57,407 nt of DNA from assembly GCA_021851715.1 (NCBI GenBank), contig JAJZCR010000017.1:1-57407 (forward strand), written 5' to 3'. Shown in pieces: positions 1 through 57,407 of the stretch. Source of the stretch: Planctomycetota bacterium (GTDB lineage Bacteria; Planctomycetota; Phycisphaerae; WQYP01). The notes below the pieces were generated by a model. It searched no databases. It had not been told where the DNA came from and saw only the letters and a program-made list of their open reading frames with translations. The position numbers and the translations under genes were made by a program. Positions within the stretch are counted from its first letter, which is position 1, and each line of letters starts with the position of its first letter.

Positions 1-150
1 CCCATTATAAACCCGCTCCACGCAGCATCAACTATTAAAATTGCTTGCTGCAACCGTTGTAGAGTCCGCTATGAAAGGTTTCCACTCCGTGCATCAGCTA
101 CTTCACATCGGCCTCACCTTTCACGAGCCTTCCTTGGCGCAATCCCCGTT
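1..150 (-). repeat. Left-edge copy of the RHS-cassette promoter repeat
   Basis: These bases match 3858-4013 closely, including the ends ('cccattataa' and 'caatccccgttttgttccc'). They are the region upstream of an RHS tip cassette. The minus-strand promoter (-10 TATAAT at 4-9, -35 TTGATG at 26-31, spacer 16) is identical in layout to those at 1336-1363 and 3861-3888. The gene it would drive lies beyond the left end of the window, so a further cassette is predicted there. Confidence 0.75.
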
Positions 151-175
151 TTGTTCCCGAATTTCGCGCCCCGCT

Positions 176-748
176 TCATATGGAGAGCTGTGGAATGCTG
201 CCGCTCCAATAAATCCTCATGTCGGGCATGCTCGAAGCAGGGAGCACCAGCCGAATATCTCGGTCCCATTCCTGGCCAAGTGCCCCGCCCAGCGCCGCAT
301 CATCGACCGGGCGGGCCACGAGGAAGCAGTAGGCACCCGAGCCCATCGTCGAACGCAGAGCCAAGGGAACGCGGATTTCCGCGCCTATCGGCGCGAATAC
401 CCGTGCGCGATCCGCAAGCACGTAGAAAAGCGGAGGGTGAAACAGGTCTATTTCCTCCGATAGAACGATCTCCGGCTGCAGAACAGCGGTCCCGAAAACC
501 GGCTTTAACGTGATGATTAATGCCGCGACCGCGCCTATCTGCCGCTCGCCAATCGCTGCGGCCAGCTCGGCAAGAGCCGCTACCGCCAGCGATACGTTAT
601 CAGTGGACCAGGTGGCCCACGCGATTTTCGGAAAAATCCGATCACCCCCACCCTGGTAAAAACCTTGAGAAATGAGGTCCCTCCCGAGCGCGGTTCCGAC
701 GCCGTCGAGCCATGTGGAAATGTGTTGGCCAACCTCATCTTTAGTCAT
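176..748 (-). CDS. Candidate immunity protein of RHS cassette C (unknown family)
   Basis: 190-residue protein that I do not recognise. The ATG at 748 overlaps the stop of the RHS tip gene at 745 (ATGA), which implies translational coupling; this decided the start, although the frame is open further upstream. It has no signal peptide or clear membrane segment. The middle (about residues 50-90) is Ala-rich and helical in character, and the C-terminal half contains the hydrophobic run GAYCFLVARPVDDAALGG. Its place directly after a toxin-like C-terminal domain, and the lack of a counterpart in the other cassettes, fit a cognate immunity protein. That role is inferred from position only. Confidence 0.6.
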   Translation of the reverse strand: MTKDEVGQHISTWLDGVGTALGRDLISQGFYQGGGDRIFPKIAWATWSTDNVSLAVAALAELAAAIGERQIGAVAALIITLKPVFGTAVLQPEIVLSEEIDLFHPPLFYVLADRARVFAPIGAEIRVPLALRSTMGSGAYCFLVARPVDDAALGGALGQEWDRDIRLVLPASSMPDMRIYWSGSIPQLSI

Positions 749-1326
749 CGAGGTGCCGCCCATCCCCACGACTGAAGCCATTCCCGCTGGGCGTTCGTAA
801 TGTTGGTCGAGCCACCCTGCGGCGGATGTTTCCAACTGCCGTCCCTATTCAGCGACGAACCGTTCGAAAAATGCACATTGTCCTGCCCGTCCGGAATCGG
901 TGGCGGATTGAATCCGGCCCATGGCGAAACACCCAGCGACGGCACACCCGGCGTTGATGGAATGGGAACCGATTCAGGCGTCGGATACGCCAGCGGTTGA
1001 ACGCCGGTCCCCACGCTCCAACCGGGCGAGATTACCATCGAATCAGTACCCATCGCGTCCACCAATCCCACCGGATCACTCCCCACAAATTGATACGTAT
1101 CCGCACCGTTGATGTTGAGCGCGTTCGGCGACAAGCCGAAGCCATTTGTCGCATCGACCGCACGAAATCCCGTCCCGAGACTTCGGGATTGCGCCGCAGC
1201 GCCAGGACAATTCATCTCACCGGCAGGAATGCCCGTGCCACCTTGGGGGTACTCAGCGGTGACGCGGCAGGCCCTCGCCGCCGGCCGCGGTCCGGGTTCG
1301 GAAGTTGTTTCAATCGTCGCTACCAT
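745..1326 (-). CDS. Orphan RHS C-terminal tip, cassette C (putative toxin)
   Basis: 193-residue protein. Residues 1 to about 85 are nearly identical to the start of the gene at 3024-3851 and end in the RHS core signature NINGADTYQFVGSDPVGLVD. The following roughly 100 residues are unique, Pro-rich, and end with DGSWKHP...NAQREWLQSWGW, a tail of the kind seen in small polymorphic-toxin domains. None of the YD-repeat shell of a full RHS protein is present. ATG 1326 is chosen because it lies 9 nt after the conserved -10 box; an in-frame upstream start at 1353 would lie before the promoter. Toxin activity and target are not evident from the sequence. Confidence 0.65.
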   Translation of the reverse strand: MVATIETTSEPGPRPAARACRVTAEYPQGGTGIPAGEMNCPGAAAQSRSLGTGFRAVDATNGFGLSPNALNINGADTYQFVGSDPVGLVDAMGTDSMVISPGWSVGTGVQPLAYPTPESVPIPSTPGVPSLGVSPWAGFNPPPIPDGQDNVHFSNGSSLNRDGSWKHPPQGGSTNITNAQREWLQSWGWAAPR

Positions 1327-1363
1327 AATACGCCCATTATAAACCCGCTCCACGCAGCATCAA
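1058..1363 (-). repeat. 306-bp direct repeat (RHS core end plus promoter), copy C
   Basis: Aligns without gaps to 3583-3888 at a constant offset of 2525 bases. From about 1101 to 1342 the two copies differ at only a few positions (for example around 1142-1148). The unit contains the conserved 5' part of the RHS tip gene, the start codon and the promoter. It is the probable recombination substrate for gaining or swapping C-terminal modules. Confidence 0.85.
1336..1363 (-). promoter_or_regulatory. Promoter of RHS cassette C
   Basis: On the minus strand: -35 TTGATG (1363-1358), 16-base spacer, -10 TATAAT (1341-1336), then 9 bases to ATG 1326. Expected transcription start is at or within about three bases of the start codon, leaving no room for a ribosome binding site. 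The same arrangement is kept at 3861-3888. Confidence 0.65.
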
Positions 1364-1384
1364 CCATTACAATTTCCCCCGCCG

Positions 1385-1780
1385 CTACAGCCGCCCCATA
1401 CCCAGTCCGGCCGTGATAGCCGGCAGGAAGGCTGTGATGAACGTGGCCCAGATCGAGACGCCCACAGACAGTTCCAGCCAGGCCAGAGCCGGTTCAACCC
1501 GGCACCCAGCGGACAGCGGCCCGTACGCCCGCGCCCGGGCCACCAGCAACGCCGCCACGGCCAACGGCAGCATAGCCAGCCCCGCCAACCAGAATACTGC
1601 CCAGGCAACAACGCCGAAAATTTCGCCGAGCACCCAGCGGGGAGCGAATGAGGCCACGTAGCCCGAGTGGGCCGTTAGCGCCCACACGGCAGTAGGGAAC
1701 ATCACCAGACACGCTCCACTTCCCGCAAGCAGCATCCACACCAAGCCCACCGGCTGTCCTTTCAGGGGTGTTGCGTTCAT
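1385..1780 (-). CDS. Small integral membrane protein (RHS cassette B accessory)
   Basis: 131 residues with about four hydrophobic segments (roughly 10-33, 45-62, 62-80 and 97-125). Start at ATG 1780 (MNATPLKGQP), 25 bases after the stop of the preceding gene; the open frame reaches further up but would overlap that gene deeply. It is the last gene of cassette B, and its stop lies just before the promoter of cassette C. I do not recognise the family. A membrane-bound immunity or helper protein is a positional guess. Confidence 0.5.
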   Translation of the reverse strand: MNATPLKGQPVGLVWMLLAGSGACLVMFPTAVWALTAHSGYVASFAPRWVLGEIFGVVAWAVFWLAGLAMLPLAVAALLVARARAYGPLSAGCRVEPALAWLELSVGVSIWATFITAFLPAITAGLGMGRL

Positions 1781-1805
1781 TTCCTGCGCTCCATATTTTA
1801 CAGCC

Positions 1806-2996
1806 TCATTTGTGCCTGCGACGGCCCCACGTTGGTCCCGCCCCCGCGGCGGTCCCCCGGCCGGGCGATAACAGTCCACACAGGCCAGCGGCAAGCCCGA
1901 TTCCGCGGAACCGTCGCCCTGGGCGAAGCATCGTAATCTGTCCCCACTCTGCCAACAGGCCGCCGCGGTCGAACAGAAAAAAGGGTTGGGCTGCTGCCCT
2001 GTGCCTTGCTCCCGAAACGTCAAGATACAACTTCCAGCCGCGGTTATTAAACAGAAAGACTCGCCCGAAGGGCGGGCCAGACCGTCTGAAATAGGCGATG
2101 CTGGCGAGCACCCGGGCCGCGTTTAGCCCACGCGACAGGTGCCCGACACCAATCGCCAACCGGAACCAGCGCTCGGGTGCCATCCCCCTGCGCCGCGAGT
2201 AGGCTGCGTCCGCCAACGGCCGAAGCTCCCAGGGTGGAGCCCCAGCTAGCGCCAGCGCGGAGGTAAATCGGTGCCGAACCCATCTGCTGGCCGCCACTTC
2301 AGGCAAAGGCCGGGGAGAGCCGACAAACAGGTACGCTGATTTGACCGAGCGCACCCCACCGGGCGAACCCATAGAGCCTAGGCAGAGCAGGCCGAGCGGA
2401 AAAGAAAGACCACTCTTTTGGATGCGGTGGACGATGATACGCTTAGCCCACGCTGGAGCGTAAAGTACGAATGGGCGAATCGGCGTGCCATGGGCCGCAA
2501 ACACATGCACCCAGGAGATTTCCAAAGATCCGGGTGCCCTCTGTCCAAAGGCCAGGAACGGCTCGGCCGGCCTCTGCTCTCGCCTTAGCGGAAAGGCCAC
2601 CACCGCGGAGCGCACCCGGCCCACCAAGGTGAAGCTCAGGGACGCCCCCCTTGGAAAGCCCCCGTATCCGCGTGTGACCGCGATGGAGTCAATTCCTTTC
2701 GGCAGTGCCAGATTGCGGCCGGCGACACACAACTCGCGGGTGAACCGGAACTCAAGCAGGCCACTCATTGCTTGTCGGCTGGATACACGAATGACGTGGC
2801 CTTGCGACCTCACCTCTCGCCCGGACGGCAACACGAGGGCCACAGCCCGTTCCAGTCCCCGGCGTGTCAATTGCCGGGACCACCCGAACGCGCATAACGC
2901 GATAAATACCTCGGCCACAACGATAAACCACACAGCCCTCGAGCGAAGGCAACTCGATGCGGCCGCCTGTGGATTGGCATTTTCACTCGTTGTCAT
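1806..2996 (-). CDS. Membrane-anchored protein downstream of RHS tip B (candidate immunity)
   Basis: 396 residues, unrecognised. One clear transmembrane segment near the N-terminus (about residues 22-40, AVWFIVVAEVFIALCAFGWS) is followed by a large, Arg-rich soluble part of mainly beta character. It starts 27 bases after the stop of the RHS tip at 3024, and the next gene follows at 1780. The last 50 residues are unusually rich in Gly and Arg. Position suggests an immunity or accessory role in cassette B. No catalytic motif is visible. Confidence 0.5.
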   Translation of the reverse strand: MTTSENANPQAAASSCLRSRAVWFIVVAEVFIALCAFGWSRQLTRRGLERAVALVLPSGREVRSQGHVIRVSSRQAMSGLLEFRFTRELCVAGRNLALPKGIDSIAVTRGYGGFPRGASLSFTLVGRVRSAVVAFPLRREQRPAEPFLAFGQRAPGSLEISWVHVFAAHGTPIRPFVLYAPAWAKRIIVHRIQKSGLSFPLGLLCLGSMGSPGGVRSVKSAYLFVGSPRPLPEVAASRWVRHRFTSALALAGAPPWELRPLADAAYSRRRGMAPERWFRLAIGVGHLSRGLNAARVLASIAYFRRSGPPFGRVFLFNNRGWKLYLDVSGARHRAAAQPFFLFDRGGLLAEWGQITMLRPGRRFRGIGLAAGLCGLLSPGRGTAAGAGPTWGRRRHK

Positions 2997-3023
2997 ACGT
3001 CAACAAGCTCCGATTTCGGCTTG

Positions 3024-3851
3024 CTAAGACCCGCCGAGCGAATGGATTAAAGCCTCGATTGCCGCATCGTTCCATGCCGACAACGCACCCTCGATCGCGG
3101 AATCCGATCCGGGAAATACGATATTCTGGTGGGCCTCGCCCGGGAGGTAATGTTCTGGGAAGGTAAAGTGCACGTGTTTAGTGGTGGTTGACTGCCATTC
3201 GGAGTCAGAATAATTGGTCCCGCAGGTGTACGTAAAAACTCGGGTCTTAATAAACGTAACATTTGCATCGTAGGCGTACTGGGCCGATGTCAGGGTCGTG
3301 TCACTTTGCACCAGGTCGAGATTAGCAGCCAAGTCGCTGTACGCTCCCACGAGGGTTAGGGCACTGCCCGCGTACCTGGCCCACATGTTTGCGCTGGGGC
3401 TGTTACCGGTCGTGTAAATCACGCCAAGGCTCTGGGAATAATGGGTGTTGACGTAATATCGGCAGGCACCGTTTGCGCAGGGGAGCTTGTGCGGGGGACC
3501 GCGCCACGCCTCAAGTGGCCCAGGCCCCGTCTGGGGGAGGGCAAAGGGCATACCGGGGAACCAGATCGCTTGCCCGCTCGCATCCACCCTTCCCACCGGA
3601 TCGCCCCCCACAAACTGATACGTATCCGCACCGTTGATGTTGAGCGCGTTCGGCGACAAGCCGAAGCCACTGGTCGCATCGACCGCACGAAATCCCGTCC
3701 CGAGACTTCGGGATTGCGCCGCAGCGCCAGGACAATTCATCTCACCGGCAGGAATGCCCGTGCCACCTTGGGGGTACTCAGCGGTGACGCGGCAGGCCCT
3801 CGCCGCCGGCCGCGGTCCGGGTTCGGAAGTTGTTTCAATCGTCGCTACCAT
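3024..3851 (-). CDS. Orphan RHS C-terminal tip, cassette B (putative toxin)
   Basis: 275 residues. The first roughly 90 match the cassette C protein (MVATIETTSEPGPRPAARAC onward) through NINGADTYQFVGGDPVGRVD. After the ASG end of the core the remaining 185 residues are unique. This tail contains CANGACRYYV, several Asn/Thr/Tyr-rich stretches and paired cysteines, with no transmembrane helix. No known toxin motif is obvious. ATG 3851 sits 9 bases after a perfect TATAAT, as in cassette C. The gene is followed at 27 bases by the 396-residue membrane-anchored protein. Confidence 0.65.
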   Translation of the reverse strand: MVATIETTSEPGPRPAARACRVTAEYPQGGTGIPAGEMNCPGAAAQSRSLGTGFRAVDATSGFGLSPNALNINGADTYQFVGGDPVGRVDASGQAIWFPGMPFALPQTGPGPLEAWRGPPHKLPCANGACRYYVNTHYSQSLGVIYTTGNSPSANMWARYAGSALTLVGAYSDLAANLDLVQSDTTLTSAQYAYDANVTFIKTRVFTYTCGTNYSDSEWQSTTTKHVHFTFPEHYLPGEAHQNIVFPGSDSAIEGALSAWNDAAIEALIHSLGGS

Positions 3852-3888
3852 AATACGCCCATTATAAAACCGCGATGCATTGCATCAA
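3583..3888 (-). repeat. 306-bp direct repeat, copy B
   Basis: Partner of 1058-1363, offset 2525, no gaps. Similarity to the left-edge copy goes on upstream of the promoter to about 4013 (equivalent to 1-150 with an offset near 3857), so the full unit is about 430 bases. Copy C has lost that upstream extension. Confidence 0.85.
3861..3888 (-). promoter_or_regulatory. Promoter of RHS cassette B
   Basis: Minus strand: -35 TTGATG (3888-3883), 16-base spacer, -10 TATAAT (3866-3861), 9 bases to ATG 3851. The hexamers and spacer length equal those of cassette C although part of the spacer sequence differs, which argues for selection on the promoter. Confidence 0.65.
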
Positions 3889-4145
3889 CTATTAAAATTG
3901 CTTGCCGCAACCCCCGCAAGGTCTGCGGTGAAAGGTTTCCACTTCATGCACCAGTTATTTCGCATCGCTTTTCCCGTTCGCGAGCTTTCCTAGGCGCAAT
4001 CCCCGTTTTGTTCCCCACGAGGCCTGAGGTCTATTGCCCCGCACCGTCGCAGAGCATGCACAACCTCGCCACCCACCGGAAATGTGGGGAATTGAAAGCT
4101 TCGCCGAACAGATACGATGGTTTGGATCCTGCCGATATCGATACA

Positions 4146-4325
4146 CTAAACATTAAACTGCTCTAAAACACCGAAAAAAAGACAAAGCAGGGCCACGACC
4201 AAAATAGATTTGTCCGACTGGCTCGCCGACGCTACCGCCGGCTGGGTGGCACCGCAGAACGGACACACCGGTGCCCCCATGCCGATTTGCCTGCCACAAC
4301 TGCCGCAAGGTGTGTTATCTCGCAT
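4146..4325 (-). CDS. Zinc-ribbon protein with truncated TM2-like segment
   Basis: 59 residues. An N-terminal zinc ribbon (CGSCGRQIGMGAPVCPFCG, two CxxC pairs) is followed by a polar linker and one hydrophobic run, SILVVALLCLFFGVL. This run resembles the start of a TM2 domain, where a GxHRFY motif would normally follow, but the frame ends at once. The gene therefore seems cut short near the junction with the next cassette repeat. It follows the 130-residue membrane protein by 28 bases. Possibly an accessory of cassette A, or a remnant. Confidence 0.45.
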   Translation of the reverse strand: MRDNTPCGSCGRQIGMGAPVCPFCGATQPAVASASQSDKSILVVALLCLFFGVLEQFNV

Positions 4326-4353
4326 TGCACGAATCTCGGTCGTGGGTTTTTCA

Positions 4354-4746
4354 TTATAGCTCCTTAAGCGGAGAGTAGTACAGCACGCCGATGATGATTC
4401 CGTCGACCAACGTGCGGGCCACCCCAAACATTGCCGTCGAGGCTGGCAAAACTACCGGCCCCCAAGCTGCACACAGCGGAAGGCTCGCAACGCTAGCCCA
4501 AAGGAAAAGAGGGCGGGCGGGCCTCCAACCCCAAAACAAGCCGATCGTCGCAGCCAGGTCTACGGGGAGCCACACGAGCCAGGCGATAAGACCGGTCCAC
4601 ATGTTTAGCGGATGAGGTTTTGCCAAGTAGTCCCTAAGCGGTTGCGGCAGGTGAGCCCTGCCATAAAAAGCAAATGACAAAATGTAACAAGCGAAACAGG
4701 CCAGTGAAATGCACAGCAGCAGCTTTAACCTGGGCCTTGGCAGCAT
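4354..4746 (-). CDS. Four-helix membrane protein (candidate immunity for RHS tip A)
   Basis: 130 residues with about four hydrophobic segments (roughly 8-26, 50-70, 80-100 and 105-125). Family unknown. It begins 70 bases after the stop of the RHS tip at 4817 and occupies the immunity slot of cassette A. Small polytopic proteins act as immunity proteins for membrane-active toxins in several polymorphic toxin systems. Whether that holds here cannot be read from the sequence. Confidence 0.5.
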   Translation of the reverse strand: MLPRPRLKLLLCISLACFACYILSFAFYGRAHLPQPLRDYLAKPHPLNMWTGLIAWLVWLPVDLAATIGLFWGWRPARPLFLWASVASLPLCAAWGPVVLPASTAMFGVARTLVDGIIIGVLYYSPLKEL

Positions 4747-4816
4747 CGGAATTCATCCATTATCGAAGCGAAGAGCCTTAATTCCATTTTCCGGCAGAGC
4801 CATCCGTGGCAGCCAT

Positions 4817-5431
4817 TTATGGGGGGGGAGGCAGCGAGTGGATAAAGTTATCAACATTTTCCACAAAGTCTTGTCCGTTTTCCTGGTTGAAATGCAGGGC
4901 CTTACGCACGTTATCTTCCCAATGCTGCTTTTGCAGCCAGCTTTCGATCTGGAACCAAAGCGGCGGAGGCGGAACCAGTGGGGATTCGTATGGGCCAGCC
5001 CCGGCGTATGGCGGCAGCGGACCACCGAGGTAAGGATTGGAGTGCCACCGAGAATAATAACCGGCGGACTCTTGCGCCCCGCGCCCCGTCGGATCCACCA
5101 ATCCAACAGGATTCGACATCACAAATTGATACGTATCCGCCCCGTTGATATAACCCGCCGGGTCCTGGCTGATCTCCCGATGAACCGCTCCTGAGGTGTA
5201 TCGGGATTTCGGCTCCTGCCTCAACACAGCCCGGGCCGAACTGTACCAGCGGGCGCGTTCGTAATATAACCCCGTAGCCGGGTCCAGCGGCATGCCTTGA
5301 TAGAGATTGTTCACCATGGGAACCGTGCCGGCACACACCGCCCGGCGATTGCGACTGCCGCCACTATAAAGCCGTGACCCCCGGCCGCGCCCCAATTTCC
5401 AGCCCGAAATTGTTTCACCCAACGCAACCAT
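4817..5431 (-). CDS. Orphan RHS C-terminal tip, cassette A (putative toxin)
   Basis: 204 residues from ATG 5431. This copy keeps more of the RHS core than the others: NNLYQGMPLDPATGLYYERA, then ISQDPAGYINGADTYQFV and PVGLVDPTG. The roughly 85-residue C-terminal domain is unique: it is Pro/Tyr-rich, then a helical WLQKQHWEDNVRKALHFNQE, then a Pro4 end. Its 5' part is only weakly like the B and C copies. A TATAAT box lies about 22 bases upstream on the minus strand, without the conserved -35. Confidence 0.6.
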   Translation of the reverse strand: MVALGETISGWKLGRGRGSRLYSGGSRNRRAVCAGTVPMVNNLYQGMPLDPATGLYYERARWYSSARAVLRQEPKSRYTSGAVHREISQDPAGYINGADTYQFVMSNPVGLVDPTGRGAQESAGYYSRWHSNPYLGGPLPPYAGAGPYESPLVPPPPLWFQIESWLQKQHWEDNVRKALHFNQENGQDFVENVDNFIHSLPPPP

Positions 5432-5600
5432 CAATCCGCCTCAAATACAACGTTGACATTATACCACCGCCACCCAAACACCGCCCACCCCAAGGCCTCG
5501 AACTTTCCGCCGCAGCGATGGGGACATCGCCGGCTACAAAAAAAACGAAACCGCCCGTAGGGGTGTCAACCTATATCAGGACGGGACAGTTAATTCCGTC

Positions 5601-5680
5601 GTCCATCTGCGGTCATCTGCGTCATCTGTGGTTCGATCGTCCTCTGCCTTCGTGTGCCTTCGTGTCCTTGGTGGTTAATT
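5601..5680. repeat. Word-like dispersed repeat, copy 1
   Basis: Contains 'catctgcggtcatctgcg', 'tcctctgcct', 'cgtgtgccttcgtgtcc' and 'ggtggtt' in that order. The same order recurs at 5761-5840 with a few substitutions, and a related block ('ctctgcgtcctctgcgtctc') lies between them. Non-coding repeats of this type are widespread in planctomycete and other genomes. Confidence 0.75.
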
Positions 5681-5760
5681 CCGTCGTTCTCTGCGTCCTC
5701 TGCGTCTCTGCGGTAAAAAAATCGTCGTCGCTCCCGTCTGCCGCCGCGCATGCTGAAAAA

Positions 5761-5840
5761 TCATCTGCGGTCATCTGCGCCATCTGCGGTTCTTCCGTCC
5801 TCTGCCTTTGTGTGCCTTCGTGTCCTTTGTGGTTCAATCC
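5761..5840. repeat. Word-like dispersed repeat, copy 2
   Basis: Second copy of the block at 5601-5680 in the same orientation, with 'catctgcggtcatctgcg', 'tcctctgcct', 'tgtgtgccttcgtgtcc' and 'tgtggtt'. Confidence 0.75.
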
Positions 5841-6433
5841 CCCCGTTTCTCTGTGACTCCCGGCCGCGCCGGGACGGTTCTTCCCGTTGGGGTCCCCCGA
5901 TTCCCGTCTTCGCGACCCGTAGCCGGCTGGATCCCTCCAGCCGTGGCGAACACCAACATCGTCGGCGACCAGCTTTGGCTCTGGTCGTTGACCGGCCAGC
6001 CAACCCTCTCCCACATCTCTCAACTTCAGACCAGTGAGCCGCCAGGCCCTTCCCCTTGGCTATCTTGGCCATCTTGGCCACCTTGAACCTAAGTTGCAAT
6101 AAAGAAATGACTTATGAATATCCCACAACTTGGCCACCTTGCCCCGCTAACTTGGCCATCTTGGCCCTCTTGTCCAACTCCCGTCCGCCGCCATCCGTCA
6201 ATCGGTGTAATCTGCGAAAGGCGTTTATCCCGACAGCTATCGGGATGGATAACCCCGTCGCCCACGCAACGCACAAAAGGACCACAACAGCGCCGCCCGA
6301 GCCTCAAAAATATGTGCTGATCTTGAACATCTTGATAATCTTACCCCCACCCATGGCCACCACCGTGGCCAGTTTCAGCGCCCGGCCAGGCAATGACCTG
6401 GCTGAGGGAGGAAGGCGTTGGGGGCTTTGTACT

Positions 6434-6477
6434 TGCGGCCGGTGACGGCCGCGGTCCCATGGCATCCACCGGCCGCA
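6434..6477. repeat. Inverted repeat (11-bp stems, 22-base loop)
   Basis: TGCGGCCGGTG at 6434-6444 pairs perfectly with CACCGGCCGCA at 6467-6477. No T-run follows on either side, so an intrinsic terminator is not supported. It lies about 100 bases upstream of the nucleosidase-like gene at 6575. Confidence 0.6.
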
Positions 6478-6574
6478 GAGCGGCCTTATGCACCGGCGGA
6501 AAGTTGCATGTTATAGGAACAGACCGTATGTTTTTCCGATGTTGATAGTCAGCACGGACCGATAGAATAAGGCG

Positions 6575-7306
6575 ATGGATACTCAAACGGCTTGTGATAC
6601 CAGAACATTATTAATCCTGACCGCCTTAAAAACGGAATCTCAGGTGGCTCTCTCCGCGGTCAAACAATGGCAGCGGGATACCCCCACGGCCATCCGGTCC
6701 AACGCATACGAAAATATTGTTGTGGAACAGATAGGCATGGGCGGACGGTTCCTTAAAGAGGTTCTACCCCGCTATTACCACAGTCAGGTCACGGGGGTGG
6801 TAACCGCCGGTCTTGCGGGGGCCTGCAGTCCAGACTTGGCGGTGGGCGACCTGGTAATAGACAGCAACTCTCACGAGGCCCTGCGGGTGGAGGAAATCAT
6901 CAATGCGATGTCCAACGGACAACGCTGTTTTATCGGCCCCATTCATACCAGCAAGCACATGGTTGGCGATATCGCCGAGAAAAAGGAACTTTTTGTAAAA
7001 GGCAAATTTATTGCCGTTGATATGGAAAACAAGGCGACCTTCCAATTCGCCCAGCGACGCAATGTGCCGTGGATCGGCATTCGCACCATCAGCGATACCG
7101 CCTTGGATTCCCTTCCCAGCCAGATTGGCCATTTCATCGATCCTTCAGGTAGTGTGCGACCATTGGCCTTGACCATTACCCTGGTATCCAATCCAGGCAT
7201 CATCGGAAATTTGATGCGGCTGGGAAAATCCTCCAATATTGCATCGCGCAAACTTGCCGACGCCATCGGTGCTATTATTCGCTCCGGCTGGCCATTCCAG
7301 GCGTAA
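6575..7306 (+). CDS. Nucleoside phosphorylase-like protein (HpnG/MTA-SAH nucleosidase superfamily)
   Basis: 243 residues of the PNP/UDP phosphorylase superfamily. Visible motifs: GMGG near residue 52, the family signature GLAGACSPDLAVGDLVI near 75-95, and FIAVDMENKATFQFAQ near 147-162, corresponding to the VDMExA ribose-binding motif. The pattern is closest to the hopanoid-associated phosphorylases (HpnG), which cleave adenosylhopane, but 5'-methylthioadenosine/SAH nucleosidase-type activity is also possible. No hopanoid cyclase lies nearby; a GT21-type HpnI-like enzyme is encoded 35 kb away. It stands alone on the plus strand. Confidence 0.7.
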   Translation: MDTQTACDTRTLLILTALKTESQVALSAVKQWQRDTPTAIRSNAYENIVVEQIGMGGRFLKEVLPRYYHSQVTGVVTAGLAGACSPDLAVGDLVIDSNSHEALRVEEIINAMSNGQRCFIGPIHTSKHMVGDIAEKKELFVKGKFIAVDMENKATFQFAQRRNVPWIGIRTISDTALDSLPSQIGHFIDPSGSVRPLALTITLVSNPGIIGNLMRLGKSSNIASRKLADAIGAIIRSGWPFQA

Positions 7307-7344
7307 ACGCCCCCAACCCTGTTCTCATCCGTAACCGGCTTACA

Positions 7345-8313
7345 TCAGCCCCAGCGCTCCGGGTTGACCGGGTGAACCGGACGCTTCCCAGAGGTCATGG
7401 CCAAAAGATCCTCCGCGGCCATCACTGCCATCTGTCCGCGCGTTGCCACCGTCGCACTGCCAATGTGGGGCAGCAGGATCACATTCTTTAAAGTCGCCAG
7501 GCCGGGGTTGAGTACAGGTTCTCTCTCAAAAACATCCAGGCCTGCGCCGTAGATCCGATTGTGCCGTAACGCGTCAACCAGGGCCTGTTCATCCACCAGC
7601 GGACCACGTGCGGTGTTAATTAAAATCGCCGTCGGTTTCATCAGGGCCAGTTGTTTTGCGCCGATGATATGCCGGGTTTGATCCGTCAGTGGGGCATGTA
7701 ACGAAACAAAATCCGCCTGCCGCAGTAATTGCTCAAGATCCACACGTACTGCACCGATCTGATCAAATTCCGGGTGCGGGCTGCGGGAATAGTAGATCAC
7801 CGGCATATCCAAACCGGCGGCCATCCTGGCCACCCGCAGGCCTATACGCCCCGCGCCGATGATGCCCAGCACTTTTCCCACCATGTCCATCCCGAGATAA
7901 TCCAGCGGTGCCCAGCCGCGCCATTGCCCCGCCCGCACCACCTCATCCGCCTCCACCACGCGCCGGGCGCAGGCCAGCATCAAGGCCAGGGCGATTTCCG
8001 CCGTGGCGTTGGTCAACACATCCGGCGTGTTACTTACACCAACCCCGCGCCGCGTGCATTCGGCCACATCTATGTTGTTAAATCCGACGGCGTAGTTGCT
8101 GATGGCCTTCACCCGCGGACACCGATCCAGAAATGCCGTATCAATGCAATCCGTCAGCATGGAAAGAATACCATCGCAATCCGCAGCGGCCATGACCAGT
8201 TCATCGGCAGTCATGGGTCGGTCATGAGGATTCACCTTGACCGATCCGCCGCTTCCCAGACGATCCAGACCGACTGCAGGTATGTTTCGCGTCACCAGAA
8301 ATGAATATGCCAT
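7345..8313 (-). CDS. D-2-hydroxyacid dehydrogenase (glyoxylate/hydroxypyruvate reductase type)
   Basis: 322 residues, full length for the family. Rossmann motif GIIGAGRIGLRVARMA near residue 148. Catalytic triad of the family: Arg in INTARGPLVD (about 233), Glu in FEREP (about 262) and His in LLPHIGSAT (about 280). It reduces a 2-keto acid such as glyoxylate or hydroxypyruvate with NAD(P)H; the exact substrate is not fixed by sequence. It is the last gene of the minus-strand run pgk-rpe-fabI-tsaC-alr, 10 bases after alr, with a good AGGAG site before ATG 8313. Confidence 0.85.
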   Translation of the reverse strand: MAYSFLVTRNIPAVGLDRLGSGGSVKVNPHDRPMTADELVMAAADCDGILSMLTDCIDTAFLDRCPRVKAISNYAVGFNNIDVAECTRRGVGVSNTPDVLTNATAEIALALMLACARRVVEADEVVRAGQWRGWAPLDYLGMDMVGKVLGIIGAGRIGLRVARMAAGLDMPVIYYSRSPHPEFDQIGAVRVDLEQLLRQADFVSLHAPLTDQTRHIIGAKQLALMKPTAILINTARGPLVDEQALVDALRHNRIYGAGLDVFEREPVLNPGLATLKNVILLPHIGSATVATRGQMAVMAAEDLLAMTSGKRPVHPVNPERWG

Positions 8314-8323
8314 GCAGGTTCTC

Positions 8324-9466
8324 CTACCCTGTTACCACGCGGTGCAGCCGTGCACCCAACCGCGTTGCCAATTCATAGCCGATCGTCCGGCATTGCTCCG
8401 CCAGCCGATCCATGCCATAACTCGCTGTTGGCTGATCACTGATCAAGGTCACTTCATCGCCAACGGTGGCCGCCACATCTGTAATATCCAGAATGGTTTG
8501 ATCCATGCTGATCCGCCCCACGACCGGAACTTCCCGATTCAGCACGCCGGCCACTGCCCGGCCCGACAATTCCCGCGGGTAACCATCCGCGTACCCCACC
8601 GGCACAATGGCCAGGCGGCTGGGGCGGCTTGTGCGAAAGCTGTGCCCATAACCCACACCCGTGCCCGCGGGCCTGTCATGCACCGCGGTGATCGGAGCTA
8701 CCAGTCTGGCCACAGGTTTTAAGTCCGGAATCATGTGGTTTAACGAAGGCTGCAGACCATACATGGCAATGCCCAGTCGCACCATATCCAAGCCAATATC
8801 ACCTTCATGCCACGTGCCGCCGGAATTTTGGGCATGCAGCATCACGTGCGAATGCCGCGACTTGATCGGACCTGCAATCCGGCGGAACACCGCCAGTTGC
8901 GCAGCCGTGGCCGGGCTGCCTGGCTCATCGCCATGGGACAGGTGCATATAAACGCCATCCAGCCGCAGTTCCGGCAGTGAAAGAATTTGCTCCAAAAGCC
9001 GGGGGGCTTCGGCCACGTCCACCCCCTGCCGCGTAAGGCCGGTGTCAATTTGCACATGCACCGGCACGCACATCCCGGCATTTTCTTTTCGAAGGGCCGC
9101 AGCCAAAACTCGCGACGATGCCGCGTCGGTCAGCGTCAGGCGGAGGCGACCACTGCGCAGGAAATTCCACTCTGCCGCATTAAACTCTGCGCGTTCCTGC
9201 CGGCACACCAGCGGGGCGAGCACCAGCACCGGCCTATCCCAGCCCGATGCCGCCACCTGCAGCGCTTCATCCAGCGAATACACACACACCCAGTCCATGC
9301 CAATTTCCCGCAGCAACGGAAGCAGGGCGGCCAGCCCATGGCCGTAGGCGTTAGCCTTGACCGTTGCGCACTGCAGTGCACCCTGCCCCCCCCGGTGCCG
9401 CAACAGCCGGAGATTGCCGCGTAATGCCGCTTCGCTGATCAATAATGTTCCGTGCTGCGCCATCAT
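8324..9466 (-). CDS. alr: Alanine racemase
   Basis: 380 residues, the usual size. It interconverts L- and D-alanine with PLP for peptidoglycan synthesis in the cytoplasm. The PLP-binding lysine is K37 in ATVKANAYGHG. The second catalytic residue is the Tyr of GVGYGHSF in the C-terminal beta domain, followed by GRISMDQTILDIT. The barrel motif RLGIAMYGL is present. ATG 9466 overlaps the tsaC stop (ATGA) and gives the family's usual N-terminus; a longer frame from 9517 would add 17 residues inside tsaC. Presence of alr implies a peptidoglycan wall. Confidence 0.93.
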   Translation of the reverse strand: MMAQHGTLLISEAALRGNLRLLRHRGGQGALQCATVKANAYGHGLAALLPLLREIGMDWVCVYSLDEALQVAASGWDRPVLVLAPLVCRQERAEFNAAEWNFLRSGRLRLTLTDAASSRVLAAALRKENAGMCVPVHVQIDTGLTRQGVDVAEAPRLLEQILSLPELRLDGVYMHLSHGDEPGSPATAAQLAVFRRIAGPIKSRHSHVMLHAQNSGGTWHEGDIGLDMVRLGIAMYGLQPSLNHMIPDLKPVARLVAPITAVHDRPAGTGVGYGHSFRTSRPSRLAIVPVGYADGYPRELSGRAVAGVLNREVPVVGRISMDQTILDITDVAATVGDEVTLISDQPTASYGMDRLAEQCRTIGYELATRLGARLHRVVTG

Positions 9467-10485
9467 GGCGGCCACTCCTGCGATGCACGCCTGATCCGAT
9501 CGCGAATGGCCGTCCATACATCACCCCGATCCGGCGGCATTTCAATCAAGATCAAATCATAACTGCGGCTGTCGGCCGTTCGCAGATTTTTATACAAGTG
9601 CCGCGCGCACTGCTCGCCATTCTCAGACAGGTGAATCAGCACCTCCTGACGGACCGCCGGCACAGACTTTTCACAGCTTAAACGCACGACTCGCGCCCTG
9701 GGCCGATACCGGTCCAGCCAGGTTCTCACCTGAGGCCACTCTCCCCGAAGATACCGGTAAGTCGGTGTAACCGGCGCGTAATGCCGTTTCGACATGCCCG
9801 GACTTTTTGCTGCGGCATGGCCGCTCATGGAGATTGTCCCGATGGCTCTGGCTCTGGTCCCGAGCTTTCTGCGCAGGGCCTCTTGCAGCATTTCCACCGT
9901 GACGCTGCCCGGCCGAAGCACTACCGGCGGATCAACCGTCAGATCAATCACCGTCGATTCCACACCCACCCGGCATCGTCCACCATCCAGAATCAGCGGT
10001 ATGCGCCCCTCAAGCTCCGCCAGCACATCCGCGGCCGTCGTCGGTGAAACATGTCCGGATAAATTCGCACTCGGTGCTGCAATGGGGCGTCCCAAGGCCG
10101 CGAGTAAACGCTGCGCAGCCCTATGGGCCGGGCAGCGCACGGCCATGGTCGGCAAGCCCGCTGAAACCTCCGCCGGAATTTTTGCTCCACGACCCACCAC
10201 CATGGTTAAAGGCCCCGGCCAGAAACGCCTGGCCAGAATCCGCGCCACGTCGTCAAAGCCCACCGCGTAATCTTCCGCCTGCCGCTGGTCCAGTACATGC
10301 ACAATCAGCGGGTTATCAGCGGGCCGCCGTTTCACCTTATAAATCCGGCGAACGGCCGCCGCCTGAGTGGCATCCGCCCCCAGGCCATACACCGTTTCGG
10401 TGGCAAATGCGACCAGTTGACCCGCGCGCAACAAGGCTGCGGCTTCCACTATTCCCTCGCCTGCCGCTCGAACCAGTGTTTTCAC
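9463..10485 (-). CDS. L-threonylcarbamoyladenylate synthase (Sua5/YrdC family)
   Basis: 340 residues from GTG 10485. It forms threonylcarbamoyl-AMP from threonine, bicarbonate and ATP for the t6A37 modification of ANN-decoding tRNAs. The YrdC domain fills residues 1-200: VAFATETVYGLGADA, KVKRRPADNPLIVHV, and the PSANLSGHVSPT stretch. The C-terminal extension of about 130 residues is the Sua5 domain, so this is the long Sua5 type rather than the short TsaC. The start is uncertain: GTG 10485 follows the fabI stop directly, while ATGs at 10521 and 10515 would overlap fabI. The stop overlaps alr. Confidence 0.85.
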   Translation of the reverse strand: MKTLVRAAGEGIVEAAALLRAGQLVAFATETVYGLGADATQAAAVRRIYKVKRRPADNPLIVHVLDQRQAEDYAVGFDDVARILARRFWPGPLTMVVGRGAKIPAEVSAGLPTMAVRCPAHRAAQRLLAALGRPIAAPSANLSGHVSPTTAADVLAELEGRIPLILDGGRCRVGVESTVIDLTVDPPVVLRPGSVTVEMLQEALRRKLGTRARAIGTISMSGHAAAKSPGMSKRHYAPVTPTYRYLRGEWPQVRTWLDRYRPRARVVRLSCEKSVPAVRQEVLIHLSENGEQCARHLYKNLRTADSRSYDLILIEMPPDRGDVWTAIRDRIRRASQEWPP

Positions 10486-10486
10486 T

Positions 10487-11269
10487 TTACCAGCCAACGA
10501 TGTTGTAGCCGCCATCCACATAAATGGTTTCGCCGGTGACACCGCTTGAAAGATCACTGCACAGGTAAATGGCGGTCTTGCCCACATGCACTGCCGCCGT
10601 ATCGCCATTCCACGGCAACGGCGATTTTTCCGTGTAGTGAGCCATCATTTTATCGATATCCCCTATGCCCCGGGCGGCCATGGTTTTAATGGCTCCGGCA
10701 CTGATCGCATTGACGCGCACGTGCTTTTCATGCCGGCCCAGCTCCGCCGCCAGGTACCGCACGGAACATTCCAGCGCCGCCTTGGCCACCGCCATGACGT
10801 TGTACATCGGAATAAATTTCTCCGCCCCCAGGTAACTCATCGTCACAATGCTCCCATCAACATTCATCAGCGGCACCGCCGCGCGGGACAGCGCCACGAG
10901 TGAATAGGCGCTGATATCCAGCGCCGTTCGCCACGCTTCCCGGCTCGTCTGAAGAAACGGATTGTGCAAAGCCTCCCCCGGGGCAAAGGCCAGCGAATGA
11001 ATGAGAATATCAAAGCTCCCGAATTTTTCCGCCGTCACCTCAAACACCCGCCCGATATCCTCATCCTTGCTGACATCGCACGGAACCAGAAACTTCGGCC
11101 CAAAAGGTTCCACCGCTTTCACCACGCGGCGTTCGATTTTCTCCCCCGGCAAAAAAGAGAACGCCAGTTCACAACCATGGTGATGCAATTGCTCCGCAAT
11201 ATGCCACCCGATTGAATATTCATTCAACACGCCAAATACAAGTGCCTTTTTACCCGCCAATAGCGCCAT
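10487..11269 (-). CDS. fabI: Enoyl-[acyl-carrier-protein] reductase (NADH), FabI type
   Basis: 260 residues, the size of FabI. Last reductive step of the type II fatty acid elongation cycle. SDR fold with the FabI-style glycine motif GVLNEYSIGWHIAE in place of TGxxxGIG. The catalytic Tyr-x6-Lys is in MYNVMAVAKAALE, and the tail ends in the family's ETIYVDGGYNIVGW. A ribosome site AAGGGGA precedes ATG 11269. It lies between rpe (57 bases upstream) and tsaC. Confidence 0.93.
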   Translation of the reverse strand: MALLAGKKALVFGVLNEYSIGWHIAEQLHHHGCELAFSFLPGEKIERRVVKAVEPFGPKFLVPCDVSKDEDIGRVFEVTAEKFGSFDILIHSLAFAPGEALHNPFLQTSREAWRTALDISAYSLVALSRAAVPLMNVDGSIVTMSYLGAEKFIPMYNVMAVAKAALECSVRYLAAELGRHEKHVRVNAISAGAIKTMAARGIGDIDKMMAHYTEKSPLPWNGDTAAVHVGKTAIYLCSDLSSGVTGETIYVDGGYNIVGW

Positions 11270-11325
11270 ACAATGTTCCCCTTGTTAAAACTTACCCAGT
11301 CTGCAGGGTTTCACCGAGAATCGCC

Positions 11326-12018
11326 TTAACGCGGATAGTCGCCGCGCAGCATTCTTATCGCCGACACCCTGTCTTCACCGTGAAACACCGCCGCTCCCGC
11401 CACCAGCACATCCGCTCCGGCTTCCAGCGCATCGTGCGCCGTGCGGAGCCCGATGCCCCCATCAATGGACAACCGTTGGTGCGGCCCCAGTCGATGTCGC
11501 AGCCAGCGCACTTTTTCCAGTGTCTGGGGAATAAAATTCTGCCCCGTAAACCCGGGATGCACACTCATCACCAGCACCAGATCCACCACCGACAGAACAC
11601 TCTCCAGCGTTTCCGCCGGCGTTTCCGGATTTAATGATATGCCCGCCGTGAGGCCATGATCGTGAATGCTCTTAATGACCTCCATCGCTCCAAATGATTT
11701 GAGCCCCGGCGCCTCGATATGAAACGTAATGCTGCCGGCTCCCGCATCCACAAACGGCTTGATGAAATCCTGAGGATCCGTCACCATCAGATGCACATCC
11801 TGCATCAGCCGGCAGGAACGCGCCAGCGCCAGCGACACATCCGGACCCATCGTCAGATTCGGTACAAAATGCCCATCCATTACATCCACGTGAATGAGAT
11901 CCGCACCCGCGTGTTCCACATCCGCTGCTTCCTCGCCCAGGCGGGCGAAATCCGCGGCCAGAATGGATGGTGCAATCAATGGCAAATGCGGCGGACGGAC
12001 AAAAATATTATTCATCAT
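11326..12018 (-). CDS. rpe: Ribulose-phosphate 3-epimerase
   Basis: 230 residues from ATG 12018. Interconverts ribulose-5-phosphate and xylulose-5-phosphate (pentose phosphate pathway). TIM barrel with [15 protein letters not shown] at the start, [16 protein letters not shown] (metal-binding His and catalytic Asp), [17 protein letters not shown], and SIDGGI (second catalytic Asp). The frame stays open to 12060 by a TTG start overlapping the pgk stop, which would add 14 Arg-rich residues; the family N-terminus favours 12018. Confidence 0.93.
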
Positions 12019-12056
12019 GCAGCCATCCATCAGCCGCCCTCGCGGCCTTGCCCGTT

Positions 12057-13250
12057 TCAAACATTATCGAGAATATCAATACACGCAAACCCGCGACCTT
12101 CCATAAACTCCAGGCTCGCCCCGCCCCCGGTGGATACATGTGACACCTTATCCGCAAGGCCGAATTTCTCAATTGCCGCCGCCGAATCGCCGCCCCCGAT
12201 GATCGTCACCGCATCACTGTCGGTGGAGATTTTTGCCAGCATATTCGCAATCGCCCGCGTACCGGCCTGAAACGGCTTCTTTTCAAATACGCCCATCGGT
12301 CCGTTCCATACCACCGTCCGCGCGGACTGGAGTATCTTTTCGTAAAGCTGGATGGTTTTCGGGCCGATATCGAAGCCCTCCATTCCATCCGGAATATCGC
12401 CTTCCACCACACGGGTGACCGCATGATCCGTCATTTCCGCGGCAATCACGTTATCTACCGGCAGAATCAATTTCCGGCCGGCAGCTTCCAGCAGCTTCCG
12501 GGCCAATTCCACCTTGTCTTTTTCGCACAGGGATTTCCCGATTTTCTTTCCCTGCGCCAGAAAAAAGGTGTAGGCCATGGCCCCGCCGATCAGCACGGAA
12601 TCCGCTTTGCCAAGCAAATTTTCAATCACCGCGATTTTATCGGAAACTTTTGCCCCACCTAGAATGGCCACGAATGGCCGCCGCGGATGTTCCAGGGCGT
12701 CCCCCAGAAATTTCAGTTCTTTTTCAATTAAGAAGCCGATGGCCCGTTTACCGGCACCGATTTTCTCCGCGACGCCGTAGGTGGATGCATGTTGCCGATG
12801 CGCTGTGCCAAATGCATCGTTCACATAGCATTGACCCAGCGCCGCCAGCTCGGCCGCCAGAACGGGATCATTTTTTTCCTCACCGCTGTGAAACCGTGTA
12901 TTTTCCAGCAGCACCACGTCGCCATTCTTCATGCCGTTCACGATCGCCGCCGCCGCCGGGCCGACGCAATCCGATGCCATGGCCACTTTTCGCTTGAGCA
13001 ATTCACCCAGCCGCACCGCCACCGGCCGCAGCGAAAATTTCGGGTTCGGCCCCCCTTTGGGCCGCCCCAGATGGCTCATCAATACTGCACGACCGCCACG
13101 CTCGATAATGCTGTTGATGGTCGGCAAAGCCGCCACAATCCGCCGGTCATCGGTGATGCTGCCCGCATCATCCAGCGGCACATTAAAATCCACTCGTACC
13201 AAAACCTTTTGATCACGAACCTCGAGTTGCGATACCGTTTTCTTGGCCAT
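12057..13250 (-). CDS. pgk: Phosphoglycerate kinase
   Basis: 397 residues, standard length. Transfers phosphate between 1,3-bisphosphoglycerate and ADP in glycolysis. Signature [14 protein letters not shown] at residues 14-27, substrate-binding [20 protein letters not shown], lysine-rich [14 protein letters not shown], and the nucleotide-binding GGGDSAAAI near the C-terminus. It is the first gene of the minus-strand run that continues with rpe and fabI; the promoter should lie in 13251-13643, but no clear hexamer pair was found on that strand. Confidence 0.95.
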
Positions 13251-13643
13251 TGACGTTTATATTCCCCATTCGGTCCATCGGTCCATGTTCTCCGCACTTA
13301 CGTCATCACTCTGATGAACCATCGCGGGAAACCACAACGCCATGCTATGGATTCTTGGCCCATCGGTCAAGAATGGCGGGCGTGGTCAAATTTTGCGGCA
13401 ACTGCCCAAACCTGATCGCAAGCCGCGTCCGAGGCGATTTGGCCCGGCTCCGGCTAGGTCGGGGCTGCGCCCCTCCCTGCGCCTACACCGGGCCGCCACA
13501 CCGCCGGGGAATCAATGTCAGGGTGACATTTCTACTTCTTGACAACACAACCAATTCGGCGCTTTTGGCAGTTTTTTTGTTAGGCACTATAATCAATAAT
13601 TCGGTTTTTGCGGTCCTAACACGACCCCGATACTGGAGATTTT
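13251..13643. other. Divergent intergenic region pgk/uvrA
   Basis: 393 bases between divergently transcribed pgk and uvrA. It contains the uvrA promoter (13565-13593). The remaining sequence holds GC-rich stretches with no open frame of family-like character. No SOS-box (CTG-N10-CAG) was found by eye near the uvrA promoter. Confidence 0.6.
13565..13593 (+). promoter_or_regulatory. Sigma-70 type promoter of uvrA
   Basis: TTGGCA at 13565-13570, 17-base spacer, perfect TATAAT at 13588-13593. Expected start near 13600, giving a leader of about 44 bases before GTG 13644. Confidence 0.65.
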
Positions 13644-16478
13644 GTGGCTCTTAAATGCATCAGAATTACTGGAGCCAGGGAACATAACCTCAAAAGTGTG
13701 AGCCTGGACATTCCACGCGACCAACTCGTGGTCGTCACTGGTCTGTCCGGCTCCGGAAAAAGCTCTCTCGCGTTTGATACCATTTACGCGGAAGGGCAGC
13801 GGAAATATGTAGAATCGCTTTCCGCCTACGCCCGGCAATTTCTGGAACAGATGCAAAAGCCGGATTGTGATGAAATCGAAGGCCTGCCGCCCACCATCGC
13901 CATTGAACAGCGCAGCGGAAGCACCAACCCCCGTTCCACCGTCGCCACCACCACTGAAATTTACGACTACCTGCGACTTCTCTTTGCCCGCGTGGGCCGG
14001 CCCCATTGCTGGACCTGCGGCAAACCCATCGCCTCGCAAAGCCCCTCCCAAATTGTGGATAACGTACTTGCCTGGCCTGAAGGCTCTAAAATCATGGTGC
14101 TTTCGCCGCTCGTGCGCGGGCAAAAGGGCACCCACCGGGAGGTGCTCGAAGCCATGACCCGCCAAGGCTTCATTCGTTGCCGCATTGACGGCACTTTTAC
14201 CGAGATCAAAGCCGCGGCCGCCCTTGATAAAAAACTTGCCCACACCCTGGAGGCCGTCGTAGACCGGCTGGTCATCAAGCCCGAAATCCGTACGCGACTG
14301 GCGGATTCCGTCGAACTCGCGCTCAAGCTGGCTGATGGCCTGGTGATCATCGCCCGCGACGAGGGCGGCACATGGGTAGACATCACTTATTCGGCGCGCT
14401 GGGCCTGCCCGGATCATCCCGGCAATTCGCTCGAAGAGCTTTCGCCCCGGCTGTTTTCCTTCAACAGTCCGTATGGAGCCTGCACCAAATGCGACGGGTT
14501 GGGCACCATCCTCGAATTTGATCCGGACCTGATTGTCGCCGACCCGACGCTTTCCCTTTCCCAAGGGGCCATCGAAGCTTTCCGCCGCAACGGCAAACGC
14601 ATGAACATCTACTACAATCGTCTCCTGGCCCGCTTCTGCCAGGATTTTGACGTGTCGGCCGACCAGCCCTTCAAGGATCTGCCCAAAAAAACCCGCGATT
14701 TAATCATGCATGGCCCCAAGGCCAAAGGGGCCTTACGCGCCGGCCTGACCTTTGAAGGCGTGATCCCCAACCTGCAACGCCGCTGGGAAAATACCGAGAG
14801 CGAATTTGTCAAAACACGGCTCCACCATTACCTCAGCGAACAGCCCTGTGAAACCTGCCACGGCGACCGCCTCAAAGCCCAGGCCCTGGCCGTGCGCATC
14901 GCGGATCGCAATATCCGCGACATCGTGCGCCTCACCGTCACACAGGCTCTGAGCTTTTTCAATCGGTTGGAGCTGGCCGGCGAACAACTGCTTATCGCCG
15001 CCCCCATCCTCAAAGAAATAAAATCCCGCCTCGGCTTTATGAATGATGTCGGCCTGGAATACCTCACGCTGGACCGCCAAACCGGCACGCTTTCCGGCGG
15101 CGAAGCACAACGCATCCGCCTGGCCACCCAGGTAGGATCAGGCCTGGTTGGCGTGTGCTACGTGCTCGATGAACCCACCATCGGCCTGCATCAACGTGAC
15201 AACGATCGCCTCATCCGCACGCTACGTCATCTGACCAACATCGGCAACACCGTGATTGTCGTGGAACACGATGAAGATACCATCCGCGCCGCCGACTGGC
15301 TCATCGATGTCGGACCAGCCGCGGGTTCCCATGGCGGGCGCATCATCGCCCAGGGCACCGTGCCCCAGGTGCTGCAATCCAAAGACAGCATCACCGCCCG
15401 CTACCTCACCGGCGAATACCAGATTCCCCTACCCAGCCGGCGGCGGACCGTCGATATGAAGCACTTTGTCGAGGTCATCGGCGCACGTGAAAATAATTTG
15501 CGCGGCATCAATGTCAAGTTTCCACTCGGAGCCATGATCTGCGTTACCGGGGTTTCCGGCTCAGGCAAATCCTCGCTGGTCAATCGCATTCTGCTCGCCG
15601 GCCTCAAGCGATCGTTATACGGCAGCAAGGAACGACCCGGCCTGCACACGCGGATCCAGGGAATGGATCAGATTGACAAGGTCATCGAAATTGATCAGTC
15701 TCCGATTGGCCGCACCCCGCGCAGCAACCCCGCCACCTACACCGGGGTCTTTGATCTCATCCGCCAGCTCTATGCCAAAACCCGCGAGGCCCGCATGCGC
15801 GGCTATCAACTCGGCCGCTTCAGCTTCAACGTGAAGGGCGGCCGCTGCGAAGCCTGCCAGGGCCAGGGCACCAAGCGCATTGAAATGCACTTTTTGCCCG
15901 ATGTCTTTGTCACCTGCGAAGAATGCAAGGGCACCCGCTACAACCGCGAGACGCTGGAAGTCAAATACCGCGGCAAGTCCATCGCCGATGTGCTGGCCAT
16001 GCGCATTGAAGAATCGCTGCAATTTTTTGAAAGTTTTTCCGCCATCAAGGCCCTGCTGCAGGCCCTCAACGACGTTGGATTAGCATACCTGGAACTCGGC
16101 CAGTCCAGTACCACCCTTTCCGGCGGAGAAGCCCAGCGCGTCAAGCTGGCTTCAGAACTAGGCAAGCCCGGCACAGGCCACACCCTTTACGTATTGGACG
16201 AACCCACCACCGGCCTGCACTTCGCCGATATCCACAATCTTCTGGGCGTACTCAACCGCCTCACGGACCATGGCAATACCGTGGTGGTCATTGAACACAA
16301 TCTGGATGTCATCAAATGTGCCGACTGGATTATTGATTTAGGCCCGGAAGGCGGTGCGGGCGGCGGCCAGGTGGTGGCCGTTGGCACACCCGAGCAAGTG
16401 GCCGAAATGCCCGCAAGCCATACCGGCCGTTATCTTCAGCAGAAGTTAAAGCCTGTGATGGAAAAGGCCGTTGGTTAA
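13644..16478 (+). CDS. uvrA: Excinuclease ABC subunit A
   Basis: 944 residues, the family's usual length. Damage-recognition ATPase of nucleotide excision repair, acting with UvrB and UvrC. Two ABC modules are visible: Walker [15 protein letters not shown] near residue 31 and [12 protein letters not shown] near 635; ABC signatures [12 protein letters not shown] and [12 protein letters not shown]. The C-terminal zinc finger (CEACQGQG...[10 protein letters not shown]) is intact, and an N-terminal CWTCGK / CTKCDG pair is present. The start is GTG with a GGAG site 5-8 bases upstream. nnrE follows 42 bases later. Confidence 0.97.
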
Positions 16479-16520
16479 AGCCCTCGCCATCATCTCTCCC
16501 GCTCTCCAGGAGATTTCGCC

Positions 16521-17228
16521 ATGTCTGCATTTTCCCACGCCACCCTGTGGTTCAACCGCCGCAGCCTCCAGGAAGTGGACCGCCGCTGTGAGGAGCAATT
16601 TCATCTTCCCGTAACAGCCCTGATGGAAAATGCCGGCACCGGAGTCGCCCATATTGTCACGCGCTATACCGCGCCCGGCGAATCGATTCTGGCGCTCTGC
16701 GGTGCAGGCAATAACGGCGGTGATGCCCTGGTGGCGGCGCGGCACCTGGCCAATCGCGGCTATCAAGTTCATGTGATGCTCACCTCCCCTGCAGAAAAGT
16801 TTCGCCCCGCCGCCGCCGGCCAACTCGCCACCATTCACGCCATGGATATTCCCATCACCGATATTTCCGCCGGCGATGCGCCATTCGCCCGCTGGCTGGC
16901 CGCCACCGGCGAGAGCGCCAGCATCGTGGACGGCATGTTCGGTACCGGCCTGTCCCGCCCCCTTCAAGGGTCCGTACTGGCCCTGGTCGCGGCGGTCAAT
17001 GCGGCCGAACACCTCGTCATCAGTGTGGATATTCCATCCGGACTGGATTGTGACACCGGAGAGCCGCTGGGACTGGCCATCCGTGCCGGCCACACCGTAA
17101 GCTTCTGCGGTATGAAAATCGGTTTCGTCCAGGCTTGCGCCCCCACGTACACCGGCCAGCTATCGATCGCCGATATCGGTGTTCCGGCCACCCTGCTACG
17201 CGAACTGGCCCTTCCCGCTCCCGATTAA
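16521..17228 (+). CDS. nnrE: NAD(P)H-hydrate epimerase (YjeF N-terminal domain)
   Basis: 235 residues. Epimerises the R and S forms of damaged NAD(P)H hydrates for repair. YjeF_N motifs: ALMENAGTGVAHIV, ALCGAGNNGGDALVAARHL, DGMFGTGLSRPLQG, and ISVDIPSGLDCDTGEP with the catalytic Asp. Only the epimerase domain is present; the ADP-dependent dehydratase (NnrD) that is often fused is absent and must be encoded elsewhere. An AGGAG site lies before ATG 16521. Confidence 0.88.
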   Translation: MSAFSHATLWFNRRSLQEVDRRCEEQFHLPVTALMENAGTGVAHIVTRYTAPGESILALCGAGNNGGDALVAARHLANRGYQVHVMLTSPAEKFRPAAAGQLATIHAMDIPITDISAGDAPFARWLAATGESASIVDGMFGTGLSRPLQGSVLALVAAVNAAEHLVISVDIPSGLDCDTGEPLGLAIRAGHTVSFCGMKIGFVQACAPTYTGQLSIADIGVPATLLRELALPAPD

Positions 17229-17376
17229 CAAAGCACTACCACCTGACCGGAAAGCAGCGGCCCACAAGCCTAGGAAGCCGGCATCACCACTCCCGGTTAA
17301 CCGAATCGGATCCAGTGGCGGAAGAAACACAAAGCCCATGAACCATGGCGTACTTTCTTATCATCGCGTGGCCAGG

Positions 17377-17973
17377 CTATATCTCATGGTGCAGTTTCAT
17401 CAGGCGCGGGCTGGTCAACAACATCAACTCCACCCGCTCAAAATGGGTCAGCCACTCGGTGGTATTGGCTGCCAGCAAATCCTGCGGCGGGGCCACTAAG
17501 CCCGTTGGGCAACTCGCCCCGTGCCGTTGTGCCGCCTTATGGCGATAGGTGGCAAGAGTTCGTTCGCCGAAGCGTTCACATTCAAACCCATCCTCTGATA
17601 AAAACAGCAGCACCGGAACCCGTGGAGCACCGCATATTGAAAGCTCGTTGGCGAGCAGCGTATCCGGATCACCGGACTTCGGATCAAATTTTTGAACCCG
17701 GTGAATAAACCGCAGCTCAATCATGGAGGACGCCGTCGCAAAATGCTGAAAAATCGGGCAGGCGTTGACGCAGTCGCCGCACCACACCCCCGCCATACAC
17801 AACACCTGTATTTTCCGGCGAAAGCCGGCCAGCAGGGCTTTTTGTTCCGGCAAAAGAGTTACCTTATCAAAAATCGCCTGCCAGCGCTGCCGATGCTCCG
17901 CAGTGCCATGCTCCTGAAGAAATTGCTGGTAAGGCAGGGCCCGTTCAAAACAGGATTGAAAGTCAAAAGTCAT
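17377..17973 (-). CDS. Thioredoxin-fold protein with a CGDC motif
   Basis: 198 residues, no signal peptide, so cytoplasmic. A helical N-terminal part (about 1-50) precedes a thioredoxin-like domain with the motif VWCGDCVNACP in place of WCGPC, and the strand APRVPVLLFLSEDG supplies the cis-Pro region. Such proteins are usually called thioredoxin family proteins; substrate unknown. An AAGGAG site precedes ATG 17973. It faces nnrE tail to tail, with about 150 bases between and no strong terminator hairpin. Confidence 0.7.
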   Translation of the reverse strand: MTFDFQSCFERALPYQQFLQEHGTAEHRQRWQAIFDKVTLLPEQKALLAGFRRKIQVLCMAGVWCGDCVNACPIFQHFATASSMIELRFIHRVQKFDPKSGDPDTLLANELSICGAPRVPVLLFLSEDGFECERFGERTLATYRHKAAQRHGASCPTGLVAPPQDLLAANTTEWLTHFERVELMLLTSPRLMKLHHEI

Positions 17974-18046
17974 CGGCGACGCTCCTTTTTATCATCATGT
18001 TTATCATCATGACGCCGTGAAGATTATAGCCAGATATTGCCGGAAA

Positions 18047-18784
18047 TCAGTGTTTGCCGCGCTGCCCCGCGGCATCAATCAAAGCCTGAAACAGCTTCAT
18101 CTGCGGACCTCCAGGCATACGTTCCGGATGCCATTGCACACCCATCCAAAAGGCCAGTGTGGAATCTTCGATCGCCTCCACCAGGCCATCCGCCGCGCAG
18201 GCCGATGGAACAAGGCCGTGGCCCAGGCGGTCCACACCCTGGCGATGCGTTGAATTCACCATCAGTAATCCGGGGCCAAACAACGCCGCCAGACGGGTGC
18301 CGGCGGCAGGCTGCACCGCGTGGCGAGCGTCATACCGCAGCAACTGATCCGGATCGGCGGCATGGTTGACGCGCACCGCGCCCGCCACATCCGGCAGATA
18401 TTGCACCAGCGTTCCGTGGCGTTGCACATTCATGATCTGAAAACCCAGGCAAATTCCCAGCGTCGGTAAATTCCGCCCCTCCGCCAGCGCCAGCATGGCC
18501 AAATCAAACGCCTGCCGACGATCATTCATCAATTGCGTTCTGGCATGCAGCTGTTGCCCATACAACGCGGGGTTCACATCATCACCGCCGGGAATCAACA
18601 ATCCATCCAGAACATTGATCATGTGCCGCCGAACCGTCTCATCCGAAACGTGCGGCAACAGCAAAGGAACTCCACCGGCATCCAAAATGCACTGCGTATA
18701 CGTATCGGCGAGTTCATAGATGTTCGGCACCGCCGCAGCTTCGCGGGTATCCACGGAAATTCCAATCAGCGGGTGGCTGGGCAT
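18047..18784 (-). CDS. Class I glutamine amidotransferase-like hydrolase (PuuD/peptidase C26 family)
   Basis: 245 residues from ATG 18784, which has an AGGA site. Family of gamma-glutamyl-gamma-aminobutyrate hydrolases. Catalytic triad visible: nucleophile Cys in TLGICLGFQIMNV, His and Glu in VQWHPERM. Also GISVDTRE at the N-terminus, LLIPGGDDVNPALYG, and VNSTHRQGVDRLG. Putrescine degradation is the known role of PuuD, but no other puu genes are nearby, so the substrate is open. It is the last gene of the trpE-leuS-lpxK-hldE-gmhB run. Confidence 0.8.
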   Translation of the reverse strand: MPSHPLIGISVDTREAAAVPNIYELADTYTQCILDAGGVPLLLPHVSDETVRRHMINVLDGLLIPGGDDVNPALYGQQLHARTQLMNDRRQAFDLAMLALAEGRNLPTLGICLGFQIMNVQRHGTLVQYLPDVAGAVRVNHAADPDQLLRYDARHAVQPAAGTRLAALFGPGLLMVNSTHRQGVDRLGHGLVPSACAADGLVEAIEDSTLAFWMGVQWHPERMPGGPQMKLFQALIDAAGQRGKH

Positions 18785-18811
18785 GGCGTTCCTGATCAAC
18801 AGCACAATATC

Positions 18812-19885
18812 CTAGTCATGGCGATGGAAAAGGTACATGCCGAGTACGGCAACCTGGAATACCAGAGCCGCCAGCAGCCATTCCAACGCACCCAACTGCG
18901 CGCTGGTTCTGTCAAACCACCAGCTTTTATCCGTGGTTTGCAGGTAAGTACCCGCGGCTAGACCATCCCACAGAGCCATGGCCAGAAATAAAACGACCAT
19001 TATCTGCACAATCAAGGCCACCAGCGACCAAAACGAAAAATCGGCGGGCTGCGCGCGGCGATGTAACTGCCGGACCTGCCTGGCAATGTCCTCCAGAAGC
19101 ATGTGGCTGGCGGCAGGAGCTGCAGAAGCGGTACCGGGTGCGGGTGCATCAGCCGGCGGCACCGCATGGATCGGCGGCGGGCTGGACGCAGGTACAACCA
19201 CCTCGGCCATCGGAGATACCGCAGCCTCGGAGACATCGGCAACGGGCGGCTCTGGAGCAGCCTTTACCGCTTGAGCGGCAACAGATGGCTTGGTCACATG
19301 GGATCCTTCGCGAACAATAATACGCGCGGCGTCCGCCAGCGATTTCACCACAAAATCCGGTTTGGCCTGCGTCCCATCCGACGGCGCGGATGGGACGGCA
19401 CCGGCATTCACCGAGGCATCACGCAGGAGAATCGTGCGGCAACCCACGGATGCACCCGCGGCGATATCCCGCGGCTGATCGCCAATGAGCCAGCATTGCG
19501 ACAGATCCAGGTTAAAGTCCGCGGCCGCCTGCTTTAACATGCCCGGCCGAGGCTTGCGCCATTCGTGATCACCGCGGTAGGACGGCACCACGGCCTCCGG
19601 ATGAAACGGACAAAAATAATTGGCGTCGATATGAGCACCGGCCTGCCGGCGCAACTGCCGTCCCATTTCTTCATTGACTGCTTCGACATCGGCCGGTCCA
19701 AAAAGACCGCGGGCGACTCCGCTTTGATTGCTCACCACAATAATGCGATAGCCGATCCGGCGCAATGACGCCAGCGTAACGCCTGCACCCGGCAGCAGCT
19801 TCACCATGGCCGGATCACCCAAATAGCCGTCATTGGCGATAATGGTGTTATCACGATCCAAAAATACCGCGCGTTCCTGCATCAT
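18812..19885 (-). CDS. HAD phosphatase (GmhB-like) fused to a C-terminal membrane domain
   Basis: 357 residues from ATG 19885. Residues 1-185 are a HAD phosphatase of the heptose-1,7-bisphosphate 7-phosphatase/HisB type: FLDRDNTIIANDGYLG with D10 and D12, VVSNQSGVARGLF, RKPRPGMLKQAA, and CWLIGDQPRDIAAGASVG. The zinc site of GmhB is only half kept: CPFH is present, but the usual C-x-C before RKP is replaced by HEW. Residues 185-280 are an Ala/Pro-rich linker. The end holds two transmembrane helices (about 288-308 and 333-352). It lies next to hldE, so the 7-phosphatase step of ADP-heptose synthesis is likely. Confidence 0.75.
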   Translation of the reverse strand: MMQERAVFLDRDNTIIANDGYLGDPAMVKLLPGAGVTLASLRRIGYRIIVVSNQSGVARGLFGPADVEAVNEEMGRQLRRQAGAHIDANYFCPFHPEAVVPSYRGDHEWRKPRPGMLKQAAADFNLDLSQCWLIGDQPRDIAAGASVGCRTILLRDASVNAGAVPSAPSDGTQAKPDFVVKSLADAARIIVREGSHVTKPSVAAQAVKAAPEPPVADVSEAAVSPMAEVVVPASSPPPIHAVPPADAPAPGTASAAPAASHMLLEDIARQVRQLHRRAQPADFSFWSLVALIVQIMVVLFLAMALWDGLAAGTYLQTTDKSWWFDRTSAQLGALEWLLAALVFQVAVLGMYLFHRHD

Positions 19886-19996
19886 TACATTCCGCAAAAT
19901 CCGACGCTGCTTCGCGTAGCCGACAGCAGCACTCCCCATGCCACCTTCCGCCTGTTCACCACCATGCATTGCCGCACCGCGGCCAGGCCGTCACCA

Positions 19997-21478
19997 CTAT
20001 CGGGCCAGTTTCTCCAGGATGGCGGTGGTCGAGTGACCGGCCAAAAACGGTGCCAGGATCACAGCCCCGCCGCGTGCCTCCACCAAATCCCGGCCAACCA
20101 CTTCCTTGTCGGCATAATCCTCTCCCTTGACCAGCACATCCGGAGCCACGGCCCGCACAAGTTCCAACGGGGTATCGCTGCCAAAATCCACTACAAAATC
20201 CACACACGCCAGCGCCGCCAATACGGCCATGCGGTCCATCAATGGATTCACGGGCCGGCCATTCCCTTTGAGCCGCCGGACTGAAGCATCAGAATTCACC
20301 CCCACCACCAGCACATCACCGTGACTGCGGGCAAATTGCAGGTAACGCACATGGCCGGCATGGAGAATATCAAATACACCATTGGTAAAAACAATGCGCT
20401 TGCCCGCAGCCCGCAATAAACCAAGTTCGACGCTTAATGCGGCGAGACTGCGCACTTTTTCTTCGGTTGCTTCGGTCGGCAATAATTCCGCCATCACTTC
20501 CTTGCGCCGCAACGGCACACAACCAAAGCGTTCTACTTCCAATCCCCCCGCCACGTTGCCCAGATCCACCGCCTGGCTCCACGTGGCACCGGCACTGATG
20601 GCCATCGCCAGCATGGCCAGCACCATGTCGCCGGCACCGGTAACATCGTAAACGGTACGCGGCCTGGTGGGATGCAGTGTACCGCTTTCCGGTCCATCCA
20701 GCAGATACATGCCGTGTTTATCCAGGGTGATCACGCACGCATCCAACTCCAAACGGGCATAAAGTTCCCGTGCCAGCTCGGCCGCTCCCAGGGGTAAAGC
20801 CTCCATGCGCAGGCCCGTGGCCAGCTCGGCTTCCGTCCGATTCGGAGTAATGACCGACGCCCGCCGATATCGGCTGTAATCCGCCACGGCCGCCGGGTCC
20901 ACCAATATCGGCACCCCCAGTTCGCGGGCCATATCGATGGCGGCGGGGCACAGAGACTGGCTCAGGAGGCCTTTATTATAATCTTCAATACACAGGGCCG
21001 CGGAGCCCGCCAGACACTGGCGCAAATGTTCCCGCAGGATTTTTTCATGCTCCGGACCAATCGGTGAAAGATCTTCGCGATCCAACCGCAGCATCTGTTG
21101 CGGATGACGATGCTGCGCCAAACCGACCAGCCTGGTCTTGGTGCAGGTCGGCCGGCCCCCAATAGCCAGCATGTGCGACACCTCCACCCCGGCATCGCGG
21201 AGAATGGTACGCAGCAGCTGTCCCTGGTCATCCTGCCCGCACACGCCAATCAAGTCCACCTTGGCCCCTAAGGCGGCCAGAAACACGGCCACATTGCCGG
21301 CCCCTCCACAGCGGTGCTGTCGGTGACGCTCCTGCACCACCGCCACCGGAGCCTCCGGTGAAAGTCGCTCCGCATCGCCGTAAATATATTCATCCAACAT
21401 CAAGTCGCCCAAAACGACGATACGTGGCTCGCCGAAGCGCTCCACAATACCCGCAAGTTCAGAGCTTAAATGTTGCAT
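19997..21478 (-). CDS. hldE: Bifunctional heptose-7-phosphate kinase/heptose-1-phosphate adenylyltransferase
   Basis: 493 residues, normal for fused HldE. The N-terminal ribokinase-like domain (1-320) has GDLMLDEYIYGDAERLSPEA and the PfkB signature DVTGAGDMVLAMLAMA. The C-terminal nucleotidyltransferase domain has FTNGVFDILHAGHVRYL (HxGH) and GVNSDASVRRLKG. It makes heptose-1,7-bisphosphate and then ADP-heptose around the GmhB step encoded next door. Implies heptose-containing LPS. 50 bases separate it from lpxK upstream. Confidence 0.93.
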   Translation of the reverse strand: MQHLSSELAGIVERFGEPRIVVLGDLMLDEYIYGDAERLSPEAPVAVVQERHRQHRCGGAGNVAVFLAALGAKVDLIGVCGQDDQGQLLRTILRDAGVEVSHMLAIGGRPTCTKTRLVGLAQHRHPQQMLRLDREDLSPIGPEHEKILREHLRQCLAGSAALCIEDYNKGLLSQSLCPAAIDMARELGVPILVDPAAVADYSRYRRASVITPNRTEAELATGLRMEALPLGAAELARELYARLELDACVITLDKHGMYLLDGPESGTLHPTRPRTVYDVTGAGDMVLAMLAMAISAGATWSQAVDLGNVAGGLEVERFGCVPLRRKEVMAELLPTEATEEKVRSLAALSVELGLLRAAGKRIVFTNGVFDILHAGHVRYLQFARSHGDVLVVGVNSDASVRRLKGNGRPVNPLMDRMAVLAALACVDFVVDFGSDTPLELVRAVAPDVLVKGEDYADKEVVGRDLVEARGGAVILAPFLAGHSTTAILEKLAR

Positions 21479-21528
21479 AAATCGTTCACATCTTTATCTT
21501 GAGACCGCACCTATATTCGCCATCTATT

Positions 21529-22572
21529 TTATCGTCCGGCAAGGGCCGCAGCCAGCACCCCATGCCACAGCGAAGACTGCACGCCTTCAATCTGGCTTTC
21601 AATCCGCACATGCCAGACCGGCACCGGCGGCTTGAAGTCTTTTATTTTCACCCAATCTTTGACCGTCGTCACCCAGGCATCCAACGAACGGTCGGCGGTT
21701 ATTTCGCGCATCTGCTCAAAATCCAAGTCCACCCGATAATGGTGGTGATCGTCAAACCAGCAACCGCTCGATGGAATCAGTCCGGTCGATCGCACCGTGT
21801 TTAAAAAACCTTCCGGATTCCCCACTCCGGCAAACACCAAAACATGCTTGCCGTCGGCCGCCACCGGCTGGCCCGCCGCATCAAACACGCCGATCACCCG
21901 CGTGCGCTGTTCAAAAATATTCCGCGGCTTCACCCATTGGGCCAGCAGACCAGCCGCCAGCTCCACCAATTCGGGGGTTACCTGCTCACAGCGGGTCAAC
22001 ATAATGTGGGTAGCCCGGGCCATACCGCGCGGATATTCCCGCCAACTGCCACGCGGAATGATGCCTGGAATGCCCATGGGGTTGGTGGCATCCACCAGCA
22101 CGATATTCACATCCCGATAAAGCCGACGGTGTTGAAAGCCGTCATCCAGTACCAGCACATCCGCTCCGAATTTGCCGATGGCTTCCTGTCCCCCGGCGAC
22201 CCGGTCGGCGTTCACCACCACCGGCACACCGGGGCATTCCCGCTGAATTACCTGCACTTCATCCGCCACCATTCCCCCGGCAGTTCCATAACCGCGCGTC
22301 AATACTGCGGGCTTGCGGCCCATGGCCACTAGATCGCGCACAATCATGATAACGGTCGGTGTTTTACCCGTGCCGCCCGTAGTCATATTGCCCACCGAAA
22401 TCACGGGCACAGGCAAGCGCACCACCTGGATGCGCCCGGCATCGTAGGCCCAATTGCGCACACGTATAGCCAGGCCGTATGGCCACGATAATAGCGTCAA
22501 GACCGCCCGCGCCACGGCAGGGATCAAACCCGCCGTTTCACCCGTCATTGTGCGTTTATACCACTGTTCCAT
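21529..22572 (-). CDS. lpxK: Tetraacyldisaccharide 4'-kinase
   Basis: 347 residues, standard size. Phosphorylates the 4' position of lipid A disaccharide at the inner face of the cytoplasmic membrane. N-terminal hydrophobic region (about residues 14-35) followed by the unusual P-loop SVGNMTTGGTGKTP. Other motifs: AVLTRGYG, VLDDGFQHRRLYRDVNIVLVD and FAGVGNPEGFLNTV. Co-oriented with leuS (about 46 bases upstream) and hldE, which groups lipid A and inner-core genes. Confidence 0.92.
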   Translation of the reverse strand: MEQWYKRTMTGETAGLIPAVARAVLTLLSWPYGLAIRVRNWAYDAGRIQVVRLPVPVISVGNMTTGGTGKTPTVIMIVRDLVAMGRKPAVLTRGYGTAGGMVADEVQVIQRECPGVPVVVNADRVAGGQEAIGKFGADVLVLDDGFQHRRLYRDVNIVLVDATNPMGIPGIIPRGSWREYPRGMARATHIMLTRCEQVTPELVELAAGLLAQWVKPRNIFEQRTRVIGVFDAAGQPVAADGKHVLVFAGVGNPEGFLNTVRSTGLIPSSGCWFDDHHHYRVDLDFEQMREITADRSLDAWVTTVKDWVKIKDFKPPVPVWHVRIESQIEGVQSSLWHGVLAAALAGR

Positions 22573-22618
22573 GCGGGATCGAGCTCATTTCATCCGGGCC
22601 GGCACGGCGCAGCTGAAT

Positions 22619-25618
22619 TCACACCACCAGGCTGACCATGCGACCTTTGACGTAAATTTTTTTCTTCAAATTCCGACCCGCCAGCTTTTCCTGAATTTCC
22701 GCATCGGCAAGCACGCTTTGCAGCACGTGTTCTTCCGCAGCGTCGGCCGGCACGCTCACGCGCCCGGAAAGTTTGCCGTTGATCTGCACCGGAATATCAC
22801 ACCGGGCTTCCACACACAGGGCCTCATCGTACATCGGCCAGGGAACGCGGCTCACGGACTCCAGTGCTGCGGCACCGCTGATCTGCTGATAAATTTCCTC
22901 AGCGATATGCGGCGCAAACGGCTCCAGCAGCCGCACCAGTGTCAACACCACTGCACACGGTATCACCTCCAGCCGCGTCAGCAGGTTGTTAAATTCCATC
23001 ATGGCACTGATCGCGGTGTTGAATGAAAGTCGTTCAATATCCTGCGTTACCTTGCGGATAAGCCGGTGCATGGGGCGCAACAGCTCATCGGCGGCCGCCT
23101 GCGATTTTCGCTGCTGGTCCGCCGTAAGCTCGCCACCGCCCAGCGCCCGCCAACTAGATCCATCCTGGACCACGACGCGCTGCTGATGGTCATCTTCCGT
23201 TCCGAATACATTGCGCCACAACCGGTGCAGAAAGCGATACACCCCTTCCACACCCGCAGTGCTCCAGGGCTTGACCTGCTCCAGCGGCCCCATGAACATT
23301 TCAAAAAGCCGCAAGGAATCCGCTCCATACCTGGCGATGACATCATCCGGGTTAATCACATTACCGCGAGATTTGCTCATTTTATACGAACGGGCATCCA
23401 CCTCTATGTCAGGGCGGCTTTTAAGTACGTATTGGTTGCCGCGTTTTTCGATATCGCCCGGAACCTGACCCCGGCCCACCAGCGGTTCTCCGGTGCTTCT
23501 GCGGCGACTGATAATTTCCGGCCGGCCGTCGGAACCGGTGCGGGTGGAAAGGTCCGGGGCCACCTCACCCCAGGAAACCCATTCACCCGCGGCCGTGGAA
23601 AATGCAGTGTATTCCGCCTCCCCCAGAATCAAGCCCTGGTTGACCAATTTTCTAAAAGGTTCCTGAGAACTTACGTATCCACGATCAAAAAGCACCTTGT
23701 GCCAGAACCGTGAATACAACAGGTGCAGAACAGCATGTTCCACGCCGCCGATGTAGAGGTCCACGCCCGGCGGCTGCTCCATCCAATAACGTTCCGCGGA
23801 TTGCGGACAAAATTCCTTCAGATTGCGCGGATCTAAATACCGCAGGTAATACCAGCAGGAACCCGCCCACTGCGGCATGGTGTTAAGCTCACGCTGCGCC
23901 GGCACGCTGCCCGGCGTGCACGGCGGCACCACGCGGGCCACCGCCGTCGCCGGCGAACCTTCCAGCAGCACCTGGACATTAGCCCAGTCCCCCGCCTTGG
24001 AAAGCGGCGGGGCCATGGTCCCGGTCGGTTTAAAATCAGCCAAATCGGGCAAACGCAGTGGAAGCTCTTCCGGGGCCAGCGGTACCGTGGTGCCATCTTC
24101 CAGGTGTACCAATGGAAACGGCTCTCCCCAGTATCGTTGCCGCGAGAACAACCAGTCTCTTATCTTATAATGGGTCCGGCCCAAGCCCACCTGGCGATTC
24201 TCAAGCTGCTCAATCATCGAGGGTTTAGTCTGCTCGGTTGCCATACCGTCGATCCATGGGGAATTAACCGCATAGCCTGCTTCTTCCAGCGGCAGATCGC
24301 CCGCCTCCGGCAGATCCTTTCGGGCGCTGACCACCCGTTTGATCGGCAAGCCAAACTGCCGGGCAAAGTCAAAGTCGCGACGGTCATGCGCGGGCACCGC
24401 CATAATTGCCCCTGTGCCGTAACCCATCAGCACATAATCGGAAACAAATATAGGTACGCGCTGCTGGTTGACCGGGTTGACAGCGTACGCACCCGTGAAA
24501 ACACCGGTCTTGGATACATCTTCCTGCCGTTGGCGTTCCGAGCGCCCGGCCACCCATTTCTGGTAAGCCGCCACCGACAACGCCGGACTGTCCATACCGC
24601 CCTCGCATTTCCATCCGGCAGGCGTTTGCTCCGGCCAGGCCTGAGGCAAAATGCAGTTTTTCTGGGCAACATTCACCAGCGGATGCTCTGGGGCCAGCAC
24701 CATGTAGCTCACGCCAAACAGGGTATCGGGCCGAGTGGTAAACACGTCCAGAATTTCCGGCCGGCCAGCAACCTGGAAATGCACCATCGCTCCCTCGGAA
24801 CGACCGATCCAATTGCGCTGCATCATTTTCAGGGATTCGGACCATTCCAATGCATCGAGTCCGTCGAGCAAACGCTTAGCATAGGCGGTGATGCGCAGCA
24901 TCCATTGCCGCATAGGCCGACGCTCCACCGGAAAGCCACCCACTTCGCTCTTGCCATCAATCACTTCTTCATTGGCCAGCACTGTCCCCAAGCCAGGGCA
25001 CCAATTGACCGCCACGTCCGCCTGATAAGCCAGCCTGAACCCCGCCAGAACTTCTCTTTGACGCCGGACATCCAACTCATGCCAGGACTGCTCGCATCCC
25101 GGAACAGCACGCCAGCCGGAGGCAAATTCCTCCGCCAATTCGGAAATGGGCCGGCCCTGGCCGCGGGATTCATCAAACCAGGTGTCAAAAAGCTTAAGAA
25201 ATATCCACTGCGTCCAGCGGTAGTATTCAGGATCCGTGGTGTTGATTTCACGATCCCAATCGTAGGAAAAGCCGAGTGATTGCAGTTGGCCTCGAAACCG
25301 GCTGACATTCTTCCGGGTGGTAGCGGCCGGGTGCGTGTCGGTCTTAATCGCATACTGCTCGGCCGGCAGGCCGAAGGCATCCCACCCCATGGGGTGCATG
25401 ACCGAAAAACCGCAGGCCCGTTTGTAGCGGGCCACAATATCACTGGCTGTATAGCCTTCCGGATGGCCCACATGCAACCCTTCCCCGGAAGGATATGGAA
25501 ACATATCCAGTACGTAGAATTTGGGCTTCGCGGTGTCCACGTTCGAAGCGAACACTTTGTTTTTCAGCCAGATTTGCTGCCATTTTTCTTCAATGGCACG
25601 AGGATTATATTGCGGCAT
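22619..25618 (-). CDS. leuS: Leucyl-tRNA synthetase
   Basis: 999 residues, longer than the roughly 860 of the E. coli enzyme. Class Ia motifs: HIGH box as LHVGHPEG near residue 50 and KMSKSRGN near 740. The editing (CP1) domain carries TTRPDTLFGVSYMVLAPEHP and GYGTGAIMAVPAHD. Extra length lies mainly in insertions around residues 150-200 and in the stretch before KMSKS (about 640-720). ATG 25618 has an AAGGA site; the gene starts 25 bases after trpE, with no T-box visible between. Confidence 0.95.
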   Translation of the reverse strand: MPQYNPRAIEEKWQQIWLKNKVFASNVDTAKPKFYVLDMFPYPSGEGLHVGHPEGYTASDIVARYKRACGFSVMHPMGWDAFGLPAEQYAIKTDTHPAATTRKNVSRFRGQLQSLGFSYDWDREINTTDPEYYRWTQWIFLKLFDTWFDESRGQGRPISELAEEFASGWRAVPGCEQSWHELDVRRQREVLAGFRLAYQADVAVNWCPGLGTVLANEEVIDGKSEVGGFPVERRPMRQWMLRITAYAKRLLDGLDALEWSESLKMMQRNWIGRSEGAMVHFQVAGRPEILDVFTTRPDTLFGVSYMVLAPEHPLVNVAQKNCILPQAWPEQTPAGWKCEGGMDSPALSVAAYQKWVAGRSERQRQEDVSKTGVFTGAYAVNPVNQQRVPIFVSDYVLMGYGTGAIMAVPAHDRRDFDFARQFGLPIKRVVSARKDLPEAGDLPLEEAGYAVNSPWIDGMATEQTKPSMIEQLENRQVGLGRTHYKIRDWLFSRQRYWGEPFPLVHLEDGTTVPLAPEELPLRLPDLADFKPTGTMAPPLSKAGDWANVQVLLEGSPATAVARVVPPCTPGSVPAQRELNTMPQWAGSCWYYLRYLDPRNLKEFCPQSAERYWMEQPPGVDLYIGGVEHAVLHLLYSRFWHKVLFDRGYVSSQEPFRKLVNQGLILGEAEYTAFSTAAGEWVSWGEVAPDLSTRTGSDGRPEIISRRRSTGEPLVGRGQVPGDIEKRGNQYVLKSRPDIEVDARSYKMSKSRGNVINPDDVIARYGADSLRLFEMFMGPLEQVKPWSTAGVEGVYRFLHRLWRNVFGTEDDHQQRVVVQDGSSWRALGGGELTADQQRKSQAAADELLRPMHRLIRKVTQDIERLSFNTAISAMMEFNNLLTRLEVIPCAVVLTLVRLLEPFAPHIAEEIYQQISGAAALESVSRVPWPMYDEALCVEARCDIPVQINGKLSGRVSVPADAAEEHVLQSVLADAEIQEKLAGRNLKKKIYVKGRMVSLVV

Positions 25619-25643
25619 GGTGCTCGAATCCTTTATTTTATGG

Positions 25644-27209
25644 TCAGGAAAAGCCCCGCTCGGCCAGCCCTACCGCCTTGAGCAGGCCCGCGGCTTTGTT
25701 GAGTGTTTCTTGATATTCGCTGGCGGGTACGGAATCGGCCACCAGGCCGCCCCCGCTCTGGATAAACACGGTGGTGATCCGGTCTGCCTGGTCCCGATTC
25801 TGTGCATCGCCTTTCGGCGGCAGCACCACCATCGTCCGCAGCGCAATGCACGTATCCATGTTCCCCGAATAATCCATGTAGCCCACCGCCCCCCCGTAGG
25901 GGCCGCGGCGGCTGGGTTCCAACTGGTCAATGATCTGCATGGCCCGAATTTTCGGAGCGCCGCTGACGGTGCCCACCGGCAGGGTAGCGCGCAGCGCGTC
26001 GAAGCAGGTTTTTCCAGCCGCCAGTTCGCCCGTCACGTTGCTGGTAATGTGCATGACATGACTGTAGCGCTCCACGCTCATCACGTCGTCGGTTTTCACG
26101 CTTCCGGGCACCGCCACCCTGCCCACATCGTTACGCCCCAGGTCCACCAGCATGATGTGTTCCGCGCGCTCTTTAGGATCGGCCAGCAATTCCTTTTCCA
26201 GCGCCGCATCTTCCTCCGCAGTTTGCCCGCGTCGACGTGTGCCCGCCAGCGGCCGGCTGGTGATCACTCCATTTTGTACCCGACACATAATTTCTGGCGA
26301 CGACCCCACCAGCGTACATTCCGGTGCCGTCAGATAGAACATGAACGGCGATGGATTAACCACCCGCAGCGCCCGGTAGATATCAAACGCATGGGCCGGC
26401 GTTTTTACCGTGAAACATTGCGAGAGCACCACCTGAAAAATGTCCCCCGCCTTAATAAACTCCTTGGCCGCTTCCACCGCCGCTTCAAACTCCGCCCTGG
26501 TAAAATTGCTGTCGGCTTTTGGCCGATGCCCCTGCTTCAAATTGATCACTTCCAGTTCGCCGTGTACAGGCTCACGCAGAGCCTCCACCATGGCATTGAT
26601 ACGCGCGGTGGCATCCTGATAGAGTTGATCATGTGGCCGGCCGTCAATATGAGCATCCGCCACCACCAATATGGTTTTTTGAACATGATCAAAAATCACC
26701 AGATCGTCATACAAGCCGAAGATAAGGTCTGGTAGATGCCGCAGATCCGGCGGAGGCGACGCCAATTTTTCCGGCTCCAGGTACCGCACCGTGTCATATC
26801 CCGCATACCCCACCGCCCCGCCCGAAAAGGCCGGCAATTCCGGCAACCGCACAGCGGTTATGCCGGACAAAATGGCCTGTAACTCATGCAGTGGATCTGC
26901 GGATGTAAAGGTCTTATCCTTTTGTTCCGGCGACTTGGGAAACGACAGCGTAACCTGGTGACTGAAGGCCTTGATCACCGTCCGGGGTCCCGCTCCCAGA
27001 AATGAATACCGCGCGATACGCTCGCCCCCTACCACCGATTCGAGCAGGAAGGAATAGGGAGATCGCTTGGCAAGGCGTTCGTAAGCAGTCACCGGCGTAA
27101 GGTGATCGCCAAGGAGGGTTACAAACACCGGAACAGCTGCCCCCGGCTTGGCTAAGGCGCAAAATTGCTCAAAGGAAAGTGTCGGGGTTATGCTATTTTT
27201 CGTCGGCAA
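25644..27209 (-). CDS. trpE: Anthranilate synthase component I
   Basis: 521 residues. Makes anthranilate from chorismate with ammonia from TrpG, the first step of tryptophan synthesis. The chorismate-binding domain is complete: SPSPFMFYL near residue 285, the SRPLAGTRRRG loop, AEHIMLVDLGRNDVGRVA, and TVSGAPKIRAMQIIDQLE. The N-terminal region has SFLLESVVGGERIARYSFLG, the likely tryptophan-feedback site. The start is TTG 27209, supported by AGGAG 7 bases upstream; no ATG fits better. trpG is not in the window. Confidence 0.92.
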   Translation of the reverse strand: MPTKNSITPTLSFEQFCALAKPGAAVPVFVTLLGDHLTPVTAYERLAKRSPYSFLLESVVGGERIARYSFLGAGPRTVIKAFSHQVTLSFPKSPEQKDKTFTSADPLHELQAILSGITAVRLPELPAFSGGAVGYAGYDTVRYLEPEKLASPPPDLRHLPDLIFGLYDDLVIFDHVQKTILVVADAHIDGRPHDQLYQDATARINAMVEALREPVHGELEVINLKQGHRPKADSNFTRAEFEAAVEAAKEFIKAGDIFQVVLSQCFTVKTPAHAFDIYRALRVVNPSPFMFYLTAPECTLVGSSPEIMCRVQNGVITSRPLAGTRRRGQTAEEDAALEKELLADPKERAEHIMLVDLGRNDVGRVAVPGSVKTDDVMSVERYSHVMHITSNVTGELAAGKTCFDALRATLPVGTVSGAPKIRAMQIIDQLEPSRRGPYGGAVGYMDYSGNMDTCIALRTMVVLPPKGDAQNRDQADRITTVFIQSGGGLVADSVPASEYQETLNKAAGLLKAVGLAERGFS

Positions 27210-27543
27210 ATAACGCTCCTGTCGAAGTTCAACGGTTTAATTTTAACCGCCATCGCCCAAACGTTGTAGTGCGGGATGAGTACGAGTGCCCGCGGAAGGT
27301 GGCCAAGCAGGCTGGCCACGGCAGTGCATGGCGTTTACCGGACGACTCTCGCCTGCACCAGGCCACCGCACCCACGACGCCGGCCACCCAGCGTGAAAAT
27401 GGCCGTAGATCTCTCAACTGCTGTCAATCCAGTTCCGCCTACTATTGCCACACTATTCAATGTATACTTGCGTCTGTCGGCCATTGGGGCTCCGGTGTTG
27501 TTCTCAGCGACTGTTCCGACGTACCGCCGACGCAGGAGTTGGT
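27210..27543. other. Divergent region trpE/anSME
   Basis: 334 bases between divergent genes. An AT-centred palindrome, cggtttaattttaaccg, lies at 27233-27249, about 25 bases before the trpE start and in a position to act as an operator on the trpE side. No -35/-10 pair with good spacing was found for either gene. Open frames here are not protein-like. Confidence 0.4.
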
Positions 27544-28893
27544 ATGACCACAGCGAGTTCCACATCCGCTACCACTACAAACGTATCCGCGTTTCACGTG
27601 ATGAGCAAGCCGATCGGACCGATCTGCAATCTGGACTGCCATTACTGCTTTTATCTTGAAAAGGAAAAACTTTATAAACCCGGCGAAAGCTGGAAGATGT
27701 CCGACGCGGTGCTGGATATCTATGTTCGAGATTACATTCAGTCGCAAGACACACCAGAACTTAACTTTGCCTGGCAGGGTGGAGAACCTACGCTGTTGGG
27801 CGTGGACTTCTTCCAGAAGGTTGTCGATTTGCAAAGCCGCTACGCCAACGGCAAAAAAATACACAATGCGCTGCAAACCAATGGTACCCTGCTGGATGAC
27901 CGGTGGTGTGCATTTCTCAAGCAGCATGAGTTTCTGGTCGGCATCAGTATTGATGGCCCGCGAGATCTGCACGATGCCTACCGCGTTGACAAAAAACAGC
28001 AGCCCACATTTGACCGTGTGTTCCGAGGCATCAAGCTGCTGCACACTCACAAGGTGGAATTTAACACGCTCACCGTTGTGAATCGCAAAAACTCTCAGCG
28101 GCCGCTGGATGTTTATCGCTTTTTAAAAAGCATTGGATCCGGCTACATTCAATTTATTCCGCTGGTGGAACGCGCAGCCCCCCCGCAATCCTTGGCCCCG
28201 CCGATGCTTGATTTGGCCACCCCACCGGTCCCAGGCGAAGCGATTCCGGACTTGCCCGTCACACCATGGAGCGTTGAGGCCCATCAATACGGACAATTTC
28301 TAGTGGAGATTTTTGACGACTGGGTTCGCCATGATGTCGGAAAAATATTTGTGCAGACTTTTGATGTCGCCTTAGCCAACTGGCTGGGGGCCGGATCCGG
28401 CCTGTGCGTATTTGCCGAGAAATGCGGGACCGCCATGGCGATTGAACACAATGGCGATGTTTATTCGTGCGATCACTACGTTTATCCCGATTACAAACTC
28501 GGTAATATTCTAAACCAATCCCTGGGAGCGATGGTTAATTCTGATTTTCAGAAAAAATTCGGATCTGACAAGCTGGATACGCTGCCCGATTACTGTCGCC
28601 GCTGCGAGGTACGTTTCGCGTGCAATGGCGAATGCCCCAAGCACCGGTTTATCCGGACACCCGATGGAGAACCGGGCTTGAATTACCTGTGTCCCGCCTA
28701 TAAGCGATTTTTCAAGCACGTGGATCCATATATGAAACAGATGGCTGCATTATTGCGCCAACACCGCCCGGCCGCGGAAATTATGCGTATTCAGGCGAAA
28801 CAAATCCGCTCCGGGGAGCCACCTGATCGCAACGATCCATGCCCTTGTGGCAGCGGGAAAAAGTTCAAAAAATGCTGTGGTTCCAGTTTATGA
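27544..28893 (+). CDS. Anaerobic sulfatase-maturating radical SAM enzyme with SEC-C tail
   Basis: 449 residues from ATG 27544. Converts the active-site Cys or Ser of sulfatases to formylglycine in the cytoplasm. Radical SAM cluster CNLDCHYC (C28, C32, C35), then YLEKEKLY and WQGGEPTLLG. The C-terminal SPASM region has CRRCEVRFACNGECPKHRF for auxiliary Fe-S clusters. The last 20 residues form a SEC-C zinc motif, DPCPCGSGKKFKKCC, an addition to the maturase core. The stop overlaps the sulfatase start (ATGA), so enzyme and substrate are coupled. The frame is open to 27445, but the anSME N-terminus fits ATG 27544. Confidence 0.9.
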   Translation: MTTASSTSATTTNVSAFHVMSKPIGPICNLDCHYCFYLEKEKLYKPGESWKMSDAVLDIYVRDYIQSQDTPELNFAWQGGEPTLLGVDFFQKVVDLQSRYANGKKIHNALQTNGTLLDDRWCAFLKQHEFLVGISIDGPRDLHDAYRVDKKQQPTFDRVFRGIKLLHTHKVEFNTLTVVNRKNSQRPLDVYRFLKSIGSGYIQFIPLVERAAPPQSLAPPMLDLATPPVPGEAIPDLPVTPWSVEAHQYGQFLVEIFDDWVRHDVGKIFVQTFDVALANWLGAGSGLCVFAEKCGTAMAIEHNGDVYSCDHYVYPDYKLGNILNQSLGAMVNSDFQKKFGSDKLDTLPDYCRRCEVRFACNGECPKHRFIRTPDGEPGLNYLCPAYKRFFKHVDPYMKQMAALLRQHRPAAEIMRIQAKQIRSGEPPDRNDPCPCGSGKKFKKCCGSSL

Positions 28894-30323
28894 CGATAAA
28901 CGATGCCCCGGATACTGCACCCGATATCATTTTTATCCTGATCGATGATCTGGGCTGGAAAGACCTGACCTGCTATGGCAGCACCTTTTATGAAACGCCG
29001 CACATTGATCAGTTAGCCGCACAAGGCGCGATGCTGACTGATGCCTACGCCGCCGCTCCCGTTTGCTCCCCCACGCGGGCCAGTCTTCTGACGGGAAAAT
29101 ATCCCGCCACACTCGGCATCACCGATTGGATTGGTGCCCGCAGCCAGGGCCGCCTGATGGCTGTACCCTATCTCGATCATCTGCCCCGGCATGAAACCAC
29201 CATTGCCACAGCACTTCGGCACGCGGGCTACCGCACATGGCATATCGGAAAATGGCACCTGGGCGATACGGATACCTGGCCGGAACAGCATGGTTTTGAC
29301 CTCAATATTGGCGGATGCGGATGGGGCAATCCGCGGCAAGGCCACTTCGCTCCCTGGGGCCTTCCCAACTTAGCGGAAGGCGAGCCCGGCAGCTACCTGG
29401 CAGATCGGCTTACCGACGAAGCTATTCGCCTGCTGCAAACACCGTATACGCAACCCTATTTTTTGAATCTCTGCTACTATGCCGTTCATACCCCCATTCA
29501 AGCACCACAGGCTTTAATCGAAAAATACCGGAAAAAGGCGCACGCCATGGGGCTGGACAGCTTGCCCACCTTTCAGGATGGCGAATATTTTCCGTGCGAC
29601 CATAAGGCAGATCAACGGGTACGACGCCGTCTGTTGCAGTCTGAACCGGTTTATGCCGCCATGATTGAAAATCTGGATTCCAACATCGGCCGGCTGCTGC
29701 AGGCATTGGCAACCTGCGGACGGGCCGACAACACCCTGGTTATTTTTACCTCCGATAATGGCGGCCTTTCTACTGCGGAAGGCTCACCTACGTGCAATTC
29801 TCCCTTGGCGCAGGGCAAAGGCTGGATGTATGAAGGAGGAATCCGTGTGCCGTTTATCGTGCGTTGGCCCAAAAGAATTTTGCCCGGCATCCGCCCTGCT
29901 CAGCCCATATCCAGCCCGGATATTTTTCCAACGCTTTTGGATGCGGCGACCGGAGCAACGCCTACCTCATCGGAGATTGCAGGCCTCAGTCTGATGCCGC
30001 TGCTGTTAAATCAGCCATGGTCGAACCGACCGCTTTTCTGGCATTATCCGCATTACGGCAATCAGGGCGGCACGCCGGCCTGTTCCATCCGCCAGGGAGA
30101 CTGGAAGCTTATTGAATTCTTTGAAACCCAAACTCTGGAACTCTACCACCTGCGTGAGGACCTCGCGGAAATCCGAAATGCAGCCACCGACAATCCGGCC
30201 ATCAGACAGGAACTCCATGACTTGCTCAAGGCCTGGCGCTCGACCAGCGGAGCGGTTATCCCACAACCTAATTGCGCATGGCAACCACCCCGTCGCCCCC
30301 ACCTCGACGGCCCGGAGGTTTAG
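28890..30323 (+). CDS. Cys-type sulfatase without signal peptide
   Basis: 477 residues. Type I sulfatase: N-terminal metal site IIFILIDDLGWKDL; formylglycine site APVCSPTRASLLTGKYP with C59 (CxPxR); HIGKWHLG; and the C-terminal metal site FTSDNGGL. The Cys form is suited to the maturase encoded just upstream, whose stop codon overlaps this ATG. Most planctomycete sulfatases carry export signals. This one begins MTINDAPDTAPDIIF with no hydrophobic leader, so it probably acts inside the cell. The natural sulfate ester is unknown. Confidence 0.9.
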   Translation: MTINDAPDTAPDIIFILIDDLGWKDLTCYGSTFYETPHIDQLAAQGAMLTDAYAAAPVCSPTRASLLTGKYPATLGITDWIGARSQGRLMAVPYLDHLPRHETTIATALRHAGYRTWHIGKWHLGDTDTWPEQHGFDLNIGGCGWGNPRQGHFAPWGLPNLAEGEPGSYLADRLTDEAIRLLQTPYTQPYFLNLCYYAVHTPIQAPQALIEKYRKKAHAMGLDSLPTFQDGEYFPCDHKADQRVRRRLLQSEPVYAAMIENLDSNIGRLLQALATCGRADNTLVIFTSDNGGLSTAEGSPTCNSPLAQGKGWMYEGGIRVPFIVRWPKRILPGIRPAQPISSPDIFPTLLDAATGATPTSSEIAGLSLMPLLLNQPWSNRPLFWHYPHYGNQGGTPACSIRQGDWKLIEFFETQTLELYHLREDLAEIRNAATDNPAIRQELHDLLKAWRSTSGAVIPQPNCAWQPPRRPHLDGPEV

Positions 30324-30433
30324 CAGGCCGGTAATGAGCTTTTCACCCCAAGGTGTCCAACTCGCGGTTGATACCATTCCATGCGCTATTGCCGAGCGCC
30401 GCCACTGTTTCCCGATCCTGCGGAGCGTTGCAC

Positions 30434-31906
30434 CTACACAAACGTGATTTTGCGGGCGGCCACGCCGCACATGCGGATCAGCAGCAAGCCGTGTCGAAAC
30501 CGCGCGATATTGGTACTGCCATACGTGCGCTGTTTATAGTGCACGGGCACATCCATAATTTTCAGATTTAGCCGGGCCGCCCCAAACAACAGGTCGAAGT
30601 CACCAAACGGATCAAAATCGCCGAAGTAATCGTGATTAGCGGCGATCTTCAGATAATTCTGGCGCGTCAGCACCTTGGTGCCGCACAAGGTATCGCGTAA
30701 TCGCTGGCCCAGAAGAAAGGTGAACATCCATCCGAAACACTTATTGGCGATCATGTTCAAAAACTGCATGGCCTGATCTTCCATGGGGTAGACCAGCCGG
30801 GAACCATTGGCAAATTCACAGCGGCCGCTGCGGATAAGATCGACAAAACGCGGTAATTCTTCAGGCGGCACGGATAAGTCGCCATCTAAAATCAGCAGGA
30901 TATCTCCGGTGGCGGCACCAAATCCCACACGTACAGCGTCGCCTTTGCCCCGTCCCGGCTGCTGCATGGCCCGCATCTGAAAAGGTCCGGTGTAGTTTTT
31001 GACGGCGTCCTGCACGGTCTGCCACGTATCATCGGTGCTGTTGCCTTCCACAAAAACAACTTCCTGCGTGTCCGCCATGACCGGCAGCCGATTCACCAGC
31101 GATGGAATATTGCCCGCCTCATTGCGCACCGGCACAATCACACTGACCGAGTTCGTCCGCGCAGCATCCGCCGCTGGAAGAATGCGGGCTATGGTGATAG
31201 TGCACAGGTCCAACTGCCGCAGTAACGGCAGAGGGGCAACCCAACGGTTGACCAGGTTACTTAGCAATGGAACGTGCAGCGGCAGTAAAATGCCTTCCGT
31301 CTGGCGAATCATGGAAAATTCGTTTTGGGCCAGAATGTTGCGAATTTCGTCGCTGGGCAGCCAGCTTTCATCAATAATGCGCTGCTTAAGTCCGCACGCT
31401 TCTCCCAGCCGGATCACGGGTTGCCACAGGCGGCTGAAAGTAGCGATAATCAAGCGTGTGTCGCGGTGGCATAGCCCGGCGATGGCCACCAAAGAAGAAT
31501 GAAGATCATAGAGTTGCGGCAGCACACCGGACAAAATCACGTAGTCGAACTTCGGCAGACCCAGACTGGCAACCGATTCGATGTCCATTTCATGGAAAGT
31601 CAGCTCTGGATGCTTCGCCCGGGCTTCAGCAATAACTGCGGGATTAAAGTCGATGCCCACGCCGCGGGCAGGCTTGAATGCCGCCAGCATATCGCCATTG
31701 CCACAGCCCAGGTCAATGACGGAAGACCCCGGTAAAACATGGCGGCCCACCAACCGGGCCAGATACTGATGAAAATACCAATTTTTGTCGCGACTCCGAC
31801 ACAACGCCGGATACATGTCGATCTGAAAGCTGCGAACCTTGCGACGGTGCTCAACCTCCGGCGAATTGGCTTGCTGGCAGGAGGTTGCTGAATCGGTTGG
31901 GGCCAT
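30434..31906 (-). CDS. Methyltransferase-glycosyltransferase family 2 fusion
   Basis: 490 residues. Residues 1-235 are a SAM-dependent methyltransferase: motif I VIDLGCGNGDMLAAF near 62, then VGIDFNPAVIAEAR and YVILSGVLPQLYD. Residues 250-490 are a GT-A glycosyltransferase of family 2: VSVIVPVRNEAGNIPSLVNR, VEGNSTDDTW, ILDGDLSVPPEEL (DxD-like) and TLCGTKVLTR, resembling dolichyl/polyprenyl-phosphate mannose synthases but without C-terminal membrane helices. A role in glycan or polyprenyl-sugar assembly is likely; substrates are open. An AGGA site precedes ATG 31906. Confidence 0.8.
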   Translation of the reverse strand: MAPTDSATSCQQANSPEVEHRRKVRSFQIDMYPALCRSRDKNWYFHQYLARLVGRHVLPGSSVIDLGCGNGDMLAAFKPARGVGIDFNPAVIAEARAKHPELTFHEMDIESVASLGLPKFDYVILSGVLPQLYDLHSSLVAIAGLCHRDTRLIIATFSRLWQPVIRLGEACGLKQRIIDESWLPSDEIRNILAQNEFSMIRQTEGILLPLHVPLLSNLVNRWVAPLPLLRQLDLCTITIARILPAADAARTNSVSVIVPVRNEAGNIPSLVNRLPVMADTQEVVFVEGNSTDDTWQTVQDAVKNYTGPFQMRAMQQPGRGKGDAVRVGFGAATGDILLILDGDLSVPPEELPRFVDLIRSGRCEFANGSRLVYPMEDQAMQFLNMIANKCFGWMFTFLLGQRLRDTLCGTKVLTRQNYLKIAANHDYFGDFDPFGDFDLLFGAARLNLKIMDVPVHYKQRTYGSTNIARFRHGLLLIRMCGVAARKITFV

Positions 31907-32061
31907 TACAAATATCCTGCCGCACTAGCCTAGCCACCAAAGAACACTGCACCGCACATGAGATTTCCCGGGATCAGCCCCATCGGCCAATCCTCACACC
32001 GGAACATCTTCTGCAGGATCCGTGGTGTGGGATAGCCCGCACCACGATGCTTGTCCATGGC

Positions 32062-33582
32062 TTACGTCGCATTTTGTTCAGACGATGCCGCAGCCAATGG
32101 CACACCAGCCACATTGAGGCCACCCTCGGGGGCCGCCGGATTGCGCATCAATTCATTCCAGGCCGCTTCATCAATTTCGACCACCTTGGAAAGCGAAATG
32201 ACATGGGCCAGCACATTACGCTGCAGTATCTGCTGCGCCAGATCCTCAAGTCGTCCGTTGGCTGCGAGTTCCTGCCGCAATTTTTCCGGTCGGCGGCCAT
32301 ACTGGGTCGCAATCGCGGCGATTTCCGTATTGAGTTCGGCGGGGGTAATGGTAATGTGAAACTCCTCCGCCAGGCGGTTGACAATGAAGGCCGCTTTCAG
32401 GTCACGAAGAGCTTCCTGGGTGGAAGCGGCTTTCAGTTCGCCCATATGTTTTTCAATCTCGGCAATGGGCACGCCCCGCTGCATCCATTCCGTAGCCCGG
32501 CGGCGCAGCACACTTTCGCTCTGTCGGGCCGAAACTTTGGCCGGCATATCCAGGGCCGTTCGCTGGAGCAACGTGCTTAGAACCTGGGACTGCATGATGC
32601 GATCCATTTCACTGTTCAGCCGGGTTTGCAGCGCCTCGCGCATGGCGGCGTGCAGATCCGCCACATCAGTAAAGCCGTTTTCCTGAGCCAGTTGGTCGTT
32701 GAGTTCCGGGATATGCTGATATTCGACACCGGTCACGTGCAAAACTATTTTGACATTGCGACCGCGAAATTGTTCCTGCGGAAAATCATCCGGGACTTTT
32801 CCAGAAAGTTCTACCGTCGAGCCGGCGGTTGCTCCCGTCAACCGCTGGGCCAAATCATCAAAGGTGATGCCCAGCAAAGATCCCGCCTGCACCGCCATAG
32901 ACGTTGATGGAATCTGTGCCAGCGACGATCCATCTTCATTAAAAATGTCCACCGCCGCATTGATGCGATCATTGGGCTGCGCCGGTTGCGTCGCCGGCTT
33001 CCACGATCCAAGATTTTTCGCCAAGGTTTCCAGGGCCACCTGGAAACGCTCTTCGGTGGGTTGCAGCAGAGGCTTTTTAATCTCAATGCCGTTCAGGTCC
33101 GGCAGGGCAAATTCGGGAATGATTTCCACAAACAGTTCGATCAACATGGGACCAGATTCCGGGAGTTCAATTTTTCCCGCGTCCATTTCCGGCTGGCTGA
33201 TCACATTCAGGTGGTGGTCTTCAACCGCGGCCTCATAGCTTTCGGCAATAAGCTGGCTCTTGATGGTGTCACGGGCATTGCTGCCGAATCGCTTTTCCAA
33301 GATCCTCCGGGGTACTCGCCCGCGGCGAAAGCCGGGGACTGCGGCATCTCTGTGAAGTTCCTTGTAAACCTGCTGAAATTTGGCCGCCACGCGTTCCGCG
33401 GGAATCGAGATGACAACTTTTTTCCGCGCCGCCCCGGCATCTTCCAGCGTAACCGTATTGGGCGGAAGGTTGTCGTTTGGCGTGTCATGAGAGTGATCAT
33501 GCTCATGCCCATGGTCGTGGCTATGTTCGTGCGTATGCACCTGTTCATTCTGAGCGGGATTTGCTGATTTCTGATCCGTCAT
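32062..33582 (-). CDS. tig: Trigger factor with a His-rich N-terminal extension
   Basis: 506 residues against about 430 in E. coli. Ribosome-bound chaperone. An N-terminal extension has nine His on alternate positions 16-32 (HTHEHSHDHGHEHDHSH), a likely metal-binding run. The ribosome-binding domain follows, with VPGFRRGRVPRRILEKRFG near 85-103. The middle PPIase region (about 200-290) is weakly conserved, and the C-terminal helical arms contain the long region to residue 480. clpP/clpX, frequent neighbours, are not in the window. GGAG precedes ATG 33582. Confidence 0.9.
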   Translation of the reverse strand: MTDQKSANPAQNEQVHTHEHSHDHGHEHDHSHDTPNDNLPPNTVTLEDAGAARKKVVISIPAERVAAKFQQVYKELHRDAAVPGFRRGRVPRRILEKRFGSNARDTIKSQLIAESYEAAVEDHHLNVISQPEMDAGKIELPESGPMLIELFVEIIPEFALPDLNGIEIKKPLLQPTEERFQVALETLAKNLGSWKPATQPAQPNDRINAAVDIFNEDGSSLAQIPSTSMAVQAGSLLGITFDDLAQRLTGATAGSTVELSGKVPDDFPQEQFRGRNVKIVLHVTGVEYQHIPELNDQLAQENGFTDVADLHAAMREALQTRLNSEMDRIMQSQVLSTLLQRTALDMPAKVSARQSESVLRRRATEWMQRGVPIAEIEKHMGELKAASTQEALRDLKAAFIVNRLAEEFHITITPAELNTEIAAIATQYGRRPEKLRQELAANGRLEDLAQQILQRNVLAHVISLSKVVEIDEAAWNELMRNPAAPEGGLNVAGVPLAAASSEQNAT

Positions 33583-34682
33583 AGGAGTCTCCAGTGGTAA
33601 AAAAGTGGGTCATCTGTCTCGCCGCCGTCAATCGGCAACGAATAAATTATCCTTCAAAACCGCCCCACAACACCGATCTAGCGGCCTTGCGGTGCGCATT
33701 GCAATGGGTAAAGCATCGCCTTTCGTCCGGATGCGGCGTTGAAACCCGCACCCGTGCCAAATGTGGCCGAGGTGGAGGACATTTTTCCGTCACGACCAAC
33801 GCCTGGTGCCCGAATAACCGGTAACTCGGGACGGAAATGACTTGCGCCGGGATGGCACAACATCACAGCCGCCCACTATAGCGTAGGCCAGGTCCAACTG
33901 CAAGGTTCTGCAGCGTAATAATTCCGGGGGATCCCCGGCAACTCACGTAGGTACTGATACCTCCGACGCGGTCAACGCCGCGGCATCGATCCGTTGGGCC
34001 TTGCGCCCCGCCGATAGCCAGAAAACACAAGCGTCCACTTAGAGCGTTGGGAATCAACATAGCCAGCAACACCCAAGACATTAACATAATGGAATAAATT
34101 GTTCGTGCGGAAGTGAGTAATCAAAATACCCATACCAAATAATCAGCAAACAAAAAAAATCGAGCATATCCGGCCGGCCATCATTCATTCCCGCTTCGTA
34201 GCGTGTGAACGCTGGATGGGGCTGTATTTTTTTTGATAAAAATGTAGTCCCGATAGCTACCACACCTGCGCCGCCGTCCGGCGAATGGAACCGGGTGATA
34301 CGTGCCGCGGTCTTACCGGCGTTTGCCTTCAGACGTTGCAGGTCATCACGCCAACATGGGGATCGACGTGTGCGATCGCCGCGCAGCCGTATCAGCCTAC
34401 GGTCCAAGAAAATCGCCCACAGTTAATGCTAACAGACGTTGGCAAGCATCTTTTACGTTCATAAATAGTGCCTCCTGGCAGTGTTTGTTTTTGCACCTAC
34501 CCCTTGCATCTGAGGCTTTATTCGCCGAACTGGAAATTGCCGGGCATTCAAACCGCCGTTGACGGCTTGGACTATTGCGCATACACTGATGTTTTCAGCG
34601 AAGCCCGTTAACAAGGTGATATCGACCCGCTGAAAAAAGTTGTATAGAGGAGCGGAAATCCGAAGGGATACAATAATGGTAC
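33583..34682. other. 1.1-kb stretch without a supported gene
   Basis: Short open frames exist on both strands (the longest, about 108 codons, at 34081-34407 minus), but none has family-like composition or a ribosome site. The only signal seen is a promoter at 34559-34587 for the downstream tRNA. GC content falls near 34080-34250 compared with the flanks. Confidence 0.6.
34559..34587 (+). promoter_or_regulatory. Promoter upstream of tRNA-His
   Basis: TTGACG at 34559-34564, 17-base spacer, TACACT at 34582-34587. Predicted start near 34594, about 90 bases before the tRNA. It could drive tRNA-His and tRNA-Thr together. Confidence 0.45.
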
Positions 34683-34757
34683 GGTGGATTTAGCTCAGCT
34701 GGCTAGAGCACGAGGTTGTGGTCCTCGGGGTCGCGGGTTCGAATCCCGTAATCCACC
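34683..34757 (+). tRNA. tRNA-His (GTG)
   Basis: Full cloverleaf: acceptor GTGGATT/AATCCAC, anticodon stem CGAGG/CCTCG with loop TTGTGGT and anticodon GTG at 34718-34720, T-arm GGGTTCGAATCCC. The extra G at -1 (34683) pairs with C73 (34757), the hallmark of tRNA-His. CCA is not encoded. Confidence 0.95.
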
Positions 34758-34968
34758 CTTATTTGCCCCTCCGCCCGGCGTGCCTGAAGACAGACTCTTG
34801 CAGCCACCGCTGCAAAGCGGTAAACTGACTCGTCTTTCCCGGTAATGCCGGGATTGCGGTCCGGATGGTGCCAGGCTGGTGGCCTGCCAAATTGCAGGTT
34901 GTGGGTGCAATTGCCGCACTTGGCTGATGGTTTCGGACCGGCTAAGATTACCGGGCACCGGCGGTAAC

Positions 34969-35041
<73 letters not shown>

Positions 35042-35139
35042 TGATGGGCTTGCCGGTGCGATAGTGGAAACACCACCGCTCAAGGCCATCCGAGGTTGGA
35101 TGCGGTGAGCTAAAACTTGTTGTAGGCGGGTGTAATCCG

Positions 35140-35168
35140 TTGTTCGTGATCATACCCTTGCGTATATT
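35140..35168 (+). promoter_or_regulatory. Promoter of tuf
   Basis: TTGTTC at 35140-35145, 17-base spacer, TATATT at 35163-35168. A ribosome site AGGAG at 35179-35183 lies 9 bases before ATG 35193. With a start near 35175, the leader would be about 18 bases. Confidence 0.5.
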
Positions 35169-35192
35169 TTTTACCTGTAGGAGTTTATTTCC

Positions 35193-36404
35193 ATGGCTAA
35201 AGGCGTATTTGAACGTAAGAAACCTCACGTAAACGTCGGCACGATCGGACATATCGATCACGGCAAGACCACACTCACCGCAGCGCTGACCACCGTGCTG
35301 GCCCAGAGAGGCCTGGCCACGGCGGTAGCCTATGACACCGTCGCCAAGGCGTCGGAAAAGCAGGGGCGACGTGATCCAAGCAAGATCGTCACCATTGCCG
35401 TCTCCCACGTGGAATACGAATCCGACAAGCGGCACTATGCTCACATTGACTGCCCGGGACACGCCGATTTCGTCAAAAACATGATCACCGGTGCAGCCCA
35501 GATGGATGGTGCCATCCTCGTGGTTTCCGCGGCGGACGGTCCCATGCCGCAAACCCGCGAACACGTGCTGCTGGCTCGGCAGGTCAACGTGCCGCGGATT
35601 GTGGTATTCCTCAACAAGGTCGACCTGGTTGATGATCCGGAACTGCTGGAACTGGTGGAACTGGAAATTCGTGAATTGCTCAACAAGTACAAATTCCCCG
35701 GCGACGAGATCCCGATCATTCGCGGGGCGGCAGTCAATGCCCTTAAGAACCCCACGGATGCCAAGGCCATCGAGCCGATCCTGAAACTGGTGGAAGCCCT
35801 CGACAGCTACATACCGGAACCTGTGCGCGAAACAGACAAGCCGTTCCTCATGCCGGTTGAAGACGTGTTCTCCATTAAGGGCCGGGGCACGGTCGGTACG
35901 GGCCGCGTGGAACGTGGTACGGTCAAAGTGGGCGACGAACTGGAAATTGTCGGTCTGAAAAAAGACTCCCAGAAAACAGTGGTTACCGGCGTCGAAATGT
36001 TCCAGAAAACTCTGGATTCCGCAATTCCCGGCGACAACGTGGGCCTCTTGCTGCGTGGCGTCGAAAAAGAACAACTGGAGCGAGGCCAGGTGCTGGCCAA
36101 ACCCGGGTCCATCACGCCGCACACCAAGTTCGAAGCGGAAATTTATGTTCTCACCAAAGAAGAAGGCGGTCGACATACCGCATTTTTCAAAGGCTATCGT
36201 CCGCAGTTTTATTTCCGGACGACCGATGTTACCGGCTCGCTGGACCTGCCGACCGGCACGGAGATGGTCATGCCCGGTGACAACGTGAAAATCACAGTCG
36301 ACCTGGGCGAATGTCCCATTGCCATGGAACAGGGCGTGCGGTTTGCCATCCGTGAAGGCGGTCGCACGGTGGGAGCCGGTGTGGTTACCAAGATTATCGC
36401 CTGA
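35193..36404 (+). CDS. tuf: Elongation factor Tu
   Basis: 403 residues. GTPase that delivers aminoacyl-tRNA to the ribosome. G motifs: GHIDHGKT near residue 19, DCPGHAD near 87, NKVD near 142. Domains 2 and 3 follow ([31 protein letters not shown]). Switch I is atypical: the usual ARGITIN before SHVEYE is replaced by SKIVTIA, within [19 protein letters not shown]. The threonine that contacts the gamma-phosphate is kept but the preceding Arg-Gly is lost. I recall the same type in other planctomycete EF-Tu proteins. Confidence 0.97.
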
Positions 36405-36442
36405 CCCGGAACAGGGAATTTGTCAACAACGGAGTATCAACA

Positions 36443-36601
36443 ATGGCTCGCGAATGGGTTTGGCTGCAATGTACGCAGACGCAGGATCTGAATTATCGGA
36501 TGAGCATTAATCCGAAGGAAATGGACACCAAAAAGTTGTTCCATAAATTTTCTCCGCGATTGCGAAAACATACGGAACATAAGATAAAGAAGGGCAAGTA
36601 A
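36443..36601 (+). CDS. rpmG: Ribosomal protein L33 (cysteine-poor form)
   Basis: 52 residues, found by translating the gap after tuf: begins MAREWVWLQCTQTQDLNYRM and ends FSPRLRKHTEHKIKKGK. It matches L33 in length, in the NYR core and in the RKHTxHK tail. Of the four zinc cysteines of C+ L33 only one is left (QCTQT; the CPxCRKH site reads SPRLRKH), so this is a zinc-free form. An upstream GGAG at 36431 is close enough to serve ATG 36443. Position between tuf and tRNA-Trp/secE is canonical. Confidence 0.9.
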   Translation: MAREWVWLQCTQTQDLNYRMSINPKEMDTKKLFHKFSPRLRKHTEHKIKKGK

Positions 36602-36700
36602 TCCGTCAGCCCGCTGGCTTTGGAGTATCCGTTGATTTGGCAGGATTTTGCGTAAACGCTATTTCGAATCCGAAGCCTGTGGCTGCGATGAGCGGATGAT

Positions 36701-36773
36701 ACGACAGTAGCTCAATTGGCAGAGCACCGGTCTCCAAAACCGGGGGTTGCAGGTTCGACTCCTGCCTGTCGTG
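36701..36773 (+). tRNA. tRNA-Trp (CCA)
   Basis: Acceptor ACGACAG/CTGTCGT, D-arm GCTCAATTGGCAGAGC, anticodon stem CCGGT/ACCGG with loop CTCCAAA and CCA at 36734-36736, T-arm CAGGTTCGACTCCTG, discriminator G. Canonical place between rpmG and secE. Confidence 0.95.
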
Positions 36774-36895
36774 GTGGTCAGGCAGGCGCGCACGGCAATT
36801 GAGAAAACAGGGGCTGAACAGGAGAAGTTCCGCACGATTGCGCTGAAAGCCCCTGCGGCCCGCCGCCGCACGAAAAACAAAGAAGAGGACTGCCA

Positions 36896-37285
36896 TTGTC
36901 AGTGTTTAACATATACAAAAAGGGACAGGGCAAATACGTGCGCATGGGCACGGTGGCTGGCATAGCCATTATTTTGCTTTTAGGCATACGCTGGGTCGAT
37001 GACCGCATCATCGCACTGCAACCCAGTTACATCAAGGCTATTGTTTCGCTCATTTTGGCGGCGGTCGGAGCTATCTTCTCCTTCTGGATCGTCAACAAGC
37101 CCAAGTTTGCCGATTTTATGATTCTCACCGAAAGCGAAATGCGTAAAGTGGCCTGGCCACTGCCTCGAGTGGTGGTTACGGCCACCAAACTCGTGGTTCT
37201 GATGGTGTTTCTGCTGGCTGGAATGCTGTGGCTGGTGGACTTTGGCTTTGTTTGGCTCTTTCAGGCCATTCATGTGCTATCATAA
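36896..37285 (+). CDS. secE: Preprotein translocase subunit SecE
   Basis: 129 residues with three membrane segments (about 18-38, 46-66 and 98-125), like the long proteobacterial SecE rather than the single-helix form. The conserved amphipathic stretch is MILTESEMRKVAWPLPRVVV, just before the last helix. It is part of the SecYEG channel. The start is TTG 36896, chosen because GAGGA lies 6 bases upstream; GTG 36902 is the alternative. Confidence 0.92.
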   Translation: MSVFNIYKKGQGKYVRMGTVAGIAIILLLGIRWVDDRIIALQPSYIKAIVSLILAAVGAIFSFWIVNKPKFADFMILTESEMRKVAWPLPRVVVTATKLVVLMVFLLAGMLWLVDFGFVWLFQAIHVLS

Positions 37286-37396
37286 AAGGTGAACCGAGGC
37301 GTCGGCGGATACGGCGCAGTCCGCCATGTGTACCGGATGGTCCATGGATAAACGCGAGTCGGACGTGTTACAACAAATGAAATTCCTGGAGTCTTT

Positions 37397-37957
37397 GTGA
37401 CAACTTCAACAAAACAATGGTTTGTGCTTAAAGTGGCGTCAAATCGGGAAGATTCCGTCCGCGAAGCGCTGGAGCGAAAAATCAAGATCGAAAATCTTGG
37501 CGATCTGATTGGTCGCGTCCTGGTTCCGAAAGAACGGGTCAAGCACGTCAAGGGTGGACAGCAAAAGCTCGCCGATCGCAAGCTATATCCCGGTTATGTG
37601 TTTATCGAGATGGATTTGGCTTCCGACGGAACCATCCGGGAGCCGGCCTATTATCTTTTTAAGGAAACCCAGGGAGTAGGCGACTTCATCGGCCACAAAA
37701 ATAAGCCCTTACCGATGACAGACAAAGAGGTTGAAAAAATACTCGCCGAGGCGGACAAACCAGAAGCCGGCCCGGCGGTCAAGGTGGATTTCCTTAAGGG
37801 CGATGCGGTTAAAATTAAAGAAGGGCCTTTCGAGAGCTTCGAAGGCAATGTCGACGAAATCTTCCCGGACAAGGGCATCGTCCGCGTCATCGTTACCATT
37901 TTCGGCCGTGCCACGCCGCTGGAGCTTGAATACTGGCAGCTTGAAAAGGTGCAATGA
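37397..37957 (+). CDS. nusG: Transcription termination/antitermination protein NusG
   Basis: 186 residues. NGN domain from WFVLKVASNREDSVREALE to about residue 125 with LYPGYVFIEM. The C-terminal KOW domain has GDAVKIKEGPFESFEGNVDE and TIFGRATPLELEYWQLEK. Binds RNA polymerase and couples to Rho or ribosomal S10. Start GTG 37397 with a GGAGT site. Its stop overlaps the next start (ATGA). Confidence 0.95.
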   Translation: MTTSTKQWFVLKVASNREDSVREALERKIKIENLGDLIGRVLVPKERVKHVKGGQQKLADRKLYPGYVFIEMDLASDGTIREPAYYLFKETQGVGDFIGHKNKPLPMTDKEVEKILAEADKPEAGPAVKVDFLKGDAVKIKEGPFESFEGNVDEIFPDKGIVRVIVTIFGRATPLELEYWQLEKVQ

Positions 37958-38355
37958 GCATCGCGGATCCGCCGCGGGCATACGCCGTATTGGGACTTGG
38001 TTTTAAAATGATCAAATTAGTGGCATATCATGGCTTTGGGCAATCAGTTGAGCCGCCTCGTCGAAGATGGATGTTGCCGTATGTGCTGCGCGTGGTACTG
38101 ACACTGATTGTTGGCGCCGCCACCCTTATCGCCGCGTTCTTTTTCCTTTTTATAGTAGTTTGCGTGTTGTTGGGTTTGGCGGTCTTCGCTATTGCGGCTT
38201 ACTCGGTGCGGCGTTTTATTTCTCAGACCCGGTTCAGACTGCAGCAACGCGGACATCGTGTTACCCGTATCAGCGTGCTGCATGAATCGCCCTCCGAATC
38301 GGTCGGAGGACGGGAAGAATATTGGTCCAATAAGGAAAGACATTCCGGCACCTGA
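37954..38355 (+). CDS. Small membrane protein between nusG and rplK
   Basis: 133 residues, not recognised. Basic N-terminus, then a long hydrophobic stretch (about 42-85) that can form two membrane helices, then a basic, Arg/Ser-rich tail of about 45 residues. ATG 37954 overlaps the nusG stop (ATGA), so it is translated with the secE-nusG-rplK mRNA. The next gene, rplK, starts 71 bases later. ATG 38008 is an alternative start. A function linked to translation or secretion is only suggested by its position. Confidence 0.6.
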   Translation: MSIADPPRAYAVLGLGFKMIKLVAYHGFGQSVEPPRRRWMLPYVLRVVLTLIVGAATLIAAFFFLFIVVCVLLGLAVFAIAAYSVRRFISQTRFRLQQRGHRVTRISVLHESPSESVGGREEYWSNKERHSGT

Positions 38356-38426
38356 AAGGCTGCAGACCTTTTGTGGATTGTGCCTGGAAATAGAGTTTAC
38401 GTTTTTACAGAAAGTTGAGGCATTCG

Positions 38427-38858
38427 ATGGCCAAGGCCAAGGAAATAGTCAAACGTTTTAAAATGCAGGCCCCGGGCGGTACGGCCACGCCCGCTCCACC
38501 GCTTGGTCCCGTACTCGGTGCCAATGGTGTCAATCCCGGGCAGTTCATTCAGCGTTTTAATGCCGCCACCGCTGCGCTTAAAGGCAAAGTGGTGGGCGTA
38601 GAAGTCACGGTCTACAATGACAAATCCTTTGACTTCGTTATCAAAACCCCACCCGCATCGGTCATGATTAAAGATGTGCTGGGTCTGGAAAAAGGCAGCG
38701 GCGAGCCGAATAAAAATAAGATCGGCAAGCTGACGAAGGCCCAATTGCGCAAGATCGCCCAGGAAAAATATCCAGACCTGGTTGCCTCAGACGTTGCCGC
38801 AGCCGAACGCGTCATTGCGGGAACCGCCCGGTCGATGGGTGTGGATATTGCCGAGTAA
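38427..38858 (+). CDS. rplK: Ribosomal protein L11
   Basis: 143 residues from ATG 38427, full length. N-terminal domain with APGGTATPAPPLGPVLGANG and the proline-rich loop, C-terminal RNA-binding domain with IGKLTKAQLRKIAQEKYPDL and GTARSMGVDI. It forms the GTPase-associated centre with 23S rRNA. rplA, rplJ and rplL, which follow in most bacteria, do not follow here; the next gene begins one base after the stop. Confidence 0.96.
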   Translation: MAKAKEIVKRFKMQAPGGTATPAPPLGPVLGANGVNPGQFIQRFNAATAALKGKVVGVEVTVYNDKSFDFVIKTPPASVMIKDVLGLEKGSGEPNKNKIGKLTKAQLRKIAQEKYPDLVASDVAAAERVIAGTARSMGVDIAE

Positions 38859-38859
38859 C

Positions 38860-39684
38860 ATGGTAAAATTCGCCTTTTCAACCAATGCCTACAAAAAGCA
38901 TTCCCTGGAGGACGCCATCAGCAGCATTGCCGCTCTGGGGTATGCAGGGGTTGAAATTATGGCGGATGTACCCCATGCATACCCGCCTCATATATCTCCG
39001 GTCCGAATCCAATCCTTGAAGAGTTTGCTGGAGAAATTCAAACTCGGAATCTCCAACATCAACGCCTTCACCCTGTTTGCCCTGGGCGATACGTACCACC
39101 CATCCTGGATCGAAGCCGATCCCACCTTGCGCCGGCAGCGCATCACTCATACCCTCAACTGCATCGAAATGGCCGCCGCATTAGGAGCCAAAACCATTTC
39201 GCTTCAGCCCGGCGGTCCCCTGGGCACTGATGACCAGGCCACAGGCCTCGACCGTTACGAAGCGGGCTTGCGCGAAGTACTGCCCGCCGCTCAAAAGCAT
39301 CACATCATTCTGACGGTTGAACCTGAACCCGGCCTGCTGATTGAAACCAGCACGCAGTGCATCGAGTTTCTTTCCCGCATGAATCATCCGAACCTCAAAA
39401 TGAACTGCGATCTTGGGCATTTTTTCTGTGTCGGCGAAGACCCGGCCCGCGTGCTGGAGGACGCACAGCCCTGGATTGCCCACATTCATCTGGAGGATAT
39501 CCGGGAAGATCGCATTCATCAGCATCTCATTCCCGGCCGCGGAGCCATGAACTGGCCCGCTATTTTTAAAGCCATCCGTACGATTCAATACACCGGCTGG
39601 GTAACTGTGGAGTTATATCCTTACGAAAGTACCGCGGAGGAAGCGGCGCGTGCCGCCATCGATTTTCTCCAGAAGTTCGCTTAA
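38860..39684 (+). CDS. Sugar phosphate isomerase/epimerase-like TIM barrel
   Basis: 274 residues, xylose isomerase-like (AP endonuclease 2) superfamily. Metal-site residues of the family are visible: Glu in GVEIMADV (about 33), Glu in LTVEPEPGL (about 153), Asp-His in MNCDLGHFF (about 184), His in AHIHLED (about 212), and Glu near WVTVELYP (about 252). Substrate unknown. ATG 38860 lies one base after the rplK stop, so the gene is probably translated from the end of the ribosomal transcript. lysA follows 71 bases later. Confidence 0.75.
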   Translation: MVKFAFSTNAYKKHSLEDAISSIAALGYAGVEIMADVPHAYPPHISPVRIQSLKSLLEKFKLGISNINAFTLFALGDTYHPSWIEADPTLRRQRITHTLNCIEMAAALGAKTISLQPGGPLGTDDQATGLDRYEAGLREVLPAAQKHHIILTVEPEPGLLIETSTQCIEFLSRMNHPNLKMNCDLGHFFCVGEDPARVLEDAQPWIAHIHLEDIREDRIHQHLIPGRGAMNWPAIFKAIRTIQYTGWVTVELYPYESTAEEAARAAIDFLQKFA

Positions 39685-39755
39685 TCGTCGGCCCAATCCG
39701 GTGTCGGCGGTGACACTGCGGCCCCTAAACCCCTGCATGCACGAAAGCACATACC

Positions 39756-41030
39756 ATGGATCACTTCATATATCGCGACGGACAACTTTACTGCGAACAG
39801 GTGCCGGTGGAGGACATTGTTCGCCAGGTTGGCACTCCTGCCTACATCTACTCTTTGGCCACGCTGCAAACGCACTATCAGCGTATCGCCGAAGCATTTG
39901 CCCCCCTGCACCCGCTGATCTGCTATTCCGTTAAAAGCTGCGGCAACCTGGCTATTCTGGCTGCGCTGCGGGCCTGCGGCAGCGGGTTCGATGTGGTTTC
40001 CGGCGGAGAACTCTTTCGTGCCCGCCGCGCCGGAGCGGATCCGTCCAAAATCGTTTTTGCCGGCGTGGGAAAAACCGATCCGGAAATAAACGACGCCCTG
40101 GACGCCGGCATCGGTTGGTTTAATATCGAAAGCGAAGAAGAATTCTGGAACCTGGAGCGTCTTGCGGCCCAGAAATCCGTCCATACCAGGGCCGCACTCC
40201 GCGTCAATCCGGACGTTACCAGCCACGGAACTCACGTCAAAACGCTCACCGGAAAGAAGGATACCAAATTCGGCGTCGATATTGACCGGGCTGAGGAATT
40301 TTATGTGCAGGCCGCGGCCGCCACACATGTCCGGCTCAATGCTCTGCACCTGCACATCGGCTCACCCATTAAAACCGTCCAGCCCTACGTCGACGCCATC
40401 GGCAAGGCTCTCCAACTGATTCAACGTCTCCGGCAACGCGGCATCCGCGTGGACACTATTGATATCGGCGGTGGATTCGCCGCGTTTTATGAAGGCAACG
40501 AAGCCCCTCATGCTGAAGTCTACGCCGCGGCCATTGTGCCCCTGCTGCAAAATACCGGCCTGAAGGTACTCCTGGAACCGGGCCGGTCCATTTCCTGCAA
40601 CGCCGGCATTCTTGTGTCCCGCGTTCAATACGTGAAACAGGGCGGACGCCGCAAGTTTATTATCGTGGATGCCGCCATGAATGACCTCATTCGCCCCACT
40701 CTTTACGAGAGCTACCATTTTATATGGCCGACGGCACCCACCCACCTGCCCGCAAGCCGGCTTAGCACGCTGCGCAGTCCCGATGATGAACTTGTGGATG
40801 TGGTCGGACCAATCTGCGAAAGCGGTGATTATTTTGCCCAGGATCGCCACCTTCCGCCGCTGCGCCGCGGCGATCTTCTGGCCCTGTTTTCCGCCGGAGC
40901 CTACGGCTTTGCCATGAGCAGCCAATACAATGCCCGCCCCCGGGCGGTGGAAATTCTGGTGGATGGTTCCAACTGGCGCATCATCCGCAAACGGGAAAGC
41001 CATGAAGATCTCATCCGCGGAGAGGAATAA
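39756..41030 (+). CDS. lysA: Diaminopimelate decarboxylase
   Basis: 424 residues. PLP enzyme that makes lysine from meso-diaminopimelate. PLP lysine K60 in CYSVKSCGNLAIL; LHLHIGSPI; DIGGGFAAFYEG; LEPGRSISCNAGILVSRV; and GPICESGDYFAQDR with the substrate-binding Cys-Glu. A fold-III decarboxylase of another substrate is less likely given these motifs. It is followed 6 bases later by an unknown gene, in the same orientation. Confidence 0.92.
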   Translation: MDHFIYRDGQLYCEQVPVEDIVRQVGTPAYIYSLATLQTHYQRIAEAFAPLHPLICYSVKSCGNLAILAALRACGSGFDVVSGGELFRARRAGADPSKIVFAGVGKTDPEINDALDAGIGWFNIESEEEFWNLERLAAQKSVHTRAALRVNPDVTSHGTHVKTLTGKKDTKFGVDIDRAEEFYVQAAAATHVRLNALHLHIGSPIKTVQPYVDAIGKALQLIQRLRQRGIRVDTIDIGGGFAAFYEGNEAPHAEVYAAAIVPLLQNTGLKVLLEPGRSISCNAGILVSRVQYVKQGGRRKFIIVDAAMNDLIRPTLYESYHFIWPTAPTHLPASRLSTLRSPDDELVDVVGPICESGDYFAQDRHLPPLRRGDLLALFSAGAYGFAMSSQYNARPRAVEILVDGSNWRIIRKRESHEDLIRGEE

Positions 41031-41036
41031 ACCGCC

Positions 41037-41447
41037 ATGACCAGCCGCTACATGGACTCTGTCCCCTATCTGCAAAGCCAACAATTCATCGAAGGCTATA
41101 TCTGGGCCATCGTCGCGACACGGGAATTTCCAGCCGGCACAGAATTATCCCTGGATCCCGCCCATGTTTATGTGGGCACCTTGCCAGACGGCACAAGACT
41201 GGTGGCCTCTCCACCGTATACGCCTTTGCACCTGCCGGGTGCCATCGTCCGCCCGTGGACCGTGCAATTGTACAATGACGCGGCGCAAAGCATTCCCCTG
41301 GCGTTCCTGGAGGAAAACAGTGGGCGCTACGTACAACTTGAATCTTTTGGCGTTGGTCTTGACGGCGAACCGGTGGTCGGCCGGCCTTCACGCTGTAAAT
41401 TTCTGATCGGCACCACGAATGCCCAAACTCGCCTGTGCCCGGAATAA
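41037..41447 (+). CDS. Hypothetical protein downstream of lysA
   Basis: 136 residues, family not recognised. No signal peptide, no membrane helix. A mixed beta-rich pattern, with LYNDAAQSIPLAFLEENSGR and YVQLESFGVGLDG in the second half. ATG 41037 is 6 bases after the lysA stop, so the two are very likely co-transcribed. Its 3' end faces the glycosyltransferase gene, 16 bases away. Confidence 0.6.
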   Translation: MTSRYMDSVPYLQSQQFIEGYIWAIVATREFPAGTELSLDPAHVYVGTLPDGTRLVASPPYTPLHLPGAIVRPWTVQLYNDAAQSIPLAFLEENSGRYVQLESFGVGLDGEPVVGRPSRCKFLIGTTNAQTRLCPE

Positions 41448-41463
41448 TCTCATCTCCCCTGCT

Positions 41464-42687
41464 TCATTCCACCCGGCTCAGCACTTCGGTTTCCAGGGGG
41501 CTTACCATGCGATACCGGATTCCCCGCCAAGTCATGCGCCGTCCAACACCCGCCGCAACCAGTGTCAGCAGCATCCAGGCCTGCACCAGCGGAAAGCCCA
41601 GTGCATACCACCACCACACGCGATTTAACGCTGCGGCGTGGCTCGGCAGCAGCCGGCGGCCGCCACGCAGTAACATCAGTCCGCGCAAGATGCTCAACAC
41701 GTACAGCACGACCAACACCGCCAGCGATCCCGTCGCCCCACCCCATTGGTGCAGGTAAAAACCGGATATGGCAAAATAAAGTGAGGAAAAAAAAGTCAGC
41801 AGGTACAGGCCTGAGCCCACCGTAGCGCTCGCCCATAAGTGCCACGCACTTATCCGGGTGATGCGAAACTGCCGGGTCATGAATTCAAAGAGGCTGTCAA
41901 AACCATAATCCGCGGTGGAGGCCACCAGGCACTGCGGCACAAAATGAATTTTCACGCCCGCTTTTTTTCGCACACACCAGGAGAGCGTAAAATCGTCGCT
42001 AAGGGCGTGGTTCCACGCCGCGTCCACCCCATACCCATAAAAATCCGCCCGCCGAATGGCCATGGAGCCGCCCCACGCCACCGTGCGCCGGTAGGGACCA
42101 AACAAACTTGCCACAATCGCATTGGATATCGAGACGATGGCATTGGCCGCATGCGAATTGACCGGTATGTAAAACCTGTAGCCCGTCGTCGCACCGATAT
42201 GCGGGCCATATCCCAACGGCCCGATCAAAGCCTGTAAACACTGCGGACCCAGATTTGCGTCGCCATCCACAAACGCTAAAACTTCGTCCTGGTCCGTCGT
42301 CGCCGCAACCGCTTTTAACGCGTTTTGCACCTTCTGCCCTCTTTCCGTCGCCCGGCCGGCAACGACAAGATCCAGCTTGCCCGGCGGCAACTTCTTTTGC
42401 ATCTCACGAATCACCTCGCATACCGGATCATCGGCGCTTTCCACCGTGGCAATGACCCGGTAATGCTGATAGGCTTGGTGCAGCACTGCTTCCAAATTCG
42501 CATGAGTACCCGATTCCACACCCTTGATAGGTAAAATGACCGCCACCATCGGAGACCAGTCAGTCACGAGTCGAGCTGCAACTTTCGGCATTCTATAGCT
42601 GAAAAACTGGGCAATCCGCAGGCCCCAAATCGCCAGCAGCAACTCTATGCCCCAAAGCACCAGAAAAATCAGCGTTTGCAAAGTCAC
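41464..42687 (-). CDS. Membrane glycosyltransferase, ceramide glucosyltransferase/HpnI type
   Basis: 407 residues, start GTG 42687. An N-terminal membrane helix (1-20), a GT-A domain and three C-terminal helices (about 285-305, 317-340 and 362-385). The GT21-type motifs are present: D1 in ESADDPV, D2 in FVDGDANLGP, D3 in NHALSDDFTL, and RQFRITR in place of the (Q/R)XXRW motif. Relatives transfer glucose to ceramide or N-acetylglucosamine to bacteriohopanetetrol (HpnI). The acceptor here is unknown; the HpnG-like gene at 6575 makes a hopanoid link worth considering. Confidence 0.8.
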   Translation of the reverse strand: MTLQTLIFLVLWGIELLLAIWGLRIAQFFSYRMPKVAARLVTDWSPMVAVILPIKGVESGTHANLEAVLHQAYQHYRVIATVESADDPVCEVIREMQKKLPPGKLDLVVAGRATERGQKVQNALKAVAATTDQDEVLAFVDGDANLGPQCLQALIGPLGYGPHIGATTGYRFYIPVNSHAANAIVSISNAIVASLFGPYRRTVAWGGSMAIRRADFYGYGVDAAWNHALSDDFTLSWCVRKKAGVKIHFVPQCLVASTADYGFDSLFEFMTRQFRITRISAWHLWASATVGSGLYLLTFFSSLYFAISGFYLHQWGGATGSLAVLVVLYVLSILRGLMLLRGGRRLLPSHAAALNRVWWWYALGFPLVQAWMLLTLVAAGVGRRMTWRGIRYRMVSPLETEVLSRVE

Positions 42688-42944
42688 CTCTAGTCCAAAC
42701 TACCATCATCATACCCGCGAATTTACATGGCGTGAATTAAGCCTTGGCACCAGAACCTGTCCATTAGGCGAGGATAGACGCTGGCGATGAAAGCGACGGT
42801 TGGATGGCTTTCGACAACAGAAATATCCGTGCCGCTTCGACCGATCGGAGTAAACGGATCACCAATGCGGGGAAATCTGGAAAACGCCCCGTCCTTGATG
42901 ATGATTGGGACTGACACTCTCTTGACTTCATCGGCAGGAAGTTT

Positions 42945-43187
42945 ATGATTCCCAATATGAATAGCAACCGGACTATTGGTTTCATGCGGACCATCGGGGC
43001 CATCCTCGTTTATGGCGCGTTGGCAACGGCACCAGAAGTGGTCCAAGCGCAACTGAGGAAGGTGCCGCCTGTGATTCCGCGGCTCAGCCAGACTCATGGA
43101 CCGATGATCGCTTATATTATCTCCGGCTTGGCACTGGTGATGATCACGGTGGTAGCGTTTCGCAGCGCCCATCGCCGCAAACCGTAA
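42945..43187 (+). CDS. Small exported or membrane protein
   Basis: 80 residues. The N-terminal half has a signal-like segment (RTIGAILVYGALATAPEVVQAQ, about residues 15-36), then a short Pro-rich stretch, then a second helix (PMIAYIISGLALVMITVVAF) and a basic tail. AGGAA lies 4 bases before ATG 42945; ATG 42957 is possible. The layout predicts a mature protein anchored by one C-terminal helix. Function unknown. Confidence 0.5.
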   Translation: MIPNMNSNRTIGFMRTIGAILVYGALATAPEVVQAQLRKVPPVIPRLSQTHGPMIAYIISGLALVMITVVAFRSAHRRKP

Positions 43188-43325
43188 CGCCTGGAATCGC
43201 CGGAGCGCCAAGTGCAGGAACAGCGTACAATAAAAGAAGACGTATGCAGGGTGATTTTCAGCGCATCATAGCTGCGCTTTTCCCTGGAGATGGCATCGGA
43301 ACGCTTTTTTATAAGGAGGTGTCTT

Positions 43326-43613
43326 ATGACACGAACCAAATGGTTGATTGCAGGGCTTGCGGCACTCAATCTGGCCCTGTTAGCGGGAATCGCCCAACAA
43401 ATGCACACACCCGCCGCGCGTGGTCAGGTGGCCGGTTCCGGAGGCTATTTATTTGCCTCGGGGCAGGCCAACATCGGTGGTGTGGTCTACGTGCTTAACA
43501 CCAGCACGGGGGTGATATCCGGCATTATTTCGCAAGGCAATAGCTTGCAGAATCCTCTTTTCATCGCACCGCACAGCGTCAGTGCCGACGTAAAGCGCAT
43601 TGTCAAACGGTAA
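43326..43613 (+). CDS. Small exported protein, paralogue 1
   Basis: 95 residues from ATG 43326, backed by a strong AAGGAGG site. A signal peptide (RTKWLIAGLAALNLALLAGI) is followed by a Pro/Ala/Arg spacer and then GGYLFASGQANIGGVVYVLN. The order of signal, PAAR, G-G-Y/D and YVLN/TVYD matches the 43716 protein, which has the same length. Similar small exported proteins are frequent in planctomycetes, usually without assigned function. The frame is open to 43290, but the ribosome site decides the start. Confidence 0.65.
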   Translation: MTRTKWLIAGLAALNLALLAGIAQQMHTPAARGQVAGSGGYLFASGQANIGGVVYVLNTSTGVISGIISQGNSLQNPLFIAPHSVSADVKRIVKR

Positions 43614-43715
43614 ATTTCTGTTGCACTGGACGCAACCTCCCATGAAAATGGCTTTCCGCCGACGGCGGTCCGGCCATACCAAAAATGTTAAGACCCCCAA
43701 ACACGGAGTATCAAC

Positions 43716-44003
43716 ATGAAACGTGATTCCTTTCTGATCGGCGCGCTTCTCATCACCGCCTTGGTGATGAGTGTGGCTTTGCTTATGCCCAACAACCGCC
43801 CGGCCGCACGCGCGGACATCCTGACCACCGGTGGTGATTATACCATGCTGACATGGGGTACCGGCGGCATGAACGCCAATTTTCTGACCGTATATGACCA
43901 GCGGCACAAGCTGCTGCTTTCTTATATGCTTGATGGCCGGGTACTGAAACTGCAAAGCTATGTGTCCCTGCGGCGACGGTTCCACCCGCAGCCCCTGAGG
44001 TAA
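43716..44003 (+). CDS. Small exported protein, paralogue 2
   Basis: 95 residues, same length and plan as the 43326 gene: signal-like helix (FLIGALLITALVMSVALLMP), RPAARADI, then GGDYTMLTWGTGGMNANF, LTVYDQRHKLLLSYMLDGRV and a basic C-terminus. An ACGGAG site precedes the ATG. About 100 bases separate it from paralogue 1 and 108 from bioB. The mature part looks like a single small beta-sheet unit. Confidence 0.65.
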   Translation: MKRDSFLIGALLITALVMSVALLMPNNRPAARADILTTGGDYTMLTWGTGGMNANFLTVYDQRHKLLLSYMLDGRVLKLQSYVSLRRRFHPQPLR

Positions 44004-44111
44004 GAAGCGCAGCACCAGCAAGCGGCGTTAAAATTTTCCCGTTTTCGGCCTCGGTGGCTGGAAAGCCGGGAATGAATGCCGAACCAACACTGTAAGTCCA
44101 AGGAGAATTTC

Positions 44112-45230
44112 GTGCTGCAACTAGTTGAATCCCTGGCTCAAAAAGCCTTGGCCGGAGGAATTTTTTCCCGCGACGACGCCAGAGCGCTTATCGGCGTAAG
44201 TGGCGACGATGTCTATGATCTGTTCTACTGGGCCAATAAAATCCGCATCCATTTCAAAGGCCGGGACGTACGGTTTTGCGCCATTGTGGCGGCCAAGGTC
44301 GGAGGATGCTCAGAAGATTGCAAGTTTTGCGCCCAGTCATCCCACTACCAGACCGCGGTACAGGGCCAAGCAAAATTAACCGATCAGCAGGTACTTGATA
44401 GCGCCACCCATGCCGCTGCAGTCGGAGCCGACAGTTTCGGCATTGTCAACAGCGGTCGCGGACCAACCCGCGGCGAACTGGAAAACTGGCTGGCACCGCT
44501 GCTGCAAAAAATCGCCGTCTCCGGCAAAACCCGCGCCTGCGCCACCCTTGGAGCGCTGACTCCGGAAACCGCCCGATATCTTTATGACAATGGCGTACGG
44601 CGCGTCAACCATAATCTTGAAACAAGCCGCAATTTTTATCCGACCATTGTTTCCACCCACCCTTATGAAGAGCGTCTCAACACGCTCAAAATCGCCAAGA
44701 GCGCCGGGCTTTCACTTTGTTCCGGCGGTATTTTCGGCATGGGTGAAACTTGGGAAGACCGTTTGGATATGGTCTTCACCCTGCGTGATATCGGTGTGGA
44801 TGTGATGCCGCTGAACTTTCTCAACGCCATTGCCGGCACTCCGCTGGAAGAGTTGCCCAAACTGCCGCCGATGGAATGCCTTAAAATCATCAGTCTGTGC
44901 CGCTTTATTTATCCTGGCGTGGAACTCAAGGTGGCGGGTGGCCGCGAGGTTTGCCTGCGGGATCTGCAAAGCTGGATATTTTTTGCAGGGGCGGACAGCA
45001 CCATGATCGGAAATTACCTGACCACCTATGGCCGCAGCCCGGCGGCCGATCACCAAATGGTTCGTGATCTGGACCTGAACTGGCGTGGTTACGCCAATGG
45101 CCCGGTAGAGCCAAGCAGCCCCAACCCCACGCTGTCCCGTGTCAGCCATACCGGCCGCTTCAATATCCCTATTTACCACGAAGCCGAAGCACCCGTGCCG
45201 CAGGAAACCGCAGCCGCAGTTTTGCGTTAA
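44112..45230 (+). CDS. bioB: Biotin synthase
   Basis: 372 residues from GTG 44112, chosen because AGGAG lies 6 bases upstream; a longer frame from 44076 lacks such a site. Radical SAM enzyme that inserts sulfur into dethiobiotin. 4Fe-4S site CSEDCKFCAQS; NHNLETSRNFYP; FGMGETWEDRLDM; and the [2Fe-2S] ligand region VELKVAGGREVCLRDLQ. C-terminal GNYLTTYGRSPAADHQM is typical of BioB. No other bio genes are near. The stop overlaps that of the convergent phyH gene by two bases. Confidence 0.93.
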   Translation: MLQLVESLAQKALAGGIFSRDDARALIGVSGDDVYDLFYWANKIRIHFKGRDVRFCAIVAAKVGGCSEDCKFCAQSSHYQTAVQGQAKLTDQQVLDSATHAAAVGADSFGIVNSGRGPTRGELENWLAPLLQKIAVSGKTRACATLGALTPETARYLYDNGVRRVNHNLETSRNFYPTIVSTHPYEERLNTLKIAKSAGLSLCSGGIFGMGETWEDRLDMVFTLRDIGVDVMPLNFLNAIAGTPLEELPKLPPMECLKIISLCRFIYPGVELKVAGGREVCLRDLQSWIFFAGADSTMIGNYLTTYGRSPAADHQMVRDLDLNWRGYANGPVEPSSPNPTLSRVSHTGRFNIPIYHEAEAPVPQETAAAVLR

Positions 45231-46075
45231 CTCCTGGGCGGACGCACAGGCTCCACCGGCTGCAAAATCTTCCGGCGGGCCGGCGTAAGCCGTTGCAGCA
45301 GCGACTGCGAATATTCAAACCCAAACCGCGTGGATGCCCAGAGCGGGCCATAGCGATAGATCGTCACGCGCCGCTCGCCGGTTTTGTTGGTCCGGCTCGA
45401 TCCACCATGCATGAGACCATCCACAAACAGCACTGCATCCCCGGCCTTGAGATACACCGGAATCGCCCCGGGAAGCATGTCCATGGCATCACCCCTGACA
45501 TAATCACCCGCCTGCGGATGCGGAAAGTTGGACTTGTGGCTGCCCGGAATCACCATCGTCGGGCCATCGCCGGGACCGATATCAGTCAGCGCCAAAATGA
45601 TATTGCACTGCCCGCAGCGAAAGACTCCGTTGGCATAGTGATAGGCCCCCCGCAGGGCCCCGCGATAGCCGCCGGAATGAACCGGGTGGTGCCCGCCTGA
45701 CCGGCGGATGGAAGCAATGGCCTCGTCTATAAACAGCCCTTGCACATAACTGTCCTGCTCGCCACAGTAACGCAGCACGTATTGAATCCAACGGGGATGA
45801 TCGATTAATGCCTCAAACGGCTCGCCACATTCCACCGCATTGTGCAACTCGTAACCGGTATGTTCATTGTAATCCCGCCGCTGGGCATTGCCCCACCACT
45901 GGTTGAGTTTCAGATCGGGAAATTGATCAAAGGCGGCGTTGAGCTGCGCCAACAATGCCGCATCCACCGCATGGTGCAAAATAAGATAGCCGTTGAGGTC
46001 AAAGAAAAAATCGTCCAAAGCGGTTGGCTTGTGCACCAGTGTGGAGGCATCCAGTGGAGAACTCCCGGCAGGCAT
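45227..46075 (-). CDS. Phytanoyl-CoA dioxygenase family protein
   Basis: 282 residues from ATG 46075, which has AAAGGAA 6 bases upstream (two earlier in-frame ATGs lack a site). PhyH-type Fe(II)/2-oxoglutarate oxygenase fold: NGYLILHHAVD near the start, a YHYANGVFRCGQCNIILALT core, DIGPGDGPTMVIPGSHKSNF, and the distal DGLMHGGSSRTNKTGERRV (His and the Arg that binds 2-oxoglutarate). The usual HxD is not clear; HYANG may supply the first His. It diverges from the araC gene at 46203, the likely regulator. Substrate unknown. Confidence 0.8.
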   Translation of the reverse strand: MPAGSSPLDASTLVHKPTALDDFFFDLNGYLILHHAVDAALLAQLNAAFDQFPDLKLNQWWGNAQRRDYNEHTGYELHNAVECGEPFEALIDHPRWIQYVLRYCGEQDSYVQGLFIDEAIASIRRSGGHHPVHSGGYRGALRGAYHYANGVFRCGQCNIILALTDIGPGDGPTMVIPGSHKSNFPHPQAGDYVRGDAMDMLPGAIPVYLKAGDAVLFVDGLMHGGSSRTNKTGERRVTIYRYGPLWASTRFGFEYSQSLLQRLTPARRKILQPVEPVRPPRS

Positions 46076-46202
46076 AAAAGTTCCTTTCATAAAACATAGC
46101 CGTTCCCATACATCCACTTATTATCCCGGATACAAATGCCGCCAACTTCCGCTAGTTCTGCTATACTTCTCCTGTTTCCTAAGGAGCTAAACCCTGAACC
46201 TT

Positions 46203-47054
46203 GTGGCAAGTATGGCAACCCAACCAGCTTTCCGACAGGAAAGTTTCGGATTTAACGTCTGGACCGGTCCACTGCAGCCCCAGCACCAGCCCCATGCCCA
46301 TGCAGAAATTGAATGGAATTTTCTGTTATCCGGAGCCGCACGCTATCTCATTGCCGGTCGATTCCAGCCCCTCATCATCGGACGCCTGTTCATGTTCTGG
46401 GGAGCGATGCCGCATCGCATGATCGACGTTCAATCTGGCTCGCGTATGATCTGGGTCACCCTGCCCATCGCCTGGCTGATGCAATGGAACCTCGGCCAGC
46501 GACTCCTCCAGCCCATGCTTAAGGGCCGGTTACTGATGGAACCTGACACTGCCCTGGGCGAGTCCGATCACGCGCTGCTGCACCGCTGGACCGTTGATTG
46601 TGCGAGTTCCTCCGCTAACCGGCGACAGGCTGCTATCCTGGAGGCCCATGCCCGGCTACATCGCCTGGCCCACTCATTAAGCGCCAAACCCGCCAAACCG
46701 TCGCTCGATGAAGCCGGCGGTGATCACATTCAGAGGCTCACCGCTTGCGCCAGTGCTCACTTCCTTGAAGATATTAATGTGGCTACGATTGCCCGGGCGG
46801 CCGGATTGCATCCCAATTACGCCATGGGCCTCTTCAAAGCTGGCTGCGGGCAGAGCCTGTGGGACTATGTCATCCGGCTGCGCATCGGGCACGCCCAGCG
46901 GCTATTGCTGACCACCAACCGAAAAATAACCGTGGTGGCCCTGCACAGCGGGTTCAATTCGCCCAGCCGTTTTTACCAGGCTTTCCAAAACATCGTCGGT
47001 TGCACCCCCACTGCCTATCGCCAGTCCATCGGCAAGGCCGGACGATGGCGCTAA
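46203..47054 (+). CDS. AraC-family transcriptional regulator
   Basis: 283 residues. The N-terminal half is a cupin-like sensor (HQPHAHAEIEWNFLLSGAAR, then LFMFWGAMPHRM). The C-terminal 100 residues carry the AraC double helix-turn-helix: INVATIARAAGLHPNYAMGL and ITVVALHSGFNSPSRFYQAF, followed by VGCTPTAYRQ. It is divergent from phyH with 127 bases between, so it probably controls that gene and itself. Start GTG 46203 or ATG 46212; neither has a close ribosome site. Confidence 0.88.
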   Translation: MASMATQPAFRQESFGFNVWTGPLQPQHQPHAHAEIEWNFLLSGAARYLIAGRFQPLIIGRLFMFWGAMPHRMIDVQSGSRMIWVTLPIAWLMQWNLGQRLLQPMLKGRLLMEPDTALGESDHALLHRWTVDCASSSANRRQAAILEAHARLHRLAHSLSAKPAKPSLDEAGGDHIQRLTACASAHFLEDINVATIARAAGLHPNYAMGLFKAGCGQSLWDYVIRLRIGHAQRLLLTTNRKITVVALHSGFNSPSRFYQAFQNIVGCTPTAYRQSIGKAGRWR

Positions 47055-47059
47055 TACCT

Positions 47060-47151
47060 CAAACCGCAGCAGCAACTTTGCGTTAACTCTTGATATTGCA
47101 CTGCCCGCAGCAAAAGACTCCGTTGTTCTAATGACAGGCCCCCCCCAGGGC
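47060..47151. pseudogene. Relic of a duplicated bioB 3' end and phyH segment
   Basis: 47060-47088 resembles 45206-45233, the last codons of bioB (QTAAATLR then stop, against ETAAAVLR then stop). 47091-47151 resembles 45598-45658 inside phyH, about 53 of 61 bases by eye. The roughly 360 bases between these parts of the functional locus are missing. This points to an old duplication of the bioB-phyH junction, now decayed, just behind the araC gene. Confidence 0.65.
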
Positions 47152-47271
47152 TAAACAAAACGTCTGGCCAGACGCATGGAAAAGTCGGCGGGACGCAGTA
47201 AAATAAATTTACTTCGCCGTGACTGGCACAGGCACCGCAATAGTTATGCAGCTTTTCCTGGAGATACCGCG

Positions 47272-47991
47272 ATGAGGTTTTTCCGCCGCTTTCTTTTGTT
47301 GGCTGCGACCGGAGTTTTGGTCGCATTGGTGGGTTGTCGCGCGCCGCTGACGGTCAACCGATCCTTGGTGGTGCGGCACCATGCCCTTCAGGACAAAAGC
47401 CTGCTGGGAGTGTGGCGGCTGAACCATGGCACCGGCCGCCCCAGCCAGATGATTGTGTTTATTTATCCCCTGGGTAAAAAGAGATTTTTAATAACCTGCT
47501 GCCACTTCAAGCCGGCGGCCGCACCCGGCGACAGACTCAAGGGAGAGCTTACCGGCGCGTTTATCAGCAGCCTGACCAAGCTTGACGGCCGATGGTGGAT
47601 GAGTTGTCGCTCCATGGATCCGCGTTTGATTTATTCCGCCGACATGGAAGCCTGGTGGCAAAAGCATGCTGCCGCCGGCCAGCCGACAAAATATGCCGCC
47701 GCTTTGAAAAAGGCGGGAATGGCGTCGGCCCGCGCAACCGGAATGGCACGAATATTTTTCCTCGTTGAAGTGCACAAAATTTCGCGGAATCGACTGGCAG
47801 TCTATCCACTGCTGGTGCCGCAAAACGGCCATCATGCTCCTTTTATCGTGCCAGCCGCAATTCTCCAAAGCCGGAGAAAGCTGATCGCTTTTCTTAGCGC
47901 TCATACGCTCGCGCACCTGCTGCCGAAGCAGCCAATGATATTACAGCGGATGTCCGTGGCACAGGCTGAACCGTACATGCCGGTTCAATAG
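47272..47991 (+). CDS. Predicted lipoprotein of unknown function
   Basis: 239 residues from ATG 47272 with GGAG upstream. Lipoprotein signal: basic MRFFRRF, hydrophobic helix, lipobox LVGC with C22 as the lipidated residue. The mature part has a beta-rich start (LLGVWRLNHGTGRP, IVFIYPLGKKRFLITCCHF) and an Ala-rich helical middle. I do not recognise the family. It stands alone between the araC gene and the convergent EVE-domain gene. Confidence 0.7.
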   Translation: MRFFRRFLLLAATGVLVALVGCRAPLTVNRSLVVRHHALQDKSLLGVWRLNHGTGRPSQMIVFIYPLGKKRFLITCCHFKPAAAPGDRLKGELTGAFISSLTKLDGRWWMSCRSMDPRLIYSADMEAWWQKHAAAGQPTKYAAALKKAGMASARATGMARIFFLVEVHKISRNRLAVYPLLVPQNGHHAPFIVPAAILQSRRKLIAFLSAHTLAHLLPKQPMILQRMSVAQAEPYMPVQ

Positions 47992-48096
47992 AGGTACTGT
48001 TGATAAATTCAATGCCGATATAGACGGCTCCAGGGTCCGGCAAAACGTAGCCAGCGGGGCGGGGTCGGGCGGAACGAAGGTGCGGGCGACGGGCAG

Positions 48097-48504
48097 TTAG
48101 ATACCGGCCATTCTGCTTAGGATGGTCCATTGCGAAGGTGATACCGGCACCACCGAAAGCCGGGCAATACGCAAAAAATCCCAACCCACCAGGCCGGCCT
48201 GTGCTTTCAACGCCTGCAGCGTTACCGGTTGGGAAAGCGTGCGTTCAAAACCAATATCCACCACGACCAGATGAGGGTCGTTGGCTTTGGCATCCATACG
48301 CGGTTCGGATTTAACAACGGCCATTCCCACCCACGCTTTCTCCGAACCGGTGTGATAAATCAAGATCCTGTCGGCGGGATGCATCTGCCGGAGATATTTT
48401 AGCGCCAAATTATTGGCTACTCCGTCCCAAACCGTGGTGCCGTCGCGCTGCAAATCCGCAAGACTGTAAATATTGGGTTCGGTTTTCAGCAGCCAGATCG
48501 CCAT
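48097..48504 (-). CDS. EVE domain-containing protein
   Basis: 135 residues, the length of a single EVE domain (PUA-like fold, thymocyte nuclear protein 1 type). Typical features: WLLKTEPNIYSLADLQRDG at the start, TVWDGVANNLALKYLRQM, DRILIYHTGSEKAWVGMAVV, and LSVVPVSPSQWTIL at the end. EVE domains bind modified bases in DNA or RNA; the partner here is unknown. AAGGAG precedes ATG 48504. It follows the 116-residue membrane protein gene on the same strand. Confidence 0.88.
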   Translation of the reverse strand: MAIWLLKTEPNIYSLADLQRDGTTVWDGVANNLALKYLRQMHPADRILIYHTGSEKAWVGMAVVKSEPRMDAKANDPHLVVVDIGFERTLSQPVTLQALKAQAGLVGWDFLRIARLSVVPVSPSQWTILSRMAGI

Positions 48505-48529
48505 GCGATGATGCTCCTTATAAGGACCG

Positions 48530-48880
48530 TCAGCAGCCGGTACTCCAATTGGCAGTTCCAGCCTGGGGCTGGGCCGTTACGGCAGAATCCGAACGTTGGA
48601 TGGGCACGCTCAACACCAACGCCGTCCACGTGGGAAAGCTTTCCACCAGTGGAATCAATTCAATCACCAAACCCACCAGGAGGCTCCAGCGAAAGCCCAG
48701 CACGCATAACAACGCAGCGGCTGTAGCGACATCCAAAAGATCATCGTACGGGGAAACGATACCCACGACAAACCATGGCAGCAGAATTAAACGCAGCGCA
48801 TCCACGCCCATGGCAATCAGCAACGCCCATATTTTACGGCGGCGTGACACCGGCGTGGATAACAAGAGCTGTGAAAACAT
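48530..48880 (-). CDS. Small membrane protein downstream of ricT
   Basis: 116 residues from ATG 48880. Three hydrophobic segments (about 18-40, 46-64 and 64-90) after a basic N-terminus, with a polar, Thr/Ala-rich tail. SPYDDLLDVATAAALLCVLG in the middle. Family not recognised. It starts 11 bases after the ricT stop, so they are likely co-transcribed. Confidence 0.55.
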   Translation of the reverse strand: MFSQLLLSTPVSRRRKIWALLIAMGVDALRLILLPWFVVGIVSPYDDLLDVATAAALLCVLGFRWSLLVGLVIELIPLVESFPTWTALVLSVPIQRSDSAVTAQPQAGTANWSTGC

Positions 48881-48890
48881 TGCCACCGCC

Positions 48891-50342
48891 CTACCCTTGT
48901 GACTGTGGCAAGTCCGGGTCAACTGGCGACGGTTTTTGATCCTCCACAGCCTGGTCGGATGGCGTCGCCGACAGCGGGCTGTTTTGCGATGGCTGAGGAT
49001 GGGTTTCCGGCTTGGAAGACAGATCGCTGCGGGGCATCGCCAATGGCACAATTGATTTTACAGTATCACGCTGGACCAGTTGGATTGCCTGATTCGGTGC
49101 AACAGATGGGCTTGGCTGGCCGGCCTGGCCCGGGCGACCAGGTGCGGCTGTCGGTTCCGAACTCCTGTTGGCACGGCCTGCACCCGCGGGGTTGCCTGGC
49201 CCGGGCCTATTGCGCTGCTGCGCGGGCAATCCCGCCTGATTGCCGCTTGCCGCAGAGGGTGAAGGTCGCGGTAGGCCGCCCGACTTTCCCGGGGTACCAC
49301 CGGCATTGGCACTGCCCGGTGCGGGGCCGGCGGCGTCTTTTTCGCGGCCCGGTGTTCGCGGCTCTTCCGGCACCGTATCAAATGCGGTCTGCATCGTGCG
49401 ACCGTTGGGCAATTTCGGCTTAGGTAGATTAAAGGCCTGAATCTCTTCCATGGGAACTGCCGCCCGCTCACCATCATCAAACTGCAACATCACCAGTTGG
49501 GTGAGAATCTGGCCTTCCAACACCCACGCTTCACCCTTTTCGGTGCGCACTCGCGTATTCCTACTGGGCAGGCGTTTGCGAAGGTCTTCATAGGTTTGAT
49601 CTTCATAGCGCAGGCAGCACATCAATCGGCCGCAGCGACCGCTGATTTTCGCCGGATCAAGCGTGCCCTTCTGGATTTTGGCCGAACGCATGGCAATGGG
49701 CGCAAGCACTTTGAGGAACTGCTTGCAGCAGCAGTGCTGGCCGCACTTTTCGTAATCGGCGACGAGGCGGGCTTCATCACGTGCGCCCACCTGCGTGAGT
49801 TCAATGCGCGAGTGGAATTCATGGGCCATGTCCCGGACCAACGTGCGAAAATCCACCCGGTGCTCACTGATAAAATAAAATATCAGCCGCTCCTGGCCCA
49901 GCAACTGTTCCACCTCCACGATCTTCATCGCCAATTTATGCCGCGCCACAAGTTCCCGCGACTTGGATAAATAATCCGACCGCCTCTCGTCCAGCCGTTT
50001 TTGAACTGCCATATCCTGCGCGGTGGCCACCCGCAAGACGCGACCACTATCGCTGAATGGAAAATTCCTGCCCCCGGAATGCTTGATATATTCCAGCATC
50101 TTGTCGCGCGTGATGGATTTATTACAGCCGCCATTGCCGCAAACCGTGGTTAACATTTCCCCGATTTCCGTGCCGCGCAGCGTGCGCAACACCAGTTTAC
50201 TGCCGCAGCCTACCTTGGTTGCAACGTCACTGGGAAATTCCCCAATGAGTTTAAGATAACCATAGCGAACGACGATGGTTTTAGGGGCGGGCGGCTCCGA
50301 AGCTTTGGCCTCAAGCGGCATAATTTCAAGGGATAACACCAT
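48891..50342 (-). CDS. RicT/PSP1-domain protein with long Pro-rich tail
   Basis: 483 residues. Residues 1-290 are the PSP1 C-terminal domain of the YaaT/RicT family. The Cys clusters are kept: CGSKLVLRTLRGTEIGEM near 45, KCGQHCCCKQFLKVLAP near 205, and KISGRCGRLMCCLRYEDQTY near 235. In Bacillus, RicT works in an iron-sulfur RicAFT complex that affects RNase Y. Residues 320-483 are a low-complexity Pro/Gly/Ala/Ser tail without domain features. GGAG precedes ATG 50342. This tail is unusual for the family. Confidence 0.85.
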   Translation of the reverse strand: MVLSLEIMPLEAKASEPPAPKTIVVRYGYLKLIGEFPSDVATKVGCGSKLVLRTLRGTEIGEMLTTVCGNGGCNKSITRDKMLEYIKHSGGRNFPFSDSGRVLRVATAQDMAVQKRLDERRSDYLSKSRELVARHKLAMKIVEVEQLLGQERLIFYFISEHRVDFRTLVRDMAHEFHSRIELTQVGARDEARLVADYEKCGQHCCCKQFLKVLAPIAMRSAKIQKGTLDPAKISGRCGRLMCCLRYEDQTYEDLRKRLPSRNTRVRTEKGEAWVLEGQILTQLVMLQFDDGERAAVPMEEIQAFNLPKPKLPNGRTMQTAFDTVPEEPRTPGREKDAAGPAPGSANAGGTPGKSGGLPRPSPSAASGNQAGLPAQQRNRPGPGNPAGAGRANRSSEPTAAPGRPGQAGQPSPSVAPNQAIQLVQRDTVKSIVPLAMPRSDLSSKPETHPQPSQNSPLSATPSDQAVEDQKPSPVDPDLPQSQG

Positions 50343-50648
50343 CTAGGTTCTCCATACTCTCGCAAGAGCCTTGCTCCGCGACTGGCTAACAATCTTTATT
50401 CCGCCGGCCATGTTCCACGCCCTCTTTACCGGGCCAAACCAAGCTACATCGTTGCTTGAACCCTCACTGCCCGCGGCGGGGCCAACCTTAGCTTCTCTCG
50501 GCTCCTATTTTAATATCCAAATTGTACTCCGGGACCGCATACCACCACAAGCAGCCATCCACACTCCAGGCAAGGCTCCAGACACTCGTTGGTGATTCTG
50601 GCTCAAGGCAACAGCGGCGAAAAATCATTTGACGAAAAACACTCTGCC
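50343..50648. other. Intergenic stretch, nothing seen
   Basis: 306 bases between the ricT start and the deacetylase stop. No gene, RNA or clear hairpin found. It should hold the ricT promoter on the minus strand, but no convincing hexamer pair was seen. Confidence 0.5.
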
Positions 50649-51581
50649 TTAAAGATGCTCCAGCAAACCTTGTACGTGCACGGCGGCGCAGCGGGCCAGC
50701 GATTCAAGATTGTACCCCCCTTCCAGCACAGAAATAATGCGGCCAGCGCAATGCCGATTGGCCATGGCCACAAGCTGCTGCGTCAGCCAGGCATAATCCT
50801 CCGGCAGCCATTGCAGGTTGCCCAGATCATCCTGAAAGTGGGCGTCAAAACCGGCGGAAATAAATAACACCTGCGGCCGGAATTGGTCCAACGCCGCCAG
50901 CCAATGGCGCTCCACCGCGTGCCTTAACGCTGTACCATCCGCCCCGGCGGCCAGGTCCACGTTGACCATATTGCCGCCGAGAGCGGGCTGGCCATGCGGA
51001 TATAACTGGCGGGCGTAGGTGGAAAGCATCAAAACCCGGTTTTCTCCGGCCAGAATTTCTTCACTGCCATTGCCATGATGAACGTCAAAATCCACCAGGG
51101 CTATGCGATTGATCCCGCCGGCGAGCGCATGATAAATACCCACCGCCACGTTGTTGAAAAAGCAAAATCCGCCGCCCCGGCTGCGGCTTGCATGGTGGCC
51201 CGGCGGGCGCACATTGCAAAATGCCCGCTGATACTTGTTGGCCAAAACCAGGTCTGTAGCCAGCACTGCCGCCCCCGCCGCCCGTCGCGCCGCCGCCAGC
51301 GTATGAGGCGTTAAAAAGGTATCCTCGTCCAGTGGCACCATGCCTTGCGCGGGGGTGCTGTCCTGCAGAAACTGCAGGTATTCCGGCGTATGACATGCGG
51401 TAATTTGGGCATCGGTGGCCAGCGGCGCTGCAAAATGGTCCAGGTGATCCAACAGGCCGGTTACGAGCAACCGATGCGCGATGGCCCGCACTCTTTCCGG
51501 CTGCTCCGGATGCTGCGGCCCCATATCATGCGCCAGGCAATCAGGATGCGTCAAATATGCGATGGTGTTCATGTTCCACAT
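50649..51581 (-). CDS. Histone deacetylase-family (acetoin utilisation/acetylpolyamine) deacetylase
   Basis: 310 residues. Zn-dependent arginase/deacetylase fold. HPEQPERVRAI at the N-terminus, RPPGHHASRSRGGGFCFFNN (tandem catalytic His), ALVDFDVHHGNGSEEIL (zinc Asp and His), LFISAGFDAHFQD (second zinc Asp) and VLEGGYNLESLA (C-terminal substrate-pocket motif). Close to the class II HDAC-like bacterial enzymes that act on acetylated lysine or polyamines. Start ATG 51581, with ATG 51572 as alternative. Divergent from pyrG. Confidence 0.88.
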   Translation of the reverse strand: MWNMNTIAYLTHPDCLAHDMGPQHPEQPERVRAIAHRLLVTGLLDHLDHFAAPLATDAQITACHTPEYLQFLQDSTPAQGMVPLDEDTFLTPHTLAAARRAAGAAVLATDLVLANKYQRAFCNVRPPGHHASRSRGGGFCFFNNVAVGIYHALAGGINRIALVDFDVHHGNGSEEILAGENRVLMLSTYARQLYPHGQPALGGNMVNVDLAAGADGTALRHAVERHWLAALDQFRPQVLFISAGFDAHFQDDLGNLQWLPEDYAWLTQQLVAMANRHCAGRIISVLEGGYNLESLARCAAVHVQGLLEHL

Positions 51582-51753
51582 GATAGCATGCGTCTTTTTT
51601 TCGGCACACCTGCGAGTTCGCCGGCCTGCAGCCGACTGCACTGGTCATGCGCCGGGGCCGGCGATGGCCGCATGATTGGGCACCACTGAACCAACACTCT
51701 TTTCGCGGTTCGCATGTTCGGGTATTGTGTTGCGTGTCTAAAGGAGGCCATCC

Positions 51754-53535
51754 ATGACAGATACCAACGAATCCGAGATTCTTTCCTCGCTCCGCAACAG
51801 TTCCGATGAGACGGAATTCTATACCCCGTTTCCGACCGGTTATGTCCGCGGAAAAACTAAATTTGTGGTGGTGGTGGGCACCGTCATGAGCGGCCTTGGC
51901 AAGGGCATTTTCAGTTCCAGTCTGGCAAAAATTCTCAAGGACAAGGGACTCAAAGTAGCCCCGATTAAAATGGAAGGCTACCTGAACATCGATTCGGGCA
52001 CGCTCAACCCCTTCCGGCATGGAGAAGTCTTTGTTCTGGATGACGGCATGGAAACCGACATGGATCTGGGCACCTACGAACGCATGCTCGATGAAAACCT
52101 CTCCCGTAAGAATTTCGTCACCAGCGGGCAGATTTTTACGCGAATTCTGGAACGCGAGCGCCACGGCCAATACCTGGGACGCGATGTACAGATGATTCCC
52201 CATGTCACCGGCGAGGTGAAATACACCTTGCGCGAATTGGCCATGCAATCCCAGGCCGATCTGGTGTTTATTGAGGTCGGCGGCACCGTCGGAGATTATG
52301 AAAATGGCTACTTCATTGAAGCTATTCGTGAACTCGCCTACGAAGAAGGGGAACACAGCGTCTGTACCGTTGCCCTGACCTACATCATGGAGCCTAAATC
52401 TCTGGGTGAACAAAAGTCCAAGGCCGCCCAGTTGGGGCTGCGGCAGGTGATGGAAGTCGGCCTGCAACCGCACATTATCGCGTGCCGCTGTCCTTCACCG
52501 GTCAGTGATAAAGTCCGCCAGAAAATTTCCATGTTTAGCAATGTGCCGCTGCGGCGGGTATTTTCCATGCACGATATGGAAAGCATTTATCTGGTACCGG
52601 AAATGCTGCGCGAAGCCGGGATGGACCGTGAAGTGCTTACCCTTTTAAATCTCCATGAACGGGTACACCAGCGGCAGGAAGACCAGGCCCGCCGCAGATG
52701 GCAGGGATTTGTGGACCGGCTGCTGGCCCCGCGCCAGCACAGCGTCAACATTGCCGTCACCGGCAAGTATACCAGCGTGCGCGATGCCTACGCGAGCATT
52801 GATAAAGCTCTGGAACATTGTGGGGCCGCCGCCGCCTGCCACGTTCATATTCATTGGATCGATACCACGGAAATTACCCGCCGCAACGTGGCCGAAATGC
52901 TCAAGGGCTGTCATGGAATTCTGGTTCCCGGAGGATTTGGTTCCCGCGGGGCCGAAGGGAAAATTGAATGTGTACGCTGGGCTCGCGAAAATCACGTGCC
53001 CTATCTGGGAATATGTCTGGGTTTTCAAATGGCGGTGGTGGAATATGCCCGCAATGTCTGCGGTATCGCGGACGCCAATACCACTGAATTCGTCCCCGAC
53101 ACCAAAACTCCCATCATTGATATCTTACCGGAGCAGAAAAAAATTGAAGGCCTCGGCGGCAATATGCGACTGGGCGGTAAGGATATTCTGTTGCGCCCCG
53201 GCAGCAGAGTATCGCACCTTTATGGAGATGTCGATCAAGTTCGCTTGCGCTTCCGCCATCGCTACGAGGTGGAACCGCGATACATTCCCACTTTGGAAAA
53301 TGCCGGCCTGATTTTCAGCGGCCACGCCCCCAACCAGCCCATCATGCAGATGCTGGAATTGGCAGATTCGGTGCATCCTTACTTTGTAGCCACCCAAGCA
53401 CACCCGTGCCTCACCAGTCGCCCCTTGGCACCGGATCCGTTGTTTTTAGGCCTGGTTCAGGCCGCCTTGAAACGGGCCTATCCGCAACTCACCCTCCAAG
53501 CTGCGGTGGCGGAGCCGTCGGCTGTGGTGCCATAA
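51754..53535 (+). CDS. pyrG: CTP synthase with altered glutaminase triad
   Basis: 593 residues. Makes CTP from UTP, ATP and glutamine. N-terminal synthase: VVVGTVMSGLGKGIFSSSLA near residue 35 (P-loop), HGEVFVLDDGMETDMDLG, VGGTVGDYENGYF (Mg site). C-terminal class I amidotransferase: VPGGFGSRGAEGKI and nucleophile Cys in LGICLGFQMAVVEYARN. The His-x-Glu of the triad reads VATQAHPCLTSRP instead of the usual FHPEF, so the triad Glu is replaced by Cys. Several synthase motifs also differ from the common form (KSKAAQLG for KTKPTQHS). AAAGGAGG site before ATG 51754. Confidence 0.9.
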   Translation: MTDTNESEILSSLRNSSDETEFYTPFPTGYVRGKTKFVVVVGTVMSGLGKGIFSSSLAKILKDKGLKVAPIKMEGYLNIDSGTLNPFRHGEVFVLDDGMETDMDLGTYERMLDENLSRKNFVTSGQIFTRILERERHGQYLGRDVQMIPHVTGEVKYTLRELAMQSQADLVFIEVGGTVGDYENGYFIEAIRELAYEEGEHSVCTVALTYIMEPKSLGEQKSKAAQLGLRQVMEVGLQPHIIACRCPSPVSDKVRQKISMFSNVPLRRVFSMHDMESIYLVPEMLREAGMDREVLTLLNLHERVHQRQEDQARRRWQGFVDRLLAPRQHSVNIAVTGKYTSVRDAYASIDKALEHCGAAAACHVHIHWIDTTEITRRNVAEMLKGCHGILVPGGFGSRGAEGKIECVRWARENHVPYLGICLGFQMAVVEYARNVCGIADANTTEFVPDTKTPIIDILPEQKKIEGLGGNMRLGGKDILLRPGSRVSHLYGDVDQVRLRFRHRYEVEPRYIPTLENAGLIFSGHAPNQPIMQMLELADSVHPYFVATQAHPCLTSRPLAPDPLFLGLVQAALKRAYPQLTLQAAVAEPSAVVP

Positions 53536-53616
53536 GGCGACTAAAACACGAGACGACCTTCCAATAAGCCCCCTGCGGCGGCACCAGCAAGTTGCGTCTT
53601 AAAGATGCAAATACCA

Positions 53617-54306
53617 TCAGGCTTTGGCTTTTTCCAGCCAGCGCGAAACTCCACCGGCAATAATGCCACCCACGATAGGTGCAACCCAGAACAACCAAAG
53701 CTGGCTCAGATAGGCCCCACCGGCAAACAGGGCCGGGCCGGTACTGCGCGCCGGATTTACAGAGGTGTTGTCCACTGGAATCATGATCAAGTGGATCAGC
53801 GTAAGCGCCAGGCCGATGGCCACGCCGGCAAAACCGGCCGGAGCGCGGACCGACGTGGCCCCGAGAATAACCGTCACAAAAAAGAAGGTACAGACAATCT
53901 CACCAATCAGACATGCCGACAGCGCATAATGCCCGGGACTTAGCGCCCCATACCCGTTGGATGCAAACCCACCTGTTACAAAACTCGGCTTGCCGCTGGC
54001 GATCAGATAAAGTACACCCGCCGCAGCAATGGCCGCGATCACCTGAATAACCACATAGGGCAGCACATCCTGCGCCTTAAATCGACCGCCCGCCCATAAG
54101 CCAACAGTTACCGCCGGATTAAAATGTCCGCCGGAAATATAACCCACCGCATAAATGCCCGTCAGCACGGTCAGACCGAAAGCCAAAGCCACGCCGGCAA
54201 ATCCGATCCCTAAATGGGGATAGGCCGCCGAAAGCAAGGCGCTTCCGCAACCGCCGAACACCAACCAAAAGGTTCCCAAGAATTCCGCCGCTAAACGTCG
54301 TACCAT
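53617..54306 (-). CDS. aqpZ: Aquaporin Z-type water channel
   Basis: 229 residues, six membrane helices. Both NPA motifs are present: [16 protein letters not shown] near residue 60 and [19 protein letters not shown] near 183. The N-terminus [20 protein letters not shown] is typical of AqpZ, and the aromatic/Arg filter Arg after the second NPA (NPAR) is kept, which favours water over glycerol. GGAG before ATG 54306. Convergent with pyrG, 81 bases apart. Confidence 0.92.
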
Positions 54307-54553
54307 CGTGGTGTCTCCAAAAAATGTCCGTTAATCCAGCTATGTGAGTTTACATCGTACCCTTGATACACATTTGAGTCAAACCTTTGCCAACTAATTG
54401 GTTCCACAGATCCAACGGGGCCGACCAGGGCTTTCACAGCAGTGATCGGCTTCAACGGAAGGTAACAAACTGATCCCGCCCAGGCCGGTGTAAACGCTTT
54501 GCTGACGCAAGCCGGAGCGGTTGTTAAGCGGTTGGCTGCATCGCACGGCTGTT

Positions 54554-54581
54554 TTGTAAAATAGTCATGTTGCGGTATTAT
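54554..54581 (+). promoter_or_regulatory. Promoter of tRNA-Leu
   Basis: TTGTAA at 54554-54559, 16-base spacer, TATTAT at 54576-54581. Expected start near 54588, seven bases before the mature tRNA 5' end at 54595. Confidence 0.55.
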
Positions 54582-54594
54582 GTTTTCACGTCTC

Positions 54595-54678
54595 GCCCGG
54601 GTGGCGAAATTGGCAGACGCACCAGCTTGAGGTGCTGGCGGGCGCAAGCCCTTGCAGGTTCGAATCCTGTCCCGGGCA
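54595..54678 (+). tRNA. tRNA-Leu (GAG)
   Basis: 84 bases. Acceptor GCCCGGG/CCCGGGC, anticodon stem CCAGC/GCTGG with loop TTGAGGT and GAG at 54629-54631, a class II variable arm (GGGCGCAAGCCC), T-arm CAGGTTCGAATCCTG. Discriminator A. It marks the left border of a decayed gene island. Confidence 0.95.
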
Positions 54679-54736
54679 ATATTCCTATACGTATTGAGTT
54701 AGGTTGTGCAGCGTCGGGCCTACAGGTTCAGCCAGC

Positions 54737-54952
54737 ATGCCTCAAATATTTGACAACATAGAATTGGAATTGTTGCCTACACTGCAAAAGGCGATGGAGG
54801 TTTCCCAGTTCGCGGATTTTTGTGTGGGGTATTTTAACCTGCGCGGCTGGAAAGACCTGGATCAATACGTGCAGAGCTGGCCCGGCGGCTTTGCGATGGT
54901 ATGCTTGCGGTCGCTATGGATGGCGAAGCAAAAATACCTCGCAAAAGACTGA
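54737..54952 (+). pseudogene. N-terminal fragment of a PLD/SNF2-type defence helicase
   Basis: 71 residues from ATG 54737, beginning MPQIFDNIELELLPTLQKAM and continuing ADFCVGYFNLRGWKDLD. This is the start, as I recall it, of large proteins that join a phospholipase D-like domain to an SNF2/DEAD helicase and are found beside DNA methylases in defence islands. The homology stops after SWPGG, where unrelated sequence follows, so most of a gene of perhaps 1000 codons is gone. Confidence 0.55.
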
Positions 54953-55065
54953 TTGCAAACGCAGTCGCGGCACCGCCCGTGGAATGGAATATTTCGCTGG
55001 AAGAACGCGCCATCTTGGCGAAATACATGGCCGATCGGAGAGATCAGATGCTGGCGCTGTCTTGA
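54916..55065 (+). pseudogene. Short open frame, possible C-terminal remnant of a kinase-like partner of DUF3037
   Basis: 49 residues (MDGEAKIPRKRLIANAVAAP, then VEWNISLEERAILAKYMADR). It overlaps the end of the helicase fragment in another frame and ends 26 bases before the DUF3037-like gene. The W...EERAILxYMxxRR pattern resembles the end of HipA-like kinase-domain proteins that commonly precede DUF3037 genes. This identification is weak. Confidence 0.3.
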
Positions 55066-55091
55066 GTGACGGTTCAAGAAAGGAGATCAAA

Positions 55092-55400
55092 ATGGACGGA
55101 CAAACCCTCTCATATTATTGCCTGGCCAGGTACGTTCCCGACCCAATCAAGGATGAGGCGGCCAATTTTGGCGTTTTTGTGCTCGAAGGCGAGAAGGTCA
55201 GGTTTCATTGTGTTTCGGATTGGTCCCGGCTGAAAAAATTCGGTGGGGAGGGCATTGCGTTCCTAAAGGAATTTGCCAGGGCCGCAAAAAAAGATTGAGG
55301 ACGCGACCTACGTTCGGCATATTGCCGAAAAATGGGTGAATTCAATCCAATTCACCAAGCCGGTGCCGTCTTTGATGAAGGCGGATGCACTCTTGGCTTA
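55092..55400 (+). pseudogene. DUF3037-like gene, frameshifted at an A7 run
   Basis: Starts at ATG 55092 with AGGAG close by: MDGQTLSYYCLARYVPDPIK, DEAANFGVFVLEGEKVRFHC, then FGGEGIAFLKEFARAAKKD and stop at 55298. The stop comes right after a run of seven A (about 55286-55292). Removing one A continues the frame into KIEDATYVRHIAEKWVNSIQ and FTKPVPSLMKADALLAYAAQ, which fits the rest of such a protein. So the gene is broken by a single-base slip, or the base is an assembly error. The continued frame turns unlikely after about 55400. Confidence 0.5.
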
Positions 55401-55730
55401 TGCGGCACAAAAGCTTTTGATTTGGGTGCGGCCAATGCGAAACTTTATTTTTTGGCTCAGGCGATATCCTTCGAGATTGCCGATCAGCGGGAGATTGAAA
55501 AGCAGGTCGATGCGGCATCCTGGGCGGTTGAGGATATCAGCAATGCGGATAAGACGCCGAAAATTGGGGTGGTGACGCTGCCGCCGAAGGGAGAAGGTCA
55601 AGCTGTTGATGCATACGCGGCCGCCAAGAAGGTTTTCACCGATTTGGGAGCCGAGGTTCTTGACGAGCAAACGATGCAGCCATGGGCTAATAGAATGGCC
55701 GATCTGTTTTCCAAGGAACCTCAATGTTAA
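55332..55730 (+). CDS. Open frame of unknown function in the decayed island
   Basis: 132 codons from ATG 55332 with no ribosome site. From about residue 25 the composition is protein-like (GAANAKLYFLAQAISFEIAD, then PKIGVVTLPPKGEGQAVDAY). The first 25 codons overlap the shifted DUF3037 frame and are likely spurious. It may be the downstream part of the same broken gene after a second frameshift, or part of another lost gene. Its last codons overlap the methylase fragment. Confidence 0.35.
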   Translation: MGEFNPIHQAGAVFDEGGCTLGLCGTKAFDLGAANAKLYFLAQAISFEIADQREIEKQVDAASWAVEDISNADKTPKIGVVTLPPKGEGQAVDAYAAAKKVFTDLGAEVLDEQTMQPWANRMADLFSKEPQC

Positions 55731-55909
55731 GACTCCGCGCGGAACTAGACGGCCTGATCGCCCATCTCTACGGTTTAACGGAGGAAGAATTTAGCCACAT
55801 TCTATCCACCTTTCCGCTGGTCGCAGAAGAAATAAAAGCCGCAGCGCTGGGGGAATTCAAACGCGGCGGATTGGCCGGCGCTGACGGCGGGCCACCGCCC
55901 GGTGGGTAA
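55724..55909 (+). pseudogene. C-terminal fragment of an Eco57I-type DNA methylase
   Basis: 61 codons beginning MLRLRAELDGLIAHLYGLTE and EEFSHILSTFPLVAEEIKAA. This is the standard end of large Eco57I/PglX-like restriction-modification methylases, where the chain closes with a helical ELDxxIAxLYGLTxxEFxxIL module. The catalytic NPPY-containing part is absent. With the helicase fragment at 54737 it marks a former restriction/defence locus with its middle deleted. Confidence 0.6.
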
Positions 55910-55918
55910 ATCCACCGG
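55899..55918. repeat. Short palindrome (CCGGTGG...CCACCGG)
   Basis: 7-bp stems at 55899-55905 and 55912-55918 around GTAAAT. It shares the CCGGT...ACCGG outline with the hairpins in the 89-bp repeats close by, so it may be a diverged REP element. It lies inside the end of the methylase fragment and its flank. Confidence 0.5.
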
Positions 55919-55938
55919 CTAACATCGGATGCCGCAAT

Positions 55939-56027
55939 GCGGAACGGTCGCAAGAACGTCGGCGGCAAACGCGCCATGTTAGCCGGTACATTTATGTACC
56001 GGTGGCTGTCCGGTCCCGACCGTGGCC
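55939..56027. repeat. REP-like direct repeat, copy 1
   Basis: 89 bases matching 56799-56887 with one mismatch by eye (offset 860). Contains the perfect hairpin CCGGTACAT-TT-ATGTACCGG at 55983-56002. The pair brackets the tyrosine transposase gene, as expected of a RAYT with its REP sequences. Confidence 0.85.
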
Positions 56028-56110
56028 CCTACGCCGACGGAATAACGCCGCCGGCGAACACGGCAGTGAGGTGGCATAGCCAAAGTTCCACTGCAAAGAT
56101 ACATTTAGAA

Positions 56111-56752
56111 TCACGAAAAGATATCGGGCGGTGGCGGGGTGACAAAACTCCAGAATTGCCGCGGGAGGCCGGCTTGGACCGGGTTGTTTTCGACGTAACG
56201 GATGGCACCAGGCAATTCTGATCGGTTCAAAAAGCCGCACCATTTTCCTTCCGCCCATACGGGAGGCCGATCTTTGCTGTGTGTGGTCGGCGGCTGAGGC
56301 AAGAGACCTTCGTCATTAAGCCGACGTGTCGCCTGACTTTTGAAATGGGCGAGGACGACGCCCACACCACGCGGCGGTACGCCAAGCACCAAGTGTACAT
56401 GGTCCGGCATGATGGCACAGGCGTAGATATCATAGCCCGCCTCCCGCCTGGCCTGGGCAAACCCCCGGCTGACCGCCCGAGCCTGAATGCCGGCCAAAAC
56501 CACCGGTGGAAACTTGAGGGCCGCTTTGGCCGCCACGCGCAGGGCATGGTCGTGCGGGTACGCCGCCACCGACCGGCGATGTCGTGCGAAAGTGGCGGGG
56601 CCGGCGGCGGCATAGATAGCGTCCGCCGCCACGTACTTTGACCATGACCCGCGCGGATCATTGGGCAGCCAAAATCCATACATGCATAGGACCAGGTGCC
56701 AGGCGATTATAGGATTCTTCCGGTTGCCGGAATTCATGCCGCGTGCGTCCAT
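56111..56752 (-). CDS. REP-associated tyrosine transposase (RAYT, IS200/IS605-like Y1)
   Basis: 213 residues from ATG 56752. Y1 transposase family: HUH motif in CAIMPDHVHLVLGV, catalytic Tyr in AIRYVENNPVQAGLPRQF, and an N-terminal CMYGFWLPNDPRGSWSKYV typical of RAYTs. The frame runs open to 56851 into the repeat, but the family N-terminus fits ATG 56752 or 56737. Such single-copy, domesticated transposases act on REP hairpins; here 89-bp repeats with a hairpin flank it on both sides. The gene looks intact. Confidence 0.85.
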   Translation of the reverse strand: MDARGMNSGNRKNPIIAWHLVLCMYGFWLPNDPRGSWSKYVAADAIYAAAGPATFARHRRSVAAYPHDHALRVAAKAALKFPPVVLAGIQARAVSRGFAQARREAGYDIYACAIMPDHVHLVLGVPPRGVGVVLAHFKSQATRRLNDEGLLPQPPTTHSKDRPPVWAEGKWCGFLNRSELPGAIRYVENNPVQAGLPRQFWSFVTPPPPDIFS

Positions 56753-56798
56753 GTCCGAAATTGTAACGAATTGGTGCGACGCCGCCATAGGTGACGGC

Positions 56799-56887
56799 GC
56801 GGAACGGTCGCAAGAACGTCGGCGGCAAACGCGCCATGTTAGCCGGTACATTTATGTACCGGTGGCTGTCCGGTCCCGACCTTGGCC
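56799..56887. repeat. REP-like direct repeat, copy 2
   Basis: Second copy of 55939-56027, same orientation, hairpin at 56843-56862. Similarity weakens but goes on for about 25 more bases (ccacgccagcgga against cctacgccgacgga). Confidence 0.85.
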
Positions 56888-57048
56888 ACCACGCCAGCGG
56901 AACCAATCCACCGGCCCAACTACGCGAATCTACGATTTTCACCGATGGGAATTAGGGTGAATAATCCTGGATGAGGTCTCGGTAATTCACCGATGCGGCA
57001 CAGGCCGCGACTATAGCTCGCTCAAGGCCATTCTCGAGGCGGCGTCCT

Positions 57049-57190
57049 TCACCGCTTCTCGACTCCGGGCTGGGTCGCCATGACGCGGCCGAATTCCTTC
57101 CAGCCGATTTTGTGGCCGTAGGAATTGCCTGATGGGTACCAGACCAAGGCGCCGCGGGACACCCGCAGAGTGCCCAGACGCGAGAGATAC
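57049..57190 (-). pseudogene. Tail of a small gene cut by the insertion sequence
   Basis: The minus strand encodes YLSRLGTLRVSRGALVWYPS and then GNSYGHKIGWKEFGRVM before a TGA at 57051-57049. This is protein-like and similar in style to short hypothetical proteins with a VSRG...WYPKG...W motif. Going upstream the frame meets a stop exactly where the insertion sequence end begins (about 57185), so the 5' part is missing or displaced. Confidence 0.5.
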
Positions 57191-57407
57191 TATCTAAAGT
57201 TGTGGACGGGGTAAAAGAGGCGGCGTAACCTAAATGTAAGTGTTTAACTTTTCTTTTTTTTAGGAGTACGCCACCATGGATAAGATTATCACCGAAAATC
57301 TGAAATTGCCAACCCCCTTCGCCGGCGATGCTTTGACCGCGGTTATCGCCCCAAGCGCCAGGGAGATTCTGGCTGCGGCGGTGCAGATGGAAGCCGGGCA
57401 ATGGCTT
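57184..57407 (+). mobile_element. Left part of an IS256-type insertion sequence
   Basis: The stretch 'tctaaagttgtggacgggg' at about 57192-57210 resembles the terminal repeats of IS256/mutator-type elements, and a transposase gene starts inside. The right end is outside the window. Confidence 0.5.
57276..57407 (+). CDS. IS256-family transposase, N-terminal part (runs off the window)
   Basis: 44 codons from ATG 57276, with TAGGAG 9 bases upstream, open to the right edge. The reading includes DALTAVIAPSAREILAAAVQ and then MEAGQWL. This follows the conserved IS256 transposase start, in which a DPLTxxLxxGAREL stretch precedes AAAVEAEVAxFL. The DDE catalytic residues would lie beyond the window. 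Confidence 0.55.
   Translation, partial: MDKIITENLKLPTPFAGDALTAVIAPSAREILAAAVQMEAGQWL

Follow-up and report, generated by a model that had tools for sequence, protein, structure and literature searches.

Orphan Rhs tips are usually viewed as silent scraps. In Salmonella and other enterobacteria, an orphan rhs-CT/rhsI module is described as a short 3´ core piece with an unrelated tip and a downstream immunity gene; such tips also occur on full-length rhs genes elsewhere, and the modules usually lack translation initiation signals (PMC3967940). Arrays of 'dissociated' rhs tips have been ascribed to tip displacement via core homology and described as likely silent, with a suitable start site in only one of three Serratia fragments (PMC2935791). 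Neisseria maf, as presented in the same source, has a full-length gene followed by C-terminal fragments, and is likened to the present locus by description only (PMC2935791). Toxin and immunity cassettes stand beside full genes in polymorphic toxin systems, which include planctomycetes among their carriers, and as far as that account goes no common head is described for the cassettes (PMC3482391). Expressed tips are described in Salmonella, where Rhs tips made from the internal promoter P2 form type II toxin-antitoxin modules. P2 drives the tip and immunity gene without the shell and recurs before many tips. It sits within a conserved stretch of both main and orphan rhs genes; its start site is placed 89 nt ahead of the PxxxxDPxGL codons, and the start codon is CTG (PMC7043789).

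The window, which is the whole stretch of DNA analysed (57,407 nt, planctomycete contig JAJZCR010000017.1, forward strand), contains an array that resembles these systems in its anatomy. At positions 1 to 5434, three minus-strand genes each consist of a short head joined to the terminal portion of an Rhs core, which leads into an unrelated tip. As in the orphan rhs-CT modules, the 3´ core piece and tip are followed by a downstream partner gene, and a tip is also found on full-length rhs (tip 2; tip 1 in part). Serial tips and small tip-plus-partner cassettes are likewise shared with the dissociated tips and the polymorphic toxin systems. In contrast to the enterobacterial modules, a dedicated head appears to give each cassette a promoter, a start codon and a conserved N-terminus. 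Because the usual lack of translation start signals does not apply here, the cassettes are classified as a variant of orphan rhs-CT modules, apparently set apart by their own start signals. Compared with P2, which also precedes many tips, the predicted promoter and ATG are located in a head of their own, 5´ of the core remnant, and the heads fall into several classes with a common MVxxxE start; in cassette 1, some 280 nt separate the -10 box (1341-1336) from the core end near 1056. In the favoured reading, the short Rhs cassettes are probably displaced tips that acquired new gene starts and persist as expressed toxin-immunity operons.

All three cassette genes are open and in place, and every feature of the array is encoded on the minus strand. 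Cassette 1 (745..1326, 193 aa) opens with MVATIE, continues through the core end and terminates in tip 1, parts of which occur in three other genomes (G002, G004 and G003). The start of partner gene 1 (176..748, 190 aa) overlaps the stop codon of tip 1 (ATGA at 748). Cassette 2 (3024..3851, 275 aa) also opens with MVATIE, and its tip domain occupies 3027-3575. It is followed by partner gene 2a (1806..2996, 396 aa), with one N-terminal hydropathy peak, and partner gene 2b (1385..1780, 131 aa), with three peaks; both are syntenic at three related loci (L158, L159 and L160), and weak homologues of 2a also lie 3´ of tips at L142 and L144. Cassette 3 (4817..5431, 204 aa) has a class-B head opening with MVALGE, a core end with an in-frame insert, and tip 3. 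The open reading frame of partner gene 3 (4354..4746, 130 aa) has four hydropathy peaks, and a possible second small gene of this cassette (4146..4325, 59 aa) is zinc-ribbon-like by a profile match below the cut-off, making its assignment uncertain. At the left edge (1..158), the head of a fourth cassette is cut by the end of the contig at position 1; it comprises an upstream repeat and the boxes TTGATG (31-26) and TATAAT (9-4), 16 nt apart, and is 79% identical to 3858-4015. The first-pass annotation had described three genes that keep the end of an RHS core, unique genes in the slot after each, and an implied fourth cassette, all of which were confirmed.

The core remnant is evident by profile in cassette 3 (TIGR03696, 43.8 bits; cut-off 32.5). 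Cassettes 1 and 2 score 13.3 and 16.3 bits, under the cut-off, and the case for their remnant is made by a common DNA repeat encoding INGADTYQFV..DPVG. This 300-nt head-plus-core repeat (1053..1352 and 3578..3877) is 96% identical between the two genes, and no likeness was reported for the DNA beyond it. That no full-length rhs is seen, as had been stated, is true of the window and its contig but not of the genome, which carries long rhs frames on separate contigs (for example, 3567 aa on C109, cut at the contig edge). The counter-reading of the array as a frameshifted wreck of one long rhs gene is rejected, since none of the genome's 23 RHS_repeat matches falls in this contig.

The class-A promoter of cassette 1 (1336..1374) comprises TTGATG (1363-1358) and TATAAT (1341-1336), which ends 9 nt before the ATG. 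In cassette 2, the long class-A head has its upstream portion at 3858..4016, with TTGATG (3888-3883) and TATAAT (3866-3861), and ten other matches in the genome start within about 20 nt of the left edge of this portion. Among 18 class-A heads, pairwise identity reaches 96% in the -35 box and 98% in the -10 box, compared with 72% for the spacer, 70% for the leader and 56% for the DNA upstream; the start codon follows the boxes, and the protein opens with MV[A/T]xxE. Three promoter-like matches were found in 7 kb, exactly at the class-A heads; this number is ordinary (2.6 in shuffles), and it is their position and repetition that are unusual. The class-B head start of cassette 3 (5414..5463) is of another type, which the promoter scan does not include; its TATAAT was found by pattern and is followed by a leader with GAGG and by ATGGTT..GAA. 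In the whole genome, the pattern TATAAT-gap-ATGGTNRC..GAR has 22 matches, compared with none in the reversed control, and all 22 are located at rhs-linked places already known from other searches of the genome. Motif-bearing heads outside class A show -10-like boxes (5-6 of 6 positions) in 31 of 66 cases (about 3.7 when shuffled) and Shine-Dalgarno-like sites also in 31 of 66 (7.6 when shuffled). No Rfam RNA element was detected at the heads (window 1-7000, up to E 0.5). The earlier suggestion that the modules carry their own promoter and start is well supported by these sequence signals and extends, as a prediction, to relatives.

The N-terminal motif was counted in a sample of 161 distinct core ORFs from 16 genomes (165 minus four duplicates), hand-chosen among listed core matches and earlier hits, out of 391 core matches in 28 genomes. 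Strict MV[AT]xxE, with its M assumed as the start codon in closed ORFs, precedes the core in 86 of the 116 short closed core ORFs, which come from 12 genomes of this planctomycete family, and is absent from the other 30; a looser form raises the count to 94. The remaining 45 ORFs comprise 21 closed ORFs that retain more of the core, 17 of which lack the strict motif, 21 ORFs cut at the 5´ end, one of which has it, and three full-length frames (one also cut at the 5´ end), none of which has it. A count made without assuming the motif gives the same picture: MVxxxE is the commonest two-residue pattern after an M (89/116; maximum of 11 in 30 shuffles), in a set of ORFs that are not independent, many heads being paralogues, and against shuffles that ignore paralogy. 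Elsewhere in the class, 18 genomes of other families supplied 48 core ORFs, 31 of them closed and comparable in length, and all 48 lack the motif. In the background of 5785 non-core ORFs (670,780 residues) it has 21 matches, 20 of which resemble further heads by eye. Database searches, in which the strict motif opens 84 of 120 listed proteins (160 in all) and 31 of 58 newly listed ones (60 in all), were not used as evidence because the query stretches contained the head and the share is therefore biased toward the motif. V2 and E6 are the recurrent residues, positions 4, 5 and those from 7 on being divergent. Since Val and Ala are each encoded by all four of their codons, the constraint looks protein-level. 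The residue entropies, the non-class-A upstream analysis and the 23 head classes are based on heads picked by the motif or its looser form and so cannot show that V2 and E6 are invariant. At the codon level, GAA is used in 76 of 80 cases at position 6, and GTG and GCC are avoided. Since about three quarters of the sampled short Rhs genes share this signature, they are predicted to be produced as small stand-alone toxins, each with protective partner genes, rather than being dead leftovers. Most of them show an apparent gene start, and MV[A/T]xxE offers a straightforward way to search for genes of this kind. With apparent gene starts and a near-fixed signature in this family, whether shell-less tips are made and toxic becomes directly testable outside enterobacteria.

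One and the same tip can sit on different heads in different genera. Tip 2 occurs together with partners 2a and 2b in four genomes, in one of which (G020) it is carried by full-length rhs frames of 2127 and 2147 aa. Its cluster has 15 members: six on heads of four classes (H0, H4, H10 and H11) in three genera, two on full-length genes, and seven without a recognised head or full-length frame, three of these being cut at the 5´ end. A genome-collection scan with the tip-2 alignment returned three loci. Contigs C93 and C119 carry one tip on two head types, and their DNA similarity begins inside the core end. Parts of tip 1 occur on longer rhs frames, and a partner 1 homologue (34%) in G020 (C184) lies just 3´ of a stretch of 27 residues that matches the end of tip 1 (E 4e-4). 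Tip 3 was not found among the loci compared, on full-length rhs or otherwise, and no homologues of tip 3 or partner 3 were traced there. The idea of displaced tips is thus supported for tip 2 and partly for tip 1, and finds no counterpart for tip 3. Conversely, one head class can precede many tips: H1, confined to G021, has 11 genes with 10 tip clusters, and H2, confined to G016, has nine genes with eight. Five of the 12 multi-member classes (of 23) are confined to one genome and H0 occurs in six, so heads are not strictly genome-bound. Tips and partners are under purifying selection, with dN/dS values of 0.16 for tip 2, 0.33 and 0.34 for its partners and 0.14 for the C93/C119 tip; part of this selection may date from time on full-length genes.

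In the proposed mechanism, the compact head, with its promoter-like element, start codon and MV[A/T]xxE N-terminus, takes the place of the Rhs shell, and the cassette that it forms with the core end, tip and partner genes is likely expressed as a small toxin-immunity operon. Heads recur before many unrelated tips, some of these heads being copied within one genome. Tips with their partners appear to move from head to head, and also to join or leave full-length rhs genes, probably via recombination in the common core remnant. A shell-less tip would likely be made and neutralised within the producing cell. Such a toxin-antitoxin-like unit could keep itself and its immunity gene under selection, with the tip available for re-attachment to full-length rhs. 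That the tips are instead a silent archive, held only as recombination stock as in enterobacteria, is improbable. The unrelated tips in series, the core remnants and the partly broken frames speak for it, as does the classical displaced-tip model (as outlined in PMC2935791), and several heads of this genome do lead into short or broken frames (C7, C52, C80, C84, C91, C101 and C103), so part of the cassette set decays; but conservation of the promoter boxes, start codons and N-terminus exceeds that of the adjoining sequence, and dN/dS stays at 0.14-0.34. It is equally hard to credit that the main role of the head is to have the downstream immunity genes transcribed as a bank against kin, with the tip as a passenger. 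Partners do lie directly downstream and one is translationally coupled, but in a single comparison of the window with L158, tip 2 is the better conserved part (77% identity, compared with 52-56% for the partners), as it is by dN/dS.

Two further explanations concern the shared start itself. A single ancestral translation-start region that gene conversion has spread, the peptide itself not being under selection, would account for near copies within a genome (65 codons of heads 1 and 2 are 98.5% identical) and for the codon bias at positions 2, 3 and 6. It is rather unlikely, given that promoters, leaders and residues past position 6 differ across heads while V2 and E6 stay. The same contrast, together with the absence of MVxxxE from the three full-length frames, would fit a recognition role, in which the motif passes a shell-less tip on to a common partner, such as an export machine, a chaperone or a particle, making the tips delivered effectors rather than internal toxin-antitoxin modules. 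This is a doubtful but serious possibility. The preference for GAA and the avoidance of GTG and GCC also fit a translation-start constraint, the three tips have no hydrophobic segment (hydropathy only), and the 88%-complete genome has no PF04984 or PF05943 match (T6SS or phage-type sheath, VipB), which, with the lack of RHS_repeat in the contig, sets the cassettes apart from T6SS-delivered Rhs effectors. In its strongest form, MVxxxE would be a novel sorting signal at the N-terminus that stands in for the Rhs shell and loads dozens of interchangeable, own-promoter tips onto an export or particle system, a speculative reading under which a bacterial family would dispense with the Rhs cocoon. 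Displaced tips re-equipped as toxin-immunity operons remain the favoured explanation.

The toxin-like character proposed for the tips was not borne out by profile searches of the window tips, which gave no Pfam, no NCBIfam tip and no significant PHROG match, and thus no recognised C-terminal toxin domain; these C-terminal parts may be conserved non-toxin domains. For tip 2, a sequence search of the PDB gave no match up to E 1, and its weak AlphaFold model (mean pLDDT 58.6) gave no Foldseek match at E 0.001 (best E 0.019, probability 0.25). Recognised toxin domains do occur on such heads elsewhere: two of the 118 database relatives that open with the motif carry one, a phospholipase A2 tip and an Ntox24 tip.

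The three cassettes are located on the minus strand within window positions 1–5434. The cassette 1 (745–1326), cassette 2 (3024–3851) and cassette 3 (4817–5431) genes each begin with a short head. As the first-pass annotation had described, they retain only the end of an Rhs core, finish in an unrelated C-terminal tip and are followed by downstream genes, here on the same strand. Partner 1 (176–748; 190 aa) lies 3´ of tip 1 and its ATG overlaps the tip 1 stop; partners 2a (1806–2996) and 2b (1385–1780) follow tip 2, and partner 3 (4354–4746) follows tip 3. A simple hydropathy scan gave 1, 1, 3 and 4 membrane-like peaks in partners 1, 2a, 2b and 3, respectively, and none in tips 1–3. The cassette 1 and cassette 2 genes have a 300-nt repeat in common (96% identity). 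The fourth cassette implied at the left edge is represented by a head truncated directly past its own -10 box. Window 1–34 is identical over all 34 nt to the beginning of contig C52 of the same genome, inside the repeated head; heads may be points where the assembly breaks.

Copies of the head are scattered through this genome as a module, with about 20 further sites matching the head DNA of cassette 1. The class-A form is either long, beginning about 120 nt 5´ of the promoter (10 other matches), or short, beginning near it. The class-B form, which has another promoter and leader, is found at cassette 3 and on contigs C29, C101, C115 and C119. Among 18 class-A heads, identity is 96% in the -35 box, 98% in the -10 box and 87% in codons 1–6, and 72% in the 16-nt spacer, 70% in the leader and 56% in the DNA upstream. 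Because 9 nt separate the -10 box from the ATG, class-A messages would be nearly leaderless. The pattern TATAAT-gap-ATGGTNRC..GAR has 22 matches in the genome, all at rhs-linked places that other searches had also identified, and none when read backwards. Downstream of the start, the heads run into Rhs core pieces of widely varying length; a few have no recognisable core there, and several run into broken or very short frames, which indicates decay.

Heads in related genomes share an N-terminal signature, whose function is the most interesting part of the finding. The 28 genomes examined from the family contain 391 core matches, few of which, among the matches listed, lie in frames longer than 1000 aa. 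In a sample of 161 distinct core-bearing ORFs of 16 genomes, 116 short ORFs (12 genomes) have a closed 5´ end and a core start within 250 residues, and 86 of these carry MV[AT]xxE upstream of the core (ranging by genome from 14/14 in G021 and 11/12 in G016, through 14/21 in the window's own genome and 4/9 in G007, to 0/1 in both G015 and G024). In a motif-free count, M-V-x-x-x-E was the commonest two-residue pattern after any M (89/116, compared with a maximum of 11 over all such patterns in 30 shuffles); as the 116 include paralogues, they cannot be treated as independent events. In ORFs that lack a core, the strict motif was matched 21 times over 670,780 residues, 20 of the matches having the look of additional heads. 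It was present in 4 of the 21 closed ORFs whose core is longer, in none of three full-length frames (one cut at its 5´ end) and in none of the 48 core ORFs sampled in other families of the class (18 genomes), 31 of these ORFs being closed and comparable. All four Val and all four Ala codons occur and Glu is nearly always GAA, so that protein-level and translation-start constraints are both possible. Upstream of the 66 motif heads outside class A, -10-like boxes (5–6/6) were found in 31 (about 3.7 in shuffled sequence) and ribosome-binding sites in 31 (7.6 shuffled). The observation is real, above chance and more general than the first-pass annotation could see.

That annotation had named, as an outcome that would refute its view, an array that is the frameshifted wreck of one long rhs gene. 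The genome does contain 19 Rhs-core and 23 RHS_repeat matches, several within long frames (3567 aa on C109); the check for such a shell found none of the 23 RHS_repeat matches in the window's contig, which rules the wreck out. Tandem rows of short Rhs tips also occur in other families of the class, without the MVxxxE head: 10 core ORFs in G082 (locus L258) and 9 in G094 (L259–L260), the first a 1972-aa frame.

Tips are shared between heads. Head class H1 was seen only in G021, before 10 tip clusters, and H2 only in G016, before 8; H6, H7 and H10 are each confined to one genome. Seven of the 12 multi-member head classes occur in at least two genomes, H0 in six. In the 15-member tip-2 cluster, six members are distributed over four head classes and three genera, two terminate full-length genes and seven are without a recognised head (three of them cut); three contigs that carry tip-2 relatives bear the names of Planctomycetota and Phycisphaerales MAGs. 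On C93 and C119, one tip follows two head types and the DNA similarity starts inside the core end. This pattern is consistent with tips being exchanged through recombination within the core remnant, as has been proposed for enterobacterial tips (PMC2935791).

Tip and partners also persist together. Tip 2 and partners 2a and 2b are syntenic in the window and loci L158, L159 (a full-length rhs) and L160, and weaker 2a relatives follow two more tips. Between the window and L158, dN/dS is 0.16 for tip 2 and 0.33 and 0.34 for its partners; the C93/C119 tip gives 0.14. Partner 1 has one homologue besides itself in the 28 genomes (34% identical), located immediately downstream of a 27-residue stretch that matches the tip 1 end.

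Judged from sequence, the cassettes are fairly probably expressed, shell-less toxin-immunity operons, a reading tempered slightly by the limited binding of heads to single genomes. Expression is predicted; toxicity we infer, since tips 1–3 match no known toxin and 118 database proteins starting with the motif gave one phospholipase A2 and one Ntox24 end. Three other single matches among the 118 were to two families of unknown function and Lnb_N, and a relative with the motif away from its annotated start matched Ntox37 below the cut-off. None of nine further short genes scanned matched a known toxin, and structure search and modelling settled no structure for tip 2. Enterobacterial orphans are described as usually lacking translation start signals (PMC3967940). 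For Salmonella, an internal promoter is reported to drive both main and orphan tips, which function as type II toxin-antitoxin modules (PMC7043789); the present cassettes would likewise work as expressed toxin-antitoxin units in outline, but the source of their promoter and start differs. The literature searches listed no report of such a head, which is not proof of absence since the motif is not searchable as text.

Two inserts were observed in frame within genes. A short hairpin-bearing insert (GGCGCTGCGGCGC-hairpin-..GGGATTT), whose hairpin arm varies between copies, encodes PGAAAxxR...GFR at window 1160–1210 and 3685–3735 and at loci L121, L122, L065 and L066; by pattern it occurs in 25/161 core and 12/5785 non-core ORFs, with at most three copies per ORF. 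The second, VLRQEPKSR..GA..REI, lies in the core end of cassette 3 (about 5160–5230) and in P0004, L148 and L154 (5/161 core ORFs, 0/5785 others). Upstream of cassette 3 are two 79-nt direct repeats of the ATCTGCGGTCATCTGCG type (5604–5840; 89%) and, at 6055–6179, CTTGGCCAT-type repeats. Adjoining the array, 6575–7306 encodes a phosphorylase-superfamily protein resembling hopanoid-associated HpnG (TIGR03468, E 2.1e-29, below cut-off).
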